Shown in pieces: positions 1 to 64,000 of a stretch of DNA of 64,000 nucleotides (position 1 is its first letter; every line of letters begins with the position of its first letter). Source of the DNA: Pseudomonas fluorescens (GTDB taxonomy: Bacteria; Pseudomonadota; Gammaproteobacteria; Pseudomonadales; Pseudomonadaceae). The position numbers and the translations under genes were made by a program. The DNA lies in contig NZ_CP015637.1 in NCBI RefSeq assembly GCF_001708445.1, forward strand, positions 4,155,001 through 4,219,000, given 5' to 3'. The notes below the pieces were generated by a model that saw nothing but the letters and a program-made list of their open reading frames with translations, was not told where the DNA came from and did no database searches.

Positions 1-219
1 ATCTTCAGCATGGGCAGCCTGTTTATCGGCAAGGAGCCGATCATCAAGGACGGCGTGCCGCAAGACCTGCTGCATTACACCGACCCCCTGCCCCAGGCAC
101 TGGTGCTGACGGCGATCGTGATCAGCTTCGCGATGACCGCGTTGTTCCTCGTGGTGCTGCTGGCATCGCGGGGCCTGACCGGCACCGACCATGTGGACGG
201 CCGGGAGCCCAAGGAATGA
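1..219 (+). CDS. mnhC: Na+/H+ antiporter subunit C, 3' part
   Basis: The open frame runs in from the left edge and ends in TGA at 217-219, so only the C-terminal ~72 residues are present. They contain one hydrophobic segment preceded by PLPQALVLTAIVI, a motif typical of the MnhC/MrpC (NuoK-like) subunit of multi-subunit cation/proton antiporters. The tail is short, charged and cytoplasmic-like. Its stop overlaps the next start in ATGA (216-219), so it is translationally coupled to mnhD. The identity rests on this motif plus the complete D-E-F-G series that follows. The upstream mnhA/B genes are outside the window. Confidence 0.85.
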   Translation: MFSMGSLFIGKEPIIKDGVPQDLLHYTDPLPQALVLTAIVISFAMTALFLVVLLASRGLTGTDHVDGREPKE

Positions 220-1892
220 ACCTGGCGTACTCCCTGATCGCCGCGCCGATCCTGCTGCCCCTGCTGACCGCTGCATTGATGCTGATGCTTGGCGAAAAGC
301 GCCGGCCACTCAAGGCCCGTATCAACCTGTTCTCGACCCTGCTCGGCCTCGGCCTCTCGGTGTTCCTGATGGGGTGGATGCACGGCAGTAGCGATGCGGT
401 GGTGGTTTACCTGCTGGGCAACTGGCAAGCGCCGTTCGGCATCGTGCTGGTGGCGGATAAGTTATCGGTGCTGATGCTGGTGCTGACCGGCATCGTCGGC
501 GTCAGCGCGCTGTTGTTTGCCATGGCCCGCTGGGACCGTGCCGGCACCAGTTTCCATGCGCTGTTCCAGATTCAGTTGATGGGCTTGTACGGTGCCTTCC
601 TGACCGCCGACCTGTTCAACCTGTTCGTCTTCTTCGAAGTGCTGCTGGCCGCGTCCTATGGCTTGATGCTGCACGGTTCGGGGCGCGCACGGGTGTCGTC
701 GGGGCTGCATTACATCGCGATCAACCTGCTGGCCTCATCGCTGTTCCTGATCGGCGCGGCGATGGTCTATGGCGTCACCGGCACGCTGAACTTCGCCGAC
801 CTGGCGTTGAAAATCCCGCTGGTGCCGGAAGCCGATCGCGGCCTGTTGCATGCCGGCGCGGCGATCCTCGCCACCGCATTCCTGGCCAAGGCGGGCATGT
901 GGCCGCTGAATTTCTGGTTGGCACCCGCCTACTCCTCGGCCAGCGCGCCGGTGGCGGCGATGTTCGCGATCATGACCAAGGTCGGCGTGTACACCGTGCT
1001 ACGTTTGTGGACCCTGCTGTTCTCTGGCCAGGCCGGCGCGTCGGCACTGTTCGGCGGCGACTGGCTGGTGTACGGCGGCATGGCCACGATCATCTGCGCC
1101 TCACTGGCCATGGTGGCGGCGCAGCGCCTGGAGCGCATGGCCAGTCTGAGCATTCTGGTATCGGCCGGCATCCTGCTGTCAGCGGTGGGGTTCGCCCAGC
1201 CAAGCCTGACGGCAGGCGCATTGTTCTATCTGGTCAGCTCGACATTGGCGCTGAGTGCCCTGTTCCTGCTGGCGGAACTGATCGAGCGATCGCGCTCGGC
1301 CAACGACCTGCCTTTGGATGAAGAAATCGATGCGCTGCCCAAAGCCATGGAGTCCTTGCATCCACGGCCAGGCGTCAACCTCGATGACGAACAGAAAGCC
1401 GTGGTCGGCCAGGTCATTCCCTGGACCATGGCGTTCCTCGGCCTGAGCTTTATTGCCTGCGCCCTGCTGATTATCGGCATGCCCCCGTTGTCGGGGTTTA
1501 TCGGCAAACTCAATCTGCTGAGTGCGCTGCTCAATCCGATCGGCCTGTGGTTCAGCATTGATGAGCCGATTCGCCCGGCTGCCTGGGGCCTGGCCGCCTT
1601 GTTGATCCTGTCGGGCCTCGCATCGCTGATGGCCTTCGCCCGCCTGGGCATCCAGCGCTTCTGGACCCCGGAAGAGCGCCCTTCGCCGCTGCTGCGCCGC
1701 TTCGAATGCCTGCCGATTTTCTTCCTGCTGGGCTTGAGCGTCGTGCTGACGTTCAAGGCCGAACCGCTGATGAACTACACCCTGGACATCGCCAAGAGCC
1801 TGAACAACCCAGAACGCTACGTAATGGCCGTCATGGCCCAGCGCCCGATACCCAGCCCCGAAGCCCGCGCCGCGCTGGAGGTGCAACCATGA
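216..1892 (+). CDS. mnhD: Na+/H+ antiporter subunit D (NuoN/ND5-like)
   Basis: This 558-residue protein is very hydrophobic, with about 14 membrane segments and the proton-translocating membrane module fold shared with complex I subunits. The early region includes LFNLFVFFEVLLAASYGLML, where the Glu in the FFEV motif is the conserved membrane carboxylate of the family. The later stretch IGMPPLSGFIGK is also diagnostic. It is an inner-membrane subunit of the Mrp antiporter that exchanges Na+ or K+ for H+ and supports pH and salt homeostasis. Starts overlap on both sides (ATGA at 216-219 and 1889-1892) show one tightly coupled operon. A loop near residues 360-395 is longer and more polar than the rest. 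Confidence 0.93.
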   Translation: MNLAYSLIAAPILLPLLTAALMLMLGEKRRPLKARINLFSTLLGLGLSVFLMGWMHGSSDAVVVYLLGNWQAPFGIVLVADKLSVLMLVLTGIVGVSALLFAMARWDRAGTSFHALFQIQLMGLYGAFLTADLFNLFVFFEVLLAASYGLMLHGSGRARVSSGLHYIAINLLASSLFLIGAAMVYGVTGTLNFADLALKIPLVPEADRGLLHAGAAILATAFLAKAGMWPLNFWLAPAYSSASAPVAAMFAIMTKVGVYTVLRLWTLLFSGQAGASALFGGDWLVYGGMATIICASLAMVAAQRLERMASLSILVSAGILLSAVGFAQPSLTAGALFYLVSSTLALSALFLLAELIERSRSANDLPLDEEIDALPKAMESLHPRPGVNLDDEQKAVVGQVIPWTMAFLGLSFIACALLIIGMPPLSGFIGKLNLLSALLNPIGLWFSIDEPIRPAAWGLAALLILSGLASLMAFARLGIQRFWTPEERPSPLLRRFECLPIFFLLGLSVVLTFKAEPLMNYTLDIAKSLNNPERYVMAVMAQRPIPSPEARAALEVQP

Positions 1893-2377
1893 AGCGCCTG
1901 TTCCCTGCCCCGTGGCTGTCGCTGGCGTTGTGGGTGCTGTGGCTGGTACTCAACCTGTCCGTCAGCCCCGGCAACCTGCTGCTAGGGGCACTGCTGGGCT
2001 TTCTCGCGCCGCTGCTGATGGCGCCACTGCGTCCGCTGCCGATCCGCATCCGCCGCCCTGGGGTGATCATCCGCCTGTTCTTTCTGGTCGGCCGCGACGT
2101 GATCATCTCCAACCTGCAGGTGGCCTGGGGGGTGCTGGTGTGCGGCTCGCGACCACCGCGTTCGCGCTTCGTCAAAATCCCCCTGGACCTGCGTGACCCC
2201 AATGGGCTGGCTGTGCTGTCAATGATCACCAGCGTGACGCCCGGTACCGTCTGGTCCGAACTGGCCCTGGACCGCAGCATCCTGCTGTTGCACGTGTTCG
2301 ATCTGGATGACGACGCGCAGTTTATCCAGCACTTCAAACACGCCTACGAACGGCCCCTGATGGAGATCTTCGAATGA
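1889..2377 (+). CDS. mnhE: Na+/H+ antiporter subunit E
   Basis: This is a 162-residue protein. The ATG at 1889 overlaps the mnhD stop, which is preferred over the longer in-frame extension back to 1706 that would lie inside mnhD. The N-terminal two thirds of the first 75 residues are hydrophobic (two membrane segments). A cytoplasmic domain follows, with SMITSVTPGTV, a motif characteristic of MnhE/MrpE. MrpE is thought to be a small accessory subunit needed for full antiporter activity or assembly. It ends in ATGA with mnhF. Confidence 0.92.
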   Translation: MKRLFPAPWLSLALWVLWLVLNLSVSPGNLLLGALLGFLAPLLMAPLRPLPIRIRRPGVIIRLFFLVGRDVIISNLQVAWGVLVCGSRPPRSRFVKIPLDLRDPNGLAVLSMITSVTPGTVWSELALDRSILLLHVFDLDDDAQFIQHFKHAYERPLMEIFE

Positions 2378-2652
2378 GCCCCCTGCTCTCCAATGCGATC
2401 CTGTTCAGCCTGTTCCTGTTCTCCCTGGCCATGGTGCTGACGTTGATCCGCCTGTTCAAAGGCCCCTCGGCCCAGGACCGGGTACTGGCGCTGGACTACC
2501 TGTATATCCTGGCCATGCTGATGATGCTGGTGCTCGGTATTCGTTATGCCAGCGACACCTACTTTGAAGCGGCGCTGCTGATTGCGCTGTTCGGCTTCGT
2601 CGGCTCATTTGCCCTGGCGAAATTCCTGCTGCGTGGGGAGGTGATTGAATGA
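2374..2652 (+). CDS. mnhF: Na+/H+ antiporter subunit F
   Basis: This is a 92-residue inner-membrane protein with three predicted helices. Near the first helix it carries RLFKGPSAQDRVLALD, the GP-x-x-x-DRV/I-x-A-x-D signature of the MrpF/PhaF family. It is coupled to its neighbours by ATGA overlaps at 2374 and 2649. It is one of the small hydrophobic subunits of the hetero-oligomeric Mrp antiporter, and its size is normal for the family. Confidence 0.92.
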   Translation: MSPLLSNAILFSLFLFSLAMVLTLIRLFKGPSAQDRVLALDYLYILAMLMMLVLGIRYASDTYFEAALLIALFGFVGSFALAKFLLRGEVIE

Positions 2653-2987
2653 TGCCGTTATGGATGGAAATCGTCGTCGCGGTACTGTTGGTGTTGAGCA
2701 GCGTGTTCGCACTGATCGGCGCGATTGGCTTGCTGCGCATGAAAGACTTCTTCCAGCGCATGCACCCGCCGGCACTGGCCTCGACGCTGGGCGCGTGGAG
2801 TGTGGCGTTGGCATCGATTATCTATTTTTCGGTGCTCAAGTCCGGACCGGTGCTGCACGGCTGGTTGATTCCGATTTTGCTGTCGATCACCGTGCCGGTG
2901 ACCACCCTGCTGCTGGCGCGCACGGCGTTGTTTCGCAAGCGCATGGCTGGCGATGATGTACCCGCCGAAGTCAGCAGCCGCCGTTGA
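2649..2987 (+). CDS. mnhG: Na+/H+ antiporter subunit G
   Basis: This 112-residue protein has three membrane helices and the MrpG/PhaG signature LLRMKDFFQRMHPPALASTLG (only its central part is diagnostic: DFFQRMHP). It is the last gene of the antiporter operon. A back-to-back REP palindrome follows at 3013-3101 and probably protects or ends the transcript. The start overlaps the mnhF stop. The short polar C-terminus has no recognisable domain. Confidence 0.92.
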   Translation: MMPLWMEIVVAVLLVLSSVFALIGAIGLLRMKDFFQRMHPPALASTLGAWSVALASIIYFSVLKSGPVLHGWLIPILLSITVPVTTLLLARTALFRKRMAGDDVPAEVSSRR

Positions 2988-3012
2988 TCCCTATAGAAAA
3001 CACGGTCAAAAC

Positions 3013-3101
3013 TGTGGGAGGGGGCTTGCCCCCGATGGCGGTGGATCAGTCAGCTCACCTGTAGCTGACCCACTGCTATCGGGGGCAAGCCCCCTCCCAC
3101 A
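3013..3101. repeat. Paired inverted REP element
   Basis: Two 24-base arms, TGTGGGAGGGGGCTTGCCCC plus CGAT at 3013-3036 and its exact reverse complement at 3078-3101, flank a 41-base centre. Each arm is itself a short hairpin. This is the arrangement of Pseudomonas REP doublets, and it sits between the convergent genes mnhG and the HIT gene. Confidence 0.9.
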
Positions 3102-3113
3102 TTTGGATTGGCG

Positions 3114-3617
3114 CTAGGCAAAAGACCTGATGTGCGCCGCCAATTCCGCCAACCCCTTATCATCGGCCCGCACATGATCGTGGGAAGAGATATAGCCCTC
3201 ATATGCCTCAAAAAACTTATCCACCTTAGAGCTCAACGGCTTGAACGTGCTGTCCTGCCCAGTCCCATGCATGGGAAACAGCTTCGCATGCAGATGATCC
3301 ACCCCATACCCTTCCAGCATCATCCCCGTACGGGCCACATCGGGAAACGCACGGTCGATCTGAAGCGCGGTTTTCTTCGCTGCAACGGCAAGCCCGGCCA
3401 ACACCTCATCCGACTGCGCAAACGCATAGCTGCCGTAGTGCTGCTTTGGGATTACCACGCTGAAACCCGGTGTATTGGGAAAGATCGAAAGAAACGCCAT
3501 ATGCTGGTCGTCTTCCCACAGAATGTGCGCTGGGGAGGTCTTTTGAACAATGCTGCAGAAGATACAATCCAATTGAATCACCGCTGGTTTCATCGTGGGT
3601 TTGGTCGTGTCGACCAT
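3114..3617 (-). CDS. HIT family nucleotide-binding protein
   Basis: This 167-residue protein begins with a CIFCSIV motif (residues ~18-24), typical of bacterial HIT proteins. Near residue 107 it carries GVDHLHAKLFPMH in place of the usual HxHxHxx triad. The third histidine position is Lys here, so catalysis as a classical Hint/Fhit nucleotide hydrolase is uncertain, although HxHxK/Q branches exist. No strong ribosome site precedes the ATG at 3617. An in-frame ATG at 3593, just before the CIFC motif, is an alternative start. It is divergent from the HxlR gene. Confidence 0.8.
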   Translation of the reverse strand: MVDTTKPTMKPAVIQLDCIFCSIVQKTSPAHILWEDDQHMAFLSIFPNTPGFSVVIPKQHYGSYAFAQSDEVLAGLAVAAKKTALQIDRAFPDVARTGMMLEGYGVDHLHAKLFPMHGTGQDSTFKPLSSKVDKFFEAYEGYISSHDHVRADDKGLAELAAHIRSFA

Positions 3618-3684
3618 CTAAAGCCAGGCTGCGGCGGACGTCAAAACAAATGGCAACTTTCCGAAATGTCCTAGGACGTATGCG

Positions 3685-4014
3685 ATGAGTAAAACCTACA
3701 CCCCTGCCACCGCCGCCGCCGACGTCGAAACCACGCTCGCCTGGCTTGGCGGGCGCTGGAAGCTGATCATTCTGTTCCACCTGTTCGGCGGCCAGGTGCA
3801 GCGTTATTCCGACCTTGAGCGACTGATCCCGGATATCTCGCAAAAGATGCTCGCCCAGCAATTGCGCCAGCTCGAAGCCGATGGCCTGGTACAGCGCACG
3901 GTCTACCCAGTGGTGCCGCCCAAGGTGGAATACCGTATGACCGAGTGGGGGCAGAGCCTGTGCCCGGTACTGGATGGCCTGCTCAAATGGCAAGCCGCCA
4001 AACCGACGAATTAG
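3685..4014 (+). CDS. HxlR-type winged-helix regulator
   Basis: This 109-residue protein shows the HxlR signature [19 protein letters not shown] followed by [20 protein letters not shown] and VEYRMTEWG, which is the recognition helix and wing. Many HxlR proteins that sense electrophiles have a Cys just before the GGxW motif. Here that position is not Cys (the segment reads [10 protein letters not shown]), and the only Cys lies near residue 92, so a redox role is doubtful. Its stop overlaps the stop of the SDR gene on the other strand (4011-4014), so the two genes are tail to tail. Confidence 0.85.
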
Positions 4015-4793
4015 ACCGTAGGGACGGTGCCGCCGTCGATCACGTACTCGGTGCCGCTGATCGACGCGGCGCGGGGCGAGACCAGGAAGGCGATCAAGTC
4101 AGCCACCTCCTGAGGCTTGGCCGGCCGTCCAAGCGGAATACCGCCGAGCGCCTGCATGATGATCTGCTTGCCCCCCTCGTAATCCGTTCCCGCCTGCTCC
4201 GCCAGGCGCTCCGCCAGTGCTACCGCCGCGTCCGTCTCCACCCAGCCCGGCGAAACCCGCACCACCCGAATACCCTTGGGCGTGACTTCTTTCGACAGGC
4301 TCTTGCTGTAGGTCGCCAATGCTGCCTTTGCAGCGGCATACGCCGTGGTCGAATCCGGCAACGGCAACTCCCGCTGGATCGACGTGACATGAATAATCAC
4401 CCCGGCGCCGCGCGCGAGCATCCCAGGCAGGAGCGCCCGATCCACCCGCACTGCCGCCATCAGGTTCTGGCCCAGGGCATTCGCCCACTGCTCATCATCG
4501 AGCACCGCAAAACCACCGCCGGGCGCGCTTGAGCCGCCGAGCACATTGACGATGATATCGACGCCGCCAAGCCGAGCCTTCACCGCCTCAGTAGCACTCG
4601 CACAACCGGCGGCAGTGCCTAGGTCGGCAGCGATGAAATGCACGCCTTCGGGCGTCGAATCCGCCGCCGAACGCGCGACCGAAATCACCTGGGCGCCTTG
4701 TTCACGCAACACCGCCACCACGGCGGCGCCGATACCTTTGGTGCCACCGGTGACCAGCGCACGAAGGCCTTTTAGTCCGAGATCAAAGCTCAT
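4011..4793 (-). CDS. SDR family oxidoreductase
   Basis: This 260-residue short-chain dehydrogenase/reductase has the cofactor motif [13 protein letters not shown] (residues ~12-24), the NVLGGS structural motif, and a catalytic Ser-Tyr-Lys set in HVTSIQ and [10 protein letters not shown]. The C-terminal [10 protein letters not shown] is the usual end of classical SDRs. The ATG at 4793 is chosen because AGGAG lies 8 bases upstream; the open frame to 4850 is not needed. The basic residues after the Gly-rich loop hint at NADP(H). The substrate cannot be told. It may be controlled by the convergent HxlR protein, but nothing in the sequence proves that. Confidence 0.88.
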
Positions 4794-4973
4794 GGAACCT
4801 ACTCCTGGATAAACGAAGACCGCAGGATAGGAACCGGGCGGATAGCCCACAAGAACGCACGAAAAGGTAATGGGCTAACCCAAAAGTTAGTGTCTGGATT
4901 CAGGGGTCCTCGTAACACACCCAACTGTAGGAGTCGGCTTGCCAGCTCCTATAAGGGTAATGGGGGCTTGTCC

Positions 4974-5654
4974 TTACAGAATCGGCGCGCCAAATCTGTT
5001 CAGGCGTGGCATCCAGTGATCCAGGATCTGCGCCGATGCCAGCACATGATGTGCCCGCCCGATCAACAGCCGACGCGGCACAAAACCGATGTACCGGGAG
5101 TCATCGCTGTTATCGCGATTGTCCCCCAGCATGAAATAGCTGTCGGCCGGCACCACCACCGGCCCGAAATTGCGCAGTGCCCGCACCGTCGGCATGAACT
5201 GCACCGTGCGCTGACGGTTGGCCGCCCGTTCGGTCAGCTTGATTCCTGGCACCGTATGGCCGGGAACGATGGGTTCACTGATGTCCTGTGCGTCACTGTA
5301 GGTGGACGGCACGCCGTTAACCCACAACACCTCATCCTTCATTTCCAGGGTGTCACCGGGAATACCGACGATGCGCTTGATCAGGCGCATGCCATCCTTG
5401 GGCGACGAGAACGTCACCACATCGCCGCGCTGGGGGTTATCGAGTTTGGCCAGGGAGATGTCCGTGAGCGGCAGCTTGAGGTCGTAGGCCACGCGATTGA
5501 CCAACACCACATCGCCCTCCAGCAATGTCGGGCGCATGGAGCCAGAGGGAATGGGATTCCAGTCGGCCAGGGATGTACGGAAAACGCCGAAGCACAACCA
5601 GAAAATAATTGCGTAACGGTAACGGATCAACCAACTTCGCATACATCCTCGCAC
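4974..5654 (-). CDS. lepB: Signal peptidase I (second type)
   Basis: This is a 226-residue membrane-anchored serine protease of family S26. One N-terminal hydrophobic segment (about residues 12-27) precedes the nucleophile motif PSGSMRPTL. The general base Lys lies in RLIKRIVGIPGD, and GDNRDNSDDSR closes the active site. It cleaves signal peptides of exported preproteins at the periplasmic face. It is shorter than the usual two-helix LepB of gamma-proteobacteria (~284 residues) and does not sit in the lepA-lepB-rnc locus, so it is probably an accessory paralog. The start may instead be the Met five codons in. Confidence 0.88.
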   Translation of the reverse strand: MRGCMRSWLIRYRYAIIFWLCFGVFRTSLADWNPIPSGSMRPTLLEGDVVLVNRVAYDLKLPLTDISLAKLDNPQRGDVVTFSSPKDGMRLIKRIVGIPGDTLEMKDEVLWVNGVPSTYSDAQDISEPIVPGHTVPGIKLTERAANRQRTVQFMPTVRALRNFGPVVVPADSYFMLGDNRDNSDDSRYIGFVPRRLLIGRAHHVLASAQILDHWMPRLNRFGAPIL

Positions 5655-5788
5655 GGCAGAAAGGGGGCGTAAGGGCTATCTTTATCGCCGCTCGGTTGTT
5701 ACACGCAAAGATTAAATTAACATTAGCGCCAGGCTAAAAGCCCCCGTTGACTGTCGTTGCGTCCAGCGCATAAAGAGGAGTGTCCACC

Positions 5789-6352
5789 ATGGAGATCAAA
5801 TGTTCTGTCTTTATCGCCGCCAGCATCGACGGCTTTATTGCCCGTCCAGACGGTGATATCGAATGGTTGCTCCGGCCGGAATATGAAACCGCTGAGTTGA
5901 AAGGCATGACCTATGAACGCTTTATCGCCACGGTCGATGCGCTGGTGATGGGCCGAAAAACCCTGGAGAAAGTAGTGTCCTTCCCCAAGTGGCTCTATGA
6001 GGGTACACCGGTCATTGCGCTCTCTCACCAGCCGCTGCAAATCCCTGCACATCTGGAGGGCAAGGTCGAGGTCATGGCGGGAGATGCAACCACACTCGTG
6101 GCGGCGTTAGCTGAGCGCGGCATGAAGCATCTCTATATCGACGGTGGCCAAACGATCCAGGCGTTTCTTGAAGCGGGCCTGATCAATGAGCTGATCATTA
6201 CCCGTATCCCGGTTTTACTCGGGCAAGGGATCCCGCTATTCAGTCAGGTTGGCAGTGAGCATGAGCTCCACCACGTCGGAACGTACGTGTCGGACAATGG
6301 TTTTGTGCAGAGTCGATATCAAGTGGCAGCAGGCTCTCGCACCGCGCAATAG
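5789..6352 (+). CDS. DHFR/RibD C-terminal domain reductase
   Basis: This 187-residue protein opens with VFIAASIDGFIARPDGDIEW, the signature of the dihydrofolate-reductase-like family that includes the RibD reductase domain. MGRKTLEKV and YIDGGQTIQAFLEAGLI supply the cofactor-binding part. It probably uses NAD(P)H on an unknown small substrate. The ATG at 5789 follows AAGAGGAG with an 8-base gap, so it is preferred over the GTG at 5780. It is monocistronic. A REP fragment follows the stop, then a repeat also found at 45.4 kb. Confidence 0.85.
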   Translation: MEIKCSVFIAASIDGFIARPDGDIEWLLRPEYETAELKGMTYERFIATVDALVMGRKTLEKVVSFPKWLYEGTPVIALSHQPLQIPAHLEGKVEVMAGDATTLVAALAERGMKHLYIDGGQTIQAFLEAGLINELIITRIPVLLGQGIPLFSQVGSEHELHHVGTYVSDNGFVQSRYQVAAGSRTAQ

Positions 6353-6375
6353 GGGGCAAGCCCCCTCCCACATTT
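6351..6375. repeat. Single REP arm
   Basis: AGGGGGCAAGCCCCCTCCCA begins at 6351, only just after the stop of the reductase gene. It is one half of the REP doublet seen elsewhere in the window, and no partner arm is present. It overlaps the start of the 80-base dispersed repeat. Confidence 0.85.
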
Positions 6376-6435
6376 GATCGCGGGTGGCAGGTGGAGAGCC
6401 GCCCGGCTGTGGATCGCATGGATACCGCCGATCCC
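6356..6435. repeat. 80-base dispersed repeat, copy 1
   Basis: These 80 bases align without gaps to 45425-45504, with about 70 identical positions by my count. The shared part goes well beyond the REP arm and includes GGTGGCAGG, CCCGGCTGTGGATC and GGATACCGCC. It has no convincing reading frame. Confidence 0.7.
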
Positions 6436-6473
6436 ACACTGGATCGGGTGAGCCGCTCACTAAAACGGTGCGC

Positions 6474-6510
6474 AAAAAAACGCCCCGAACCAGTCGGGGC
6501 GTTTTTTATT
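6474..6510 (-). terminator. Rho-independent terminator of cysS
   Basis: The stem CGCCCCGA/TCGGGGCG (6481-6488 and 6494-6501) has a 5-base loop. It is flanked by seven A residues on the left and six T residues on the right, so it can work in both directions. It lies 14 bases past the cysS stop on the minus strand. Confidence 0.9.
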
Positions 6511-6523
6511 CAGGGTTTGCTGA

Positions 6524-7912
<1,389 letters not shown>

Positions 7913-7932
7913 GACAGTTCCTTAAAACAGAA

Positions 7933-9633
7933 TCACTGGCCCCACGAATCACGCAAGGTCACGGTACGGTTGAATACCGGCTGACCTGGTTTCGAGTCCT
8001 TGATATCCGCGCAGAAGTAGCCTTCGCGCTCGAACTGGAAACGGTCTTCCGGCTGTGCGTCGCCCAAGGATGGCTCGGCACGACAACCGGTGAGCACTTG
8101 CAGGGAGTCAGGGTTGATGTTGTCGAGGAAGCTGGCGCTGTCTTCGGCCTTTTCAGGATTCGGCGAACGGAACAGGCGATCGTACAGACGCACTTCACAC
8201 TCGATGCTGGCAGCGGCCGGCACCCAGTGGATCACGCCCTTGACCTTGCGGCCTTCAGGGTTCTTGCCCAGGGTTTCCGGGTCGTAGGAGCAACGCAGCT
8301 CGACGATGTTGCCATTGGCGTCCTTGATGGCTTCGTCGGCGCGGATCACGTAGCTGCCGCGCAGGCGCACTTCGCCGTTCGGCTCCAGGCGCTTGTAGCC
8401 TTTTGGCGGCTCTTCCATGAAGTCATCGCGGTCGATGTAGATTTCACGCGCGAACGGCAGCTTGCGCACGCCCAGTGCTTCGTTCTGCGGATGACGCGGC
8501 AGCTCGAGGTTGTCGACCTTGTCTTCCGGGTAGTTGGTGATCACGACTTTCAACGGGCGCAGCACGCACATGGCACGCGGCGCGTTCGCGTCGAGGTCCT
8601 GGCGGATGCTGAACTCGAGCATGCCGTAGTCGACCACGCCGTCGGAGCGGTTGGTGCCGACCATCTCACAGAAATTACGGATCGACGCCGGAGTGTAGCC
8701 GCGACGGCGGAAGCCCGACAGCGTCGACATGCGCGGGTCATCCCAGCCATGCACGTGCTTTTCATCCACCAGTTGCTTGAGCTTGCGCTTGCTGGTGATG
8801 GTGTAGTTCAGGTTCAGGCGGCTGAATTCGTACTGGCGCGGGTGCGCCGGTACCGGCAGGTGCTCCAGGAACCATTCGTACAGCGGGCGATGGCTCTCGA
8901 ACTCCAGGGTGCAGATGGAGTGGGTGATGCCTTCGATGGCGTCCGACTGACCGTGGGTGAAATCGTAGTTGGGGTAGATGCACCACTTGTCACCGGTCTG
9001 GTGGTGGTGGGCATGGCGGATGCGGTACATGATCGGGTCGCGCAGGTTCATGTTCGGCGAAGCCATGTCGATCTTGGCGCGCAGCACGCGGGCACCGTCC
9101 GGGAACTCACCGGCACGCATGCGGGCGAACCAGTCGAGGTTCTCTTCTACCGAACGGTCGCGGAACGGGCTGTTCCTGCCTGGCTCGGTCAGGGTGCCAC
9201 GGTATTCCTTGGCCTGCTCCGGGGTCAGGTCGTCGACGTAGGCCTTGCCGGCCTTGATCAGCTCGACGGCCCAGTCGAACAACTGGTCGAAGTACTGGGA
9301 GGCGTAGCGCACTTCACCGGACCACTCGAAGCCCAGCCACTTGATGTCGCTCTCGATGGCGTCGATGTATTCCTGGTCTTCCTTGGCCGGGTTGGTGTCG
9401 TCGAAACGCAGGTGCGTGACGCCACCGAACTCCTGGGCCAGGCCGAAGTTCACACAGATCGACTTGGCGTGACCGATGTGCAGGTAGCCGTTGGGCTCTG
9501 GCGGGAAGCGGGTGACGATCTGCGTGTGCTTGCCCGAATCCAGGTCCGCCTGGATGATCGGGCGCAGGAAATTGACCGGGACGGCAGGTCCGGCCTTGGA
9601 ATTCGAGGTAGGGTCGACAGTGGGCTTGCTCAT
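7933..9633 (-). CDS. glnS: Glutaminyl-tRNA synthetase
   Basis: This is a 566-residue class I synthetase. [18 protein letters not shown] carries the HIGH motif, and the KMSKS-like loop appears as [10 protein letters not shown], as in other GlnRS enzymes. The C-terminal half gives the beta-barrel anticodon-binding domains. The ATG at 9633 (MSKPTVD) has AAGGA a few bases upstream; the open frame to 9732 extends into the promoter region. It attaches Gln to tRNA-Gln in the cytoplasm. It is divergent from ppiB with a ~250-base gap that must hold both promoters. Confidence 0.97.
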
Positions 9634-9882
9634 AGGATCCTTGAACAGACAGGTTCGTGGCCGGGTGGGGCCAGATAAAACAAAGGCGATATCATAGCCG
9701 ATGCTGTCAACCACCTGACAGAGCACGGCCAAAAACTGCTGGTTTAATTGCCCGGGCGGTAAAAAACCACCTCGAAATTCCTGCAGGGCACGTTAAACTG
9801 CTCGTCTTGGCCGTCGTTTAGCCAAACCGGTCGTGGCGCCGAGGCGCCCGAACCCACGAATTCCCTGAAAAGAGTAGTACAC

Positions 9883-10386
9883 ATGACTCAAGTCAAACTG
9901 ACCACCAACCACGGTGACATCGTCATCGAGCTGAACGCCGAGAAAGCGCCGATCACCGTCGCCAACTTCATCGAATACGTGAAAGCCGGCCACTACGAAA
10001 ATACCGTTTTCCACCGTGTCATCGGCAACTTCATGGTCCAGGGCGGCGGTTTCGAGCCAGGCATGAAAGAAAAGAAAGACAAGCGTCCAAGCATCCAGAA
10101 CGAAGCGGACAACGGCCTTTCCAACGACAAGTACACCGTTGCCATGGCCCGTACCATGGAGCCGCATTCGGCCTCCGCGCAGTTCTTCATCAACGTGGCC
10201 GACAACACCTTCCTGAACCACAGCGGCAAGAACGTTCAAGGCTGGGGCTACGCGGTGTTCGGTAAAGTCACCGAAGGCACTGACGTTGTCGACAAGATCA
10301 AAGCAGTTTCCACCACCAGCAAGGCCGGCCACCAGGACGTGCCAGCAGAAGACGTGATCATCGAGAAAGCCGAGATCATTGAGTGA
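9883..10386 (+). CDS. ppiB: Peptidyl-prolyl isomerase B (cyclophilin)
   Basis: This 167-residue cyclophilin has no signal peptide, so it is the cytoplasmic form. Family motifs are [13 protein letters not shown] (catalytic Arg and Phe), [21 protein letters not shown] and [11 protein letters not shown]. It catalyses cis-trans isomerisation of Xaa-Pro bonds. It shares an overlapping GTGA junction with lpxH (10383-10386), so the two are translationally coupled, as in other pseudomonads. Confidence 0.97.
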
Positions 10387-11132
10387 TATTGCTGATTTCA
10401 GATTTGCATCTGGAAGAGGAACGCCCGGACATTACCCGGGCGTTTCTGGATCTGCTCCACGGCCGCGCCCGTGGCGCCCAGGCGTTGTACATTCTGGGGG
10501 ACTTCTTTGAAGCCTGGATTGGCGACGATGGGATGACCCCCTTCCAGCGTTCGATCTGCGCAGCTCTGCGCGAGCTGAGCGACAGCGGTACCCCGATTTT
10601 TATCATGCATGGCAACCGCGATTTCCTGATCGGCAAGGCGTTCTGCAAAACCACAGGCGCTACCTTGCTCAAGGACCCGAGTGTCGTGCAGCTCCATGGC
10701 GAGCCCGTGCTGCTGATGCACGGCGACAGTCTCTGCACCCGCGACCTCGGCTATATGAAGCTGCGGCGCATCCTGCGTAACCCGCTGGTGCTGTTTATCC
10801 TGCGTCACCTGCCACTGCGCGCCCGCCACGCGCTGGCGCGCAAGCTGCGCAGCGAAAGCCGTGCGCAGACGCGGATGAAGGCCAACGATATTGTCGACGT
10901 CACCCCGGAAGAAGTGCCGCGGGTGATGCAGCAATTTGGCGTGCGCACCCTGGTCCACGGCCATACGCACCGTCCGGCGATCCACAAGTTGCAGATTGGC
11001 GACCAGGCGGCCAAGCGCATTGTGCTGGGGGATTGGGACAAGCAGGGCTGGGCGTTGCAGGTGGATGAGCAAGGGTTTCAGTTGGCGGCGTTTGATTTTG
11101 TGAACCCGCAACTGGCGTTGCCTGGCGCCTGA
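10383..11132 (+). CDS. lpxH: UDP-2,3-diacylglucosamine diphosphatase
   Basis: This 249-residue calcineurin-like metallophosphoesterase carries out the fourth step of lipid A synthesis, cleaving UDP-2,3-diacyl-GlcN to lipid X and UMP at the inner membrane. The metal-binding motifs occur in order: SDLHLEEE (D7, H9), [21 protein letters not shown] and HGHTHRP. The start is GTG at 10383 and overlaps the ppiB stop. Length is normal. A REP doublet follows between it and the convergent efflux operon. Confidence 0.96.
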
Positions 11133-11170
11133 TCCCCAAACACCACTGATCCAATGTGAACAAAGATCCA

Positions 11171-11264
11171 AATGTGGGAGGGGGCTTGCCCCCGATAGCA
11201 GTAGGCCAGTCAATATTGCTGTGACTGATCCACCGCCATCGGGGTGCAAGCCCCCTCCCACATT
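11171..11264. repeat. Paired inverted REP element
   Basis: The arm at 11171-11196 (AATGTGGGAGGGGGCTTGCC, then CCCGAT) and the inverted arm at 11238-11264 flank 41 bases. The right arm has one extra T (GGGGTGCAAG). The doublet lies between the convergent genes lpxH and emrB. Confidence 0.88.
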
Positions 11265-11287
11265 TAGATCCCTGTACGTTTTCGGAA

Positions 11288-12817
11288 TCAGTGACCGGAA
11301 GCAGCCGGCCCCGCCTTCGCGGTAAACGGCGGCTTGGCCAGCCACACCAGCAGCATCAACCCCATGAACATCCATCCCAGCAGCGTGAAGTAATCCACGG
11401 TGGACATCATGTATGCCTGGCTGGTGAGGATCTGGTCCAATTGCGCATAAGCCTTCTGCCCTGCCCCGCCGAGTGCGTTCAACGCATCACGGGTCGCCGA
11501 GTCGTAGGTCGTCATGTTTTCGCTCATGTACGCGTGGTGCTGGTCCGCCCGGCGAATCCAGATCCACGTGGTCAGCGACGCCGCGAAGCTCCCCCCCAGG
11601 GTACGCAGGAAGGTCGCCAGGCCCGCACCATCGGCAATCTGCTGCGGTGGCAGGTCGGACATCAAGATGCTCAAGGTCGGCATGAAGAACAGTGCCACGC
11701 CGATGCCCATGAACAGCTGCACCAGGGCGATGTGGGTGAAGTCCACCTCATTGGTGAAGCCTGCCCGCATGAAGCAACTCAAGCCAATCGCCAGGAACGC
11801 CAGGCCGGCCAGCAGGCGCAGGTCGAACTTGTGCGCGTACTTGCCGACAAACGGCGACATCAGCACCGGCAGGATGCCGATCGGCGCCACCGCCAGGCCC
11901 GCCCACGTCGCGGTGTAGCCCATCTGGGTTTGCAACCACTGCGGCAGGATCAGGTTGATGCCGAAGAACCCCGCATAGCCCAGGATCAACACAATGGTAC
12001 CGATGCGGAAGTTCCGGTAGGCAAACAGCCGCAGGTTGACCACCGGGTGCTGGTCAGTCAGTTCCCAAATGATGAACACCGCCAGGGCAATCGCCGAGAT
12101 CACCGCGCCGACGATGATGAAGTTGGATTCGAACCAGTCCAGGTCGTTGCCCTTGTCGAGGATGATCTGCAAGGCGCCGACACCGACGATCAAACTCAGC
12201 AATCCGACGTAATCCATCGGCTGGTAACTGGTGACCACCGGGCGTGCCTTCAATTGCGAACGCACCACCATCACCGCAAAGATGCCGATGGGCACGTTGA
12301 TAAAGAAGATCCACGGCCAGCTGTAGCTATCGGTGATCCAGCCACCCAGGATGGGGCCGGCAATCGGCGCCACCACGGTGACCATCGCCAATAACGCCAA
12401 GGCCATGCCGCGCCTCGCGGGGGGGTAGACGGCGATCAACAGGGTCTGGGTCATCGGGTACAACGGCCCCGCCACCAGGCCTTGCAGCACCCGAAAGCCA
12501 ATCAGCTCGGGCATCGAGGTGGAGATACCGCACAGAAACGAGGCCAGCACGAACAGGAGGGTGGCCCACAGGAACAGCTTCACCTCACCAAAGCGCCGGC
12601 TCAACCAGCCGGTCAGCGGCAAGGCGATGGCATTGCTCACCGCAAATGAGGTGATCACCCAGGTGCCCTGCTCCGAACTCACGCCGAGGTTGCCGGAAAT
12701 CGTCGGCAACGCCACGTTGGCGATCGTGGTGTCGAGCACCTGCATAAAGGTCGCCAGCGACAGGCCAATGGTGGCCATCAACAGGCTCGGCGGTGAGAAG
12801 GAGGCGTTATTGCTCAT
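11288..12817 (-). CDS. emrB: EmrB/QacA-type MFS drug efflux pump
   Basis: This 509-residue protein of the DHA2 family has about 14 transmembrane helices. FMQVLDTTIANVALPTISG in the first helix (with the conserved Asp) and WRITSFAVS-like motif C regions mark the drug:H+ antiporter family. It is the inner-membrane pump of a tripartite system with EmrA and the outer-membrane factor. Its ATG overlaps the emrA stop in TGATG (12815-12819). It is the last gene of the MarR-OMF-EmrA-EmrB operon. The drug substrates cannot be inferred. Confidence 0.93.
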   Translation of the reverse strand: MSNNASFSPPSLLMATIGLSLATFMQVLDTTIANVALPTISGNLGVSSEQGTWVITSFAVSNAIALPLTGWLSRRFGEVKLFLWATLLFVLASFLCGISTSMPELIGFRVLQGLVAGPLYPMTQTLLIAVYPPARRGMALALLAMVTVVAPIAGPILGGWITDSYSWPWIFFINVPIGIFAVMVVRSQLKARPVVTSYQPMDYVGLLSLIVGVGALQIILDKGNDLDWFESNFIIVGAVISAIALAVFIIWELTDQHPVVNLRLFAYRNFRIGTIVLILGYAGFFGINLILPQWLQTQMGYTATWAGLAVAPIGILPVLMSPFVGKYAHKFDLRLLAGLAFLAIGLSCFMRAGFTNEVDFTHIALVQLFMGIGVALFFMPTLSILMSDLPPQQIADGAGLATFLRTLGGSFAASLTTWIWIRRADQHHAYMSENMTTYDSATRDALNALGGAGQKAYAQLDQILTSQAYMMSTVDYFTLLGWMFMGLMLLVWLAKPPFTAKAGPAASGH

Positions 12818-14019
12818 CAGCGTTGCGCAGCCTTGGGAGCAGCGACGCTGTTGTCATGGATCAATTGGGTGATCATGGCGTCGGCCTCGGCCAATTGGCG
12901 TTCATACACATCCGTGGTGAACGAGGCCTTTTGCGGGGCCTGTTGCGCCAGCACCGGGCCGCTCTGGTCATGCAGGTCGACATTGACCACGGTGCTCAAG
13001 CCCACGCGCAGCGGGTGCTTGGCCAGTTCGTCGGCATTGACATGGATGCGCACCGGCACCCGTTGCACGATCTTGATCCAGTTACCGGTGGCGTTCTGTG
13101 CCGGCAGCAGGGCAAACGCGCTGCCGGTGCCCGCGCCGAGGCTGTCGACCGTACCGCTGAACTTCACGTCGCTGCCGTAGATATCCGCCTCGATGTCCAC
13201 CGGCTGGCCGATACGCATGTTGCGCAACTGGGTTTCCTTGAAGTTGGCGTCGATCCACAGCTGGTTGAGCGGGATCACCGCCATCAACGCCGTGCCCGGC
13301 TGGACACGCTGGCCCAGTTGCACGGTGCGCTTGGCCACGTAGCCGGTGACAGGGGCGATCAAGGTGCTGCGCGCATTGGCCAGGTAGGCTTGGCGCAGTT
13401 GTGCGGCGGCGGCTTGCACGTCCGGGTGGGACGAGATCACGGTGTCATCCACCAGGGCGTTGCTGGTTTTGAGTTGTTGCTCAAGGTTGGTCAGGGCGTT
13501 CTTGGCCGCGGTCAGGCTGTCACGGGCGTGGGACAGCTCCTCCTGGGAGATCGCCCCGCCCTGGGCCAGGGTCTTGCGTCGGTTGTAGTTGTCCTGGGCG
13601 GTTTGCACATCGGCTTTCTGGGCGTTCACCTGGGCTTTCATGCCATCGACATTGCTGTACAAGCCACGCACCTGACGCACGGTGCGCGCCAGGTTGGCCT
13701 GGGCACTTTGCAGGCCGACCGCTGCGTCGTTCGGGTCGAAATTGACCAGCACCTGGCCTTCATGGACCAGGTCGCCATCGTCGGCGCCGATGCTGACCAC
13801 GGTACCGGTGACCAGCGGGGTGATTTCCACCACGTTGCCATTCACGTAAGCGTCGTCGGTGCTCTCGTTGAAGCGACCGTAGAGCTCATACCAGCCCCAC
13901 ACACCGACGCTCCCGAGGATCACGATCAGCGCCAGGCCGATCAGCATCACTTTGCGTTTGCGGGGGTTGCTGTCGTCTTTGGGTTGTTGCGTTGCATTGC
14001 TGTTTTCGGCAGTGGCCAT
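12817..14019 (-). CDS. emrA: EmrA/HlyD-type membrane fusion protein
   Basis: This 400-residue periplasmic adaptor has one N-terminal membrane anchor (about residues 23-45, VMLIGLALIVILGSVGVWG). It then has a biotinyl-lipoyl-like half (NFDPNDAAVGLQSA), a long coiled-coil hairpin (about residues 115-215), the second lipoyl half and a beta-barrel (TVQLGQRVQPGTALMAVIP). This is the classic EmrA layout. It bridges EmrB and the outer-membrane channel encoded just upstream. It starts 15 bases after the outer-membrane-factor stop. Confidence 0.94.
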   Translation of the reverse strand: MATAENSNATQQPKDDSNPRKRKVMLIGLALIVILGSVGVWGWYELYGRFNESTDDAYVNGNVVEITPLVTGTVVSIGADDGDLVHEGQVLVNFDPNDAAVGLQSAQANLARTVRQVRGLYSNVDGMKAQVNAQKADVQTAQDNYNRRKTLAQGGAISQEELSHARDSLTAAKNALTNLEQQLKTSNALVDDTVISSHPDVQAAAAQLRQAYLANARSTLIAPVTGYVAKRTVQLGQRVQPGTALMAVIPLNQLWIDANFKETQLRNMRIGQPVDIEADIYGSDVKFSGTVDSLGAGTGSAFALLPAQNATGNWIKIVQRVPVRIHVNADELAKHPLRVGLSTVVNVDLHDQSGPVLAQQAPQKASFTTDVYERQLAEADAMITQLIHDNSVAAPKAAQR

Positions 14020-14034
14020 GACAAATACCTCAAA

Positions 14035-15486
14035 TTATTCCGTGCGTGTAGCTGGGGTGGTCGACGCCACGTTTGCGGCGTTGTAGCCGCCACCCAGGGC
14101 TTGCATCAGTTGAATCGACAGATCGATTTGTGCGGCATTCAAGGTCGCCAGCTGACGCTGGGCCTGCAGCAATTGCTGCTCGATGCTCAGTACATCCAGG
14201 TAATTGCCGATGCCGGAGCTGTACCGTTGCAACCCGGTGTCGTAGGACTGCTGGGCAATGTCCGCGGCATGTTGCTGAGCCTGGATCTGCCGGCCGGTGT
14301 CGCGCAGTTGTGAAAGGGTATTGCCGATATCGCCGAGGGCTTGCACCAGGGTTTTGTTGTACTGGGCCACCGCCAGGTCGTAGTCGGCATCGCGGGCATC
14401 GAGGTCGGCGCGCAGGCGGCCACCGTCGAAGATCGGCAGCGAAATCGTCGGCGCAATGCTGAAGAAACGGCTGGCCGAACCAAACATCGCATCCCCCAGC
14501 AACGACTCAGCCCCGGCGCTCGCGCTCAGGTTGAGGTTGGGGTAGAAGCGCGTCTTGCTGGCGGCGACGTTCTTGCTCGCGGCCTCGACCCGCCAGCGTG
14601 CGGCGATCAGGTCCGGGCGCCGGCCGAGCAGTTCGGCAGGCAGCACCGAAGGCACCGCGACGGCACTGGGTTTCAGCACGTTGGGGCGTACCAGTTCGTT
14701 GCCACGGTCCGGGCCTTTGCCGAGCAACACCGCGAGGGCGATCTTGGCGCTCTGCAGTTGCTTTTCGGCATCGATCAGTTGTGATTGGGAGCTGGCTTCC
14801 AGGCTTTCGGTCTGCTGGTACTGGTACTGGCTGTCGATACCCGAATTCAGCCGACGCTTGCCCAGGTCGAGCATTTGCCGGGTGCGCTTGAGGTCGTCAT
14901 TGGCCAGGTCACGCACGATATGGGCCTGGCCCAGGTCGCTGTAGGCTTTGGCCACGTTGGCCGCCAGGGTCAGGCGCGCGGCCTGCTGGTCGACTTCGGC
15001 GGCGCGGGCCTGGCCCAACGCGGCTTCCCAGGCGGCGCGTTGGCCACCCCATAAGTCGAAGTTGTAATTGAAGCTGGCACCGATGTTGCGCACGGTGGCG
15101 TAGGCATCGCCCTGACCCAGCGGGTCCTGATCCTTGGCCAGGCGTGAACGGCTGACGCCGGCGCTGGCGTCCAGGGTCGGCATACGTGCAGCGTTGGCCG
15201 CATACGCCGCTGCTTCGGCCTGGTGGGCACGCGCGCTGGCGACTTGCATATCCGGGCTGTTTTGCAGGGCTTCCTGGATCAGGCTGTCGAGTTGCGGGTC
15301 ACCGAGGCTTTTCCACCAGTCGGCGCTGGGCCAGGCGGCGGCCGACAGGCTCACGCCACTGAGGGACTTGCCGGTTTGCAGGGTGTTGGCATCGAGGCGT
15401 TGACCCTGGGTGTCGAGGCCACTGAAGTTGGCGCAACCGGCCATGCTCATGGCCATCAGCACCAGGCAAAGGGCACGTGTGTTCAT
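14035..15486 (-). CDS. Outer-membrane efflux lipoprotein (NodT/OprM)
   Basis: This 483-residue outer-membrane factor has a lipoprotein signal ending in SMAGC (lipid-modified Cys18). It carries two repeated OEP domains rich in long heptad-like helices, for example RAHQAEAAAYAANAARMPTL and its counterpart ARWRVEAASKNVAASKTRF. It forms the trimeric channel-tunnel through which EmrAB exports substrate. Its ATG overlaps the marR stop region (15483-15486), so the operon is tightly coupled. The short Thr/Arg-rich tail has no recognised motif. Confidence 0.93.
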   Translation of the reverse strand: MNTRALCLVLMAMSMAGCANFSGLDTQGQRLDANTLQTGKSLSGVSLSAAAWPSADWWKSLGDPQLDSLIQEALQNSPDMQVASARAHQAEAAAYAANAARMPTLDASAGVSRSRLAKDQDPLGQGDAYATVRNIGASFNYNFDLWGGQRAAWEAALGQARAAEVDQQAARLTLAANVAKAYSDLGQAHIVRDLANDDLKRTRQMLDLGKRRLNSGIDSQYQYQQTESLEASSQSQLIDAEKQLQSAKIALAVLLGKGPDRGNELVRPNVLKPSAVAVPSVLPAELLGRRPDLIAARWRVEAASKNVAASKTRFYPNLNLSASAGAESLLGDAMFGSASRFFSIAPTISLPIFDGGRLRADLDARDADYDLAVAQYNKTLVQALGDIGNTLSQLRDTGRQIQAQQHAADIAQQSYDTGLQRYSSGIGNYLDVLSIEQQLLQAQRQLATLNAAQIDLSIQLMQALGGGYNAANVASTTPATRTE

Positions 15487-15956
15487 TCTTTACCTACCCG
15501 CTGAAGGGTGATGGGATCACCAGCAGCTATCAGAATTTTCTTGAGGATCTTTTCCAGGGTTTCCAGCTCGCCGGGCTCCAAGGCGCCAGCCAACTGGTTC
15601 AACGCGTCGGCGCCGATGTGCGGGAGCATGTCCGCCAAGCGCTGACCGTCGGCGGTGAGCACCAACTGCACCTGACGGCGGTCCAGTTCGGAACGCTTGC
15701 GGTCCAGCAGGCCCTTTTGCTCCAGGCGATCAAGCATGCGGGTCATCGAACCGCTGTCCAGGGACAGGTTGCGACACAGCTCCGCCGGGGTGTCGACACC
15801 GAACTGGGCCATGATGATCAACACCTTGAACTGCGCGGCGGTGATGCCGTGGGGTTCCATGTGGGCGTCGATGATGCGGTCCTTGAGGATGGCGGCACGA
15901 CCCAGCAACAGGCCGAGGTGGCAGTTGTGGAAGTTGTCAGGGGTGAAGTGTTTCAT
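15483..15956 (-). CDS. MarR-family repressor of the efflux operon
   Basis: This 157-residue winged-helix protein has ITAAQFKVLIIMAQFGVDTPAELC (recognition region), SMTRMLDRLEQKGLLDRKRSELDRR (helix 5 and wing) and VQLVLTADGQ, the MarR signature. It is the first gene of the operon and lies beside two palindromes at 15974-15985 and 16007-16018, so autorepression relieved by a phenolic or drug ligand is the likely mode, as in EmrR. The coupling to three efflux genes supports this job. Confidence 0.93.
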   Translation of the reverse strand: MKHFTPDNFHNCHLGLLLGRAAILKDRIIDAHMEPHGITAAQFKVLIIMAQFGVDTPAELCRNLSLDSGSMTRMLDRLEQKGLLDRKRSELDRRQVQLVLTADGQRLADMLPHIGADALNQLAGALEPGELETLEKILKKILIAAGDPITLQRVGKE

Positions 15957-15970
15957 CGAAAGCCACCTTA

Positions 15971-16025
15971 TTACTGCCTAGGCAGTTAATGTATGACGAG
16001 ATGTTACTGCTTAGGCAGCGAATGT
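15971..16025. promoter_or_regulatory. Tandem MarR operator pair
   Basis: CTGCCTAGGCAG (15974-15985) is a perfect palindrome. CTGCTTAGGCAG (16007-16018) differs at one base. Both are preceded by TTA and followed by AATGT in the same register, giving two direct copies 33 bases apart, about three helical turns. They lie 15-65 bases upstream of the marR start on the minus strand, where a repressor would block transcription. Confidence 0.75.
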
Positions 16026-16077
16026 CAAATTAAATAATTAGCTTGCTTAGTAATTGGCTGGCGGTCGGGGGGAAATG

Positions 16078-16168
16078 CGGTCAAACCTGTGGGTTGGGTG
16101 GTCCCACCCAATCTCCGATTTGGCGCTGTCACACAGCAAAGTGGAATCCCTGTGGAGAGCGGGCTAGT
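16078..16168. repeat. Second dispersed repeat, copy A
   Basis: The stretch from AATCTCCGATTT (16110) through GAGAGCGGGCTAGTC aligns without gaps to 23597-23656, with roughly 50 of 60 positions identical by my count. Looser similarity (CGGTCAAA, GGTCCC) extends to the left. No reading frame is evident. Confidence 0.55.
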
Positions 16169-16202
16169 CTTAATGCCAGTCAGTTAAAGGCGAACACTGT
16201 AA

Positions 16203-16411
16203 CTGTGGCGAGCGGGCTTACTGTGGCAAGCGGGCTTGTTGTGGCGAGCGGGCTTGCCCCGCGTTGGGGCGCGAAGCGGCCCCATTACAGGCGATGTGTT
16301 TTTTACTGACACACCGCGGAGCCTGGTTTTGGGGCTGCTGCGCAGCCCAACGCGGGGCAAGCCCGCTCACCACAACAAGCCCGCTCGCCACAACAAGTCC
16401 GCTTGCCCCCG
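16203..16411. repeat. Large palindrome built of 18-base REP units
   Basis: Three direct 18-base units (16203-16220, 16221-16238, 16239-16256; core GTGGCGAGCGGGCTT) are followed by a ~100-base centre. Three inverted units then follow at 16358-16375, 16376-16393 and 16394-16411 (core AAGCCCGCTCGCCACAA). The centre carries its own hairpins (CCCCGCGTTGGGG and GGGCTGCTGCGCAGCCC). The 430-base gap between marR and tamB thus holds operators and repeats only; I see no gene there. Confidence 0.8.
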
Positions 16412-16449
16412 CTGAGTCGCCGCCCCTACCTTTTTTGACCGAGCAGGAC

Positions 16450-19400
16450 TCAGAAATCGCGCTTGTAGAAGATATCCAGGGAACTGGCGACGCCGCTGGC
16501 CACTTCCAGGTACACCTTCTTGCTCAACAGGTAGCGCAAGGCGATGGTGTTGGCCGGTTCGAACACCCCCACGCCATAGCGCAGGCTGAGTTTCTCGGTG
16601 ATCTTGCCGCTGGCGACCACGGCAGTGTTGTTGCCGCTGCCCTGGGTGTCGAGGTCGAAATCCTGGATGCCAAGTTTATTGGCAATATCCGAGGTCACCC
16701 CGGCACTACCCATCAGGCCCAGGCCCAACGCTGCTTGCGCAAGCATATTGTTGTCTTCGCCGGTGGTGGTACGCGAACGTCCCAGCACCAGGTAGGACAG
16801 GGCGTCCTCCTGGGCCATTGCCGGCTCGGAGAAGATCTGCGTGGTCGGCTGTTCGGCACTGCCACTCAAGCGAATACCGGCGGTTACGGTCCTGGACGGC
16901 TCGGTGGTGACCCGTACCGCTTCAATATCGAGGAACGGTTGATCCAGGGGCCCGGCGAACAACAGGCGCGCGCGGCGCACCGTGAGCCGTTGCCCATAGG
17001 CGCGATAGCGACCATCGTTGAGCCACAGTTCGCCCCGGGTGTCGAGGTTGTCGCCGATATGCACATGCCCCTGAACCTTGGCGGTCAGGCCGAAGCCCGA
17101 GAAGTTGAGCTGCTCTTCACCCACCACGACATCGATGTCCATGGCCATCGCCATCGGCGGCTTGCCCTCCTCGGTCTGGCGGCCAACGATCACCGTGTCA
17201 TCGGAGACCTTGACCGTCGAAGGCGGCAGTTCGCGCACGGTGATATCGCCACGAGGGATATGCACCTTGCCGGCAATCGCCAGCTTGTCGTTCTTCAAGC
17301 TGATCTTCAGGTCAGGCGCCACTTCCAACGCGGCGTAGGGCTCTACGGTGACCGGCAGTTGCGAGCCCTGCAGGCTGAGGTCCACCGCCAGCGCCTGACC
17401 CCAGTCGATCTGCCCCTTCAGGCTGCCCTGCCCGGCCTTGCCGCTGCGCCAGGCGCCGTTGAGTTGCACGCTTTCGCCGGCAATCAACGCCTGCACATTC
17501 AAGCCCTCGAGGCTGACGGGCAGCTCAGGCCCGGACACTTCACCACCCACCAGATTCACGTTGCCGTTGACCTGCGGCGCCAACAGTCCACCGGAGATCC
17601 GTCCGCTGCCGTTGAGCTTGCCGGTGAGTTTTTCCACCATCGGCACAAACGGGCGCGCCACCGCGAGGTCGAGGCCCGTGAGGCTGAAATTGCCGGTGAT
17701 CGGTTTGTTTTTCGGCAACGGGTTGATCTGCGCCTGCAACAGCAACTCGCCGAGCTTGCCGCCCTGGAAGTTGAGCTGGGTGTCGATACGCTTGGGGTTG
17801 AGGGTGGTTTCCAGCTTCAAGGTGTCGTAGGGAAAATCCAGCCACTGGTCCTTATCCTTGACACGCAAGGTGCCGCCGCTGGCATCCACCGAGACCACGC
17901 CCTTGGGGCCACTGCCGGGCAGGTCAAGCTGAACGTCGGCGTTGAGCTTGCCTTGCCAGGCGAAATCTTTCGGCAAAAAGGCCGCCAGGCTGTCGATGGG
18001 GAATTGCTTGAGGTGGTAGCGCAGCTTCGGCTCGGGCATCAGGCGCTGGTCTTCACCGCACAGGCTGGCTGCACCGGACACCCAGCAGTGGGCCGCGAAG
18101 GTCAGTTTGCCGTCGGCCAGGCGTTCGATTTTCGCCGGGGCCTGCAGCTTCCAGTCCTGGCCACCGGCCTGCACCTCGCCGCTCGCGAGGCGCCCACGCC
18201 AGTTGCTGTTGTCGAGGTTGCCGTCGAGGGCCAGGGCCAGCTTGAGCAGCGGTCCCGCCAGGTCGAGTTGGACGCTCTGGCGCCGGATATCGCCTTGGGC
18301 GCTGGCGGTCAGGGTACCGACCTGGGTGTCGCCACTTTGAATGCCACTGCCCTTGAGGTCGATCTTTGCGCGCTGGGCGCTATCGAGGGTGGCGTCGAGG
18401 GTGAGGCTTTGCAGACGATTATCGACATAGGCCAATTGCTGGCCCTTGAGGTCGAGTTTGCCTTGTGGCGCCTTGAGGCTACCGGCCACATCGATTCGGC
18501 CATTAACCTGCCCACGTAGCTGCGGCCACAGCTGGGCCAGGCGACTCAGCCTGATATCGATCTGCCCGGCCAGGCGTTGTTGCAAGCTGCCGCTGCCGTT
18601 GATGCGGTTGTCGCCCAAGCGGATATCCAGGTTGGCCAAGGTCCATTGCTCGCCTGTGCCTTCGGCCTTGGCCGCCAGCACGGCGGGTTGGCCACGCAGG
18701 CGGCCCTTGAGGTCAAGGTCGGCGTTGAGCTTGAGTTGCTCGTTCTTGAATTCGCCTTTGCTGCGCAGCGGACCCGCCAGGGTGCCAGGCAATTCGCCGA
18801 CCCAGTACGCCGGGTTCAGGGCCGAAAGGTCCAGTGCGGTGTCCCAGGCAATACCGTCGGCGAATTGCAGGTTCAGGTGGCCTTCGGCCTTGCCTTGGCC
18901 GGCGGTCAGTTTCAACTCGGGCAGGAACACTTGCTTGAGATCGCCGCTGAAGGGCGTGACCACATTGAACCGGCCCGCCGGGCCGTCGAGGTCGGCCTTG
19001 AGGTTGCCGAGGTAGTTGCCATCCTTATAGGAGACTTCACCGTTAAAGGTACGTAACGCGACCTGAGGTTCGTCGACCAGCGGGTACAAGCGATGCCAGG
19101 GGAAATCCAGCCAAGCGATTTTCGCGTCGGCGCTGAAACCTTGTTGCCAGTCCAGCTGCGCCGTGAGTTTCAGGCTTTGTTGCTCACCGGCGGTCAAATC
19201 CAGGCCGGCGATCTGCGCGCCCTTGGCATCGACCGTGCCTTGCAACAATAAATCCACCGGGCCTTTTTCCGCCGGCAGGATGGCTTTGCCCAGCAGTTGG
19301 TAACCACTGCTCAAGTCGCCCTTGGCGGTGAGGTCGAGTTGATTGAGTTGCAGGGTATCGGGCAAGTCCGCACTGGGTTTGAAGCCATCGGCGGTGATGT

Positions 19401-20133
19401 GCAACTGCGCTGGCAGGTTCTCCACCAGCGGTTGCAGTTCGCCACTGAGTTTGGCGGGCAGGTAGCCACTGCTGTCGGCATCGAGCTTGAGGGTCTTGAG
19501 CAGGTCGCCGTCGAGTCTGAGCGCAACCTTCCACGGCGCACCGCCTGGCGCATAAGGCAGGCTCAGGTTGCCGCTGGCAGTCAACGGCCAGTCGCCCGTG
19601 GGTTGCAGCAGGCCGGACAGGTCCAGCACCAGGTCGTCCCGTTGCAGGTGCACCGTATCGATCTGCATACCGGCGACGGTCCAATGCGCCGCCAGTTGCA
19701 GGCCCTTGAGTTGTTCGCTGCCGTTAAACAGCAGCCGGCCGACGCGAACGTCGCCCAACTGGATGGCGACGGGCAACGTCAGGTCCGGCAGCGTGATCGG
19801 GCCACTGCTCTGCTCGGTACTGGGCGGGAATTGCAGGCTGGCTTGATCCACCTCCAATCGATCGATGCACAAGGTCAGGCGCAGCAGGCAGGCAGGCGAC
19901 CAATCAAACTTCGGTGCGTCGAGTTCGACACGGCTGCTGTCTTGCTGCCACAGCAGATGATCGGCGCTCCACTGGCCGCCCAGGCGCCCCTGGAAATTCT
20001 CCACGCTCAGCCCCGGCACGTGGCCCAAGGCCCAACGGCTGCCCGCCTGGGTCCCGAGCACCGTCCACAGCGCCAGCCCTATCAAGGCGAGAAAGGCAAC
20101 GATGGCCAGCCCCGCTATTTTCAAACCTCGCAT
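16450..20133 (-). CDS. tamB: Translocation and assembly module protein TamB
   Basis: This is a 1227-residue AsmA-like protein with one N-terminal membrane anchor (about residues 5-27). A very long beta-rich periplasmic body follows, made of repeated G-x-L-x-L strands. It ends with the conserved DUF490/TamB C-terminal domain (ASGKITEKLSLRYGVGVFEP). With the outer-membrane TamA it forms a periplasm-spanning bridge implicated in autotransporter assembly and phospholipid transport. The ATG at 20131-20133 overlaps the tamA stop in TGATG; a GTG one codon earlier is an alternative. Length is normal. Confidence 0.95.
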   Translation of the reverse strand: MRGLKIAGLAIVAFLALIGLALWTVLGTQAGSRWALGHVPGLSVENFQGRLGGQWSADHLLWQQDSSRVELDAPKFDWSPACLLRLTLCIDRLEVDQASLQFPPSTEQSSGPITLPDLTLPVAIQLGDVRVGRLLFNGSEQLKGLQLAAHWTVAGMQIDTVHLQRDDLVLDLSGLLQPTGDWPLTASGNLSLPYAPGGAPWKVALRLDGDLLKTLKLDADSSGYLPAKLSGELQPLVENLPAQLHITADGFKPSADLPDTLQLNQLDLTAKGDLSSGYQLLGKAILPAEKGPVDLLLQGTVDAKGAQIAGLDLTAGEQQSLKLTAQLDWQQGFSADAKIAWLDFPWHRLYPLVDEPQVALRTFNGEVSYKDGNYLGNLKADLDGPAGRFNVVTPFSGDLKQVFLPELKLTAGQGKAEGHLNLQFADGIAWDTALDLSALNPAYWVGELPGTLAGPLRSKGEFKNEQLKLNADLDLKGRLRGQPAVLAAKAEGTGEQWTLANLDIRLGDNRINGSGSLQQRLAGQIDIRLSRLAQLWPQLRGQVNGRIDVAGSLKAPQGKLDLKGQQLAYVDNRLQSLTLDATLDSAQRAKIDLKGSGIQSGDTQVGTLTASAQGDIRRQSVQLDLAGPLLKLALALDGNLDNSNWRGRLASGEVQAGGQDWKLQAPAKIERLADGKLTFAAHCWVSGAASLCGEDQRLMPEPKLRYHLKQFPIDSLAAFLPKDFAWQGKLNADVQLDLPGSGPKGVVSVDASGGTLRVKDKDQWLDFPYDTLKLETTLNPKRIDTQLNFQGGKLGELLLQAQINPLPKNKPITGNFSLTGLDLAVARPFVPMVEKLTGKLNGSGRISGGLLAPQVNGNVNLVGGEVSGPELPVSLEGLNVQALIAGESVQLNGAWRSGKAGQGSLKGQIDWGQALAVDLSLQGSQLPVTVEPYAALEVAPDLKISLKNDKLAIAGKVHIPRGDITVRELPPSTVKVSDDTVIVGRQTEEGKPPMAMAMDIDVVVGEEQLNFSGFGLTAKVQGHVHIGDNLDTRGELWLNDGRYRAYGQRLTVRRARLLFAGPLDQPFLDIEAVRVTTEPSRTVTAGIRLSGSAEQPTTQIFSEPAMAQEDALSYLVLGRSRTTTGEDNNMLAQAALGLGLMGSAGVTSDIANKLGIQDFDLDTQGSGNNTAVVASGKITEKLSLRYGVGVFEPANTIALRYLLSKKVYLEVASGVASSLDIFYKRDF

Positions 20134-21860
20134 CACAACTCAGGCCCCATGGAAAAGTGCACACGAAACCCACCCGGTTCTTCCAAGGCATGGGCCAGGT
20201 CCAGGCGGATCGGTCCTACCGGCGAGACCCACCGTACGCCGACGCCGACGCCGGTTTTCAGGCTGGGGATTTCCAGGGTGTTGAAGGCGTTGCCCTGGTC
20301 GACGAAGGTCGCGATTCGCCATTTCTCGGCGATGGAATATTGGTACTCGGCGCTCAGGGCCACCATGTAGCGACCACCGATGCGGTCGCCCTGGTCGTTT
20401 TCCGGCGACAGGGTCTGGTACTCATAGCCGCGCACGCTCTGGTCGCCACCGGCGAAGAAGCGCAACGACGGCGGCACCGACTTGTAGCCATTGGTGGCGC
20501 TGCCACCGAACTGCGCCCGTGCCAGGAAGCGATGATTGTCCCACAGGGTGGTCAGGCCCTTGACCGTGGCCGTACCGTAAAGCAGGTTGGTATCGGAACC
20601 GAGCCCTTCCTTGGCGACCTTGGCATCGAACATCAGGCGGTAGCCATGGTGCGGGTCGATGCGGTTATCGCTGCGCAGGTAGGAATAGCTGATCCCCGGC
20701 ATCACCAGGTTGCTCAGGCCCGAGTCATCGCCCAGGCGATATTCTTCGCGTTGCCATTTGAGGGAGATCACCCGGGTCCAGCCGCTGGGCAACTTGCTGT
20801 GCCATTCAGGGCCAAGGGTGAGCAGCTTGCTCAGGGTGTCGGTGTTGGCCAGTTCTTCATTCTGGTAGCCGCCGGCAAACCGCAGTTTGTCGGTGAGCGG
20901 CGGGTCGAGCGGAATGTCGTACCACAGCCCGACGTTCTGGCGCGGTGCCGACAGTTCGGCTTCCCAGCCGTAGCTGTGGCCCTGGGGGTTGACCCAGTGG
21001 CGGGTCCAGTTGGCTTTGCCCCGTGGACCGACGTCGGTGGAATACCCTAGGCCAAGGCCCATGGTGCGCGGCTTGCGGGTTTCCAGTCGCACGGCGACCG
21101 GGATCACATCATTGGCCGAAGCCGCCGGGGCGGCGTCCACGCGCACGCCTTCAAAAAAGCCACTGGATTGCAGGGCCTGGTTGAGTTCGGCGATCAGTTC
21201 GGAGTCGTAGGGCGTGCCATTTTTAAACGGCACCATGCGTTGCAGCAGCTCTTCATCAAACGGCGTGTCACCGGCAAAGCTGACCTTGCCCAAGGTGTAG
21301 CGTGGGCCGCTGTCATAGATCAGTTCGATATCGGCGACGCCCGCCTGGGGGTCCACCGAGAGTGTCTGGCGCGTGAAGCGCCCGCTGAAAAAGCCGTAGC
21401 GCGAGGCCTGGTTCTGGATCAGACGCTTGGCGTCTTCGTAGTGGCCGTGGTTGAGCACGGCGCCGGATTTTAGGTCGTCGCTGACGGGTACGCGGAACGC
21501 CTTGAGGTTCGCGGCCTCGCCGTCGACCCGAATGGTCACGTTGCGCAAATGCACCGGTTCGCCGGGGTCGATGGTGAGGATCAGGCGCGGAGTCTTGCCG
21601 CCCTTCACATCGCTTGCGATCCGTGGCTGATAGAACCCCAGCGCCTGGGCGGCTTTGCGCGCCTGTTCCTCGGCGCCACGGCTGAACCGTTGCAAGGCCT
21701 CTTCATCACGATCGCCCACCCCGCCGATATAACCTTCGATATTGGCCTTCAGCGCATCGTTCGTTGGCTTGATCCGTACGTCCAATTCGCTTTGCGCGAA
21801 CGCGCCGCAGCTTGTGAACAGCAGAACCAAGCCGCTGGTAAATCTTCCTGGAAACTTCAT
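20133..21860 (-). CDS. tamA: Translocation and assembly module protein TamA
   Basis: This 575-residue Omp85-family outer-membrane protein starts with a signal peptide (MKFPGRFTSGLVLLFTSCGA, cut near AFAQ). Three POTRA domains follow (about residues 25-260), then a 16-stranded barrel with GYEYQTLSPEND in the conserved L6-loop region and IRLDLAHALEE near the end. The ATG at 21860 is chosen because it begins the signal peptide; the open frame to 21974 adds an unlikely extension. It is coupled to tamB. Confidence 0.95.
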   Translation of the reverse strand: MKFPGRFTSGLVLLFTSCGAFAQSELDVRIKPTNDALKANIEGYIGGVGDRDEEALQRFSRGAEEQARKAAQALGFYQPRIASDVKGGKTPRLILTIDPGEPVHLRNVTIRVDGEAANLKAFRVPVSDDLKSGAVLNHGHYEDAKRLIQNQASRYGFFSGRFTRQTLSVDPQAGVADIELIYDSGPRYTLGKVSFAGDTPFDEELLQRMVPFKNGTPYDSELIAELNQALQSSGFFEGVRVDAAPAASANDVIPVAVRLETRKPRTMGLGLGYSTDVGPRGKANWTRHWVNPQGHSYGWEAELSAPRQNVGLWYDIPLDPPLTDKLRFAGGYQNEELANTDTLSKLLTLGPEWHSKLPSGWTRVISLKWQREEYRLGDDSGLSNLVMPGISYSYLRSDNRIDPHHGYRLMFDAKVAKEGLGSDTNLLYGTATVKGLTTLWDNHRFLARAQFGGSATNGYKSVPPSLRFFAGGDQSVRGYEYQTLSPENDQGDRIGGRYMVALSAEYQYSIAEKWRIATFVDQGNAFNTLEIPSLKTGVGVGVRWVSPVGPIRLDLAHALEEPGGFRVHFSMGPEL

Positions 21861-21924
21861 AGGCGCGGATGCTACACGACCTCGGGAGCAACTTAGAACA
21901 CAGATGATTCTGAAAAATTCTGCG

Positions 21925-22575
21925 TTAAGCCATTGAAGCCTGTAACGCCTGGGGATTGGGGTGAAAAAACACATGTTCCAGGACAGGTCCTACAGCAACC
22001 TCGCCGATTTCCTCATAGCCCTGACGCTGGTAGAAATCCAGATAGCGTGGATTCCCCGTGTCCACCACCACACCGGACGAATGCGGGTCCTCGGCACACC
22101 AGTTGTGCACCGCCGTCAGCAACTGTTCGCCGTAATGCTTGCCCTGGAACTGTGGGTGAATACCCAGCAGCGGCAACACATGCACCGATTCGGCGGGCAG
22201 GCATGCCAGCACCGCATGATGGTAATCAAGGTAGCGCCGCGTGCCACGCACACCCGTGCTCAGCCACATGCGCAGTTGCCAGGCCCAGCTTTCGGTGATC
22301 CCCAGGCGCCGTTGCGGCGGCGCGATCAAGGCGATGCCGATCAGCCGGTCATTGACGAACAGGCCAATGGCGGGAAGTTTCTGAAAGAAATGCTGCTTGA
22401 CCAGTTCGCGCACGGTGGCGCGCACCCGCTGTTCATAGCCTGGGCGCTCGGCTTCGAAGATGTAGGCAAAGGTCGGCTCATGGCGATACGCCTGATACAG
22501 CAGGGAGCGGGCCTCGGGGGAATAGTCGCTGTTGAGCAAGCGAACTTCAGCAAGGGTGGTTAAAGAGTCAGGCAT
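21925..22575 (-). CDS. GNAT family N-acetyltransferase
   Basis: This 216-residue protein has the GNAT acetyl-CoA motif A in [21 protein letters not shown] and the motif B region [18 protein letters not shown]. It transfers an acetyl group from acetyl-CoA to an unknown amine. The ATG at 22575 has AGGGAG 9 bases upstream and is preferred over 22599. It precedes tamA on the same strand with a 64-base gap. A link to TamAB function is not supported beyond proximity. Confidence 0.85.
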
Positions 22576-22743
22576 ACGGTGAGTCTCCCTGGGCGCCATT
22601 CAAAAGATGGCGTTCTTATGAGTACGAACTTACGCGGCACCAGTCGTTCCCAGACATTAGCAGTGCATCTGTCCTACCGCCACGCTGGCCCCCGTCCGAC
22701 TTGTCCGCTAGCATCGCCCTTTTGCCAGACTGGACTGCCGACC

Positions 22744-23556
22744 ATGAAAATCGTCTCCTTCAATATCAACGGGCTGCGGGCTCGCCCCCATCAGCTGGCG
22801 GCGCTGATTGAAAAGCATCAACCCGACGTGATTGGCCTGCAGGAAACCAAGGTGCATGACGACCAGTTCCCCTTGGCCGAAGTACAGGCACTGGGCTATC
22901 ACGTGTATTACCACGGCCAGAAAGGCCACTACGGCGTGGCCCTGCTGTCGCGCAAAGAAGCCTTGAGCGTGCACAAAGGCTTTGCCAGCGATGAAGAAGA
23001 TGCCCAGCGCCGCTTTATCTGGGGCACCTTCGCCGATGAAAATGGCCATCCGGTGACCATCATGAACGGCTACTTCCCTCAGGGCGAAAGCCGCGACCAC
23101 CCGACCAAGTTCCCGGCCAAGCAGCGCTTCTACGAAGACCTGCAACAGCTGCTGGAAAGCCAGTTCAGCAATGACCAGGCACTAGTGGTGATGGGCGACG
23201 TGAATATTTCCCCGGAAGACTGCGATATCGGCATCGGCGCCGACAACGCCAAGCGCTGGCTGAAAACCGGCAAGTGCAGCTTCCTGCCGGAAGAGCGCGA
23301 GTGGATGGCCCGCCTGAAGAACTGGGGCCTGGTGGACAGCTTCCGTCACCTCAACCCCGATGTGACCGACCGTTTCAGCTGGTTCGACTACCGCAGCCGT
23401 GGGTTCGAGGATGAGCCCAAGCGTGGGCTGCGGATTGACGTGATCATGGCCTCCAATGGCTTGCTGCCGCGCGTCAAGGATGCCGGTGTGGATTACGATC
23501 TGCGTGGCCTGGAGAAGCCGTCTGACCATGCGCCGATCTGGTTGGAACTGAGCTGA
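22744..23556 (+). CDS. xthA: Exodeoxyribonuclease III
   Basis: This 270-residue AP endonuclease/3'-5' exonuclease repairs abasic sites. Its motifs are [25 protein letters not shown] (metal-binding Glu), [14 protein letters not shown] (catalytic Asp and Asn), [20 protein letters not shown] and PSDHAPIW (catalytic Asp-His). ATG 22744 begins the conserved first strand. The longer frame back to 22579 has no family similarity. It is monocistronic. Confidence 0.95.
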
Positions 23557-23570
23557 TTCCCTGGCCGGAC

Positions 23571-23656
23571 TCGGTCAAATGGGGGAGGTCCCGATGAATC
23601 TCCGATTTAGCGCGGTCGCACGACAAACTTGAACCCCTGTGGCGAGCGGGCTTGTC
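23571..23656. repeat. Second dispersed repeat, copy B
   Basis: This is the counterpart of 16078-16168. CGGTCAAA, then AATCTCCGATTT and GAGCGGGCTTGTC, occur in the same order. It sits directly after the xthA stop and ends in a REP-type TGTGGCGAGCGGGCTTG. Confidence 0.55.
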
Positions 23657-23767
23657 GAATCGTCGCACCGCCCCTCCCACCGTTTGATTGGCGGCATGCC
23701 AGTCATATTTATGCAACCTGACTGACTTAATCTCGCGGCACTCCCTTTGGCTTGAGAAGGTGCCGGC

Positions 23768-25102
23768 ATGATGCTGCGCGTTCTGTTCCTGTTGTGTAGC
23801 GCGTTTTCCCTCTCGGCTGTTGCTGCCCCTCTACCCGTTCCCGACCAAGGCCCTGCCCTGCGCATCCAGGGCTCGAACACTATTGGCGCAGCGCTGGGGC
23901 CGGCACTGGTCAAGGGCTTGATGGAGCAGCAGGGGCTGCAAGGCGTACACAGCGAACCCGCCGAAGGCGCCAATGAACAACGGGTCGTCGGCAAGACGCG
24001 CCAGGGCAAGGTCGTGACCATAGAGGTCGCGGCCCATGGTTCCAGCACCGGGTTTGTCGCGCTGAAAAAATCCAGCGCCGACCTGGCAGCTTCATCCCGC
24101 CCGATCAAGGACAGTGAACTGGTGGAGCTCGAACCCCTGGGTGACCTGAAAAGCCCTGAGGCCGAGCAGGTCATCGCCATCGACGGCCTGGCGATCATCC
24201 TCAATCCGCGCAACCCGCTGGACACCCTGAACACCGAGCAACTGGCGCAGATCTTCAATGGCGAAATCAGTACCTGGGAGGCCCTGGGCGGTGTCGGCGG
24301 GACGATCAATCTGTACGCGCGCGATGACCAGTCCGGTACCTATGACACCTTCAAGGAACTGGTGCTGAGCCGGCGCGGCAAACCCCTGGCGGCGTCCGCC
24401 AAGCGTTTCGAGTCCAGCGAGCAACTGTCCGACGCGGTGAGCCGTGACCCCCATGGCATCGGCTTTATCGGCCTGCCCTATGTGCGTCAGGCCAAGGCGG
24501 TGGCGATTGTCGATGGTGACTCGCAACCCATGTTGCCCTTGAACAGCCTAATCGCCACGGAGGATTACCCTCTCTCCCGACGACTGTTCTTTTACCTGCC
24601 ACCGTCCACACGTAATCCATGGGCCAAGGCGCTGGTGGACTTTACCCAGAGCAGCAAAGGCCAGGCGATTGTCGCGGCCAACGGATTTATCGCACAGCAG
24701 GTGCAGGCGATTGGGGTAGAGCCGCGCGCGTCGATGCCCGAGGACTATCAGGCGATCGCCCGCGACGCCCAGCGCCTGACGGTGAATTTTCGTTTCGAGG
24801 AAGGCAGCGCCAGCCTGGATAACAAGGCGCGTCAAGATCTGCAACGCGTGGTGGCCTATATCAAAAGCCACGACAAGCTCGACAAGCAGGTGACGCTGGT
24901 AGGGTTTGGCGATGCCAAGAGTGACCCGCAGCGCGCGGCGCTGCTGTCGAAATTGCGGGCGATGGCGGTGCGCCGTGAATTGGTCAAGAGCGGCGTGGTG
25001 CTGAGGGATATTCGCGGGTTCGGCGCGCAGATGCCGGTGGCGGCGAATACCGCGGATGAAGGGCGGATCAAGAATCGGCGGGTGGAGGTTTGGGTGTACT
25101 GA
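23768..25102 (+). CDS. PstS-like phosphate binding protein fused to OmpA domain
   Basis: This is a 444-residue exported protein with a signal peptide ending near SAVAA (residue 20). Residues ~30-320 form a periplasmic substrate-binding domain of the PstS type: RIQGSNTIGAALGP, GSSTGFVALKKSSADLAASSRPI and ARDDQSGTYDTFKEL are the phosphate-contact loops. Residues ~335-444 are OmpA-like (VNFRFEEGSASLDNKAR, then GRIKNRRVEVWV), which normally binds peptidoglycan. Thus a phosphate or other anion sensor may be tethered to the cell wall. No pst transport genes are adjacent. Confidence 0.85.
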   Translation: MMLRVLFLLCSAFSLSAVAAPLPVPDQGPALRIQGSNTIGAALGPALVKGLMEQQGLQGVHSEPAEGANEQRVVGKTRQGKVVTIEVAAHGSSTGFVALKKSSADLAASSRPIKDSELVELEPLGDLKSPEAEQVIAIDGLAIILNPRNPLDTLNTEQLAQIFNGEISTWEALGGVGGTINLYARDDQSGTYDTFKELVLSRRGKPLAASAKRFESSEQLSDAVSRDPHGIGFIGLPYVRQAKAVAIVDGDSQPMLPLNSLIATEDYPLSRRLFFYLPPSTRNPWAKALVDFTQSSKGQAIVAANGFIAQQVQAIGVEPRASMPEDYQAIARDAQRLTVNFRFEEGSASLDNKARQDLQRVVAYIKSHDKLDKQVTLVGFGDAKSDPQRAALLSKLRAMAVRRELVKSGVVLRDIRGFGAQMPVAANTADEGRIKNRRVEVWVY

Positions 25103-25136
25103 GGGCTGTGGGATCTTCAGGGCCTGATCCGACCTC

Positions 25137-25209
25137 ATCGGGGGCAAGCCCCCTCCCACACTTTGAATGTATTCCCAAATCAAAATGTGGGAGGGGGCTT
25201 GCCCCCGAT
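25137..25209. repeat. Paired REP element, outward order
   Basis: ATCGGGGGCAAGCCCCCTCC (arm 25137-25160) is followed by its reverse complement at 25186-25209, with 25 bases between. The order is the opposite of the doublets at 3.0 and 11.2 kb. It lies between two convergent genes. Confidence 0.88.
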
Positions 25210-25225
25210 TGCAAGCGACGCGGTG

Positions 25226-26455
25226 TTACTGCCCGCTGCGCATCATCTCCCGTGGCACATACTTGCCGATCTCGAACTTGCCGATCGCCGCGCGGTGCAC
25301 TTCGTCCGGGCCGTCGGCCAGGCGCAGGGTACGTTGCATGGCGTACATGTAGGCCAGCGGAAAGTCGTTGGAAACCCCGGCGCCACCATGAATCTGGATC
25401 GCGCGGTCGATCACTTTCAACGCCACATTCGGCGCCACGACCTTGATCTGGGCGATTTCGCTTTTCGCCACTTTGTTGCCCACGGTGTCCATCATGTACG
25501 CCGCTTTCAAGGTCAGCAGGCGCGCCATGTCAATTTCCATGCGCGAGTCGGCGATCTTGTCGATATTGCCGCCCAGGCGTGCCAATGGCTTGCCGAATGC
25601 GGTGCGGCTGACGGCGCGCTTGCACATCAATTCCAGTGCGCGCTCGGCCATGCCGATGGAGCGCATGCAGTGGTGGATGCGGCCCGGGCCAAGGCGACCC
25701 TGGGCGATTTCAAAGCCACGGCCTTCGCCGAGCAGCACGTTTTCATACGGCACGCGCACATTGTCGAACAGCACTTCGGCGTGGCCATGGGGCGCGTCGT
25801 CGTAACCGAACACCGGCAGCGGGCGCACAATTTTCACCCCCGGGGCGTCCACCGGCACCAGGATCATCGAGTGTTGCTGGTGACGCGGTGCATCAGGATT
25901 GCTCAGGCCCATGAAGATCAGGATCTTGCAGCGCGGGTCGCAGGCGCCGGAGGTCCACCACTTCTTGCCGTTGATCACCCACTCGTCGCCCTGGCGTTCG
26001 GCGCGGGCAGCCATGTTGGTGGCATCCGAGGAGGCCACATCGGGCTCGGTCATGGCGAAGGCCGAGCGGATTTCGCCGCGCAGCAGCGGTTGGAGCCAGC
26101 GTTGTTTCTGCTCTTCGTTGGCGTAGCGCACCAGCACTTCCATGTTGCCGGTGTCGGGGGCCGAGCAGTTGAACGGCTCCGGGCCCAGCAGCGAGCGGCC
26201 CATGATCTCGGCCAGTGGCGCGTATTCAAGGTTGGTCAGGCCGGCGCCCAGCTCGGATTCAGGCAGGAACAGGTTCCACAGGCCCTCGGCTTTGGCTTTC
26301 GCCTTCAGCTCTTCCATGATCGCGGTGGGCTGCCAGCGGTCGCCTTCGCTGACTTGGCGTTCGAACACCGGCTCGGCCGGGTAAACGTAAGCGTCCATGA
26401 ACGCTGTAACGCGTTCACGCAGTTCCTGAACCTTGGGCGAATAGGCGAAATCCAT
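25226..26455 (-). CDS. Acyl-CoA dehydrogenase
   Basis: This 409-residue flavoprotein of the ACAD superfamily oxidises an acyl-CoA at the alpha-beta bond. [16 protein letters not shown] and [12 protein letters not shown] are the FAD/substrate-binding segment. [13 protein letters not shown] and [16 protein letters not shown] mark the C-terminal helical domain, resembling the ACAD10/11 subgroup more than FadE. The ATG at 26455 has AAGGGAG upstream. It is divergent from a LysR gene that probably regulates it; the 150-base gap holds both promoters. The chain-length preference is unknown. Confidence 0.9.
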
Positions 26456-26606
26456 GAGCAGCTCCCTTCTTGGAGAGGTTGTTTAGGTCATGCATTCGAT
26501 GCTAGAACAGCGTTGATAATTTACCTAGCCTATTCTCGGCGTGTATTAACATTCATCACCGATATATGATCGACGTATGGCCACCTAACAATAAGAGCGC
26601 AACGAA

Positions 26607-27542
26607 ATGAATCTGAGCAAGGTCGACCTCAACCTCTTCATCGTCTTTGACGCGATCTACACCGAAGCCAACCTGACCCGCGCCGGGCAGATTGTCGGCA
26701 TTACCCAACCAGCGGTATCCAACGCTCTGGCCCGCTTGCGCGAGACCTTCAACGACCCGCTGTTCGTGCGCACAGCCCAAGGCATGGTGCCCACGCCGAT
26801 GGCGCAGAACATCATCGGTCCGGTGCGCAATGCGTTGTCATTGCTGCGGGTGTCGGTGCAGGAAAGCCGGATTTTCAACCCTCAGCAGGCGGCCAAGACC
26901 TATCGCATCAGCATGACCGACCTCACCGAGGCGGTGATCCTGCCGTTGCTGTTCCAGCGTCTGCGCCGCCTGGCACCGACGGTGGTGATCGAGAGTTTCC
27001 TGTCCAAGCGCCGCGAAACCACCAAGGAACTGGCCGCCGGGCGCCTGGATTTTGCCGTGGACGCGCCGCTCAACACCGACCCGCAGGTGCGCCACGTCAA
27101 GCTGATGGAAGACCGCTACGTCTGTGCCATGCGCAAGGGCCATCCCATGGCGGGCAAGGACAAATTCACCTTGGATGACTACCTGTCGCTGACCCATATC
27201 CATATCTCCAGCCGCCGAAATGGCCTGGGCCATGTCGACCTGGCCCTGGGCAAGATGGGCATCCAGCGCAAGATTGCCCTGCGCTCCCAGCATTACCTGA
27301 TGGCCTCCCAAGTGTTGCAGCAGACCGACATGGTGATGACCGTGCCCGAACGCTTCGCCCGCCGTCATGACCTGCACTGGTTCAACCTGCCGGTCAATGA
27401 CGTGCCGCCGGTGGAAACCCACCTGTACTGGCACGAAAGCACCGACCAGGACCCGGCCAACCGCTGGATGCGTGAGCAAATGATCGAGTTGTGCCAGCAA
27501 GTCACGGCTCACGAAAAGAAGCTGGATAAACAGCAGGCCTGA
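26607..27542 (+). CDS. LysR-family regulator
   Basis: This 311-residue LTTR has its helix-turn-helix in AIYTEANLTRAGQIVGITQPAVSNALARLR and a periplasmic-binding-like effector domain from about residue 90. It belongs to the NodD/PA0477-like group, judging by NLFIVFDAIYTE at the start and DFAVDAPLNTDPQVRHVKL. Being divergent from the acyl-CoA dehydrogenase suggests that this gene is its target. A REP arm follows the stop. Confidence 0.9.
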   Translation: MNLSKVDLNLFIVFDAIYTEANLTRAGQIVGITQPAVSNALARLRETFNDPLFVRTAQGMVPTPMAQNIIGPVRNALSLLRVSVQESRIFNPQQAAKTYRISMTDLTEAVILPLLFQRLRRLAPTVVIESFLSKRRETTKELAAGRLDFAVDAPLNTDPQVRHVKLMEDRYVCAMRKGHPMAGKDKFTLDDYLSLTHIHISSRRNGLGHVDLALGKMGIQRKIALRSQHYLMASQVLQQTDMVMTVPERFARRHDLHWFNLPVNDVPPVETHLYWHESTDQDPANRWMREQMIELCQQVTAHEKKLDKQQA

Positions 27543-27559
27543 GGGTGAAAAGCCTCCCC

Positions 27560-27583
27560 TGTGGGAGGGGGCTTGCCCCCGAT
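27560..27583. repeat. Single REP arm
   Basis: TGTGGGAGGGGGCTTGCCCC followed by CGAT, without a partner arm, sits between the LysR stop and the liuR promoter. Confidence 0.85.
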
Positions 27584-27600
27584 GGGCTGCGCAGCGGCCC

Positions 27601-27630
27601 TTGACGTTCACGTCAACCTGCCATTAGCTT
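27601..27630 (+). promoter_or_regulatory. LiuR operator and promoter of liuR-liuE
   Basis: TTGACGTTCACGTCAA (27601-27616) is an inverted repeat whose first six bases also serve as a -35 box. TAGCTT at 27625 is a possible -10 with an 18-base spacer. The same palindrome pattern occurs twice upstream of liuA. MerR-family proteins bind just such sites over long spacers. Confidence 0.7.
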
Positions 27631-27657
27631 AACGCCAAGACCTTCTTGAGCGCCCCC

Positions 27658-28053
27658 ATGAGCACGACCTACAGCATCTCCGACCTCGCCCGCGAGCTCG
27701 ACATCACCACCCGCGCCATTCGCTTCTATGAAGAACAAGGCCTGCTGGCCCCGGAACGCCGAGGCCAGGAACGCATCTACTCGGCGCGGGACAAGGTCAG
27801 CCTGAAGCTGATCCTGCGTGGCAAGCGCATCGGTTTTTCCCTGGCCGAGTGCCGTGAATTGATCGAACTCTACGACCCCGCCAGCGGCAACCATATCCAG
27901 CTCAACAGCATGCTGGCGAAGATCGCCGAACGCCGTGAACAGTTGGAGCAACAGTTGCTGGATATCGAACAAATGAAGCTGGAACTGGACACCGCCGAAG
28001 AGCGCTGCACCCAGGCCCTGGCCGAGACCATCCAAGGCCAGGCTGGCCATTGA
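27658..28053 (+). CDS. liuR: MerR-family regulator of leucine/isovalerate catabolism
   Basis: This 131-residue protein has the MerR helix-turn-helix SISDLARELDITTRAIRFYEEQG, the wing (ERRGQERIYSARDKVSLKLILRGKRIGFS) and a dimerisation coiled coil at about residues 80-120. It has no metal-binding Cys cluster, as expected for LiuR, which responds to a liu-pathway CoA ester. ATG 27658 is favoured over a TTG four codons upstream. It is co-transcribed with liuE 16 bases downstream. Sites like its own operator lie in front of liuA, 3.6 kb away. Confidence 0.88.
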   Translation: MSTTYSISDLARELDITTRAIRFYEEQGLLAPERRGQERIYSARDKVSLKLILRGKRIGFSLAECRELIELYDPASGNHIQLNSMLAKIAERREQLEQQLLDIEQMKLELDTAEERCTQALAETIQGQAGH

Positions 28054-28069
28054 ACAGAAGGTAGTTGCC

Positions 28070-28969
28070 ATGTCCCTCCCCTCCCACGTGCGCCTGGTCG
28101 AAGTCGGCCCGCGCGACGGTTTGCAGAACGAAGCCCAACCCATCAGCGTGGCCGACAAGGTGCAGTTGGTGGACGCCCTGAGTGCCGCCGGCCTGGGCTA
28201 TATCGAGGTGGGCAGTTTCGTCTCGCCCAAATGGGTGCCACAGATGGCCGGTTCCGCTGAGGTGTTTGCGCAGATCCAGCGCAAGCCCGGTGTCACCTAT
28301 GGCGCGTTGGCACCGAACCTGCGCGGGTTTGAAGACGCGCTGGCGGCCGGCGTGAAGGAAGTCGCAGTGTTTGCGGCATCCTCCGAGGCGTTTTCCCAGC
28401 GCAATATCAACTGCTCCATCAGCGAAAGCCTGGAGCGTTTTGCGCCGATCATGGCGGCGGCCAAGCAGCACGGCATCAGTGTGCGTGGCTATGTGTCCTG
28501 TGTGCTGGGTTGCCCGTACGAAGGCGCGGTCGCCCCGGAGCAAGTGGCGGCAGTGGCTCGTGAGCTGTATGCCATGGGCTGCTATGAAGTGTCCCTGGGC
28601 GACACCATCGGCACCGGCACGGCCGGCGCCACGCGGCGGCTGTTCGAGGTGGTGGGTGCGCAGGTACCGCGGGACAAGTTGGCGGGGCACTTCCACGACA
28701 CGTATGGGCAGGCGATCGCCAATGTCTACGCCAGCCTGTTGGAAGGGATCAATGTGTTCGACAGCTCTATCGCGGGCCTCGGCGGCTGCCCCTACGCCAA
28801 GGGCGCCAGCGGTAACGTCGCCACCGAGGACGTGGTGTACCTGCTCGATGGGCTGGGGATCCACACGGGCATCGACCTGGAGCAACTGATCCGGGCCGGC
28901 CAACAGATCTGCACAGTGCTGGGCCGCCCCACCGGTTCGCGTGTGGCCAAGGTGCGTAGCACACAGTGA
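28070..28969 (+). CDS. liuE: Hydroxymethylglutaryl-CoA lyase
   Basis: This is a 299-residue DRE-TIM barrel enzyme (mvaB/liuE). VEVGPRDGLQNE carries the active-site DxLQNE motif. YVSCVLGCPYEG and GLGGCPYAKGASGNVATEDV hold the signature Cys and metal-site residues, and HFHDTYGQA carries the metal-binding His pair. It cleaves HMG-CoA to acetyl-CoA and acetoacetate, the last step of leucine breakdown begun by liuABCD at 31-37 kb. It follows liuR in one operon. The crcY-like sRNA lies just downstream. Confidence 0.95.
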   Translation: MSLPSHVRLVEVGPRDGLQNEAQPISVADKVQLVDALSAAGLGYIEVGSFVSPKWVPQMAGSAEVFAQIQRKPGVTYGALAPNLRGFEDALAAGVKEVAVFAASSEAFSQRNINCSISESLERFAPIMAAAKQHGISVRGYVSCVLGCPYEGAVAPEQVAAVARELYAMGCYEVSLGDTIGTGTAGATRRLFEVVGAQVPRDKLAGHFHDTYGQAIANVYASLLEGINVFDSSIAGLGGCPYAKGASGNVATEDVVYLLDGLGIHTGIDLEQLIRAGQQICTVLGRPTGSRVAKVRSTQ

Positions 28970-28988
28970 GTAACCGATCCGTGACGAT

Positions 28989-29020
28989 GTGTTACCGCAC
29001 CGCTACACATCGAGTAACAC
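28989..29020. promoter_or_regulatory. Possible CbrB activator site
   Basis: GTGTTAC (28989-28995) and GTAACAC (29014-29020) form an inverted repeat with 18 bases between. Another GTAAC lies at 28970. The element is about 85-110 bases upstream of a sigma-54 promoter, where an NtrC-type activator such as CbrB would bind. The assignment is inference. Confidence 0.5.
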
Positions 29021-29102
29021 GGGAACATATTTTGTGGCATTCGCCGTAGGCCAAATCGCACACAAAAATTAACTCATTGATTCTAAAAGACTTTATAAAG
29101 TT

Positions 29103-29116
29103 GGCACGGGTTCTGC
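29103..29116 (+). promoter_or_regulatory. Sigma-54 promoter of the CrcY-like sRNA
   Basis: TTGGCACGGGTTCTGCT contains GG at 29103-29104 and GC at 29115-29116 with exactly 10 bases between, matching the -24/-12 RpoN consensus. Transcription would begin near 29128. Confidence 0.85.
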
Positions 29117-29127
29117 TATCTCTATGG

Positions 29128-29498
29128 CATAACAAGAATAAAAAGCGCCAAACCTAATAAAAATAAGACGTAACGACTCTGACATAACAAAAACAACACG
29201 GCAGAGACGCAGCTAACAGATTTTTTTGGAGAAGATGTGCTTCGCAGGGTACGGCATGCCGAAACCCGCAACCGGATAGAGAAAAATAAAACTACCTCAG
29301 GTAGCTGCCACTGGTTGGATCGCTTGCGAAGAAGCAGATCAGCGCTCAAAAAAATACGTTTGCTCTTGACCCCGGATGGGGGTCGCCAAAAACAGCGGTA
29401 AAGGGTCACGGTTACCAAAAACAACAACAGACCGCCCCTCAATAATAAAAAAAGAGCAGGCAACGACAAATTAAAGGGGACCCTAGGGTCCCCTTTGT
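29128..29498 (+). ncRNA. crcY: CrcY/CrcX-like Hfq-Crc sequestering sRNA
   Basis: No protein gene is credible between 28970 and 29535. The sequence shows a ~370-nt transcript unit: a sigma-54 promoter, at least five A-rich Hfq/Crc-binding CA motifs (for example AACAAGAATAAAAAG at 29131, AACAAAAACAACA at 29186, AAAAACAACAACAG at 29417, AATAATAAAAAAAG at 29441), and a 24-base perfect palindrome at 29473-29496 as terminator. From memory, the length and the position next to mvaB/liuE match CrcY of P. putida. Such RNAs are activated by CbrAB and titrate Hfq-Crc to relieve carbon catabolite repression. Confidence 0.85.
29473..29498. terminator. Terminator of the CrcY-like sRNA
   Basis: AAAGGGGACC, CTAG and GGTCCCCTTT form a perfect 24-base palindrome ending in TTT. 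Because it is symmetric it can also serve the acyl-CoA synthetase gene, whose stop lies 38 bases away on the minus strand. Confidence 0.8.
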
Positions 29499-29535
29499 GC
29501 TGTGTGCACGCCTCCTCAGGCAGCGGCGCTTTCCC

Positions 29536-31173
29536 TCAGTCGTTGCGCGACGCCAACTCCTCGATACTGATCTCGCGCATGCGGAATTTCTGGACCTTGC
29601 CCGTGACGGTCATCGGAAATTCGTCCACGAACTTGAAATGCTTGGGCGTCTTGAAGTGCGCGATGCGCCCCTTGCACCAGGTGTGCAACTCCAGCGCGCT
29701 GACCACGTGCCCAGGGTGAAACTTGACCCAGGCCACAATCTCTTCGCCATAACGCTCATCCGGAACACCAATAACCTGCACGTCGGCCACCGCCGGATGG
29801 GTAAAGAAAAACTCTTCCAGCTCCCGCGAGTACACGTTCTCGCCACCGCGAATGATCATGTCTTTGTTGCGCCCGGCGATGCATACGTAGCCGTGCGCGT
29901 CCATGGTCGCCAGGTCGCCGGTGTGCATCCAGCCCGCGTCGTCGATGGCCTCGCGGGTACCTTCCGGGTTGTTCCAGTAGCCGAGCATCACGCTGTAGCC
30001 ACGGGTACACAGCTCGCCCGTCTCGCCGCGCGCCACGGTGTTACCGTCGATGTCGATGATCTTGTGTTCGAGGTGTGGCTGGGTACGCCCCACCGTGGTG
30101 ACCCGACGCTCCAGGTCATCATCGGCGCCGGTCTGCAACGACACCGGGCTGGTTTCGGTCATGCCGTAGGCAATCTGCACCTCGCCCATATGCAATTCGC
30201 CGATGACCCGGCGCATCACTTCAATGGGGCACGTGGCGCCGGCCATGATGCCGGTACGCAGGGACGACAGCTCCAACTCGCCCCGGCGCGGATGATCGAG
30301 CATGGCGATAAACATGGTGGGCACGCCGTACAGGCCAGTGGCGCGCTCTTCGGCGACGGCGGTGAGCGTCAGCAGCGGATCGAAGCCGTCATTGGGGTAG
30401 ATCATGGTGGTGCCATGGGTGATACAGCCCAGGTTGCCCATCACCATGCCAAAGCAGTGGTACAGCGGCACCGGGATCACCAGGCGATCCTGCGCGGTGA
30501 GGCCCAGGCTTTCGCCGACCATGTAGCCGTTGTTGAGGATGTTGTGGTGACTGAGGGTGGCTCCCTTGGGGAAGCCGGTAGTGCCGGAGGTGTACTGGAT
30601 ATTGACGGCTTGATCAAAGCTCAGGCTGGCTTGACGGCTGCGCACCTGTTCCGGCGCGACTCCCGCCCCGAGTGCCGCCAACTGCGACCAGGGCAGGAAA
30701 CCCGGGGGCGGGCTGGGGTCAAGGCTGATGACGCCACGCAGGTCGGGCTTCAGCGCCTGCACCATGGCATGGTAATCGGACGTCTTGAATGACCCGGCGC
30801 ACACCAGCCACTGGCAACCGGATTGCTTGAGCACGTATTCCAACTCACTGCTGCGATAGGCCGGGTTGATATTGACCAGGATCACCCCGAGCTTGGCGCT
30901 GGCGATTTGGCTGATACACCATTCGGCGCAATTGGGCGCCCAGATGCCCAGGCGGTCGCCGGTTTGCATGCCCAGGGCCAGGAACGCGCGGGCGTGCAGG
31001 TCAACGGTCTCGGCCAGTTGCCGCCAGGTGTAGCGGCGCTGTTGGTGGCGCACCACCAGGGCTTCGCCATCGGGATGCTGCGCAACGGTGCGATCGAAGG
31101 CCTGACCGATGGTCATGGCCAGCAGCGTCTTGTCCTGGGAGCCACGGCTGTAGCTCGGATTCGGTTGATCCAT
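29536..31173 (-). CDS. AMP-dependent acyl-CoA synthetase
   Basis: This 545-residue ANL-superfamily ligase activates a carboxylic acid to its CoA thioester through an acyl-AMP. Core motifs are [18 protein letters not shown] (P-loop, A3), YGMTETSP (A5), [15 protein letters not shown] (A6-A7), HTGDLATMD and [15 protein letters not shown] (A8). A C-terminal Lys occurs in [12 protein letters not shown] 31173 has AGGGG upstream; the open frame to 31290 crosses the regulatory region. It is divergent from liuA with two LiuR-type boxes between, so it may activate a branched-chain acid feeding the pathway. The exact substrate is unknown. Confidence 0.88.
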
Positions 31174-31200
31174 AACGACCCCTGTTGTCTTTTTTGTAGG

Positions 31201-31260
31201 TTGACGTAAACGTAAACTACGATTGACAGCACCGCAACGCAAGCTTACGTTAACGTAAAG
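31201..31260. promoter_or_regulatory. Two LiuR-type operators between liuA and the synthetase gene
   Basis: TTGACGTAAACGTAAA (31201-31216) and TTACGTTAACGTAA (31245-31258, a perfect palindrome) share the pattern of the site before liuR at 27601. The centres are 43 bases apart, one near each divergent start. TTGACA at 31223 could be the -35 of liuA. Confidence 0.75.
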
Positions 31261-31323
31261 GTGATCGCCCTCCCCCGGCGCCCCACCCACATAACAACAA
31301 AGCTCAACTTAAGGTGCCCGTCC

Positions 31324-32487
31324 ATGAGTTATCCCTCCCTGAACTTCGCCCTCGGTGAAACCATCGACATGTTGCGCGACCAGGTGCAGTCCTTCGTGGC
31401 CAAGGAGATCGCCCCTCGCGCGGCACAGATCGACATCGACAACCTGTTTCCCGCCGACCTGTGGCGCAAGTTTGGCGACATGGGCCTGCTGGGCATCACG
31501 GTGCCGGAAGCGTACGGCGGTGCCGGCCTGGGTTACCTGGCCCACGTGGTGGCCATGGAAGAAATCAGCCGCGGTTCGGCGTCGGTGGCGCTGTCCTACG
31601 GCGCCCACTCCAACCTCTGCGTCAATCAGATCAACCGCAACGGCAACCATGAGCAGAAGCTCAAGTACCTGCCTCAACTGATCAGCGGCGAACATGTGGG
31701 CGCCCTGGCCATGAGCGAGCCGAATGCCGGCTCCGATGTGGTCTCGATGAAGCTGCGCGCCGACAAGCGTGGCGACCGCTACGTGCTCAACGGCAGCAAG
31801 ACCTGGATCACCAACGGCCCTGACGCCAACACCTATGTGATCTACGCCAAGACCGACCTGGAAAAGGGCCCCCACGGCATCACCGCCTTCATCGTCGAGC
31901 GTGACTGGAAAGGCTTCAGCCGCAGCAACAAGTTCGACAAACTGGGCATGCGCGGCTCCAACACCTGCGAGCTGTTTTTCGATGATGTGGAAGTCCCCGA
32001 AGACAATATCCTCGGTGCCCTCAACGGCGGTGTGAAAGTGCTGATGAGCGGCCTGGACTACGAACGCGTGGTGCTCTCCGGTGGCCCGACCGGGATCATG
32101 CAGGCGTGCATGGACCTGATCGTGCCCTACATCCACGACCGCAAGCAGTTCGGCCAGAGCATCGGCGAATTCCAGCTGATCCAGGGCAAGGTCGCCGACA
32201 TGTACACCCAACTCAATGCCAGCCGCGCCTACCTCTACGCAGTGGCGCAAGCCTGCGAGCGTGGCGAAACCACGCGCAAGGATGCGGCCGGGGTGATCCT
32301 CTACAGCGCCGAACGCGCGACGCAGATGGCCCTCGATGCCATCCAGATCCTCGGCGGCAACGGCTATATCAACGAATTCCCTGCCGGACGCCTGCTGCGT
32401 GACGCCAAGCTGTATGAAATCGGGGCCGGCACCAGTGAGATTCGGCGGATGCTGATCGGTCGCGAACTCTTCAACGAAACCCGCTGA
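31324..32487 (+). CDS. liuA: Isovaleryl-CoA dehydrogenase
   Basis: This 387-residue ACAD-family flavoenzyme converts isovaleryl-CoA to 3-methylcrotonyl-Co[18 protein letters not shown] and [13 protein letters not shown] line the FAD/substrate site. [15 protein letters not shown] carries the Glu seen in isovaleryl-CoA dehydrogenases in place of the more C-terminal base of other ACADs. The C-terminus [16 protein letters not shown] is standard. ATG 31324 begins the conserved N-terminus, with AAGG upstream. It is the first gene of liuABCD, and 11 bases separate it from liuB. Confidence 0.95.
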
Positions 32488-32498
32488 AGGAACACGTC

Positions 32499-34106
32499 AT
32501 GGCCACCTTGCACACCCAGCTCAACCCGCGCTCGGCGGAGTTCATCGCCAATGACGCAGCGATGCGCCAACAGGTCGACGCCCTGCACACCCTGCTCGCC
32601 CACGTGCAGCAGGGTGGCGGCGCCAAGGCCCAGGAGCGCCACACTTCACGCGGCAAACTGTTGCCGCGCGAGCGCATCAACCGCTTGCTCGACCCAGGCT
32701 CACCGTTCCTTGAACTCAGCCAACTGGCCGCCCACCAGGTGTATGGCGAAGACGTGCCTGCCGCCGGCGTGATTGCCGGGATAGGCCGGGTCGAAGGGGT
32801 TGAATGCATGATCGTCGCCAACGATGCCACGGTGAAGGGCGGCTCCTACTACCCGCTGACCGTGAAGAAACACCTGCGCGCCCAAACCATCGCCGAGCAG
32901 AATCGCCTGCCGTGCATCTACCTGGTGGACTCAGGTGGCGCCAACCTGCCGCGCCAGGATGAAGTGTTTCCCGACCGTGAGCACTTCGGGCGGATCTTCT
33001 TCAACCAGGCGAACATGAGTGCCCAGGGCATCCCGCAGATCGCCGTGGTGATGGGTTCGTGCACCGCCGGCGGCGCCTACGTGCCGGCGATGGCCGACGA
33101 AGCGATCATGGTGCGCCAGCAGGCCACCATCTTCCTCGCCGGCCCGCCGCTGGTGAAGGCGGCGACCGGTGAAGTGGTCAGCGCTGAAGACCTCGGCGGT
33201 GCCGATGTGCACTGCAAGATTTCTGGCGTAGCCGACCACTATGCCGACAGCGACGAGCACGCCCTGGCCCTGGCCCGCCGCAGCGTCGCCCACCTCAATT
33301 GGCACAAGCAGGGCCAGTTGCTGCAACGCACGCCGGTAGCGCCGTTGTATAGCAGCGAGGAGCTCTATGGCGTGATCCCGGCCGATGCCAAGCAACCGTT
33401 CGATGTGCACGAAGTGATCGCACGGCTGGTGGACGGCTCGGTGTTCGATGAATTCAAGGCCCTGTTCGGCACCACCCTGGTGTGCGGTTTTGCCCACTTG
33501 CACGGCTATCCGATTGCGATCCTGGCCAACAACGGGATTTTGTTTGCGGAAGCCGCGCAAAAAGGCGCGCACTTTATCGAGCTGGCCTGCCAGCGCGGGA
33601 TTCCGCTGCTGTTCTTGCAGAACATCACCGGCTTTATGGTCGGCCAGAAATACGAGGCCGGCGGTATCGCCAAGCATGGCGCCAAGCTGGTCACCGCCGT
33701 GGCCTGCGCCAAGGTGCCGAAATTCACGGTGATCATCGGCGGCAGCTTTGGTGCCGGTAACTATGGGATGTGCGGCCGCGCCTACGACCCGCGCTTTTTA
33801 TGGATGTGGCCGAACGCGCGCATCGGTGTGATGGGTGCCGAGCAGGCCGCAGGGGTGCTGGTGCAGGTCAAGCGTGAACAGGCCGAACGTGCAGGGGTTG
33901 CGTTCAGTGCCGAAGAAGAAGCGGCGATCAAGCAGCCGATCCTCGACCAGTATGAAACCCAGGGCCATCCCTACTACTCCAGCGCGCGCTTGTGGGACGA
34001 CGGCGTCATCGACCCGATGCAGACCCGCGACGTGCTGGCCCTGGCGCTGTCTGCCGCGCTGAATGCCCCCATCGAGCCGAGCCGCTTCGGCGTGTTCCGC
34101 ATGTAA
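32499..34106 (+). CDS. liuB: Methylcrotonyl-CoA carboxylase, carboxyltransferase subunit
   Basis: This 535-residue beta subunit transfers the carboxyl group from biotin to 3-methylcrotonyl-CoA. The two crotonase-like carboxyltransferase halves are present: [17 protein letters not shown] in the first, and [25 protein letters not shown] with [20 protein letters not shown] in the second. Length is typical of MccB. It works with the biotin subunit LiuD. A near-perfect REP doublet follows the stop at once, separating it from liuC. Confidence 0.96.
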
Positions 34107-34210
34107 CCTGTAGGAGCGAGCTTGCTCGCGAAGGTCGTTAACGATAACGCGAGCATTCTGGATGAACGCGTTGCCTGGACGTTTTTCGCGAGCAAGCTCG
34201 CTCCTACAGG
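34107..34210. repeat. REP doublet inside the liu operon
   Basis: Two exact 26-base inverted arms (34107-34132 and 34185-34210; core TGTAGGAGCGAGCTTGCTCG) flank a 52-base loop. The left arm begins right after the liuB stop and the right arm ends 30 bases before the liuC start. The core sequence differs from the GTGGGAGGGGGC type used elsewhere in the window. Confidence 0.9.
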
Positions 34211-34239
34211 AGACCTCTCATCATCATGGAGCTCCTTGC

Positions 34240-35046
34240 ATGAGCGATTTCAACACCCTCGAACTGATCACCGACAGCCGTGGCTTTGCCACGCTGTGGC
34301 TCAGTCGTGAAGCCAAGAACAACGCATTCAACGCCGAGATGATCCGCGAACTGATCATCGCCCTCGACCAGGTGCAAGGTGATCCGTCCCTGCGCTTCCT
34401 GGTCCTGCGCGGGCGCGGCAAGCACTTCAGCGCCGGGGCCGACCTGGCCTGGATGCAGCAATCGGCCGAGCTGGACTACCACACCAACCTGGACGACGCC
34501 CGCGAACTGGCCGAGCTGATGTACAACCTGGCGAAGCTGAAGATCCCCACCCTGGCAGTGGTGCAAGGCGCGGCCTACGGTGGCGCATTGGGCCTGATCA
34601 GTTGCTGCGACATGGCGATTGGTGCCGATGACGCACAGTTCTGCCTGTCAGAAGTGCGTATTGGCTTGGCGCCAGCGGTGATCAGCCCGTTTGTGGTACA
34701 GGCGATCGGCGAGCGCGCAGCCCGGCGTTATGCGCTGACGGCCGAACGGTTTGGCGGCCAACGGGCGCGGGATATCGGCCTGCTGGCGGAAAGCTATCCG
34801 ACCGATACGCTGGAACAACAGGTCGCGCAATGGGTTGCCAACCTGCTGCAAAACAGCCCGGCGGCGATGCGCGCCAGCAAAGACTTATTGCGCGAGGTCG
34901 GTAACGGCGCCCTCACCCCGGCCCTGCGCCGCTATTGCGAAAATGCCATCGCCCGCATTCGCGTCAGCGCCGAAGGCCAGGAAGGCTTGCGCGCGTTCCT
35001 GCAAAAACGTACGCCCAGCTGGCAATCCCAGGAGCCCCGTTCATGA
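34240..35046 (+). CDS. liuC: Methylglutaconyl-CoA hydratase
   Basis: This 268-residue enoyl-CoA hydratase/isomerase-fold protein has the oxyanion-hole motifs FSAGADLAWM and VQGAAYGGALGLISCCDM. In the liu pathway it hydrates 3-methylglutaconyl-CoA to HMG-CoA, the substrate of LiuE. The start at 34240 has GGAG 8 bases upstream; the longer frame to 34162 runs through the REP element and is rejected. The stop overlaps the liuD start in ATGA. Confidence 0.93.
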   Translation: MSDFNTLELITDSRGFATLWLSREAKNNAFNAEMIRELIIALDQVQGDPSLRFLVLRGRGKHFSAGADLAWMQQSAELDYHTNLDDARELAELMYNLAKLKIPTLAVVQGAAYGGALGLISCCDMAIGADDAQFCLSEVRIGLAPAVISPFVVQAIGERAARRYALTAERFGGQRARDIGLLAESYPTDTLEQQVAQWVANLLQNSPAAMRASKDLLREVGNGALTPALRRYCENAIARIRVSAEGQEGLRAFLQKRTPSWQSQEPRS

Positions 35047-36968
35047 GCACACTGACCACCGTACTGGTGGCCAACCGTGGCGAAATCGCCTGCCGGGTGA
35101 TGCGCACCGCCAAGGCCATGGGCTTGACCACCGTCGCTGTACACAGCGCCACGGACCGCGACGCGCGCCATAGTCGCGAGGCGGATATCCGCGTCGACCT
35201 GGGGGGCAGCAAAGCCACGGACAGCTACCTGCAGATCGACAAATTGATCGCCGCGGCCCAGTCCAGCGGCGCCCAGGCGATTCATCCGGGCTACGGCTTC
35301 CTGTCGGAAAACGCCGGGTTTGCCCGCGCGGTCGAGGCCGCTGGCTTGATCTTCCTCGGCCCGCCCGCCTCGGCGATCGACGCCATGGGCAGCAAGTCGG
35401 CCGCCAAGGCGTTGATGGAGACCGCCGGCGTGCCGCTGGTGCCGGGTTACCACGGCGAAGCCCAGGACCTGGAGACGTTCCGCGATGCCTGCGCGCGTAT
35501 CGGCTACCCGGTGCTGCTCAAGGCCACGGCCGGCGGCGGCGGCAAGGGAATGAAAGTGGTCGAGGACGTCAGTCAGTTGGCCGAGGCATTGGCCTCTGCC
35601 CAGCGCGAGGCGCTGTCGTCGTTCGGCAATGGGCAGATGCTGGTGGAAAAATACCTGCTCAAGCCGCGCCATGTGGAGATCCAGGTGTTTGCCGACCAGC
35701 AGGGGCATTGCCTGTACCTCAATGAGCGCGATTGCTCGATCCAGCGTCGGCACCAAAAAGTCGTCGAGGAAGCCCCGGCGCCTGGCTTGAGTACTGAACA
35801 GCGCAAGGCCATGGGCGAAGCGGCGGTACGCGCAGCCCAGGCCATTGGCTATGTGGGCGCGGGCACGGTGGAATTTCTGCTGGATGCCCGTGGCGAGTTT
35901 TTCTTTATGGAAATGAACACGCGCCTGCAAGTGGAACACCCGGTGACTGAAGCGATTACCGGCCTCGATCTGGTGGCCTGGCAGATTCGCGTGGCCCAGG
36001 GTGAAGCGCTGCCGATCACCCAGGCACAAGTGCCGCTGATCGGCCATGCCATCGAAGTACGGCTGTACGCCGAAGACCCCTCCAACGATTTCCTGCCGGC
36101 CACCGGGCACCTGGCGCTGTACCGCGAATCAGCCCCCGGCCCGGGGCGACGCGTGGACAGCGGCGTCGAGCAGGGCGACAGCGTGTCGCCCTTCTACGAC
36201 CCGATGCTCGGCAAGCTGATTGCCTGGGGCGAAGACCGTGAACAGGCGCGATTGCGGCTGTTGAGCATGCTGGATGAATTTGCGGTGGGCGGGCTGCGGA
36301 CCAACCTGAGCTTCCTGCGTCGAATCATCGCCCACCCCGCGTTTGCCGCGGCGGAACTGGATACCGGGTTTATCCCGCGCTATCAGGATGAGCTGCTGCC
36401 GGTACCTGGCGCCTTGGGCGATGAGTTCTGGCAGGCCGCGGCCGCGGCGTTCATACAGAGCTTGCCGGCCGGTGACGGGCCTTGGGCGGACACGCGCGGT
36501 TTTCGTGCCGGCCTGCCCGCCGAAGTCTCGCTGCACTTGAGCTGCAATGGGCAGGATCGGTTGGTGACATTACCCACCCAGCCCCCGCTGTTGCGCGGCG
36601 AACAACTGCTGATCGAGCACCAGGGCGTACGCCGCGCTCATCTGGCGGTGCGCAGCGAAAGCACCCTGTACCTGCGCTGGGATGGCGAGTTGCACGCGGT
36701 CAGCCTGTTCGACCCGATTGCAGCGGTCGAGGCCGGCCAGTTCCATCAAGGCGGCCTGACCGCGCCCATGAACGGCAGCATCGTGCGGGTGCTGGTGGAA
36801 GTCGGCCAAGCCGTGGAGGCCGGCACGCAACTGGTGGTGCTGGAAGCCATGAAGATGGAACACAGCATCCGTGCGCCCCAGGCCGGGGTGATCAAGGCGT
36901 TGTTCTGCGAGGAAGGCGAAATGGTTGCCGAAGGCTGCGCGCTGGTGGAGCTCGAAACAGCCGACTAG
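35043..36968 (+). CDS. liuD: Methylcrotonyl-CoA carboxylase, biotin subunit
   Basis: This 641-residue alpha subunit has a biotin carboxylase N-terminal domain (VLVANRGEIACRVMRTAKAM), ATP-grasp (KATAGGGGKGMKVVED, then MEMNTRLQVEHPVTE), the BC C-terminal domain, and a biotinyl domain with EAMKMEHS, in which Lys604 is biotinylated. It carboxylates biotin with bicarbonate and ATP and hands the group to LiuB. It is the last gene of the operon. Its stop overlaps the stop of the convergent repressor gene (36965-36968). Confidence 0.96.
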   Translation: MSTLTTVLVANRGEIACRVMRTAKAMGLTTVAVHSATDRDARHSREADIRVDLGGSKATDSYLQIDKLIAAAQSSGAQAIHPGYGFLSENAGFARAVEAAGLIFLGPPASAIDAMGSKSAAKALMETAGVPLVPGYHGEAQDLETFRDACARIGYPVLLKATAGGGGKGMKVVEDVSQLAEALASAQREALSSFGNGQMLVEKYLLKPRHVEIQVFADQQGHCLYLNERDCSIQRRHQKVVEEAPAPGLSTEQRKAMGEAAVRAAQAIGYVGAGTVEFLLDARGEFFFMEMNTRLQVEHPVTEAITGLDLVAWQIRVAQGEALPITQAQVPLIGHAIEVRLYAEDPSNDFLPATGHLALYRESAPGPGRRVDSGVEQGDSVSPFYDPMLGKLIAWGEDREQARLRLLSMLDEFAVGGLRTNLSFLRRIIAHPAFAAAELDTGFIPRYQDELLPVPGALGDEFWQAAAAAFIQSLPAGDGPWADTRGFRAGLPAEVSLHLSCNGQDRLVTLPTQPPLLRGEQLLIEHQGVRRAHLAVRSESTLYLRWDGELHAVSLFDPIAAVEAGQFHQGGLTAPMNGSIVRVLVEVGQAVEAGTQLVVLEAMKMEHSIRAPQAGVIKALFCEEGEMVAEGCALVELETAD

Positions 36969-37600
36969 AACTTCGCCGTGGCCTGCACCACCACGCCGAG
37001 GATGCGGCAATCCTCGGTGAACCGCTGCTTCGGATAGGTGGGGTTGAGCGGCACCAGGTAAAGCTGGCCGCTTTCTTCCATGAGTTGGCGAAAAGTCGCC
37101 TGGGGGCTGTCAGCCCATTGGGCGACCACCAGCTTGCCAGGTTGGGCATCGATAGCCGGGTCCACCAGGATCAGCATGCCCGCACCGATGCTCAGGCCGC
37201 TGGGGGCGGTCATGGCGTCTCCCCTCACCGGGAGCCAGAAGGCGTCCCCGCGGGCGTGGTAGTCCGTCAGTTCGAAGCGGGTGGTGGCGTACGCGCCGTG
37301 CTCTTCGCGAATTTCGCACATGCCCGTCCAATCGTTGACCGGGTATCGAAAATACGGGTTGTAGGGAGGTTGCGCGGGCAGTGCCTCGGCGGTCTTTTCG
37401 CGAATCTGCAAGGCGACTTCCAGGTAGCCCAGCCCCAGTTCCGCGAGAACCCGGTTCATGTCGGCCAGGCTTGGCACACGGCGTTTGTTGAGCCAATGGC
37501 CCACCCCGCCCTGGGACATGCCCAGGCGTTCGGCCAGTTGATCCTGCGTGACCTTGCGGTCTTTCATGTTGGCTTTGACCAACGCTATCCAGTTATCCAT
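36965..37600 (-). CDS. XRE/S24 LexA-like repressor, nucleophile Ser replaced
   Basis: This 211-residue phage-type repressor has an N-terminal helix-turn-helix (TQDQLAERLGMSQGGVGHWL, residues 18-37) and a C-terminal S24 fold. In this family the self-cleavage Ser sits in a GDSM motif; here the segment is VRGDAMTAPSG with Ala129. The partner Lys156 (PGKLVV) is kept. Self-cleavage and RecA-dependent induction are therefore unlikely. ATG 37600 is chosen; a TTG four codons upstream is possible. The upstream gap holds two palindromes, which suggests autorepression and control of the divergent gene. It is not embedded in a visible prophage. Confidence 0.87.
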   Translation of the reverse strand: MDNWIALVKANMKDRKVTQDQLAERLGMSQGGVGHWLNKRRVPSLADMNRVLAELGLGYLEVALQIREKTAEALPAQPPYNPYFRYPVNDWTGMCEIREEHGAYATTRFELTDYHARGDAFWLPVRGDAMTAPSGLSIGAGMLILVDPAIDAQPGKLVVAQWADSPQATFRQLMEESGQLYLVPLNPTYPKQRFTEDCRILGVVVQATAKF

Positions 37601-37610
37601 GGTGCGTGAC

Positions 37611-37684
37611 AATACGATGCGTATTTTTCAGGGCAATAAACAGTTTGTAGTAATCCATAAAACGACATAAATACGATACGTACT
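37611..37684. promoter_or_regulatory. Two operators of the XRE/S24 repressor
   Basis: AATACGATGCGTATT (37611-37625) is a 6+3+6 palindrome. AATACGATACGTACT (37670-37684) matches it with one arm mismatch. The centres are 59 bases apart, one abutting the repressor start and the other in front of the divergent gene at 37732. Confidence 0.7.
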
Positions 37685-37731
37685 ATCATCGAACATAAGG
37701 TTTTCGACACCCACCCAGAGTACCGCCCCTT

Positions 37732-38082
37732 ATGACGACAAGCCCGCACCGCCTGCCTGAAACACCCGAAACCAGCGAATTGCTCGACATGCGCGGCAGC
37801 AGCGCCGCCCAGCGAGCCCTGGACTATTACTTGAAAGAAGATATGTCGCCATCGCCCTCGGATGACACCTTCTTTCGCGTCAAACCCGACATCAGCCACG
37901 AAGAAGCCCTGGTGCACGCCTCGGACCTGTTGCGCAGTGCTGCCGCCACCGCCTACGAATCAGCGAACAGCCATCAAGGCAATCAACGCGACCTGGCATT
38001 CTCAGTGGTGTATTTGATCGATATGGCGAAGGCGATGGTGGAGCAGTCGCTGCAGGCGCCGAAGGCTCAGGCAAGCGTGTGA
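37732..38082 (+). CDS. Small Pseudomonas protein, DUF3077/DUF6124-like
   Basis: This 116-residue soluble protein has no signal peptide or membrane segment. The middle, FFRVKPDISHEEALVHASDL followed by LRSAAATAYESA, resembles small Pseudomonas-specific families (DUF3077 or DUF6124) of unknown function that are often present in several copies per genome. The rest is helical and polar. It is divergent from the XRE/S24 repressor and shares its operator region, so it is probably repressed by it. The domain assignment is from memory and uncertain; the open frame and codon use look genuine. Confidence 0.75.
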   Translation: MTTSPHRLPETPETSELLDMRGSSAAQRALDYYLKEDMSPSPSDDTFFRVKPDISHEEALVHASDLLRSAAATAYESANSHQGNQRDLAFSVVYLIDMAKAMVEQSLQAPKAQASV

Positions 38083-38125
38083 CGGGCGCGCAGGAAAAAT
38101 ATTTCTATCCCACGGATAAAAACAT

Positions 38126-38153
38126 TTGACTTGCAAATGATAATGATTATTAT
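38126..38153 (+). promoter_or_regulatory. PrrF promoter with Fur box
   Basis: TTGACT (38126-38131) and TATTAT (38148-38153), 16 bases apart, form a good sigma-70 promoter. The Fur box at 38133-38151 (core AATGATAATGATTAT) matches 15 of 19 bases of the classical consensus and overlaps the spacer and -10, so iron-loaded Fur would block transcription. Confidence 0.9.
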
Positions 38154-38159
38154 TGGACT

Positions 38160-38275
38160 CAGCTGATCGCGAGATCAGTCGATAGACCAAGGGACCTTAG
38201 GTCGGACTCTTGGAATATCTCCTCATCAGGCTAATCACGGTTTTTGACCCGGCTCTTTGGCCGGGTCTTTTTTTT
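38160..38275 (+). ncRNA. prrF: PrrF iron-responsive small RNA
   Basis: The ~115-nt RNA matches the remembered PrrF layout: a 5' hairpin CTGATCGCGAGATCAG, then GGGACCTTAGGTCGGACTCT, the conserved antisense core ATCTCCTCATCAGGCTAATC, ACGGTTTTTGACC, and a terminator stem GACCCGGC/GCCGGGTC (38246-38253, 38260-38267) with eight T residues. Under low iron, PrrF with Hfq represses mRNAs for iron-containing proteins (sodB, TCA enzymes and others). Only one copy is in this window. Confidence 0.93.
38246..38275 (+). terminator. PrrF terminator
   Basis: The stem is GACCCGGC, the loop TCTTTG and the return GCCGGGTC, followed by TTTTTTTT. Downstream, 38276-38546 holds no gene; the only notable thing is a weak Fur-like site at 38402-38420. 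Confidence 0.92.
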
Positions 38276-38401
38276 GCCAGTTTCCCTGGCATGGCTTCAG
38301 GCTAATGAAGACTGTGTGTTGCTGAATGGCGCGCATGGTAGCAAAAGACCATCGTCCAAAGAAAGCCGGTCGAAGGCTCTAGCCCAGATCTTTGAGAAAT
38401 A

Positions 38402-38420
38402 GCGCTTGAGAATCAATCTC
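38402..38420. promoter_or_regulatory. Weak Fur-like site
   Basis: The core TTGAGAATCAATCTC matches about 12 of 19 bases of the Fur consensus. It lies 125 bases upstream of the M14 peptidase gene. No clear promoter overlaps it. Confidence 0.3.
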
Positions 38421-38546
38421 ATAGATTCTAAGCTGCCCCAGCGTCAAGGACGACGCCCCCCTCCTCCGCAACAATTTTGCGTCAAGATTTTGCCCGGTGC
38501 CTGTGTAATATAACCGCCACAACATTCATACCCAGGCAACCCGACT

Positions 38547-39698
38547 ATGACCGTGGCCTTGACCTCTATCAAGATCAGCACCGACTTCGACAGTGGCAAT
38601 ATCCAGGTTCTGGATGCCAGCGATGCCTATCAGTTGCTGCTCGCCATCGAACCCGATACCCGCAGCGCACATTTCCAGTGGTTCCACTTCAAGGCCGAAG
38701 GCATGCACGTGGGCCATACCCACACTTTCCGCCTGAGCAACGCCAGCCATTCTTCCTATAAGCATGCGTGGAGCGGCTACAACGCTGTCGCCTCCTACGA
38801 CCATATCAACTGGTTCCGCGTGCCCACGCGCTTTGATGGCGAGACCTTGCACATCAGCCTCGAAACCCGTGAGAAACACGCCTGGTTCGCCTACTTCGAA
38901 CCCTACAGCCGCGAACGCCACGACTGGCTGATCGAGCAGGCCGTGACCCGCGCAGGCGCTAAATTGCTGGCCACCGGTAAAAGTGTCGAAGGCCGTGATA
39001 TCCAGTTGCTACGTCGTGGCAAAGGCGGCAGCAACCGGCGCAAGGTCTGGATCATCGCCCAGCAACACCCCGGCGAACACATGGCCGAATGGTTCATGGA
39101 AGGCATCATCGAACGCCTGCAACAGGATGGCGATGCCGAGCTGAGGAAGCTCCTGGCCGTTGCCGACCTGTACCTGATCCCCAACATGAACCCTGACGGT
39201 GCCTTCCATGGCCACTTGCGCACCAACGCCATGGGCCAGGACCTCAACCGCGCGTGGCAGAGCGCCAACCAGGAAACCAGCCCGGAAGTGCTGTTCGTGC
39301 AGCAACAGATGGAAAAGCATGGCGTCGACCTGTTCCTCGACATCCATGGCGACGAGGAAATCCCCTACGTGTTCACCGCCGGTTGCGAAGGCAACCCGGG
39401 ATACACCCCGCGCATCGAAGCCCTGGAAAAACACTTCCGCAGCCACCTGAGCGCGCTGACCCGTGACTTCCAGACCACCCACGGCTACACCCGCGACCTG
39501 CCGGGCGAAGCCAACATGACCTTGGCCTGCAATGCCGTCGGCGAGAAATACGATTGCCTTTCGCTGACCCTGGAAATGCCGTTCAAGGACAACGACGATG
39601 CGCCCAACCCGCACACCGGCTGGTCGGGCAAACGTTCGATGCAATTGGGTAAGGATGTGTTGAGCACGATCGCCGATATCGTGACCGTCCTGCGCTAA
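38547..39698 (+). CDS. M14 metallocarboxypeptidase, cytosolic CCP/AGBL-like
   Basis: This 383-residue zinc carboxypeptidase has no signal peptide, so it is cytosolic. An N-terminal beta domain (residues ~1-120, including HFQWFHFKAEG) precedes the catalytic domain with zinc ligands in QQHPGEHMAEW (HxxE) and FLDIHGDEEIPY (His). PNMNPDGAF holds the substrate-binding residues, and SLTLEMPFKDN carries the catalytic Glu. This matches the M14D cytosolic carboxypeptidase family, whose bacterial substrates are unknown. It is monocistronic, followed by a hairpin at 39697-39722. Confidence 0.92.
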   Translation: MTVALTSIKISTDFDSGNIQVLDASDAYQLLLAIEPDTRSAHFQWFHFKAEGMHVGHTHTFRLSNASHSSYKHAWSGYNAVASYDHINWFRVPTRFDGETLHISLETREKHAWFAYFEPYSRERHDWLIEQAVTRAGAKLLATGKSVEGRDIQLLRRGKGGSNRRKVWIIAQQHPGEHMAEWFMEGIIERLQQDGDAELRKLLAVADLYLIPNMNPDGAFHGHLRTNAMGQDLNRAWQSANQETSPEVLFVQQQMEKHGVDLFLDIHGDEEIPYVFTAGCEGNPGYTPRIEALEKHFRSHLSALTRDFQTTHGYTRDLPGEANMTLACNAVGEKYDCLSLTLEMPFKDNDDAPNPHTGWSGKRSMQLGKDVLSTIADIVTVLR

Positions 39699-39722
39699 CC
39701 CTTGCCTGGGCCGGCAAGGGTT
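39697..39722. terminator. Bidirectional hairpin between convergent genes
   Basis: AACCCTTGCC and GGCAAGGGTT pair over 10 bases around TGGGCC. No long T-run follows, so it is a terminator-like hairpin. It begins at the last bases of the M14 stop and faces the cytochrome b stop at 39734. Confidence 0.65.
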
Positions 39723-39733
39723 CAATGGCAGCC

Positions 39734-40273
39734 TCAGTCTTTGGTACCGGTCATGCTTTGCAACACGCCATCGCGCCGAATCAGCCCGTGGAATAACGCC
39801 GCCGCCAGGTGCAAAAGCACCGTCAGGAACAGCAGGTAGGCCAGATACCCATGGGCCTTGCGTAACACCGCGAACAACGGTGCATTCGCGCCCACCAGCG
39901 CCGGCAGCTGTATCGAACTGCTCAGCATCACCGGGTCGCCCGCCGCTGAAATCATCGCCCAACCCAGCAGCGGCAGCACCAGCATCAAGGCATACAGCAC
40001 CAGGTGAGACGCCTTGGCCGCCAGTGTTTGCCACAACGGCAAATCGCTGGGCAGCGGTGGTTGGCGCGTGGAAAAGCGCACCACCAGCCGCACGATCACC
40101 AGCGCCAGAATCGCAATCCCCAACGGCTTGTGCAGGTGAATCAACCATTCATGCCGCTCGGACACCGACGCGGCCAACCCCGCACCGATAAACAGCATCG
40201 CGATGATCATCAGCGCCATCAACCAATGCAGCAGGCGCGCCAGGGGCGTGAAAAACCGTGGTTGGGCATTCAT
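39734..40273 (-). CDS. Cytochrome b561-type membrane protein
   Basis: This 179-residue protein has four transmembrane helices and conserved heme-binding His residues in LARLLHWLMALMI, LIHLHKPLG and the final-helix segment KAHGYLAYLLFLTVLLHLAA. It is a prokaryotic cytochrome b561, which passes electrons across or along the inner membrane. Its start overlaps the stop of the catalase-like gene (ATGA, 40270-40273), so the two probably form one redox pair. Expression is likely under the ECF promoter at 41407-41432. Confidence 0.9.
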   Translation of the reverse strand: MNAQPRFFTPLARLLHWLMALMIIAMLFIGAGLAASVSERHEWLIHLHKPLGIAILALVIVRLVVRFSTRQPPLPSDLPLWQTLAAKASHLVLYALMLVLPLLGWAMISAAGDPVMLSSSIQLPALVGANAPLFAVLRKAHGYLAYLLFLTVLLHLAAALFHGLIRRDGVLQSMTGTKD

Positions 40274-41352
40274 GGCTTCGACTCCTGAGGGGCATTGTGC
40301 AAGGGGCTGACTTCGCCAGCGCGACGCAGGTAAGAACTGGCATACGCAGCCGAACGGGCCGCCAGCAGCGGATCATTGGATGCCTCGATGCCGCTCGGCA
40401 AAATCAGCGGGTCGAAGTTGATGTCACGGCAATCCCCATCGACCTGTGGCTGGCTGCTGTCCAGCACCAGGCTGCCGACGTTGATGACCTTGTGCTCACC
40501 GGCCCAGGTCTTGCTCGCATCGTCCAGCGGGTCACCGGGGTTGGCCAGGGTCATGTTCAATTGCCAACGCAGCGGTCCTGCCGCCAGGCGTTGCACCAGG
40601 TCTTTCTCCAGAAAGTCATTGCCTGCCGGTGCGCTATCGCCGGGTGCATCCTGGCTCTGCGGTACGACGCCCCAACGCACGGCCTGGCGTTTGCCGTCGG
40701 CGTTCACCAGGTAAAACGCATTGATGCCGTTGTACGTTTCAGTGGCATAGCTGGCCGATGGCCTGGCGGTCTTGACCCACGCCAGGAACGGCGCGGTCTC
40801 AGGGTGAGAAGCAAAAAACGCCGGCATACTCGCCGGGTTCGGCTTGCCGGTGGCCGGGTCGGGCGCGCCGGCCTTGAGCAGCTGGTAGAACGCCTCGGGC
40901 GTGCCCACCGGGAACACCGGCATGCTGTTCATCCCGGTGCGCCACTGCTGGCCGTTGGCTTGGGTAAATTGCACGGCAAAACTGCGGATCGGCACGCTGC
41001 TGTCCGGTGCATAGGGGTTGCCGCTGGGCAAGGCAAATCGGCCGATGATGGGGGTTTTGGCTGCGCTGAAGACTTGGGCGCTGGAATACGCGCGCGCCTC
41101 GGCGCTGCTCTCGAAATAACCCGCGACGCACACACCCTTGGCGTGGTTGCGGCGGAACCCCGGATGCACACCGTTATTGGTTTCCAGGGCATTGACCAGC
41201 GTCGTGGGCCGCAGGCGTTGTGGGTCGAGGGTGCCGTTGACGTAGGCAAACGCCCCCGCAACAACCGCAACAACCGCACCGATGCCGACAAGTCGAGCAA
41301 TCAGGCTCGCAGTACTCAGCGCAAGACGGGGTGGTGATGAGTGATCTACCAT
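40270..41352 (-). CDS. Catalase-family (SrpA-like) heme peroxidase
   Basis: This 360-residue protein has one N-terminal hydrophobic anchor or uncleaved signal (LIARLVGIGAVVAVVAGAFA), so it acts in the periplasm. The catalase core is reduced: GVHPGFRRNHAKGVCVAGYF includes the distal His region, then AVQFTQANGQQWRTGMNSMP and the NGINAFYLVNADGKR segment. SrpA-like proteins are compact catalase relatives with peroxidase activity. The start at 41352 has TGGAG 7 bases upstream. The pairing with cytochrome b561 and an ECF operon suggests a periplasmic peroxide-stress function. Confidence 0.88.
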   Translation of the reverse strand: MVDHSSPPRLALSTASLIARLVGIGAVVAVVAGAFAYVNGTLDPQRLRPTTLVNALETNNGVHPGFRRNHAKGVCVAGYFESSAEARAYSSAQVFSAAKTPIIGRFALPSGNPYAPDSSVPIRSFAVQFTQANGQQWRTGMNSMPVFPVGTPEAFYQLLKAGAPDPATGKPNPASMPAFFASHPETAPFLAWVKTARPSASYATETYNGINAFYLVNADGKRQAVRWGVVPQSQDAPGDSAPAGNDFLEKDLVQRLAAGPLRWQLNMTLANPGDPLDDASKTWAGEHKVINVGSLVLDSSQPQVDGDCRDINFDPLILPSGIEASNDPLLAARSAAYASSYLRRAGEVSPLHNAPQESKP

Positions 41353-41406
41353 CAGGAAACTCCAGGGCCAAGGGCCTTTGGCGGTGAACATAGGGTCGGT
41401 GCATTG

Positions 41407-41432
41407 AGACGAATGCCGATCCGCTCTATTCC
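41407..41432 (-). promoter_or_regulatory. ECF-type promoter of the catalase/cytochrome operon
   Basis: On the minus strand GGAAT (41432-41428) and CGTCT (41411-41407) are 16 bases apart, the shape of an extracytoplasmic-function sigma promoter. The extended match GGGAATA / CGTCTC is shared with the divergent promoter at 41461-41486. Confidence 0.8.
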
Positions 41433-41460
41433 CTGGCCTTTGATTTATTTTCGAGAAAGG

Positions 41461-41487
41461 GGAATAACCTTCAGCGCCGGACGTCTC
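41461..41487 (+). promoter_or_regulatory. ECF-type promoter of the sigma/anti-sigma operon
   Basis: GGAAT at 41461-41465 and CGTCT at 41482-41486 are 16 bases apart. The context GGGAATA / CGTCTC equals that of the divergent promoter, so the ECF factor probably autoregulates. It ends 34 bases before the sigma gene start. Confidence 0.8.
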
Positions 41488-41520
41488 TCTAGTCCCAACG
41501 TAGCGACCAGCCAGCATCCC

Positions 41521-42027
41521 ATGCACGCACTCGACGAACAGTTACGTGAACTCATCCCCAGGCTGCGGCGCTTTGCCGTGTCCCTGACCCGTCACGCCAG
41601 CAGCGCCGACGACTTGGTGCAGTCGACCCTGGAACGGGCGATCATCCGCTGGGACGACAAACGTCTGGAAGGCGACCTGCGCGCCTGGCTGTTCTCGATC
41701 CTCTACCGGCAGTTCCTCGATGCCCATCGACGCACCCGCCGCTATGCACGCATGCTCGAATTCTTCACCGGGCGCGATGATGCCGAGCCCTCGGTCGAGC
41801 GCACGGTGATGGCCCAAGCCACCTTGCAAGCCTTCGATCAACTCAACACCGAGCAACGTGCGCTGCTGCTGTGGGTGTCGGTCGAAGGTTTGAGCTACAA
41901 GGAAGTCGCAGAAATCCTCGACGTGCCCATCGGCACCGTGATGTCGCGCCTGTCGCGGGCGCGCCAGGCCCTGCGCCAACTCAGCGATGGCGAAATCGCC
42001 AGCCCTTCCCTGCGGATACTCAAATGA
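41521..42027 (+). CDS. ECF sigma factor
   Basis: This 168-residue sigma-70 family protein has region 2 in ELIPRLRRFAVSLTRHASSADDLVQSTLERAI (conserved DDLVQ) and DLRAWLFSILYRQFLD. Region 4 includes LNTEQRALLLWVSVEGLSYKEVAEIL and GTVMSRLSRARQALR. Region 3 is absent, as expected. It directs RNA polymerase to promoters such as the two at 41407-41487. ATG 41521 begins the conserved region; the longer frame to 41341 is non-homologous. Its stop overlaps the anti-sigma start (ATGA). Confidence 0.95.
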   Translation: MHALDEQLRELIPRLRRFAVSLTRHASSADDLVQSTLERAIIRWDDKRLEGDLRAWLFSILYRQFLDAHRRTRRYARMLEFFTGRDDAEPSVERTVMAQATLQAFDQLNTEQRALLLWVSVEGLSYKEVAEILDVPIGTVMSRLSRARQALRQLSDGEIASPSLRILK

Positions 42028-42761
42028 TCAACCTGCCCCCCAGCGAACGCGATTTGCATGCCTACGTCGATCACCAGCTCCTGGAGAGTGATCGGCGTGT
42101 GCTTGAAACCTACTTGGCGGCCCACCCCGAAGTCGCGGCCCAAGTCCACGCCTGGCAGCAGGATGCGCAATTGCTGCGCGCGGCACTGAGTGGCGTCCTG
42201 CACCAGCCGGCCAACCCTGGGCTGGACCCGATGCTGATTCGCCAGCGCATCAAACATCAGTCCCGCCGCCATTTCGCGACAGCGGCGGTGCTGCTGATTG
42301 CCGTCAGCCTCGGTGGCATTGGCGGCTGGCACGCCCGTGAAGCCACGCAACCGCCGCTGCTGCCCATGGCCGACGCCATGCAGGCCTACCGCCTGTTTGC
42401 CCAGGACGGCATCATGCCGGCCGACTACCGCTCTTCGGACAGCGGCACGATGCAAACCTGGCTTGATCGCTACTTCAACCAGGCCCACCGCCTGCCGGAC
42501 TTGAGCCAGGCAGGTTTCAAGCCGGTCAGCGCACGCTTGCTCACCACCGAGCAAGGCGCAGCGGCGATGGTGTTGTACGAAGACACGCAAGGTCGACACA
42601 TCAGCTTCTACATCCGCCCACCGGGCCCGGACAACGGCTTTCTGCCCCGTGGCTACCGCAGCGCTGACGGCTTACACGCCGAATACTGGTCCGGCGCCGG
42701 CTACAACTATGCGATGGTCAGCCCGGTGGATCAGCCCACCGCGCCACTGCTGAAGTTCTAG
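42024..42761 (+). CDS. Membrane anti-sigma factor
   Basis: This 245-residue protein has a cytoplasmic N-terminal anti-sigma domain (ERDLHAYVDHQLLESDRRVL), one transmembrane helix at about residues 85-105 (FATAAVLLIAVSLGGIGGWH), and a periplasmic C-terminal half of unknown fold. The N-terminus lacks the His-x3-Cys-x2-Cys of zinc anti-sigma proteins, so release is not by zinc-thiol oxidation. It is co-translated with the sigma gene. The periplasmic domain presumably senses the stress answered by the divergent peroxidase operon. Confidence 0.88.
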   Translation: MINLPPSERDLHAYVDHQLLESDRRVLETYLAAHPEVAAQVHAWQQDAQLLRAALSGVLHQPANPGLDPMLIRQRIKHQSRRHFATAAVLLIAVSLGGIGGWHAREATQPPLLPMADAMQAYRLFAQDGIMPADYRSSDSGTMQTWLDRYFNQAHRLPDLSQAGFKPVSARLLTTEQGAAAMVLYEDTQGRHISFYIRPPGPDNGFLPRGYRSADGLHAEYWSGAGYNYAMVSPVDQPTAPLLKF

Positions 42762-42963
42762 AAACTCCAGCACCACGGTATCGGTCCAGGTCTCGGCGTT
42801 GCAGGTGCACCCGGCCCTCCCAAACCCGCGCCGCCTGCTGAGCGCTTGGGCGGGTGTCTATAGGCCATGCCTTTTCGAGATGGCTGGCGGCGCCCTTCTC
42901 GATTGGTCAAAACATGGTGGGGGCTCTAAAGTAAGCGACCACCGCACCACAGAGTGACTTGCA

Positions 42964-44058
42964 TTGGCCGTGTTTCCCCTGATCCGACGCCTGCTCGGTA
43001 AAACCCCCGGCACCCGCGTCGACGCCTCCATCCCGATGTTCTTTCAGCACAAGGCCGAGCAACAGGGCTACACCCTCAGCGCCGGCCAGGCCCAGGCGAT
43101 CGCCGCCATGGCCCGCGAAACCGCGCACCTGCTGGCCGGCCAACCGACCCGCAGCCTGTACCTGCACGGCCCGGTGGGGCGCGGCAAAAGCTGGCTGCTC
43201 GATGGGTTTTTCCAGGCGTTGCCAATGGCCGAAAAACAACGCGTACATTTCCATGACTTTTTCGCCCGCCTGCACCGGGGCATGTTCGCCCATCGTCAGC
43301 GGCCAGACGCACTGGCCACGACCCTGGATGAGCTGCTCGAGGGCTGCCGCGTACTGTGCTTCGACGAGTTCCACGTCCACGATATTGGCGATGCCATGCT
43401 GATCAGCCGGCTGTTCAAAGCCTTGTTCAAGCGCGGTGTCCTGGTGCTGGTCACCTCCAACTACCCGCCCGCGGGCCTGTTGCCCAACCCCCTGTACCAC
43501 CAGCGTTTCAAGCCGGTGATCGACTTGATCGCGGCGCGTATGGAGGTGTTGGAAGTCAGTTCGCCCCGCGACTTCCGCAGCCTGCCCCAGGCCCATGCCG
43601 AACAGCGCTTCACCCAGGGGCAATACGTGTGGCCGGGCACGCCGGCACAACGTGAGGCCCTTGGCTTGCCCACCACCGATTGCCCGCCGCAGCCCCTCAG
43701 CGTCGGCGCCCGCCAGTTGACCTGCCGCCAGCGCGAAGCACACCGCATCGCTTTCACGTTCAGCGACCTGTGCGAACAACTCACTGCGGTAATGGACTAC
43801 CTGCTGCTGTGCGACGACTTCGACCACTGGATCATCGATGGGCTGCCATACCTGGCGGATTGCCCGATCGCCGTGCAACAGCGCTTTATCAACCTGGTAG
43901 ACGTACTCTACGACCGCGATAAGCAGTTGACCCTGATCGGCGAACAGCCCCTGGCCAAATCCCTGGAAGGCCAGGCCATCGACCTGGCCCGCACGGCCAG
44001 CCGCCTGAACCAATTGCAAACGGTCAGCCCGCAACGCGCGCCCGACCCGGTATCATGA
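42964..44058 (+). CDS. zapE: ZapE/AFG1-like ATPase
   Basis: This 364-residue P-loop ATPase has Walker A GPVGRGKS (69-76), Walker B VLCFDEFHVHDI, sensor-like VLVLVTSNYPPAGL and the C-terminal HWIIDGLP. The family (ZapE in bacteria, AFG1/LACE1 in mitochondria) is linked to Z-ring dynamics under stress. The start is uncertain: TTG 42964 or GTG 42970, with no clear ribosome site. The usual zapE of Pseudomonas sits in another context (rplM/rpsI region), so this may be a paralog. It precedes the LRR-kinase gene by about 40 bases on the same strand. The 200-base gap before it shows nothing. Confidence 0.85.
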   Translation: MAVFPLIRRLLGKTPGTRVDASIPMFFQHKAEQQGYTLSAGQAQAIAAMARETAHLLAGQPTRSLYLHGPVGRGKSWLLDGFFQALPMAEKQRVHFHDFFARLHRGMFAHRQRPDALATTLDELLEGCRVLCFDEFHVHDIGDAMLISRLFKALFKRGVLVLVTSNYPPAGLLPNPLYHQRFKPVIDLIAARMEVLEVSSPRDFRSLPQAHAEQRFTQGQYVWPGTPAQREALGLPTTDCPPQPLSVGARQLTCRQREAHRIAFTFSDLCEQLTAVMDYLLLCDDFDHWIIDGLPYLADCPIAVQQRFINLVDVLYDRDKQLTLIGEQPLAKSLEGQAIDLARTASRLNQLQTVSPQRAPDPVS

Positions 44059-44097
44059 GCGCCTTTTACGCCCTCTTGCCGAGTGACCGCGCCGTTC

Positions 44098-45411
44098 ATG
44101 AATACCCTCGCCCAACTCAAGGCCGGCCAACTGGCCGGTATCACGCGCCTGGACCTGTCCTGCGGGCTGACTGAATTCCCCCGGGAAATCTTCGAACTGG
44201 CCGACTCCCTGGAAATCCTCAACCTCAGCGGCAACGCCCTGAGCAGCCTGCCGGATGACCTGCATCGCCTGCCGCACCTGCGCGTACTGTTCTGCTCGGA
44301 CAACGCCTTTACGGAACTGCCCGAATGCCTGGGCCAGTGCGCCAAACTGAGCATGATCGGCTTCAAGGCCAACCAGATCCGCCACGTACCGGCGGCCGCG
44401 CTGCCGCCGCAGTTGCGCTGGCTGATCCTCACCGATAACCGCATCAGCCAACTGCCCGACGAACTGGGCCAGCGGCCGTTGCTGCAAAAACTGATGCTGG
44501 CCGGCAACCAACTCGCGCATTTGCCGCCGAGCCTGGCCAACTGCCAGAACCTTGAGCTGATCCGCATCGCCTCCAACCGTCTGACCCGCTTGCCCGAATG
44601 GCTGCTGACACTGCCGAGCCTGACCTGGCTGGCCTACGCCGGCAACCCGGTGGAAATGGCGGTTGACGTGGCCGCCGACGACGCGACACCGGATATTCCC
44701 TGGTCGCAACTGGCGCTCGCCGACGTGCTCGGGGAAGGTGCCTCCGGAGTGATTCGCAAGGCCATGTGGCAACCTGAGGCCAAGCCCGTCGCGGTCAAAC
44801 TCTATAAAGGCGCCATCACCAGCGACGGCTCGCCATTGCATGAAATGCAGGCCTGCATCGCGGCCGGGCAGCACCCCAACCTGATCAAGGTCGAAGGCCG
44901 TGTGGTGGGCCACCCCGACGGCCAGGCCGCGCTGGTGATGGACCTGATCGAACCGAGCTACCGTAACCTCGCCGCCCTGCCCAGCCTCGCGTCCTGCACC
45001 CGCGACATCTACGACCCTGCTACCCGCTTCAGCCTCGCCGTGGCATTGCGCATGGCGCGGGGCATCGCCTCGGTGGCCGCACACCTGCACCGGCACGGCA
45101 TCACCCATGGTGACCTGTACGGCCACAATATCCTGTGGAATGCGGCGGGTGATTGCCTGCTGGGGGATTTTGGCGCCGCGTCATTCCATGCCACGGCAGA
45201 TACCCTGGAGACCAGGGCGTTGCAGCGCATTGAAGTGCGGGCGTTCGGGGTGTTGCTCGGGGAGTTTCTGGAGCGGATTGACACGGGTTTGAGCGACGAC
45301 ACGCGTCAGGTGCTAGAAGGCTTGCAGGCGCGCTGCTGCCAGCCGGAGGTGTTGGCACGGCCGAGTTTCGAGGAAGTCGAAGCGCTGCTGCAATCTATCC
45401 CACACCCCTGA
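44098..45411 (+). CDS. Leucine-rich-repeat Ser/Thr-type protein kinase
   Basis: This 437-residue soluble protein has an LRR domain and a kinase domain. Residues ~15-185 hold about eight leucine-rich repeats of the L-x-x-L-x-L-x-x-N-x-L-x-x-L-P type. Residues ~205-437 form a eukaryotic-like kinase: Gly-loop LGEGASGVIRK (211-221), VAVK with Lys234, alpha-C Glu249, catalytic loop HGDLYGHN (337-344, His-Gly-Asp instead of His-Arg-Asp) and DFG at 357-359. All catalytic residues are present, so it may be active. The partner and role are unknown. There is no signal peptide. GTG 44083 is an alternative start. It probably shares a transcript with the ZapE-like gene. Confidence 0.9.
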   Translation: MNTLAQLKAGQLAGITRLDLSCGLTEFPREIFELADSLEILNLSGNALSSLPDDLHRLPHLRVLFCSDNAFTELPECLGQCAKLSMIGFKANQIRHVPAAALPPQLRWLILTDNRISQLPDELGQRPLLQKLMLAGNQLAHLPPSLANCQNLELIRIASNRLTRLPEWLLTLPSLTWLAYAGNPVEMAVDVAADDATPDIPWSQLALADVLGEGASGVIRKAMWQPEAKPVAVKLYKGAITSDGSPLHEMQACIAAGQHPNLIKVEGRVVGHPDGQAALVMDLIEPSYRNLAALPSLASCTRDIYDPATRFSLAVALRMARGIASVAAHLHRHGITHGDLYGHNILWNAAGDCLLGDFGAASFHATADTLETRALQRIEVRAFGVLLGEFLERIDTGLSDDTRQVLEGLQARCCQPEVLARPSFEEVEALLQSIPHP

Positions 45412-45424
45412 ACCGAATGTGGGA

Positions 45425-45504
45425 GCAAGCCCCCTCCCACACTGGATTGCTGGTGGCAGGTAGAAAGCAGCCCGGCTGTGGATCTCGTGGATACCGCCAA
45501 TCCC
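45425..45504. repeat. 80-base dispersed repeat, copy 2
   Basis: These bases align without gaps to 6356-6435 (about 70 of 80 identical). The copy begins inside a degenerate REP arm (GCAAGCCCCCTCCCACA). Another REP-like end, AGCCCCCTCCCACATT, occurs at 45592-45607. The gap 45412-45632 holds only these repeats. Confidence 0.7.
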
Positions 45505-45632
45505 CTGAGGGAGATGTCGAGCTTTAGCGAGGCTTCGAAGGCGGTGGCACGGTTGGCAGGTGTGTTGGCTGACCCACTGCCATCGCGAGCCAGCCCCCTC
45601 CCACATTCAAGCCGAGCTTATTCAGCTCTCAA

Positions 45633-46340
45633 TCAGCCTGCCAAGCCGACGAACATATCCTGCACGTCGTCATGGTTGTCCAGACCTTCGAGGAAGGCTT
45701 CGACTTCCGCCATCTGCGCGTCGGTCAAGCCGCTCACCGGGTTTTTCGAGATGTAGCCCAGCTTGGCCGACAGTACGGTGAAGCCCTGCTCCGGCAAGGC
45801 TTTTTGCACGGCGTCCAGGTCGGTGGTCTCGGTAATGAACAGGGTGGTGCCTTCTTCTTCACCTTCTTCGAAGTCCTGGGCGCCGGCTTCAATCGCGGCC
45901 ATTTCCGGATCAGCGTCCGGGCTGTCCGGCGACGCTTCGATCAGGCCAACGTGGTTGAAGTCCCAGGCCACGGAGCCGGAAGCCCCCAGTTGGCCCTTAC
46001 GGAAGGCCACGCGGATTTCCGCCACGGTGCGGTTGATGTTGTCGGTGACGCACTCGACGATCAACGGCACCTGGTGCGGGGCGAACCCTTCGTAGGTCAC
46101 CCGGTGGTACTGCACGGTTTCACCCAGCAGGCCGGCACCTTTCTTGATGGCGCGGTCCAGGGTTTCCTTGGGCATCGAAGCCTTTTTGGCCTGCTCCACC
46201 ACCAGACGCAGGTGGGCGTTGGTCGCCGTGTCGGCGCCATTGCGCGCGGCGATGGTGATCTCTTTCACCAGCTTGCCGAAGATCTTGCCCTTGGCATTGG
46301 CTGCCGCTTCTTTATGTTTGACTTTCCACTGTGCGCCCAT
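45633..46340 (-). CDS. YebC/PmpR-family protein (paralog)
   Basis: This 235-residue protein has [28 protein letters not shown] at the start and [16 protein letters not shown] in the middle, the signature of the YebC/PmpR/TACO1 family. Members act as DNA-binding regulators or as translation factors that ease ribosome stalling at proline runs. Pseudomonads usually have one yebC beside ruvC; this copy is elsewhere and its N-terminus (QWKVK instead of HSKWANIKH) marks the YeeN-like paralog group. It is monocistronic. Confidence 0.9.
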
Positions 46341-46449
46341 GACTCACTCTCTTCTCGTCCATCGCGCCGAAACGTCTACTGGCCGGCGCTTTGGGGGCAG
46401 AGTTTATAGGGCAAAAACGCTCTGATCCACCAAAAACCGGCCATACCCC

Positions 46450-47358
46450 TCAGGTTCGCAAGGGTTTGATCGTCGCATCCTGCTCCGGCACCAAGCCCCT
46501 CATCGGCGCCAGCTCGAAGAACGCCTGAATCAAACGCAACGACCGGCGCCGCTCCATGCACCCGAGCATATGCCGGTTCAGCAGCCCCTCGCCGCGGATC
46601 GGCACCGCCTGCACGCGCGGGTCCTGGCTGACCTCCATCGACGACACCACGCCAACCCCCAATTCAGCCGCGACGGCTTCGGTCACCGCCTCGCGGCTGT
46701 CCAGTTCCAGCAACACCCTGGGTTGCACATTGGTCGCCAGGCAGGCGTCGTCGAAGGTGCGTCGGGTGATGGAGCCGGGCTCGCGCAGCACCATGATCAC
46801 CTCGTTCAATTGCTCCAGGCCAATGCCCTTGGGCAGCGTCGCCCACGGGTGGCTGGCCGGTACCAACGCGCAAATCCGCGACTCGCCCAAGGGGTGCAGG
46901 TGCAAGCCATTGCGCGGCTCCGCCTCAGTCAGCACCGCTACATCCACGTGCTCGGCCAGCAACGCCGCCAGGGTTTCCTGGGCATTGCCCAAGCGCAGGT
47001 TGACGGTGATGCCGGGGTAACGCGCACGCAGGCTGGCAATCATCGGCATCACCAGGTGCGGGCCGTCCGCCGCCACTTCCAGGCGCCCGGAGAGCAATTG
47101 TCGATTGGCCTCCAGCAGGGTCTGCGCCTCGTCGACCAGGCCGAAGATCGCGCGCGTGATCGCCGCCAGGCGCGCGCCCTCCTCGGTCAACTCGACCCGC
47201 CGCGCCGTGCGACGCAACAGCGGGATCTGGTAGTGCTCCTCCAGGGCCTTGATATGCCCGGTGACCGCCGGCTGGCTGATGAACAGCCGCGCTGCCGCAC
47301 GGGTAAAGCTACCCTCGCGGGCCACGGCATCGAATGCGCGCAATTGGAACAGGTTCAT
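46450..47358 (-). CDS. LysR regulator of aminoethylphosphonate use
   Basis: This 302-residue LTTR has its helix-turn-helix in AVAREGSFTRAAARLFISQPAVTGHIKALE and its effector domain from about residue 90. The ATG at 47358 starts the conserved region; the open frame to 47574 lies in the promoter gap and phnW. It is divergent from phnW-phnX, so it most likely activates them in response to 2-aminoethylphosphonate. A T-N11-A type site lies just upstream at 47372-47392. Confidence 0.9.
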   Translation of the reverse strand: MNLFQLRAFDAVAREGSFTRAAARLFISQPAVTGHIKALEEHYQIPLLRRTARRVELTEEGARLAAITRAIFGLVDEAQTLLEANRQLLSGRLEVAADGPHLVMPMIASLRARYPGITVNLRLGNAQETLAALLAEHVDVAVLTEAEPRNGLHLHPLGESRICALVPASHPWATLPKGIGLEQLNEVIMVLREPGSITRRTFDDACLATNVQPRVLLELDSREAVTEAVAAELGVGVVSSMEVSQDPRVQAVPIRGEGLLNRHMLGCMERRRSLRLIQAFFELAPMRGLVPEQDATIKPLRT

Positions 47359-47371
47359 GGGGATTGACCTG

Positions 47372-47392
47372 GCTATCGGCCTGACTGATAGC
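47372..47392. promoter_or_regulatory. LysR-type binding site before phnW
   Basis: GCTATC (47372-47377) and GATAGC (47387-47392) are inverted over 9 bases and contain the ATC-N9-GAT (T-N11-A) motif of LysR operators. The site is 14 bases from the LysR start and 92 bases from the phnW start, the usual place for a recognition site used for both autorepression and activation. Confidence 0.65.
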
Positions 47393-47483
47393 TCGCATAA
47401 CAACAAACAATTTGATTGATAACAAGCCAAACTGCAATTTAGGCGCCGTAGCTTCACCCCCAAACAGCTTGCAAGGACTTGAG

Positions 47484-48593
47484 ATGAGCACTGCCGCGCC
47501 GATCCTGCTGACACCTGGCCCCTTGACCACCTCTGCCCGCACTCGCCAGGCAATGATGGTGGATTGGGGGTCATGGGATGACCGTTTCAACCAACTCACT
47601 GCCAGCACCTGCGCGCAACTGCTGGCGATCCTCAACGGTGCCGAAAGCCACCATTGCATCCCCTTGCAGGGCAGCGGCACCTTCGCCGTCGAAGCCGCCA
47701 TCGGCACCCTGGTGCCCCGCGACGGCAAGGTGCTGGTGCTGATCAACGGCGCCTATGGCAAACGCCTGGCGAAGATCTGTGAAGTACTCGGCCGTACGTT
47801 CAGCACCTTTGCGACCGCCGAGGACGAACCCACTACCGCCGCCGACGTCGACCGCCTGCTGCACGCCGACCCGGCCATCACCCACGTCGCCTTGATCCAC
47901 TGCGAAACCAGCACCGGCATTCTGAATCCGCTGCCGCAGATCGCCGAGGTGGTCAAACGCCACGGCAAGCGCCTGATCGTCGACGCCATGAGCTCGTTCG
48001 GCGCACTGCCGATCGATGCCCGCCAAGTGCCGTTCGAGGCGTTGATCGCCGCCTCGGGCAAATGCCTGGAGGGCGTGCCCGGCATGGGCTTTGTCTTCGC
48101 CGAAAAACAGGCGCTGGCCGCCGCCCAAGGCAACTGCCACTCCCTGGCGATGGACCTGTTCGAGCAGCACAGCTACATGGCCAAGACCGGCCAGTGGCGC
48201 TTCACCCCGCCCACCCACGTGGTCGCCGCCCTGCACGAAGCGCTGCTGCACTACCACGAAGAGGGCGGCCTGCCCGCGCGCCATCAGCGCTACGCCAATA
48301 ACTGCCAGGCGTTGCTCGACGGCATGGCCGAACTGGGCCTGCGCAGCTTCCTGCCGGCAGCGATCCAGGCGCCGATCATCGTCACCTTCCACGCGCCAAA
48401 AGACCCGCGCTACCAGTTCAAGGCGTTCTATGAACGGGTCAAGGCCAAGGGTTTCATTCTGTATCCCGGCAAATTGACCGAGGTCGAGACCTTCCGCGTC
48501 GGCTGCATCGGCCACGTCGATATCGCCGAGATGCAGGCGGCGGTGGCGGCGGTCGCCCAGGTGCTGCAAGAGATGGAAGTGTTGGACATTTGA
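47484..48593 (+). CDS. phnW: 2-aminoethylphosphonate:pyruvate transaminase
   Basis: This 369-residue PLP-dependent class V aminotransferase converts 2-aminoethylphosphonate and pyruvate to phosphonoacetaldehyde and alanine. [18 protein letters not shown] is the family N-terminus. [13 protein letters not shown] carries the PLP-binding Asp, and [15 protein letters not shown] the Schiff-base Lys. ATG 47484 is chosen because the conserved N-terminus begins there. phnX follows 30 bases downstream and takes the product. Confidence 0.96.
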
Positions 48594-48622
48594 TTCTCCC
48601 CATGACCCACAGGATTCGACCC

Positions 48623-49450
48623 ATGAACTATCAAACCCCCAACACCCTCCAGGCCGTCATCCTCGACTGGGCTGGCACCGTAGTCGACTTCGGTTCGTTC
48701 GCCCCCACGCAGATCTTTGTCGAAGCCTTCGCCGAGTTCGACGTGCCCGTCTCGATCGAAGAAGCCCGTGGCCCGATGGGCATGGGCAAGTGGGACCATA
48801 TCCGCACCCTCTGCGACCAACCGGCGGTCGCCGAGCGCTACCGCAAGGTGTTCGGCCGCACGCCCAGCGATGACGACGTCACCGCCATCTACCAGCGCTT
48901 CATGCCCTTGCAGATCGAGAAAATCGCCGCACACTCGGCCCTGATCCCCGGCGCCCTCGACACCATCGCGGCGCTGCGTGCACAGGGGATCAAGATCGGT
49001 TCCTGCTCGGGCTACCCCAAGCCAGTGATGGACAAGGTTGTCGCCCTGGCGGCCCGCAACGGCTATAGCGCCGACCACGTGGTTGCCACCGACGAAGTCC
49101 CCAATGGCCGTCCATGGCCGGCCCAGGCCCTGGCCAACGTGATCGCGCTGGGCATTGACGATGTGGCGGCCTGCGTCAAGGTCGACGACACCGTCCCGGG
49201 CATTCTCGAAGGCCGCCGCGCCGGGATGTGGACCGTGGCCCTGACCTGCTCCGGCAACGCCCTGGGCCTGACCTACGCGCAATTTCGCGCACTGGACAGC
49301 GCCACCCTGGCCAGCGAACGCACGCGCATCGAGACGCTGTTCCAAGCCTCGCGCCCGCACTACCTGATCGACACCATCAGCGACCTGCCGGCGGTGATCA
49401 CGGACATCAACCAGCGCCTGGCACGCGGTGAAATGCCGCAAGCGCACTGA
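48623..49450 (+). CDS. phnX: Phosphonoacetaldehyde hydrolase
   Basis: This 275-residue HAD-superfamily enzyme splits the C-P bond of phosphonoacetaldehyde to acetaldehyde and phosphate. [15 protein letters not shown] holds the nucleophile Asp (DWAGT). The cap-domain Lys that forms a Schiff base lies in [26 protein letters not shown] and [11 protein letters not shown] complete the HAD motifs. With PhnW it gives a two-step pathway for using ciliatine as phosphorus source. ATG 48623 is preferred over 48590. Confidence 0.96.
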
Positions 49451-49564
49451 TCAAGGTCAACACAACGGCATTCGCGTCGGGCAAATCCGGCAAAACAGGC
49501 TTACAGTAAAAGGACTTCGTCGCCAAAGAACGGAGGTTTGCCCTGATGAGTGAGGAAGAAAGCG

Positions 49565-50110
49565 ATGCCGTGGAAAAATTCCGATACACGCTACAGCACC
49601 ATGTCGATTGCGTTGCACTGGTTGATGGTGGTGTTGCTGGCGGTGGTCTACGCCTGCATTGAGTTTCGCGGGATCTTTCCCAAAGGCAGTGGCGGGCGGG
49701 CGTTGATCGTCGAAATGCACTTCATGTTCGGCCTGACCGTGTTTGTGCTGGTGTGGCTGCGCCTGTTTGCACGCAGCCTGGGCGTTGCACCGAAGATCGT
49801 TCCGGCCCCCCCGCCATGGCAGTCCTCGCTGGCGACCCTGATGCATCTGGCGCTGTACGTGTTCATGATCGGCATGCCGATCGCCGGTTGGCTGATCGTC
49901 AGCGCCCAAGGGCATTCCGTGATGTTCTACGGGGTCGAGTTACCGCCGCTGATCGGTGAAAACAAGGACCTGGCCAAGCAGATCAAGGAATGGCACGAAC
50001 TGGGCGGTTCGATCGGTTATTGGTTGATCGGGCTGCACGCGGTGGCCGGCCTTTACCACCATTACTTCATGCGCGATAACACGGTGTTGCGCATGATGCC
50101 CAAGCGCTAG
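49565..50110 (+). CDS. Cytochrome b561
   Basis: This 181-residue membrane protein has four helices and heme His residues in MSIALHWLMVVLLAV, LIVEMHFMFGLT and GLHAVAGLYHHYFM. It belongs to the CybB-like family, which transfers electrons from the quinone pool. The start has AGGAAG 6-8 bases upstream of ATG 49565. It is convergent with, and overlaps at the stop, the PLP deaminase gene (50107-50110). A different paralog lies at 39.7 kb. Confidence 0.92.
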   Translation: MPWKNSDTRYSTMSIALHWLMVVLLAVVYACIEFRGIFPKGSGGRALIVEMHFMFGLTVFVLVWLRLFARSLGVAPKIVPAPPPWQSSLATLMHLALYVFMIGMPIAGWLIVSAQGHSVMFYGVELPPLIGENKDLAKQIKEWHELGGSIGYWLIGLHAVAGLYHHYFMRDNTVLRMMPKR

Positions 50111-50997
50111 GCGCCAATCCCACGACGGCCCTGCAAGCCGCCCGTATGGATGAAGATCAGGCGAGTGCCGCGACCGAAGCGTCCGGCCTCGACCTGTTGC
50201 TTCAACGCCAGCAACGCCTTGCCGGTGTACAGCGGCTCGAGCGGCACACCGCAGGCCTGTTCGGTGGCGTCGATAAAGTCGAGCAGGAGTGGGTCAACCT
50301 TGGCAAACCCGCCCCGGCTGGCGTCCAGCAGCTCATATCCCTGCTGCACGATGGCCTGCACGTTTTGCGCGACACCGTGATCATCCGGCACCGCCATTGC
50401 GCCAAACACCGGATGCGCACCAGCCTCTGCCAGCACCAGGCCCGCCAGGGTGGTGCCAGTGCCCGCCGCCAGCCACCAGGCCGTGTAATCCGCCCACCCC
50501 AGGTTGCCCAACTGCGCGCGAGCCTGCTCGACCAACACGCCACACCCCGACGCCCCGCAGAGCGTGCCGCCGCCTTCGGGCACAGGATGTAAGTCCGGAT
50601 ACTGCTCACGCCATGGCGCCCAGAATCCAGGTTGGTGGCGTGCGCGATAGCCGCCATACCCCAGCCAATGCAACTGCATGCCGAAGGCTTTCAGGTCGAT
50701 CACGGTGGGGGTGTCTTGAGGATGGCCGCGCAACAGGCCGACGGTAGGGAAACCGAAGCGTTTGCCCGCCGCCGCCAGCGCGTGCAAATGGTTGGAGTGC
50801 GCTCCGCCCAGGCTGATGATTCCGTTCGCACCGGCCTGTTGCGCCTGGGCCAAGTGCCCGGTGAGCTTGAACCACTTGTTGCCGCTGATCAGCGGGTCGA
50901 TGCGGTCCAGGCGCAGCACGGCCAGTTCAACCCCGTTCAGCCAGTCCAGCGGCAAGGGTTCAAGCGGCGCACAGGGAAGCCAATCGAAGGGACCCAT
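50107..50997 (-). CDS. PLP-dependent deaminase, ACC deaminase/D-Cys desulfhydrase
   Basis: This 296-residue fold-type II PLP enzyme has its Schiff-base Lys in SGNKWFKLTGH and nearby SLGGAHSNHLHALAAAG. The phosphate-binding AAGTGTTLAGL follows later. It resembles the 1-aminocyclopropane-1-carboxylate deaminase/D-cysteine desulfhydrase group. Sequence alone does not separate the two, and true AcdS proteins are longer (~338). The start is uncertain: no ribosome site precedes ATG 50997, and the open frame continues to 51129 across a terminator. Confidence 0.82.
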   Translation of the reverse strand: MGPFDWLPCAPLEPLPLDWLNGVELAVLRLDRIDPLISGNKWFKLTGHLAQAQQAGANGIISLGGAHSNHLHALAAAGKRFGFPTVGLLRGHPQDTPTVIDLKAFGMQLHWLGYGGYRARHQPGFWAPWREQYPDLHPVPEGGGTLCGASGCGVLVEQARAQLGNLGWADYTAWWLAAGTGTTLAGLVLAEAGAHPVFGAMAVPDDHGVAQNVQAIVQQGYELLDASRGGFAKVDPLLLDFIDATEQACGVPLEPLYTGKALLALKQQVEAGRFGRGTRLIFIHTGGLQGRRGIGA

Positions 50998-51015
50998 CGG
51001 GGGAACATCTGCATG

Positions 51016-51044
51016 AAAAAGGGGCGGTAGTCTAACACCGCCCC
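51016..51044 (-). terminator. Terminator of fadH
   Basis: On the minus strand GGGGCGGT (51044-51037), loop, ACCGCCCC (51028-51021) and TTTTT (51020-51016) form a standard intrinsic terminator. It starts 12 bases after the fadH stop and separates fadH from the deaminase gene. Confidence 0.88.
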
Positions 51045-51055
51045 GCCTCGGTTCC

Positions 51056-53170
<2,115 letters not shown>

Positions 53171-53307
53171 CTAAGAGGCGAGGGATGACGGCTCAATGAC
53201 TGAAACTGACAAGTTATTGATCCAAATGCACAGTGCCCCTTGGCAAGCCGGGGCATGGGCCCTACCCTAGGTGCGAACCCTGCACTTGGTCCGTTGTCTG
53301 TTCCCCC

Positions 53308-54438
53308 ATGCGTAAACTTCTCGTTCTTACCGTCACCATGGCCCTGGTTGCCGCCATCGCCGCGTATCTGGTCTGGACCCAGGAGCGCCCCGTGGCGCAT
53401 TACCTGTCCGACCTGCGCATTACCCTGGCCGTCAACGAAGGCCAGCCGGCCGACCGCGGCAATCTGCTGGGCATCCAGCCCGAGCTGTTCCCCGCTGACT
53501 ACCAGAGCCTGGAACGCCTGCACCTGAAGCTGGCGGCCTACCTGCAAAAAGCCCGCGACCAGGGGCTGATCAATGAAAAGACCATCGTGGTGCTGCCGGA
53601 ACACATCGGCACCTGGCTGATGCTCGGCGGTGAGAAAAACGAGCTGTACCAAGCGCCCCATGTCAAAGATGCGATGAATTGGCTGTCGATCAGCAACCCG
53701 TTGCAGTTCCTGCGGGCCTGGATCAGCGCCACCGGCGATAACCGCATGGACGATGCCTACCTGCGCATGAAAGCCCCGGAGATGGCGCGCGATTACCAGG
53801 TACTGTTCGGCGGCCTGGCCAAGGAATTTGGCGTGACCCTGGTGGCCGGCTCCATCGCCCTGCCCAACCCCAGCGTCCGCCAAGGTCACTTGCAGGTCGG
53901 CCATGGTGCGCTGTACAACGCCAGCCTGGTGTTTGCCGCCGACGGTTTGCCCGTGGGCCAGCCGCAACGCCAGCTCTACCCGATCTACGATGAGCGCGGT
54001 TTTATCGAGCCGGGCGATGAAACCATCGTCAGCGTAGTCGACACCCCGGCTGGACGCCTGGGTATCCTGATCGGCAGTGACAGCTGGTACCCGGACAACT
54101 ATCGCAAGCTCAACGAACAAGGCGCACAGCTGATCGCGGTGCCGGCGTTTGTCATCGGTCGCGACACCTGGGACCGCCCATGGCGTGGCTTCAAAAGTGT
54201 GTCCACCCCACCGGAAATCAGCCTCAAGCCCGAAGAGCTCAGCGAGGGCGAGGCCTGGCGCCGTCTCACCCTCATCAGCCAGCCCGCCATCAGCCAGGCC
54301 AGCGCCGGCATGAGCGTGTTCCTGCGTGGGCAGTTCTGGGACCTGGGCACTGCCGGGCACAGTTTCCTCAGCAGCAACGGGCAAATCATCGCCGACGGCG
54401 ACGCCCGCGGCGCACGCCTGCTGAATATCTGGTTGTAA
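53308..54438 (+). CDS. Nitrilase-fold protein without a cysteine nucleophile
   Basis: This 376-residue protein has an N-terminal membrane anchor (residues 4-23), so the body is probably periplasmic. The fold is carbon-nitrogen hydrolase: VVLPEHIG supplies the Glu98 position, and GRLGILIGSDSWYPD (250-263) lies where the nucleophile elbow GxxICYE is expected. The protein contains no Cys at all, and the usual catalytic Lys position reads QPQRQLYP. It is therefore a pseudo-enzyme or uses a different chemistry. It lies 4 bases before an AraC-type gene on the same strand, so they form an operon. Confidence 0.8.
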   Translation: MRKLLVLTVTMALVAAIAAYLVWTQERPVAHYLSDLRITLAVNEGQPADRGNLLGIQPELFPADYQSLERLHLKLAAYLQKARDQGLINEKTIVVLPEHIGTWLMLGGEKNELYQAPHVKDAMNWLSISNPLQFLRAWISATGDNRMDDAYLRMKAPEMARDYQVLFGGLAKEFGVTLVAGSIALPNPSVRQGHLQVGHGALYNASLVFAADGLPVGQPQRQLYPIYDERGFIEPGDETIVSVVDTPAGRLGILIGSDSWYPDNYRKLNEQGAQLIAVPAFVIGRDTWDRPWRGFKSVSTPPEISLKPEELSEGEAWRRLTLISQPAISQASAGMSVFLRGQFWDLGTAGHSFLSSNGQIIADGDARGARLLNIWL

Positions 54439-54442
54439 TGCC

Positions 54443-55477
54443 GTGAAACCGGTGCGCCTGGGGGATCTGTCGGTGGGCTTCGTGCACACCCTGGCCGACG
54501 CAATCCACAGCCACGGCCTCGACCCGCAACCCCTGCTGCTGCAATACGGCCTTGACCCGGCACGCCTCGCCGAAGCGGGCGCGCGCTTGTCGATCCCGCG
54601 CTATATGCGCCTGGGCCATGCCGCCATCCAACTCACCGGCGACCCGGCCCTGGGCCTGCGCATGGGCCAACTCAGTCGCTTGAGCCAGGCCGGCCTGGCC
54701 GGGGTCACGGCCGCCCAGGCCCCCAACGTGCGTGAAGCGGCGCGCACCCTCACACGCTTCGAAGCGCTGTACGGTTCCAACTATCGCGGGCAATCGAGTT
54801 TTCATGAGGATGCCGAAGGCGCCTGGCTGCGCTTCTATTCCATCAGCCCCTACAACGCCTACAACCGCTTTGTGGTGGACTCGATCATCGCCGGGTGGCT
54901 GCACCAACTGTCGAGCCTGGCCCAGCAACCGGTGCAGGCACAGCGCATCGAGATTGAATTCGACGCCCCCGAGTACAGCGACCAGTACAACGTGCTGGGT
55001 GACGGCCTGGTCCACTTCGGCGCCGACATCAATCAACTGCGTCTCAGCCAACAAACCCTGGCCCTGCGCAACCCACAGCACTGTCCAAGCACGTGGCAAC
55101 TCTTGCTGCAATTGTGTGAAAGGGAATTGGAGCAGTTGACTCGCACCCGCAGCCTGCGCGAGCGCATTACCCGGTTGCTCGGGCCGATGCTCAATGGTGG
55201 CCGGGAACCCGACCTGGAAGAAGTGGCGGCACGCTTGAAGCTACCCACCTGGACGCTACGCCGCAAACTGGCCGAAGAAGGCACTCAGTTTCGCGCAATC
55301 CTCAACGACACCCGCCGCGACCTGGCCATGACTTACATTCGCGATACGGAACTGGCGTTCGGCGAGATCGCCTATTTGCTCGGTTTTGCCTCGGCCCAAG
55401 CCTTTCAACGGGCGTTCAGGCGGTGGAACAACCAGACCCCAGGGGAATTTCGCCGCAGTCAGCGGCACTCCGCCTGA
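54443..55477 (+). CDS. AraC-family regulator, ArmR/OruR-like
   Basis: This 344-residue protein starts with a ligand-sensing arabinose-binding-type domain (QPLLLQYGLDPARLAEAGARL, then RYMRLGHAAIQLTGDPALGL). It ends with the AraC double helix-turn-helix: LEEVAARLKLPTWTLRRKLAEEG, and ELAFGEIAYLLGFASAQAFQ with RWNNQTPGEFRR. The start is GTG 54443, directly after the nitrilase-like stop, which points to co-transcription. The target may be that operon or fadH; nothing proves which. Confidence 0.88.
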   Translation: MKPVRLGDLSVGFVHTLADAIHSHGLDPQPLLLQYGLDPARLAEAGARLSIPRYMRLGHAAIQLTGDPALGLRMGQLSRLSQAGLAGVTAAQAPNVREAARTLTRFEALYGSNYRGQSSFHEDAEGAWLRFYSISPYNAYNRFVVDSIIAGWLHQLSSLAQQPVQAQRIEIEFDAPEYSDQYNVLGDGLVHFGADINQLRLSQQTLALRNPQHCPSTWQLLLQLCERELEQLTRTRSLRERITRLLGPMLNGGREPDLEEVAARLKLPTWTLRRKLAEEGTQFRAILNDTRRDLAMTYIRDTELAFGEIAYLLGFASAQAFQRAFRRWNNQTPGEFRRSQRHSA

Positions 55478-55485
55478 AGTCGGTC

Positions 55486-55572
55486 TTACAGCTCGGTGGC
55501 GTCATCGGCCGGATCCAGAGGGTCCAGTTCAAAGGCCTGGTACTCCAGCAGTTCTTCCTGGTAATCGTCCAT
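55486..55572 (-). CDS. 28-residue acidic small protein
   Basis: The open frame encodes MDDYQEELLEYQAFELDPLD plus eight more acidic or small residues. It is preceded by AAGGAG with a 6-base gap to ATG 55572, the best ribosome site for many kilobases. The product is highly acidic (about 11 Asp/Glu of 28) with no Lys or Arg, has no membrane segment and matches no family I recognise. It is convergent with the AraC gene, whose stop is 8 bases away. The evidence is the strong ribosome site and the tight frame; expression is not shown. Confidence 0.55.
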   Translation of the reverse strand: MDDYQEELLEYQAFELDPLDPADDATEL

Positions 55573-55735
55573 GGTGGGCTCCTTGTTTTGAATTAAAAAC
55601 GGCTGCAGACAAATGACCTGCACAGCCAGCCTAAAGTGCCGTGATGACGAAAATATGTCGACGTCATGACGTTCCTGCACTCCAAGATTAAACGTAGCAG
55701 CGTTATACGGATTTAGCACAGGAGGCTTTAAGTAC

Positions 55736-55764
55736 AATTGCAATCATTGCAATTGCAATAATAT
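55736..55764. promoter_or_regulatory. MarR-type operators before the E1-like gene
   Basis: TTGCAATTGCAA (55747-55758) is a perfect palindrome. An extra TTGCAA half-site lies 9 bases to the left (55738-55743). AATATA follows as a possible -10. The same 12-base palindrome lies between marR and the E1 gene at 57420. Confidence 0.75.
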
Positions 55765-55811
55765 ACCGATTTCCACTAAGGTAAGGGCATTCGTCGCCAG
55801 GTGCCCTCCCT

Positions 55812-56816
55812 ATGACCACCGCTACCGCCCGCGCCGCGCAGCTCTGTCTCGACGCCTTGAGTTGCACGACAACGGCCTGCCGCTCACCGCTATACACCGT
55901 GATGAACATCGCCAACACCCTGGAATCCAGCCGACAGGCCTGGGTGATCCGCGGCCAGTCCCACTCCCGGCGCGTAGATGGATGGCCCAGCTGGTTCGCA
56001 CGCAATACCGGGGAAAAACCGCTGCTGTACCTGCACAGCGCCGTGTCGTCTGCGCAGTTATGCGCCTTGACGGAGGAGACGACGCAGCGCGGCATCTTGT
56101 GCAACGACATCGAAAACCACGCCTCCCACTGGCCCAAGGGCACGCAGCCGTCCCTGCCGATATGGCTGGCGACCCATCCGCGCTGCACGCCCTACGACCC
56201 GGCTTCGGGCGAGGAAGCCCAGGCGATTGTGCTGGCAGGGTTGCGCACGCTGTATGTCGAAGGCCAACCGGGCTTCTATTACCTGGCGCTGCATGACCAC
56301 GCAAGCGCAGTGCCCTTGAGCGCACAGGACCGTGAGGATGCGCTCAAGGGCATGTACCCGATCCAGGGCGATCCCTCATGGGATGTGCGATTGCTCGGCG
56401 CAGGCCGGGCGCTGGAAGAAGTCGTCCAGGCGGCGCGATTGTTGGAAGAGGATTGGAAGATCACGGCCCAACTGTGGAGCTGTCCCAGCTATACGCGGTT
56501 GGCCCGTGAAGCGGCGACCACTGAACGCTGGAATCGCCTGCATCCGACAGCCCCCAAACGCAGCTGCCATTTACGCGATTGCCTGGCCGGAAATGCGGCG
56601 CCGGTCATTGCCGTCACCGGTTATCCGCAGGCAATTGTCGATCAGTTGGCGGCGTATGTGGATGCGCGGTTCGTGGCGCTGGGAGCCGGTTCGGTGCAGG
56701 CGACCGCGCCCAGTCGCTACTGGATTGCGGTATTGGCATTGAACGCCTTGGCGGAAGAAGGGCTTATTGATGCCCGGCAGGTGGACCTGGCGATAAACCG
56801 GTATGCACTGAAATGA
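55812..56816 (+). CDS. Stand-alone C-terminal pyruvate dehydrogenase E1-like protein
   Basis: This 334-residue protein resembles only the C-terminal third of AceE-type E1. WLATHPRCTPYDPASGEEAQ, LRTLYVEGQPGFYYLAL, LKGMYPIQGDP, AQLWSCPSYTRL, ERWNRLHP, RDCLAGNAAPVIAVTGYP, DARFVALGAGS and the last 40 residues line up with the matching stretches of the complete E1 gene 0.7 kb downstream. The thiamine-diphosphate domain (GDGE...NCN) is absent, and the loop GFGQSDTRETLREFFEVD is deleted. It cannot be a working E1 alone. The residues before ~130 are poorly conserved. The upstream palindrome suggests co-regulation with that E1. Confidence 0.8.
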   Translation: MTTATARAAQLCLDALSCTTTACRSPLYTVMNIANTLESSRQAWVIRGQSHSRRVDGWPSWFARNTGEKPLLYLHSAVSSAQLCALTEETTQRGILCNDIENHASHWPKGTQPSLPIWLATHPRCTPYDPASGEEAQAIVLAGLRTLYVEGQPGFYYLALHDHASAVPLSAQDREDALKGMYPIQGDPSWDVRLLGAGRALEEVVQAARLLEEDWKITAQLWSCPSYTRLAREAATTERWNRLHPTAPKRSCHLRDCLAGNAAPVIAVTGYPQAIVDQLAAYVDARFVALGAGSVQATAPSRYWIAVLALNALAEEGLIDARQVDLAINRYALK

Positions 56817-56872
56817 ACAGGCATGCACGCCATTGAGGGAGGGGACTTGCCCCCTCCCACATGGGATCGGCA

Positions 56873-57349
56873 TCAAGCTTCCGACTTGCGTCGGCCACGG
56901 GTTTGAACACCTGCCGCCATCGCCATCCCGGCAGTACGCTCCAACGCCTCGGCAAACGCCTGGCGCTGCTCCGGTTCGATCTGCGACAGGAACAACTCGT
57001 CCACCGTGCTTTCGTAGATCTTCCACATTTTTTTACGCAATGCCCGGCCGGCATCGGTGATCGACGCAAATGCCGCGCGACCATCGCCGTCGGAGCGTGA
57101 ACGCACCACCAGGCCGTCCTTTTCCAGGCGGTCTACCAGGCGGGTGAGGTTATAGCGCTCGATGGCCAGCACATCGGCCAACTCGTGCATGCGGCGGGTG
57201 CCTTCGGGGCCGCTTTCCAGGCCCCACAGTGCGTCGTACCAGGCGTAAGGCGGCAAGTCGGCGGCCGCCAGGCGGCGCTCGATTTCACGGATAACCGTCC
57301 TGTGGGCCCTGACAAAACGGAACCATACATCGGGCTCTTTCGACGACAT
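56873..57349 (-). CDS. MarR-family regulator
   Basis: This is a 158-residue winged-helix protein: LPPYAWYDALWGLESGPEGTRRMHELA, then DVLAIERYNLTRLVDRLEKDGLVVRSRSDGDGRAAFASIT, is the helix-turn-helix and wing with the DxRA-like motif. The C-terminus is basic (RGRRKSEA). It is divergent from the E1 paralog, with TTGCAATTGCAA between them, and downstream of the E1-like fragment, whose promoter bears the same site. It is very likely the local repressor of both. ATG 57349 is chosen; a TTG at 57373 is possible. Confidence 0.9.
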   Translation of the reverse strand: MSSKEPDVWFRFVRAHRTVIREIERRLAAADLPPYAWYDALWGLESGPEGTRRMHELADVLAIERYNLTRLVDRLEKDGLVVRSRSDGDGRAAFASITDAGRALRKKMWKIYESTVDELFLSQIEPEQRQAFAEALERTAGMAMAAGVQTRGRRKSEA

Positions 57350-57378
57350 GCAACACCATCCGGTGGATTTCAAGAAGG

Positions 57379-57442
57379 TTGCAATAGTAGCTCATCCCGC
57401 GCTAGATTCGCTCATGTAGTTGCAATTGCAATCATATTGCAA
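57379..57442. promoter_or_regulatory. MarR-type operators between marR and the E1 paralog
   Basis: TTGCAATTGCAA (57420-57431) is a perfect palindrome followed by another TTGCAA at 57437-57442. A further TTGCAA half-site lies near 57379, close to the MarR start. The cluster matches that at 55736-55764. Confidence 0.78.
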
Positions 57443-57493
57443 CACTCCCACAAGGAGCCCACCCCTTGAAATCCGCCTACCCTGGAGCCTCAC

Positions 57494-60154
57494 ATGACCC
57501 CGAATAACACAGTCAGACGCGACGCCGATCCACAGGAAACCCGCGAGTGGCTGGAGTCCATCGAGTCGGTGCTGTCCACCGAAGGCCGCCCGCGCGCCCA
57601 TTACCTGATCGACCAGTTGCTGGATTTCGACGTGGCGCGGCATGGTGACTTCTACGGGCGGGTGACCACGCCCTACATCAACACGATCCCGGTAGACCGC
57701 CAGCTGCCCTACCCCGGCAACCTGGCCATCGAACGCCGCACCAATGCGTTTATCCGCTGGAATGCCATGGCCATGGTGCTGCGCGCCGGCAAACATTCCG
57801 GTGTCGGTGGGCATATCGCCACCTATGCGTCGGCCGCCGTGCTGTATGACGTCGGCTTCGACCATTTTTTCCGTGGGCGCACCGACACGTTCGATGGCGA
57901 CCTGGTGTACATCCAGGGTCACTCCTCCCCAGGCATCTACGCGCGTGCCTACCTCGAAGGCCGCATCAGCGAAGCGCAGTTGGACAACTTCCGGCGCGAG
58001 GCCGGTGGCCAGGGCTTATCGTCCTACCCCCACCCACGATTGATGCCGGACTTCTGGCAATTCCCCACCGTGTCCATGGGGCTCGGGCCGATCACCGCCG
58101 CCTACCAGGCGCGCTTTATGCGCTACCTGGAGTTGCGCGCGCTCAAGCAGCACCAGGGCCGCAAGGTCTGGGCGTTCCTCGGTGATGGCGAAATGGACCA
58201 GCCGGAATCAATGGCCGCCATTTCCCTGGCCGGGCGCGAAAAGCTCGACAACCTGATCTTCGTGGTCAACTGCAACCTGCAACGCCTGGACGGCCCGGTA
58301 CGCGGCAATGCCAAGGTGATCCAGGAATTCGAAAGCCTCTACCGCGCGGCAGGCTGGAATGTGATCAAGGTGATCTGGGGCAGTGGCTGGGACGCGCTGC
58401 TGGAAAAAGACCAGAGCGGGCTGCTGCGCCAACGCATGATGGAGTGCGTGGACGGCGATTATCAGAACTACAAATCCCAGGATGGCGCCTATGTGCGCGA
58501 ACATTTCTTCGGCAAATACCCAGAGTTGCTGGCACTGGTTGCAGACCTGTCCGACGAGGATATCTGGAAACTCTCACGAGGCGGTCATGACCCCGACAAG
58601 GTCTATAACGCCTATGCTGCCGCTGTGCGTCATACCGGCCAGCCCACGGTGATCCTGGCGAAAACCGTCAAGGGTTTTGGCATGGGCGAAGCTGGCGAAG
58701 GCCAGAACATTAACCACCAACTGAAAAAAATGGGCGCCGATGCCGTCAAAGCCTTCCGCGACCGCTTCGGCCTGGAAGTGCCTGATGAGCAGTTGGCCGA
58801 AATCCCTTACCTCAAGCCAGCCGCCGAGAGCGAAGAAGCTCGCTACTTCGCCGCACGGCGCCTAGCGTTGGGCGGCTATGTGCCAGCGCGCCACACCGCC
58901 GTCGAGTCACTGCAGATTCCGGAGCTGAGCGCCTTCGCCACCCAGCTCAAAGACACCGGCGAGCGCGCCATCTCCACCACCATGGCCTTTGTGCGGATCC
59001 TCGGCACGCTGCTCAAGGATCCGCACCTAGGCAAGCGGGTCGTACCCATCGTGCCGGACGAATCACGCACCTTCGGTATGGAAAGCCTCTTCCGTCAGAT
59101 AGGTATCCACTCCGCCGTCGGCCAGCTCTACACCCCACAGGACGCTGGGCAACTGAGCTACTACAAGGAGAGTAAGGACGGACAGATCATGCAGGAAGGC
59201 CTGAATGAATCTGGCGCCATTTCCTCCTGGATCGCGGCGAGTACGTCCTACAGCAACCACGCCCTGATGACCGTACCCTTCTACATTTTCTACTCGATGT
59301 TCGGCTTCCAGCGCGTCGGCGACCTGGCCTGGGCGGCTGGCGACGCACGGGCGCGCGGTTTCCTGCTGGGCGCCACGGCCGGGCGCACCACCCTGATGGG
59401 CGAAGGCTTGCAGCATGACGATGGGCATAGCCATATCCTGGCGTCAGTGATTCCCTGCTGTGTGTCGTATGACCCGACCTTTGCCTACGAGCTGGCGGTG
59501 ATCATTCGCGAGGGCATGCGGCGCATGTATGTCGAGCAGGAGGATATTTACTACTACATCACCCTGCTCAACGAGAACTACCCACACCCGGCAATGCCCG
59601 AAGCCGTGGAAGAAGGCATTCTCAAGGGTTTGTATCCCCTGAGTACTCATCAGCAAGCACAGGTGCAATTGATGGGCAGTGGTTCGATCCTGCGGGAAGT
59701 GATCGCTGCTGCTGCATTGCTCGACAAGGATTTCGCCGTACACAGCACCGTGTGGAGTGCGCCCAGCCTGACCGAGTTGCGCCGTGATGGGCATGAAGCG
59801 GAACGCTGGAACCTGCTGCACCCGGAACGTGAACCGCGCTTGAGTTACGTCGAACAATGCCTGGCCGGACAGATGGGCCCGGTGGTGGTGGCCACTGACT
59901 ACATGAAGCTCTTCGCCGACCAGATCCGCCCCTTCGTGGCAAACCGGCGCTTTGTTGCGCTGGGCACGGACGGCTTCGGGCAGTCGGATACACGGGAAAC
60001 CTTGCGCGAGTTCTTCGAGGTGGACCGGCATTTCATCGTGCTGGCGGCACTGAAGGCGCTGGCCGACGACGGGTTGATCGGACGCGACAAAGTCAGTGAG
60101 GCGATCAGGCGCTACGGAATCAATGTCGACAAGACCAATCCCGTAGCGGTCTGA
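57494..60154 (+). CDS. Pyruvate dehydrogenase E1-type 2-oxoacid dehydrogenase
   Basis: This 886-residue homodimeric-type E1 carries out thiamine-diphosphate-dependent decarboxylation of a 2-oxo acid and reductive acylation of E2. GDGE at 230-233 through NCN at 259-261 forms the TDP motif. PDESRTFGME and GEGLQHDDGHSH are the active-site regions, and the E1-specific C-terminus follows. The length equals that of AceE. No E2 (aceF) or E3 gene is adjacent, unlike the main aceEF operon, so this is a second E1, resembling MdeB-type (2-oxobutyrate) paralogs. It is probably repressed by the divergent MarR through TTGCAATTGCAA. The substrate is unproven. Confidence 0.9.
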   Translation: MTPNNTVRRDADPQETREWLESIESVLSTEGRPRAHYLIDQLLDFDVARHGDFYGRVTTPYINTIPVDRQLPYPGNLAIERRTNAFIRWNAMAMVLRAGKHSGVGGHIATYASAAVLYDVGFDHFFRGRTDTFDGDLVYIQGHSSPGIYARAYLEGRISEAQLDNFRREAGGQGLSSYPHPRLMPDFWQFPTVSMGLGPITAAYQARFMRYLELRALKQHQGRKVWAFLGDGEMDQPESMAAISLAGREKLDNLIFVVNCNLQRLDGPVRGNAKVIQEFESLYRAAGWNVIKVIWGSGWDALLEKDQSGLLRQRMMECVDGDYQNYKSQDGAYVREHFFGKYPELLALVADLSDEDIWKLSRGGHDPDKVYNAYAAAVRHTGQPTVILAKTVKGFGMGEAGEGQNINHQLKKMGADAVKAFRDRFGLEVPDEQLAEIPYLKPAAESEEARYFAARRLALGGYVPARHTAVESLQIPELSAFATQLKDTGERAISTTMAFVRILGTLLKDPHLGKRVVPIVPDESRTFGMESLFRQIGIHSAVGQLYTPQDAGQLSYYKESKDGQIMQEGLNESGAISSWIAASTSYSNHALMTVPFYIFYSMFGFQRVGDLAWAAGDARARGFLLGATAGRTTLMGEGLQHDDGHSHILASVIPCCVSYDPTFAYELAVIIREGMRRMYVEQEDIYYYITLLNENYPHPAMPEAVEEGILKGLYPLSTHQQAQVQLMGSGSILREVIAAAALLDKDFAVHSTVWSAPSLTELRRDGHEAERWNLLHPEREPRLSYVEQCLAGQMGPVVVATDYMKLFADQIRPFVANRRFVALGTDGFGQSDTRETLREFFEVDRHFIVLAALKALADDGLIGRDKVSEAIRRYGINVDKTNPVAV

Positions 60155-60155
60155 T

Positions 60156-60950
60156 TTACTGTGCAGGCGTCGGCAGGGGTGGAATCGGCTCTGTCGGCGG
60201 CGGCAGGTCCGACGTGGTTGGCGCTGGTGTCGGTGCAGGTGTCGGTTCTGCCTGCGGGGCAATCGGCGCAGCCTCCGGCGCAGGTACAACCGGCTCCGAG
60301 GCGGCCGGCGCCGCGGGTGCTTCCTTCGGCGTTGGCGTTTTCTCGGCCGCTGGGGCGACCTTGGGTTCCGGTACCCCCAGGTCCGCCTTGGGCGTCTCTG
60401 GAATATGCGCCGCCTTCTTGACTTCCTGAGGCAGGAACACGTCCACCAGGGCAAAGTAGCGCTCGTAGAACTTCGGCGCCGAGACGGTCTCGCTCGCCAC
60501 CTTCACCATCGAGTCATCGGTGGAGCCAATCGGCATCGACACCGAGCCCAGCACGCCCACCCCCAGGCTTGCGGAGTTGTTGACCTTCTTCAGCGCATAG
60601 CGGTCCTGCAGGGCGTTGGCGAACATCGTCGAGTGGTTTTTGCCCTTGCCGTCATCGGCACACACCACGTTGAAGCTGATTTGCAGGTGAGTCTCGCCGG
60701 TCTGCTGGAAACTCTTGTTACCCACTACCAGTTTCGGATCGCTGCTGGTGATGATGTAGCCCTGGCTCAGCAGGGCACGCCGTGCGGCCTCGCACGCTGC
60801 CACGTCAGTGACCGGGTAATCCCGGGAAAACGTACCAGAGTCGTCGAAATTTTCATGTTCATAAATAGCGGTCTTGGGTGACGAGCAGCCCGCGGCGCCC
60901 GCCAGCACCAGCGCCAACCCGAGGCTACGCAAGTGAAATGATGTCGACAT
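60156..60950 (-). CDS. DUF2242 lipoprotein with proline-rich tail
   Basis: This 264-residue lipoprotein has a signal with lipobox AGC (Cys22). Residues ~25-180 form a folded domain of the DUF2242 type (FSRDYPVTDVAACEAARRAL, DPKLVVGNKSFQQTGETHLQ). Residues ~190-264 are a low-complexity Pro/Ala/Glu/Thr tail. It likely sits in the outer membrane or periplasm; its function is unknown. It is convergent with the E1 gene, with one base between the stops and no terminator visible. Confidence 0.85.
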   Translation of the reverse strand: MSTSFHLRSLGLALVLAGAAGCSSPKTAIYEHENFDDSGTFSRDYPVTDVAACEAARRALLSQGYIITSSDPKLVVGNKSFQQTGETHLQISFNVVCADDGKGKNHSTMFANALQDRYALKKVNNSASLGVGVLGSVSMPIGSTDDSMVKVASETVSAPKFYERYFALVDVFLPQEVKKAAHIPETPKADLGVPEPKVAPAAEKTPTPKEAPAAPAASEPVVPAPEAAPIAPQAEPTPAPTPAPTTSDLPPPTEPIPPLPTPAQ

Positions 60951-61039
60951 TGAAAATCCTGAGGAAAACAGTCAGGGCGGTATTGTGCAACAGAACGAGG
61001 CCTTGGCGCGCGCATTCCTGTCGGTAAAACGTCACAGGC

Positions 61040-61939
61040 CTACACATCGGTGCCTACAGGAAAAAGCCCGGCACACATAAGGTCAATAAACACGCGGAGT
61101 TTGGCCGAGGCATGGCGACTTGATGGCCACAACATCCAGAAACTACCCCGGTGCTCGAGGTAGTCGTCCAGTACACGCTGTAAACGCCCCTGCTCCACGG
61201 CCTGGTTGACCATGTAGTCCGGAAGGCAAGCGATACCCAACCCCTCAAGCACCACATGGTTGAGGGACTCGATGGTGGTACTGACCAGCGGTGCGCGCAG
61301 TGTCGGCTCGGCAATGCCTGGCACCTGGCGCAATGGCCAGTTTTCCAGCTTGCCGGTGGCGCAGAATTTATAGCGCAGGCAGGCATGGCGGCTCAGGTCC
61401 TGCGGCTGCTGCGGGGTGCCATGTTGATCGAAGTAACCGGGGGTGCCGACCAGCACCAACTGGTAATAGCCCAGATGCCGCGCCATCAAGCGCGAATCTT
61501 CCGGTTTACCGGTGCGAATCACCGCATCGAAACCCTCCTCGATCACGTCCACCATACGGTCGGAAAAATCCACATCCAATTCGATAGCCGGGTAGGCGCG
61601 CATAAAGTCGCTGAGCACCGGCATCAACAGGCCGCGCACCTGCGGCACACTGATGCGCAACTTACCCCGAGGGATGGCCCCGGCTTGCGTCAACTCCTGC
61701 TCGGCCGCCTCGACCTCGGCCAGGATGCGCCGTGAGCGCTCAAGGAACAGCGCGCCTTCACTGGTCAAGGTGATACTGCGCGTGCTGCGGTGAAATAGCC
61801 TTACGCCCAGGCGCTCTTCCATGCGTGCGATGCTTTTACCCACCGCCGACGATGACACCCCTAGCACGCGACCGGCAGCCGTAAAGCTGCGAGTCTCCGC
61901 CACCTGCACAAATACCGAGAGACTGCCCAGGCTGTCCAT
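61040..61939 (-). CDS. LysR-family regulator
   Basis: This 299-residue LTTR of the AaeR/DmlR-like group has its helix-turn-helix in VAETRSFTAAGRVLGVSSSAVGKSIARME and RLFHRSTRSITLTSEG, with its effector domain from about residue 90. ATG 61939 has AAGGA 7 bases upstream and begins the conserved N-terminus (MDSLGSLSVF). It is divergent from the MFS gene with a 119-base gap, so that transporter is the likely target. Confidence 0.9.
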   Translation of the reverse strand: MDSLGSLSVFVQVAETRSFTAAGRVLGVSSSAVGKSIARMEERLGVRLFHRSTRSITLTSEGALFLERSRRILAEVEAAEQELTQAGAIPRGKLRISVPQVRGLLMPVLSDFMRAYPAIELDVDFSDRMVDVIEEGFDAVIRTGKPEDSRLMARHLGYYQLVLVGTPGYFDQHGTPQQPQDLSRHACLRYKFCATGKLENWPLRQVPGIAEPTLRAPLVSTTIESLNHVVLEGLGIACLPDYMVNQAVEQGRLQRVLDDYLEHRGSFWMLWPSSRHASAKLRVFIDLMCAGLFPVGTDV

Positions 61940-62058
61940 GAACGAATCCTTGAGTATTACGGACATAGGTGTCCGATAAGTTCGGAACCTTAGCCTGTTT
62001 TTCCGTTGCTCACAGCCCCCTACTCTGCCCCCTTGCCCCTTTGCATGGATAGAGCGCT

Positions 62059-63252
62059 ATGAGCAACAGCCCTTCACTGACCGATTGCCCAACGACAGCC
62101 CAGCCTGACGTACTACCGCTGGGCGGCTTGCTGGCCCTGGCGTGCGCCGGGTTTATCACCATCCTCACTGAAGCCATGCCCGCCGGGCTCCTGCCGCAGA
62201 TGGGCGAAGGCCTCGACGTATCGCCTGCACTCGTCGGTCAATTGGTCACTCTCTACGCGCTAGGGTCGCTACTCGCGGCGATACCGTTGACGCTGCTGAC
62301 CCGAGGCTGGCGTCGGCGGCCATTGTTACTGGTCGCCATCGGTGGTTTCGCGCTGGTCAACAGTGTCACGGCGCTGTCCAGTCACTATGGGCTGACCCTG
62401 GGGGCCCGCTTTTTTGCCGGGGTCTTCGCCGGCCTGCTCTGGGCGTTGTTGGCAGGCTATGCAAGCCGGATGGTTGCACCGCACTTGCAAGGCCGGGCGA
62501 TCGCCGTAGCGATGCTGGGCGCGCCATTGGCCTTGTCCCTGGGTGTGCCCGCCGGCACATTCCTAGGCACCGTTGCAGGCTGGCGCCTGAGCTTTGCGAT
62601 CATGACCGGGCTGACGCTGGTGCTGCTGATCTGGGCGCGCTGGCAGCTCCCGGACTTTGCCGGCGAACCGCCAGGAAAACGCTTGGGAATGCGTGAAGTA
62701 TTGACCTTGCCAGGTATTCGTCCGGTGTTGTGGGTGACCTTTACCTACGTGCTCGCCCACAACATTCTCTACACCTACATCGCCCCGCTGCTGGCGCCTG
62801 CCGCGATCACCGCCGATATCGACCGGGTGCTACTGGTGTTTGGCCTGGCGGCGCTGCTGAGCATCTGGTTAGCCGGCCTGTTGATTGATCGTTGGTTGCA
62901 TACACTGCTGCTGATCAGTTGTGCGCTGTTTGGCTTGATAGCCGTGGCGCTGGCGTTCTGGATCAACATACCCGCCGTCATCTACGTGGCTATCGCCCTC
63001 TGGGGCCTGGCATTTGGCGGCCTGCCCGCATTGTTGCAGACCGCACTGGCCAAATCGGCAGGCGCGTCGGCGGATGCCGCGCAATCGATGCTGGTGACCG
63101 TATGGAACCTGGGGATAGCGGGCGGCGGGCTGGCCGGCGGGGTGTTGCTTGAGGGCTGGGGGGTTGCGGCGTTTCCATGGGCGGTGGTGCTGTTGATGCT
63201 ACTGGCCTTGGCCGGTGCATCACAGGCTGCGCCTTCGACCTCTATCCCTTGA
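62059..63252 (+). CDS. MFS transporter, DHA1 family
   Basis: This 397-residue protein has 12 transmembrane helices and resembles the AraJ/YdhP group of drug or sugar efflux carriers. TEAMPAGLLPQMGEGLDVSPALVGQL is the group N-terminus, LTLLTRGWRRRPLLL the helix 2-3 loop motif and GVPAGTFLGTVAGWRLSF motif C. It exports an unknown compound across the inner membrane with proton antiport. It is divergent from the LysR gene. A terminator on the ppiD side follows. Confidence 0.9.
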   Translation: MSNSPSLTDCPTTAQPDVLPLGGLLALACAGFITILTEAMPAGLLPQMGEGLDVSPALVGQLVTLYALGSLLAAIPLTLLTRGWRRRPLLLVAIGGFALVNSVTALSSHYGLTLGARFFAGVFAGLLWALLAGYASRMVAPHLQGRAIAVAMLGAPLALSLGVPAGTFLGTVAGWRLSFAIMTGLTLVLLIWARWQLPDFAGEPPGKRLGMREVLTLPGIRPVLWVTFTYVLAHNILYTYIAPLLAPAAITADIDRVLLVFGLAALLSIWLAGLLIDRWLHTLLLISCALFGLIAVALAFWINIPAVIYVAIALWGLAFGGLPALLQTALAKSAGASADAAQSMLVTVWNLGIAGGGLAGGVLLEGWGVAAFPWAVVLLMLLALAGASQAAPSTSIP

Positions 63253-63307
63253 GTCCTCCTGAAGATAGGCCAGAAGGTGTAAACCTTATTCAGGGCGGGA
63301 CACACAT

Positions 63308-63346
63308 AAAAAAAAAGCCCCAGGTCCTTTCAGGCCGAGGGCTTTT
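63308..63346 (-). terminator. Terminator of ppiD
   Basis: On the minus strand AAAAGCCCTCGGCC, a short loop and the return GGGGCTTTTTTTTT form an imperfect hairpin with a long T-run, 14 bases past the ppiD stop. The A-run on the plus side makes it weakly bidirectional. Confidence 0.8.
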
Positions 63347-63359
63347 GTTCAAACCGACA

Positions 63360-64000
63360 TCAATACTTCTTGATATCAGCCTTGCTTTCCAACTGCTTGC
63401 GGTACGCCGCGAAGTCTTGCTGACCCACGCGGGAAGCGAGGAAGCGGCGGTATTGCGCCTTTTCTTCGTCCGATGGGGCGGCGGCTTCGTTGACACCATT
63501 CAAGCGCACGATCACCAGGCTACCGTCAGCCAGGGTCACGGTGGTGAAGGTCGGCTTGTCCTTGGCCACGGGCTTGGGCATGCGGAACAGCGCTTGCAGA
63601 ACAGCTGGGTCAATCGTTTCCTGGCTACGGGTCGCCGCTTCAGTGACTTTCCAGGCCTGGCCATCGACTGGCTGGTTCAGCGGAGTCTTGCCATCACGCA
63701 AGCTGGCGATCAACTCGTCAGCGTGAGCCTTGGCAGCCGCGCTGGCGCGTTCCTTGGCCATCTGCGTACGGATCGCGGCCGCAACGCTTTCCAGCGGCAG
63801 TTGCTTAGGCTTGAGGTGCTCTTTGGCACGCAGCACGATGATGGTTTCCGGATCCAGCTCGATGGCGGTGCTGTTGGCACCCTCATCCAACACTTCCGGG
63901 CTGAATGCAGCGGTGACCACGGCACGGTTGGCCGCAATGCCTTCGCCACCTTCACGGCCAAATGGCGCGGAGGTGTGCACGGTCAGCTTGAGGTCAGAGG
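63360..64000 (-). CDS. ppiD: Periplasmic chaperone PpiD, C-terminal part
   Basis: The frame enters from the right edge (about 212 residues seen) and ends in TAA/TAG-type stop at 63360. The segment AIELDPETIIVLRAKEHLKPKQLPLESVAAAI followed by a helical stretch and VTLADGSLVIVRLNGVNEAA matches the C-terminal SurA-like domain of PpiD, a membrane-anchored periplasmic folding factor near the Sec translocon. The parvulin domain and membrane anchor lie outside. The identity is based on this C-terminus only. Confidence 0.85.
   Translation of the reverse strand, partial: SDLKLTVHTSAPFGREGGEGIAANRAVVTAAFSPEVLDEGANSTAIELDPETIIVLRAKEHLKPKQLPLESVAAAIRTQMAKERASAAAKAHADELIASLRDGKTPLNQPVDGQAWKVTEAATRSQETIDPAVLQALFRMPKPVAKDKPTFTTVTLADGSLVIVRLNGVNEAAAPSDEEKAQYRRFLASRVGQQDFAAYRKQLESKADIKKY

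Follow-up and report, generated by a model that had tools for sequence, protein, structure and literature searches.

A predicted crcY small RNA gene downstream of mvaB in Pseudomonas fluorescens and its linkage to a prrF gene

The stretch of Pseudomonas fluorescens DNA analysed here (the window; 64,000 nucleotides) carries, in this order, a gene for a MerR-family regulator, mvaB and a small RNA gene, the last of which faces a convergent gene for a fatty acid CoA ligase (Table 1). The RNA gene lies directly downstream of mvaB, with 159 bases separating the mvaB stop (28969) from the start of the Rfam model match. For the genes at 31261-36968 we assume liu names. The original prediction had proposed a CrcY/CrcX-like small RNA between liuE and the acyl-CoA synthetase gene, in a gene-free interval with a sigma-54 box, A-rich runs and a palindrome. 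All of these are present on direct reading of the gap, and family match, place and gene tree indicate that the RNA was named correctly.

Table 1 Features of the mvaB-crcY region and the linked prrF gene (window coordinates).
Feature	Position	Strand	Basis or remark
MerR-family regulator gene, LiuR homologue by position (start codon uncertain)	27646-28053	+	Pfam MerR_1 and MerR-DNA-bind
mvaB/liuE, hydroxymethylglutaryl-CoA lyase	28070-28969	+	NF004283, 490.9 bits (cut-off 246)
Putative CbrB F subsite TGTTAC (F1)	28990-28995	+	21/21 crcY rows; subsite sequence from PMC6296734 (accessible text)
Putative CbrB R subsite GTAACA	29014-29019	+	19/21 crcY rows, at -114 to -120
IHF-like site TAACTCATTGATT	29070-29082	+	Only window match to the assumed consensus
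Sigma-54 (-24/-12) promoter box TGGCACGGGTTCTGCT	29102-29117	+	GG 29103-29104, GC 29115-29116
Predicted crcY small RNA gene	29129-29498	+	Start from Rfam model, end from hairpin; RF01675, tree, synteny
Two AAYAAYAA Hfq/Crc-type motifs (at 29420 and 29441)	29420-29448	+	Lie among the 12 overlapping AANAANAA that the RNA contains
Terminator hairpin formed by a perfect 24-base palindrome; it faces the convergent gene too	29473-29496	+	Covariation in 12 sequences
Fatty acid CoA ligase gene, convergent (start codon uncertain)	29536-31290	-	NF009233, 918.9 bits (cut-off 832)
PrrF small RNA gene	38126-38275	+	RF00444, 162 bits; one of two in the genome

The search with the Rfam CrcZ/CrcY model that had been suggested as a check was run. 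A scan of the window returned RF01675 (CrcZ) at 29129-29531 on the plus strand with 320.2 bits (E = 5.8e-89), against a curated cut-off of 95 bits, and the match spanned the full length of the model (1-398). It extends approximately 35 nt past the hairpin; despite this longer model match, we infer that the hairpin forms the 3' end of the RNA. When folded, the segment 29129-29500 was more stable than its own shuffles (z = -4.2; none of 100 was as stable). Exact limits can now be given for a regulatory RNA that protein-gene annotation overlooks.

A textbook sigma-54 promoter (GG-N10-GC) had also been claimed. Both strands of the window were searched with the pattern TGG[CT]A[CT][GA]N4[TC]TGC[TA], which we take to be the consensus, and the only match obtained was the box upstream of the RNA. 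Promoter regions were compared between the window copy together with 20 of the other 47 mvaB-linked copies and the crcZ genes of the same 21 genomes. The box was found in all 21 crcY rows and all 21 crcZ rows, at -27 to -30 from the model start, and the claim holds. Upstream of it lie two putative CbrB subsites, so that the combination of a sigma-54 promoter with CbrB subsites, typical of the family, is present at the sequence level. Neither hexamer is informative by itself: TGTTAC is not rare, occurring seven times on the plus strand of the window, and GTAACA occurs there three times. A search for a clear third subsite upstream of the window crcY found none. The pattern that we assumed for IHF was present at -59 or -60 in 16 of the 21 crcY rows and in 1 of the 21 crcZ rows.

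The spacing of F1 varied among the 21 crcY rows. It was placed at -139 in the window copy and five others, at -140 in one more and at -149 to -155 in the remaining 14, bringing it approximately 11 bp (about one helical turn) closer to the promoter in the window genome and six relatives. The shorter spacing goes with an alignment gap between F1 and R. In the P. putida crcY promoter, according to the accessible text of PMC6296734, substitution of R1 or R' was without effect on expression, while F1 mattered most. The lineage of the window may have lost a dispensable middle CbrB site; the comparison of F1 spacing is with the 14 rows.

The perfect 24-base palindrome that had been read as a terminator is also there. 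Its covariation was assessed in 12 of the 21 crcY rows, where the 10 pairs were formed in 99.2% of cells, a level reached by none of 500 shuffles. Both sides had changed in three of the 10 pairs (a number also reached by 44 of 500 shuffles), and nine cells had changes on both sides (reached by none of 500 shuffles; mean 2.1). These compensatory changes uphold the hairpin, but the U tail on the crcY strand is poor: the plus-strand sequence that follows, (cccc)TTTGTGCTGTG, contains only a weak U run. A simple terminator scan listed the hairpin solely as a minus-strand terminator of the convergent gene and reported no plus-strand terminator in 28900-29600. The bases directly 3' of the hairpin are largely kept in the 12 aligned relatives.

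The expectation of repeated A-rich Hfq/Crc-binding motifs was borne out. Overlapping copies of AANAANAA are enriched, with 12 in 29129-29498 compared with a mean of 2.0 in 1000 dinucleotide shuffles, one of which reaches 12. The strict motif AAYAAYAA, however, was found only twice (shuffle mean 0.18; 16 of 1000 reach two), at the lower end of the range of two to five per row across the 21 crcY rows. The window RNA thus carries several A-rich motifs of the Hfq/Crc type, as members of the family do.

Elsewhere in the genome RF01675 matched at one other place, 5557733-5558121, with 357.1 bits; this is crcZ. A third Crc RNA was not detected in the genome at E 0.001, in which respect it differs from P. 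syringae DC3000, where the accessible text of PMC8871633 describes CrcX as a further family member under positive control of CbrB. The crcZ gene starts 194 bases past the last codon of a sigma-54 activator gene that we take to be cbrB. The encoded protein matched general sigma-54 activator families only, none above its cut-off among the matches listed, and the name CbrB is a probable one that draws on the place of the gene beside a CbrA-like kinase gene and crcZ. With this assignment, rpoN, hfq and cbrB are all present. The crcZ RNA belongs to the same Rfam family as the window copy and has the same promoter type and hairpin; the two are 68.6% identical over 350 aligned positions, but crcZ lies downstream of cbrB and the tree separates it from the mvaB-linked copies.

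We sought the family across the genus. RF01675 was matched in 296 of 298 genomes (the two misses were 73% and 77% complete); 14 control genomes gave no match. From the genus list 62 single-contig genomes were picked, and these yielded 118 matches: 62 after cbrB (one in each genome), 48 after mvaB and eight elsewhere (in seven genomes). The mvaB-linked copies begin 144-218 bases past the last matched mvaB codon in these 48 genomes. Among 40 titled mvaB loci scanned (from 80), RF01675 lay just after mvaB in 20, all titled Pseudomonas; those among the 40 at which it was absent included P. alcaligenes, P. resinovorans, P. otitidis, a Stutzerimonas and non-pseudomonads. For the eight copies elsewhere, six of the eight neighbouring frames gave no Pfam match, these frames having probably been wrongly chosen.

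An unrooted FastTree phylogeny was built from 54 RNA sequences (21 mvaB-linked, eight elsewhere and 25 cbrB-linked). All 21 mvaB-linked copies grouped with seven of the eight elsewhere (support 0.968; 0.959 with all eight), apart from the 25 cbrB-linked copies. The window copy clustered with five close relatives (support 0.979). The mvaB-linked copies do not form a clade of their own, five of the copies from elsewhere falling inside. Position and gene tree thus identify the window copy as crcY and exclude crcZ. Three genomes contain tandem Crc RNA genes (G051:C1:6292288-6293200, G086:C9:79362-80411 and G287:C1:2383940-2384854; 160, 291 and 160 bases apart, respectively), and G082:C16:6421-6651 has two adjoining partial RF01675 matches under the cut-off, which may be the remains of a decayed copy.

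We considered, and rejected, a large segmental duplication as the link between the regions of crcZ and crcY. Comparison of two 18-kb segments by blastn (E 1e-3) aligned only the two RNAs and a 100 bp stretch, which also matches partly in reverse, and tblastn of 155 frames between the segments revealed no further place.

The presence of crcZ raises the alternative that crcY is a decayed or silent copy, untranscribed or inactive, with crcZ doing all the work, and the small number of strict A-rich motifs would agree with this. Against it, relatives share the promoter box, the subsites, the IHF-like site and the hairpin, all of which are intact in the window. Identity of the window crcY to 20 other crcY sequences is 72-96%, and it is not truncated. 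We consider decay very improbable. Still less credible is that the stretch is a mere 3' untranslated part and terminator of a liuR-mvaB transcript: although a liuR-mvaB-crcY transcript has been reported in P. putida (PMC6292655, accessible text), a sigma-54 promoter of its own with activator subsites and a full-length match to the CrcZ model speak against this reading. A small protein encoded on the minus strand was rejected, as the open 115-aa frame at 29122-29469 has no NCBIfam match and the longest minus-strand stop-to-stop frame varies between 57 and 123 codons across 21 relatives.

Taken together, family membership, promoter elements, hairpin covariation, place and tree lead us to assign 29129-29498 (+) as a crcY orthologue, an ordinary member of a known family, with a probability of about 95%. 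The features that sit least easily with this assignment and the mechanism below are the plus-strand hairpin tail lacking a U-rich run, the two strict AAYAAYAA motifs and data from P. ogarae F113. The RNA is one already described, in its known place, and adds one orthologue to a known system; a reading of promoter, motifs and neighbourhood from the raw sequence sufficed to name it.

The published mechanism, worked out in P. putida, Azotobacter and other pseudomonads, holds that CbrB, RpoN and IHF drive CrcY on poor carbon and that CrcY titrates Hfq/Crc through its A-rich motifs (PMC6296734, PMC6292655, PMC8871633 and PMC8395346, accessible texts). By analogy with the family, exhaustion of preferred carbon would lead CbrB (with CbrA) to activate sigma-54 RNA polymerase at 29102-29117, with the help of IHF. 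Transcription would yield an RNA of approximately 370 nt with its end at the 29473-29496 hairpin. The A-rich single-stranded runs of this RNA would bind Hfq (with Crc) and pull Hfq off catabolic mRNAs, so that CrcY and its paralogue CrcZ would jointly lift catabolite repression and allow the use of less favoured foods. Induction, processing, Hfq/Crc binding and an effect on growth are likewise expected of the window crcY from its family.

Compared by description, CrcY of P. putida KT2440 and the window RNA are alike in following a liuR homologue and mvaB, in belonging to RF01675 and in having a sigma-54 promoter with CbrB subsites and IHF. The location beside mvaB, which the original prediction had cited for crcY, is right: in P. 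putida a transcript runs from PP3539 (encoding a LiuR homologue) through mvaB to crcY, and this longer transcript is also processed to a CrcY form, whereas in A. vinelandii the neighbours of crcY differ and no processed form was seen (PMC6292655, accessible text). Since the gene order here is that of P. putida, processing of a liuR-mvaB-crcY transcript is a likely second source of CrcY and may supply a basal level.

When P. ogarae F113 was on roots, its crc and cbrB mutants each had more crcY and crcZ than wild type, and ANR was proposed as a further activator of crcY (PMC12552145, accessible text). From the cbrB mutant result, CbrB need not be the sole activator. No match to the ANR site TTGAT-N4-ATCAA with at most two mismatches was found between 28753 and 30865. 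Across the whole window the same search gave 39 matches, where shuffled sequence gave 12.5 on average; since the pattern reads identically on both strands, all are listed on the plus strand.

CrcY is a carbon regulatory RNA and PrrF an iron regulatory RNA, and the two are unrelated. Of the two prrF genes in the genome, one follows crcY at a distance of 8.6 kb and the other precedes crcZ by 11.6 kb. Among the 62 genomes, a prrF gene is found upstream of crcZ on the same strand within 62 kb in 60, and within 20 kb in 56. All 48 genomes with an mvaB-linked Crc RNA have a second prrF, which in 39 follows crcY on the same strand at 5.8-13.7 kb and in nine is at least 178 kb away. The 14 genomes without an mvaB-linked copy comprise 10 with one prrF, two with tandem prrF and two (G149 and G164) with a separate second prrF. 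In a further count of 30 genomes, 13 had a prrF gene no more than 15 kb downstream of a Crc RNA, with both on one strand. The second prrF and crcY thus share distribution and neighbourhood across the genus. A prrF tree placed all 16 second copies tested (seven of the 39 near, eight of the nine distant and that of G149) in one clade (support 0.966), apart from the crcZ-side copies; both G164 copies fell outside it.

In G149 (locus L213) the order is LysR-crc-prrF-carboxypeptidase, with 307 bases between the Crc RNA and prrF; its LysR gene product is 65% identical to that of the window (26607-27542) and its M14 carboxypeptidase 67% (38547-39698), and no liu proteins were found in the 7-kb stretch. 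In G181 (L212) 189 bases, free of liu genes, separate the Crc RNA from the prrF that follows, and the same carboxypeptidase comes next; no LysR gene was found in the 1.8 kb upstream of the RNA. G018 has the order LysR, liuR, mvaB, crcY, liuABCD, prrF, carboxypeptidase.

These arrangements suggest, tentatively and at slightly less than even odds, that crcY and the second prrF originated or became established together, already linked, in the ancestor of the crcY-bearing pseudomonads, framed by the LysR and M14 carboxypeptidase genes, with liu genes flanking crcY in most descendants. The linkage and the parallel trees are observed; a single event would be one way to account for them. Given the shortness of the RNAs and the relatedness of the genomes, the linkage amounts to one history seen many times. 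The order differs between the two regions, prrF lying before crcZ and after crcY, and no larger copied block joins them. Should the linkage hold, the origin of two global regulatory RNAs would be tied to one place and perhaps to one event; on the reading of a joint origin, extra capacity for carbon-starvation and iron-starvation control would have one origin. No mention of the linkage was found in the openly licensed literature searched, which does not prove its absence. In the window, a gene for a 116-aa DUF6124/DUF3077 protein (37732-38082, plus strand) ends 44 bases before prrF.
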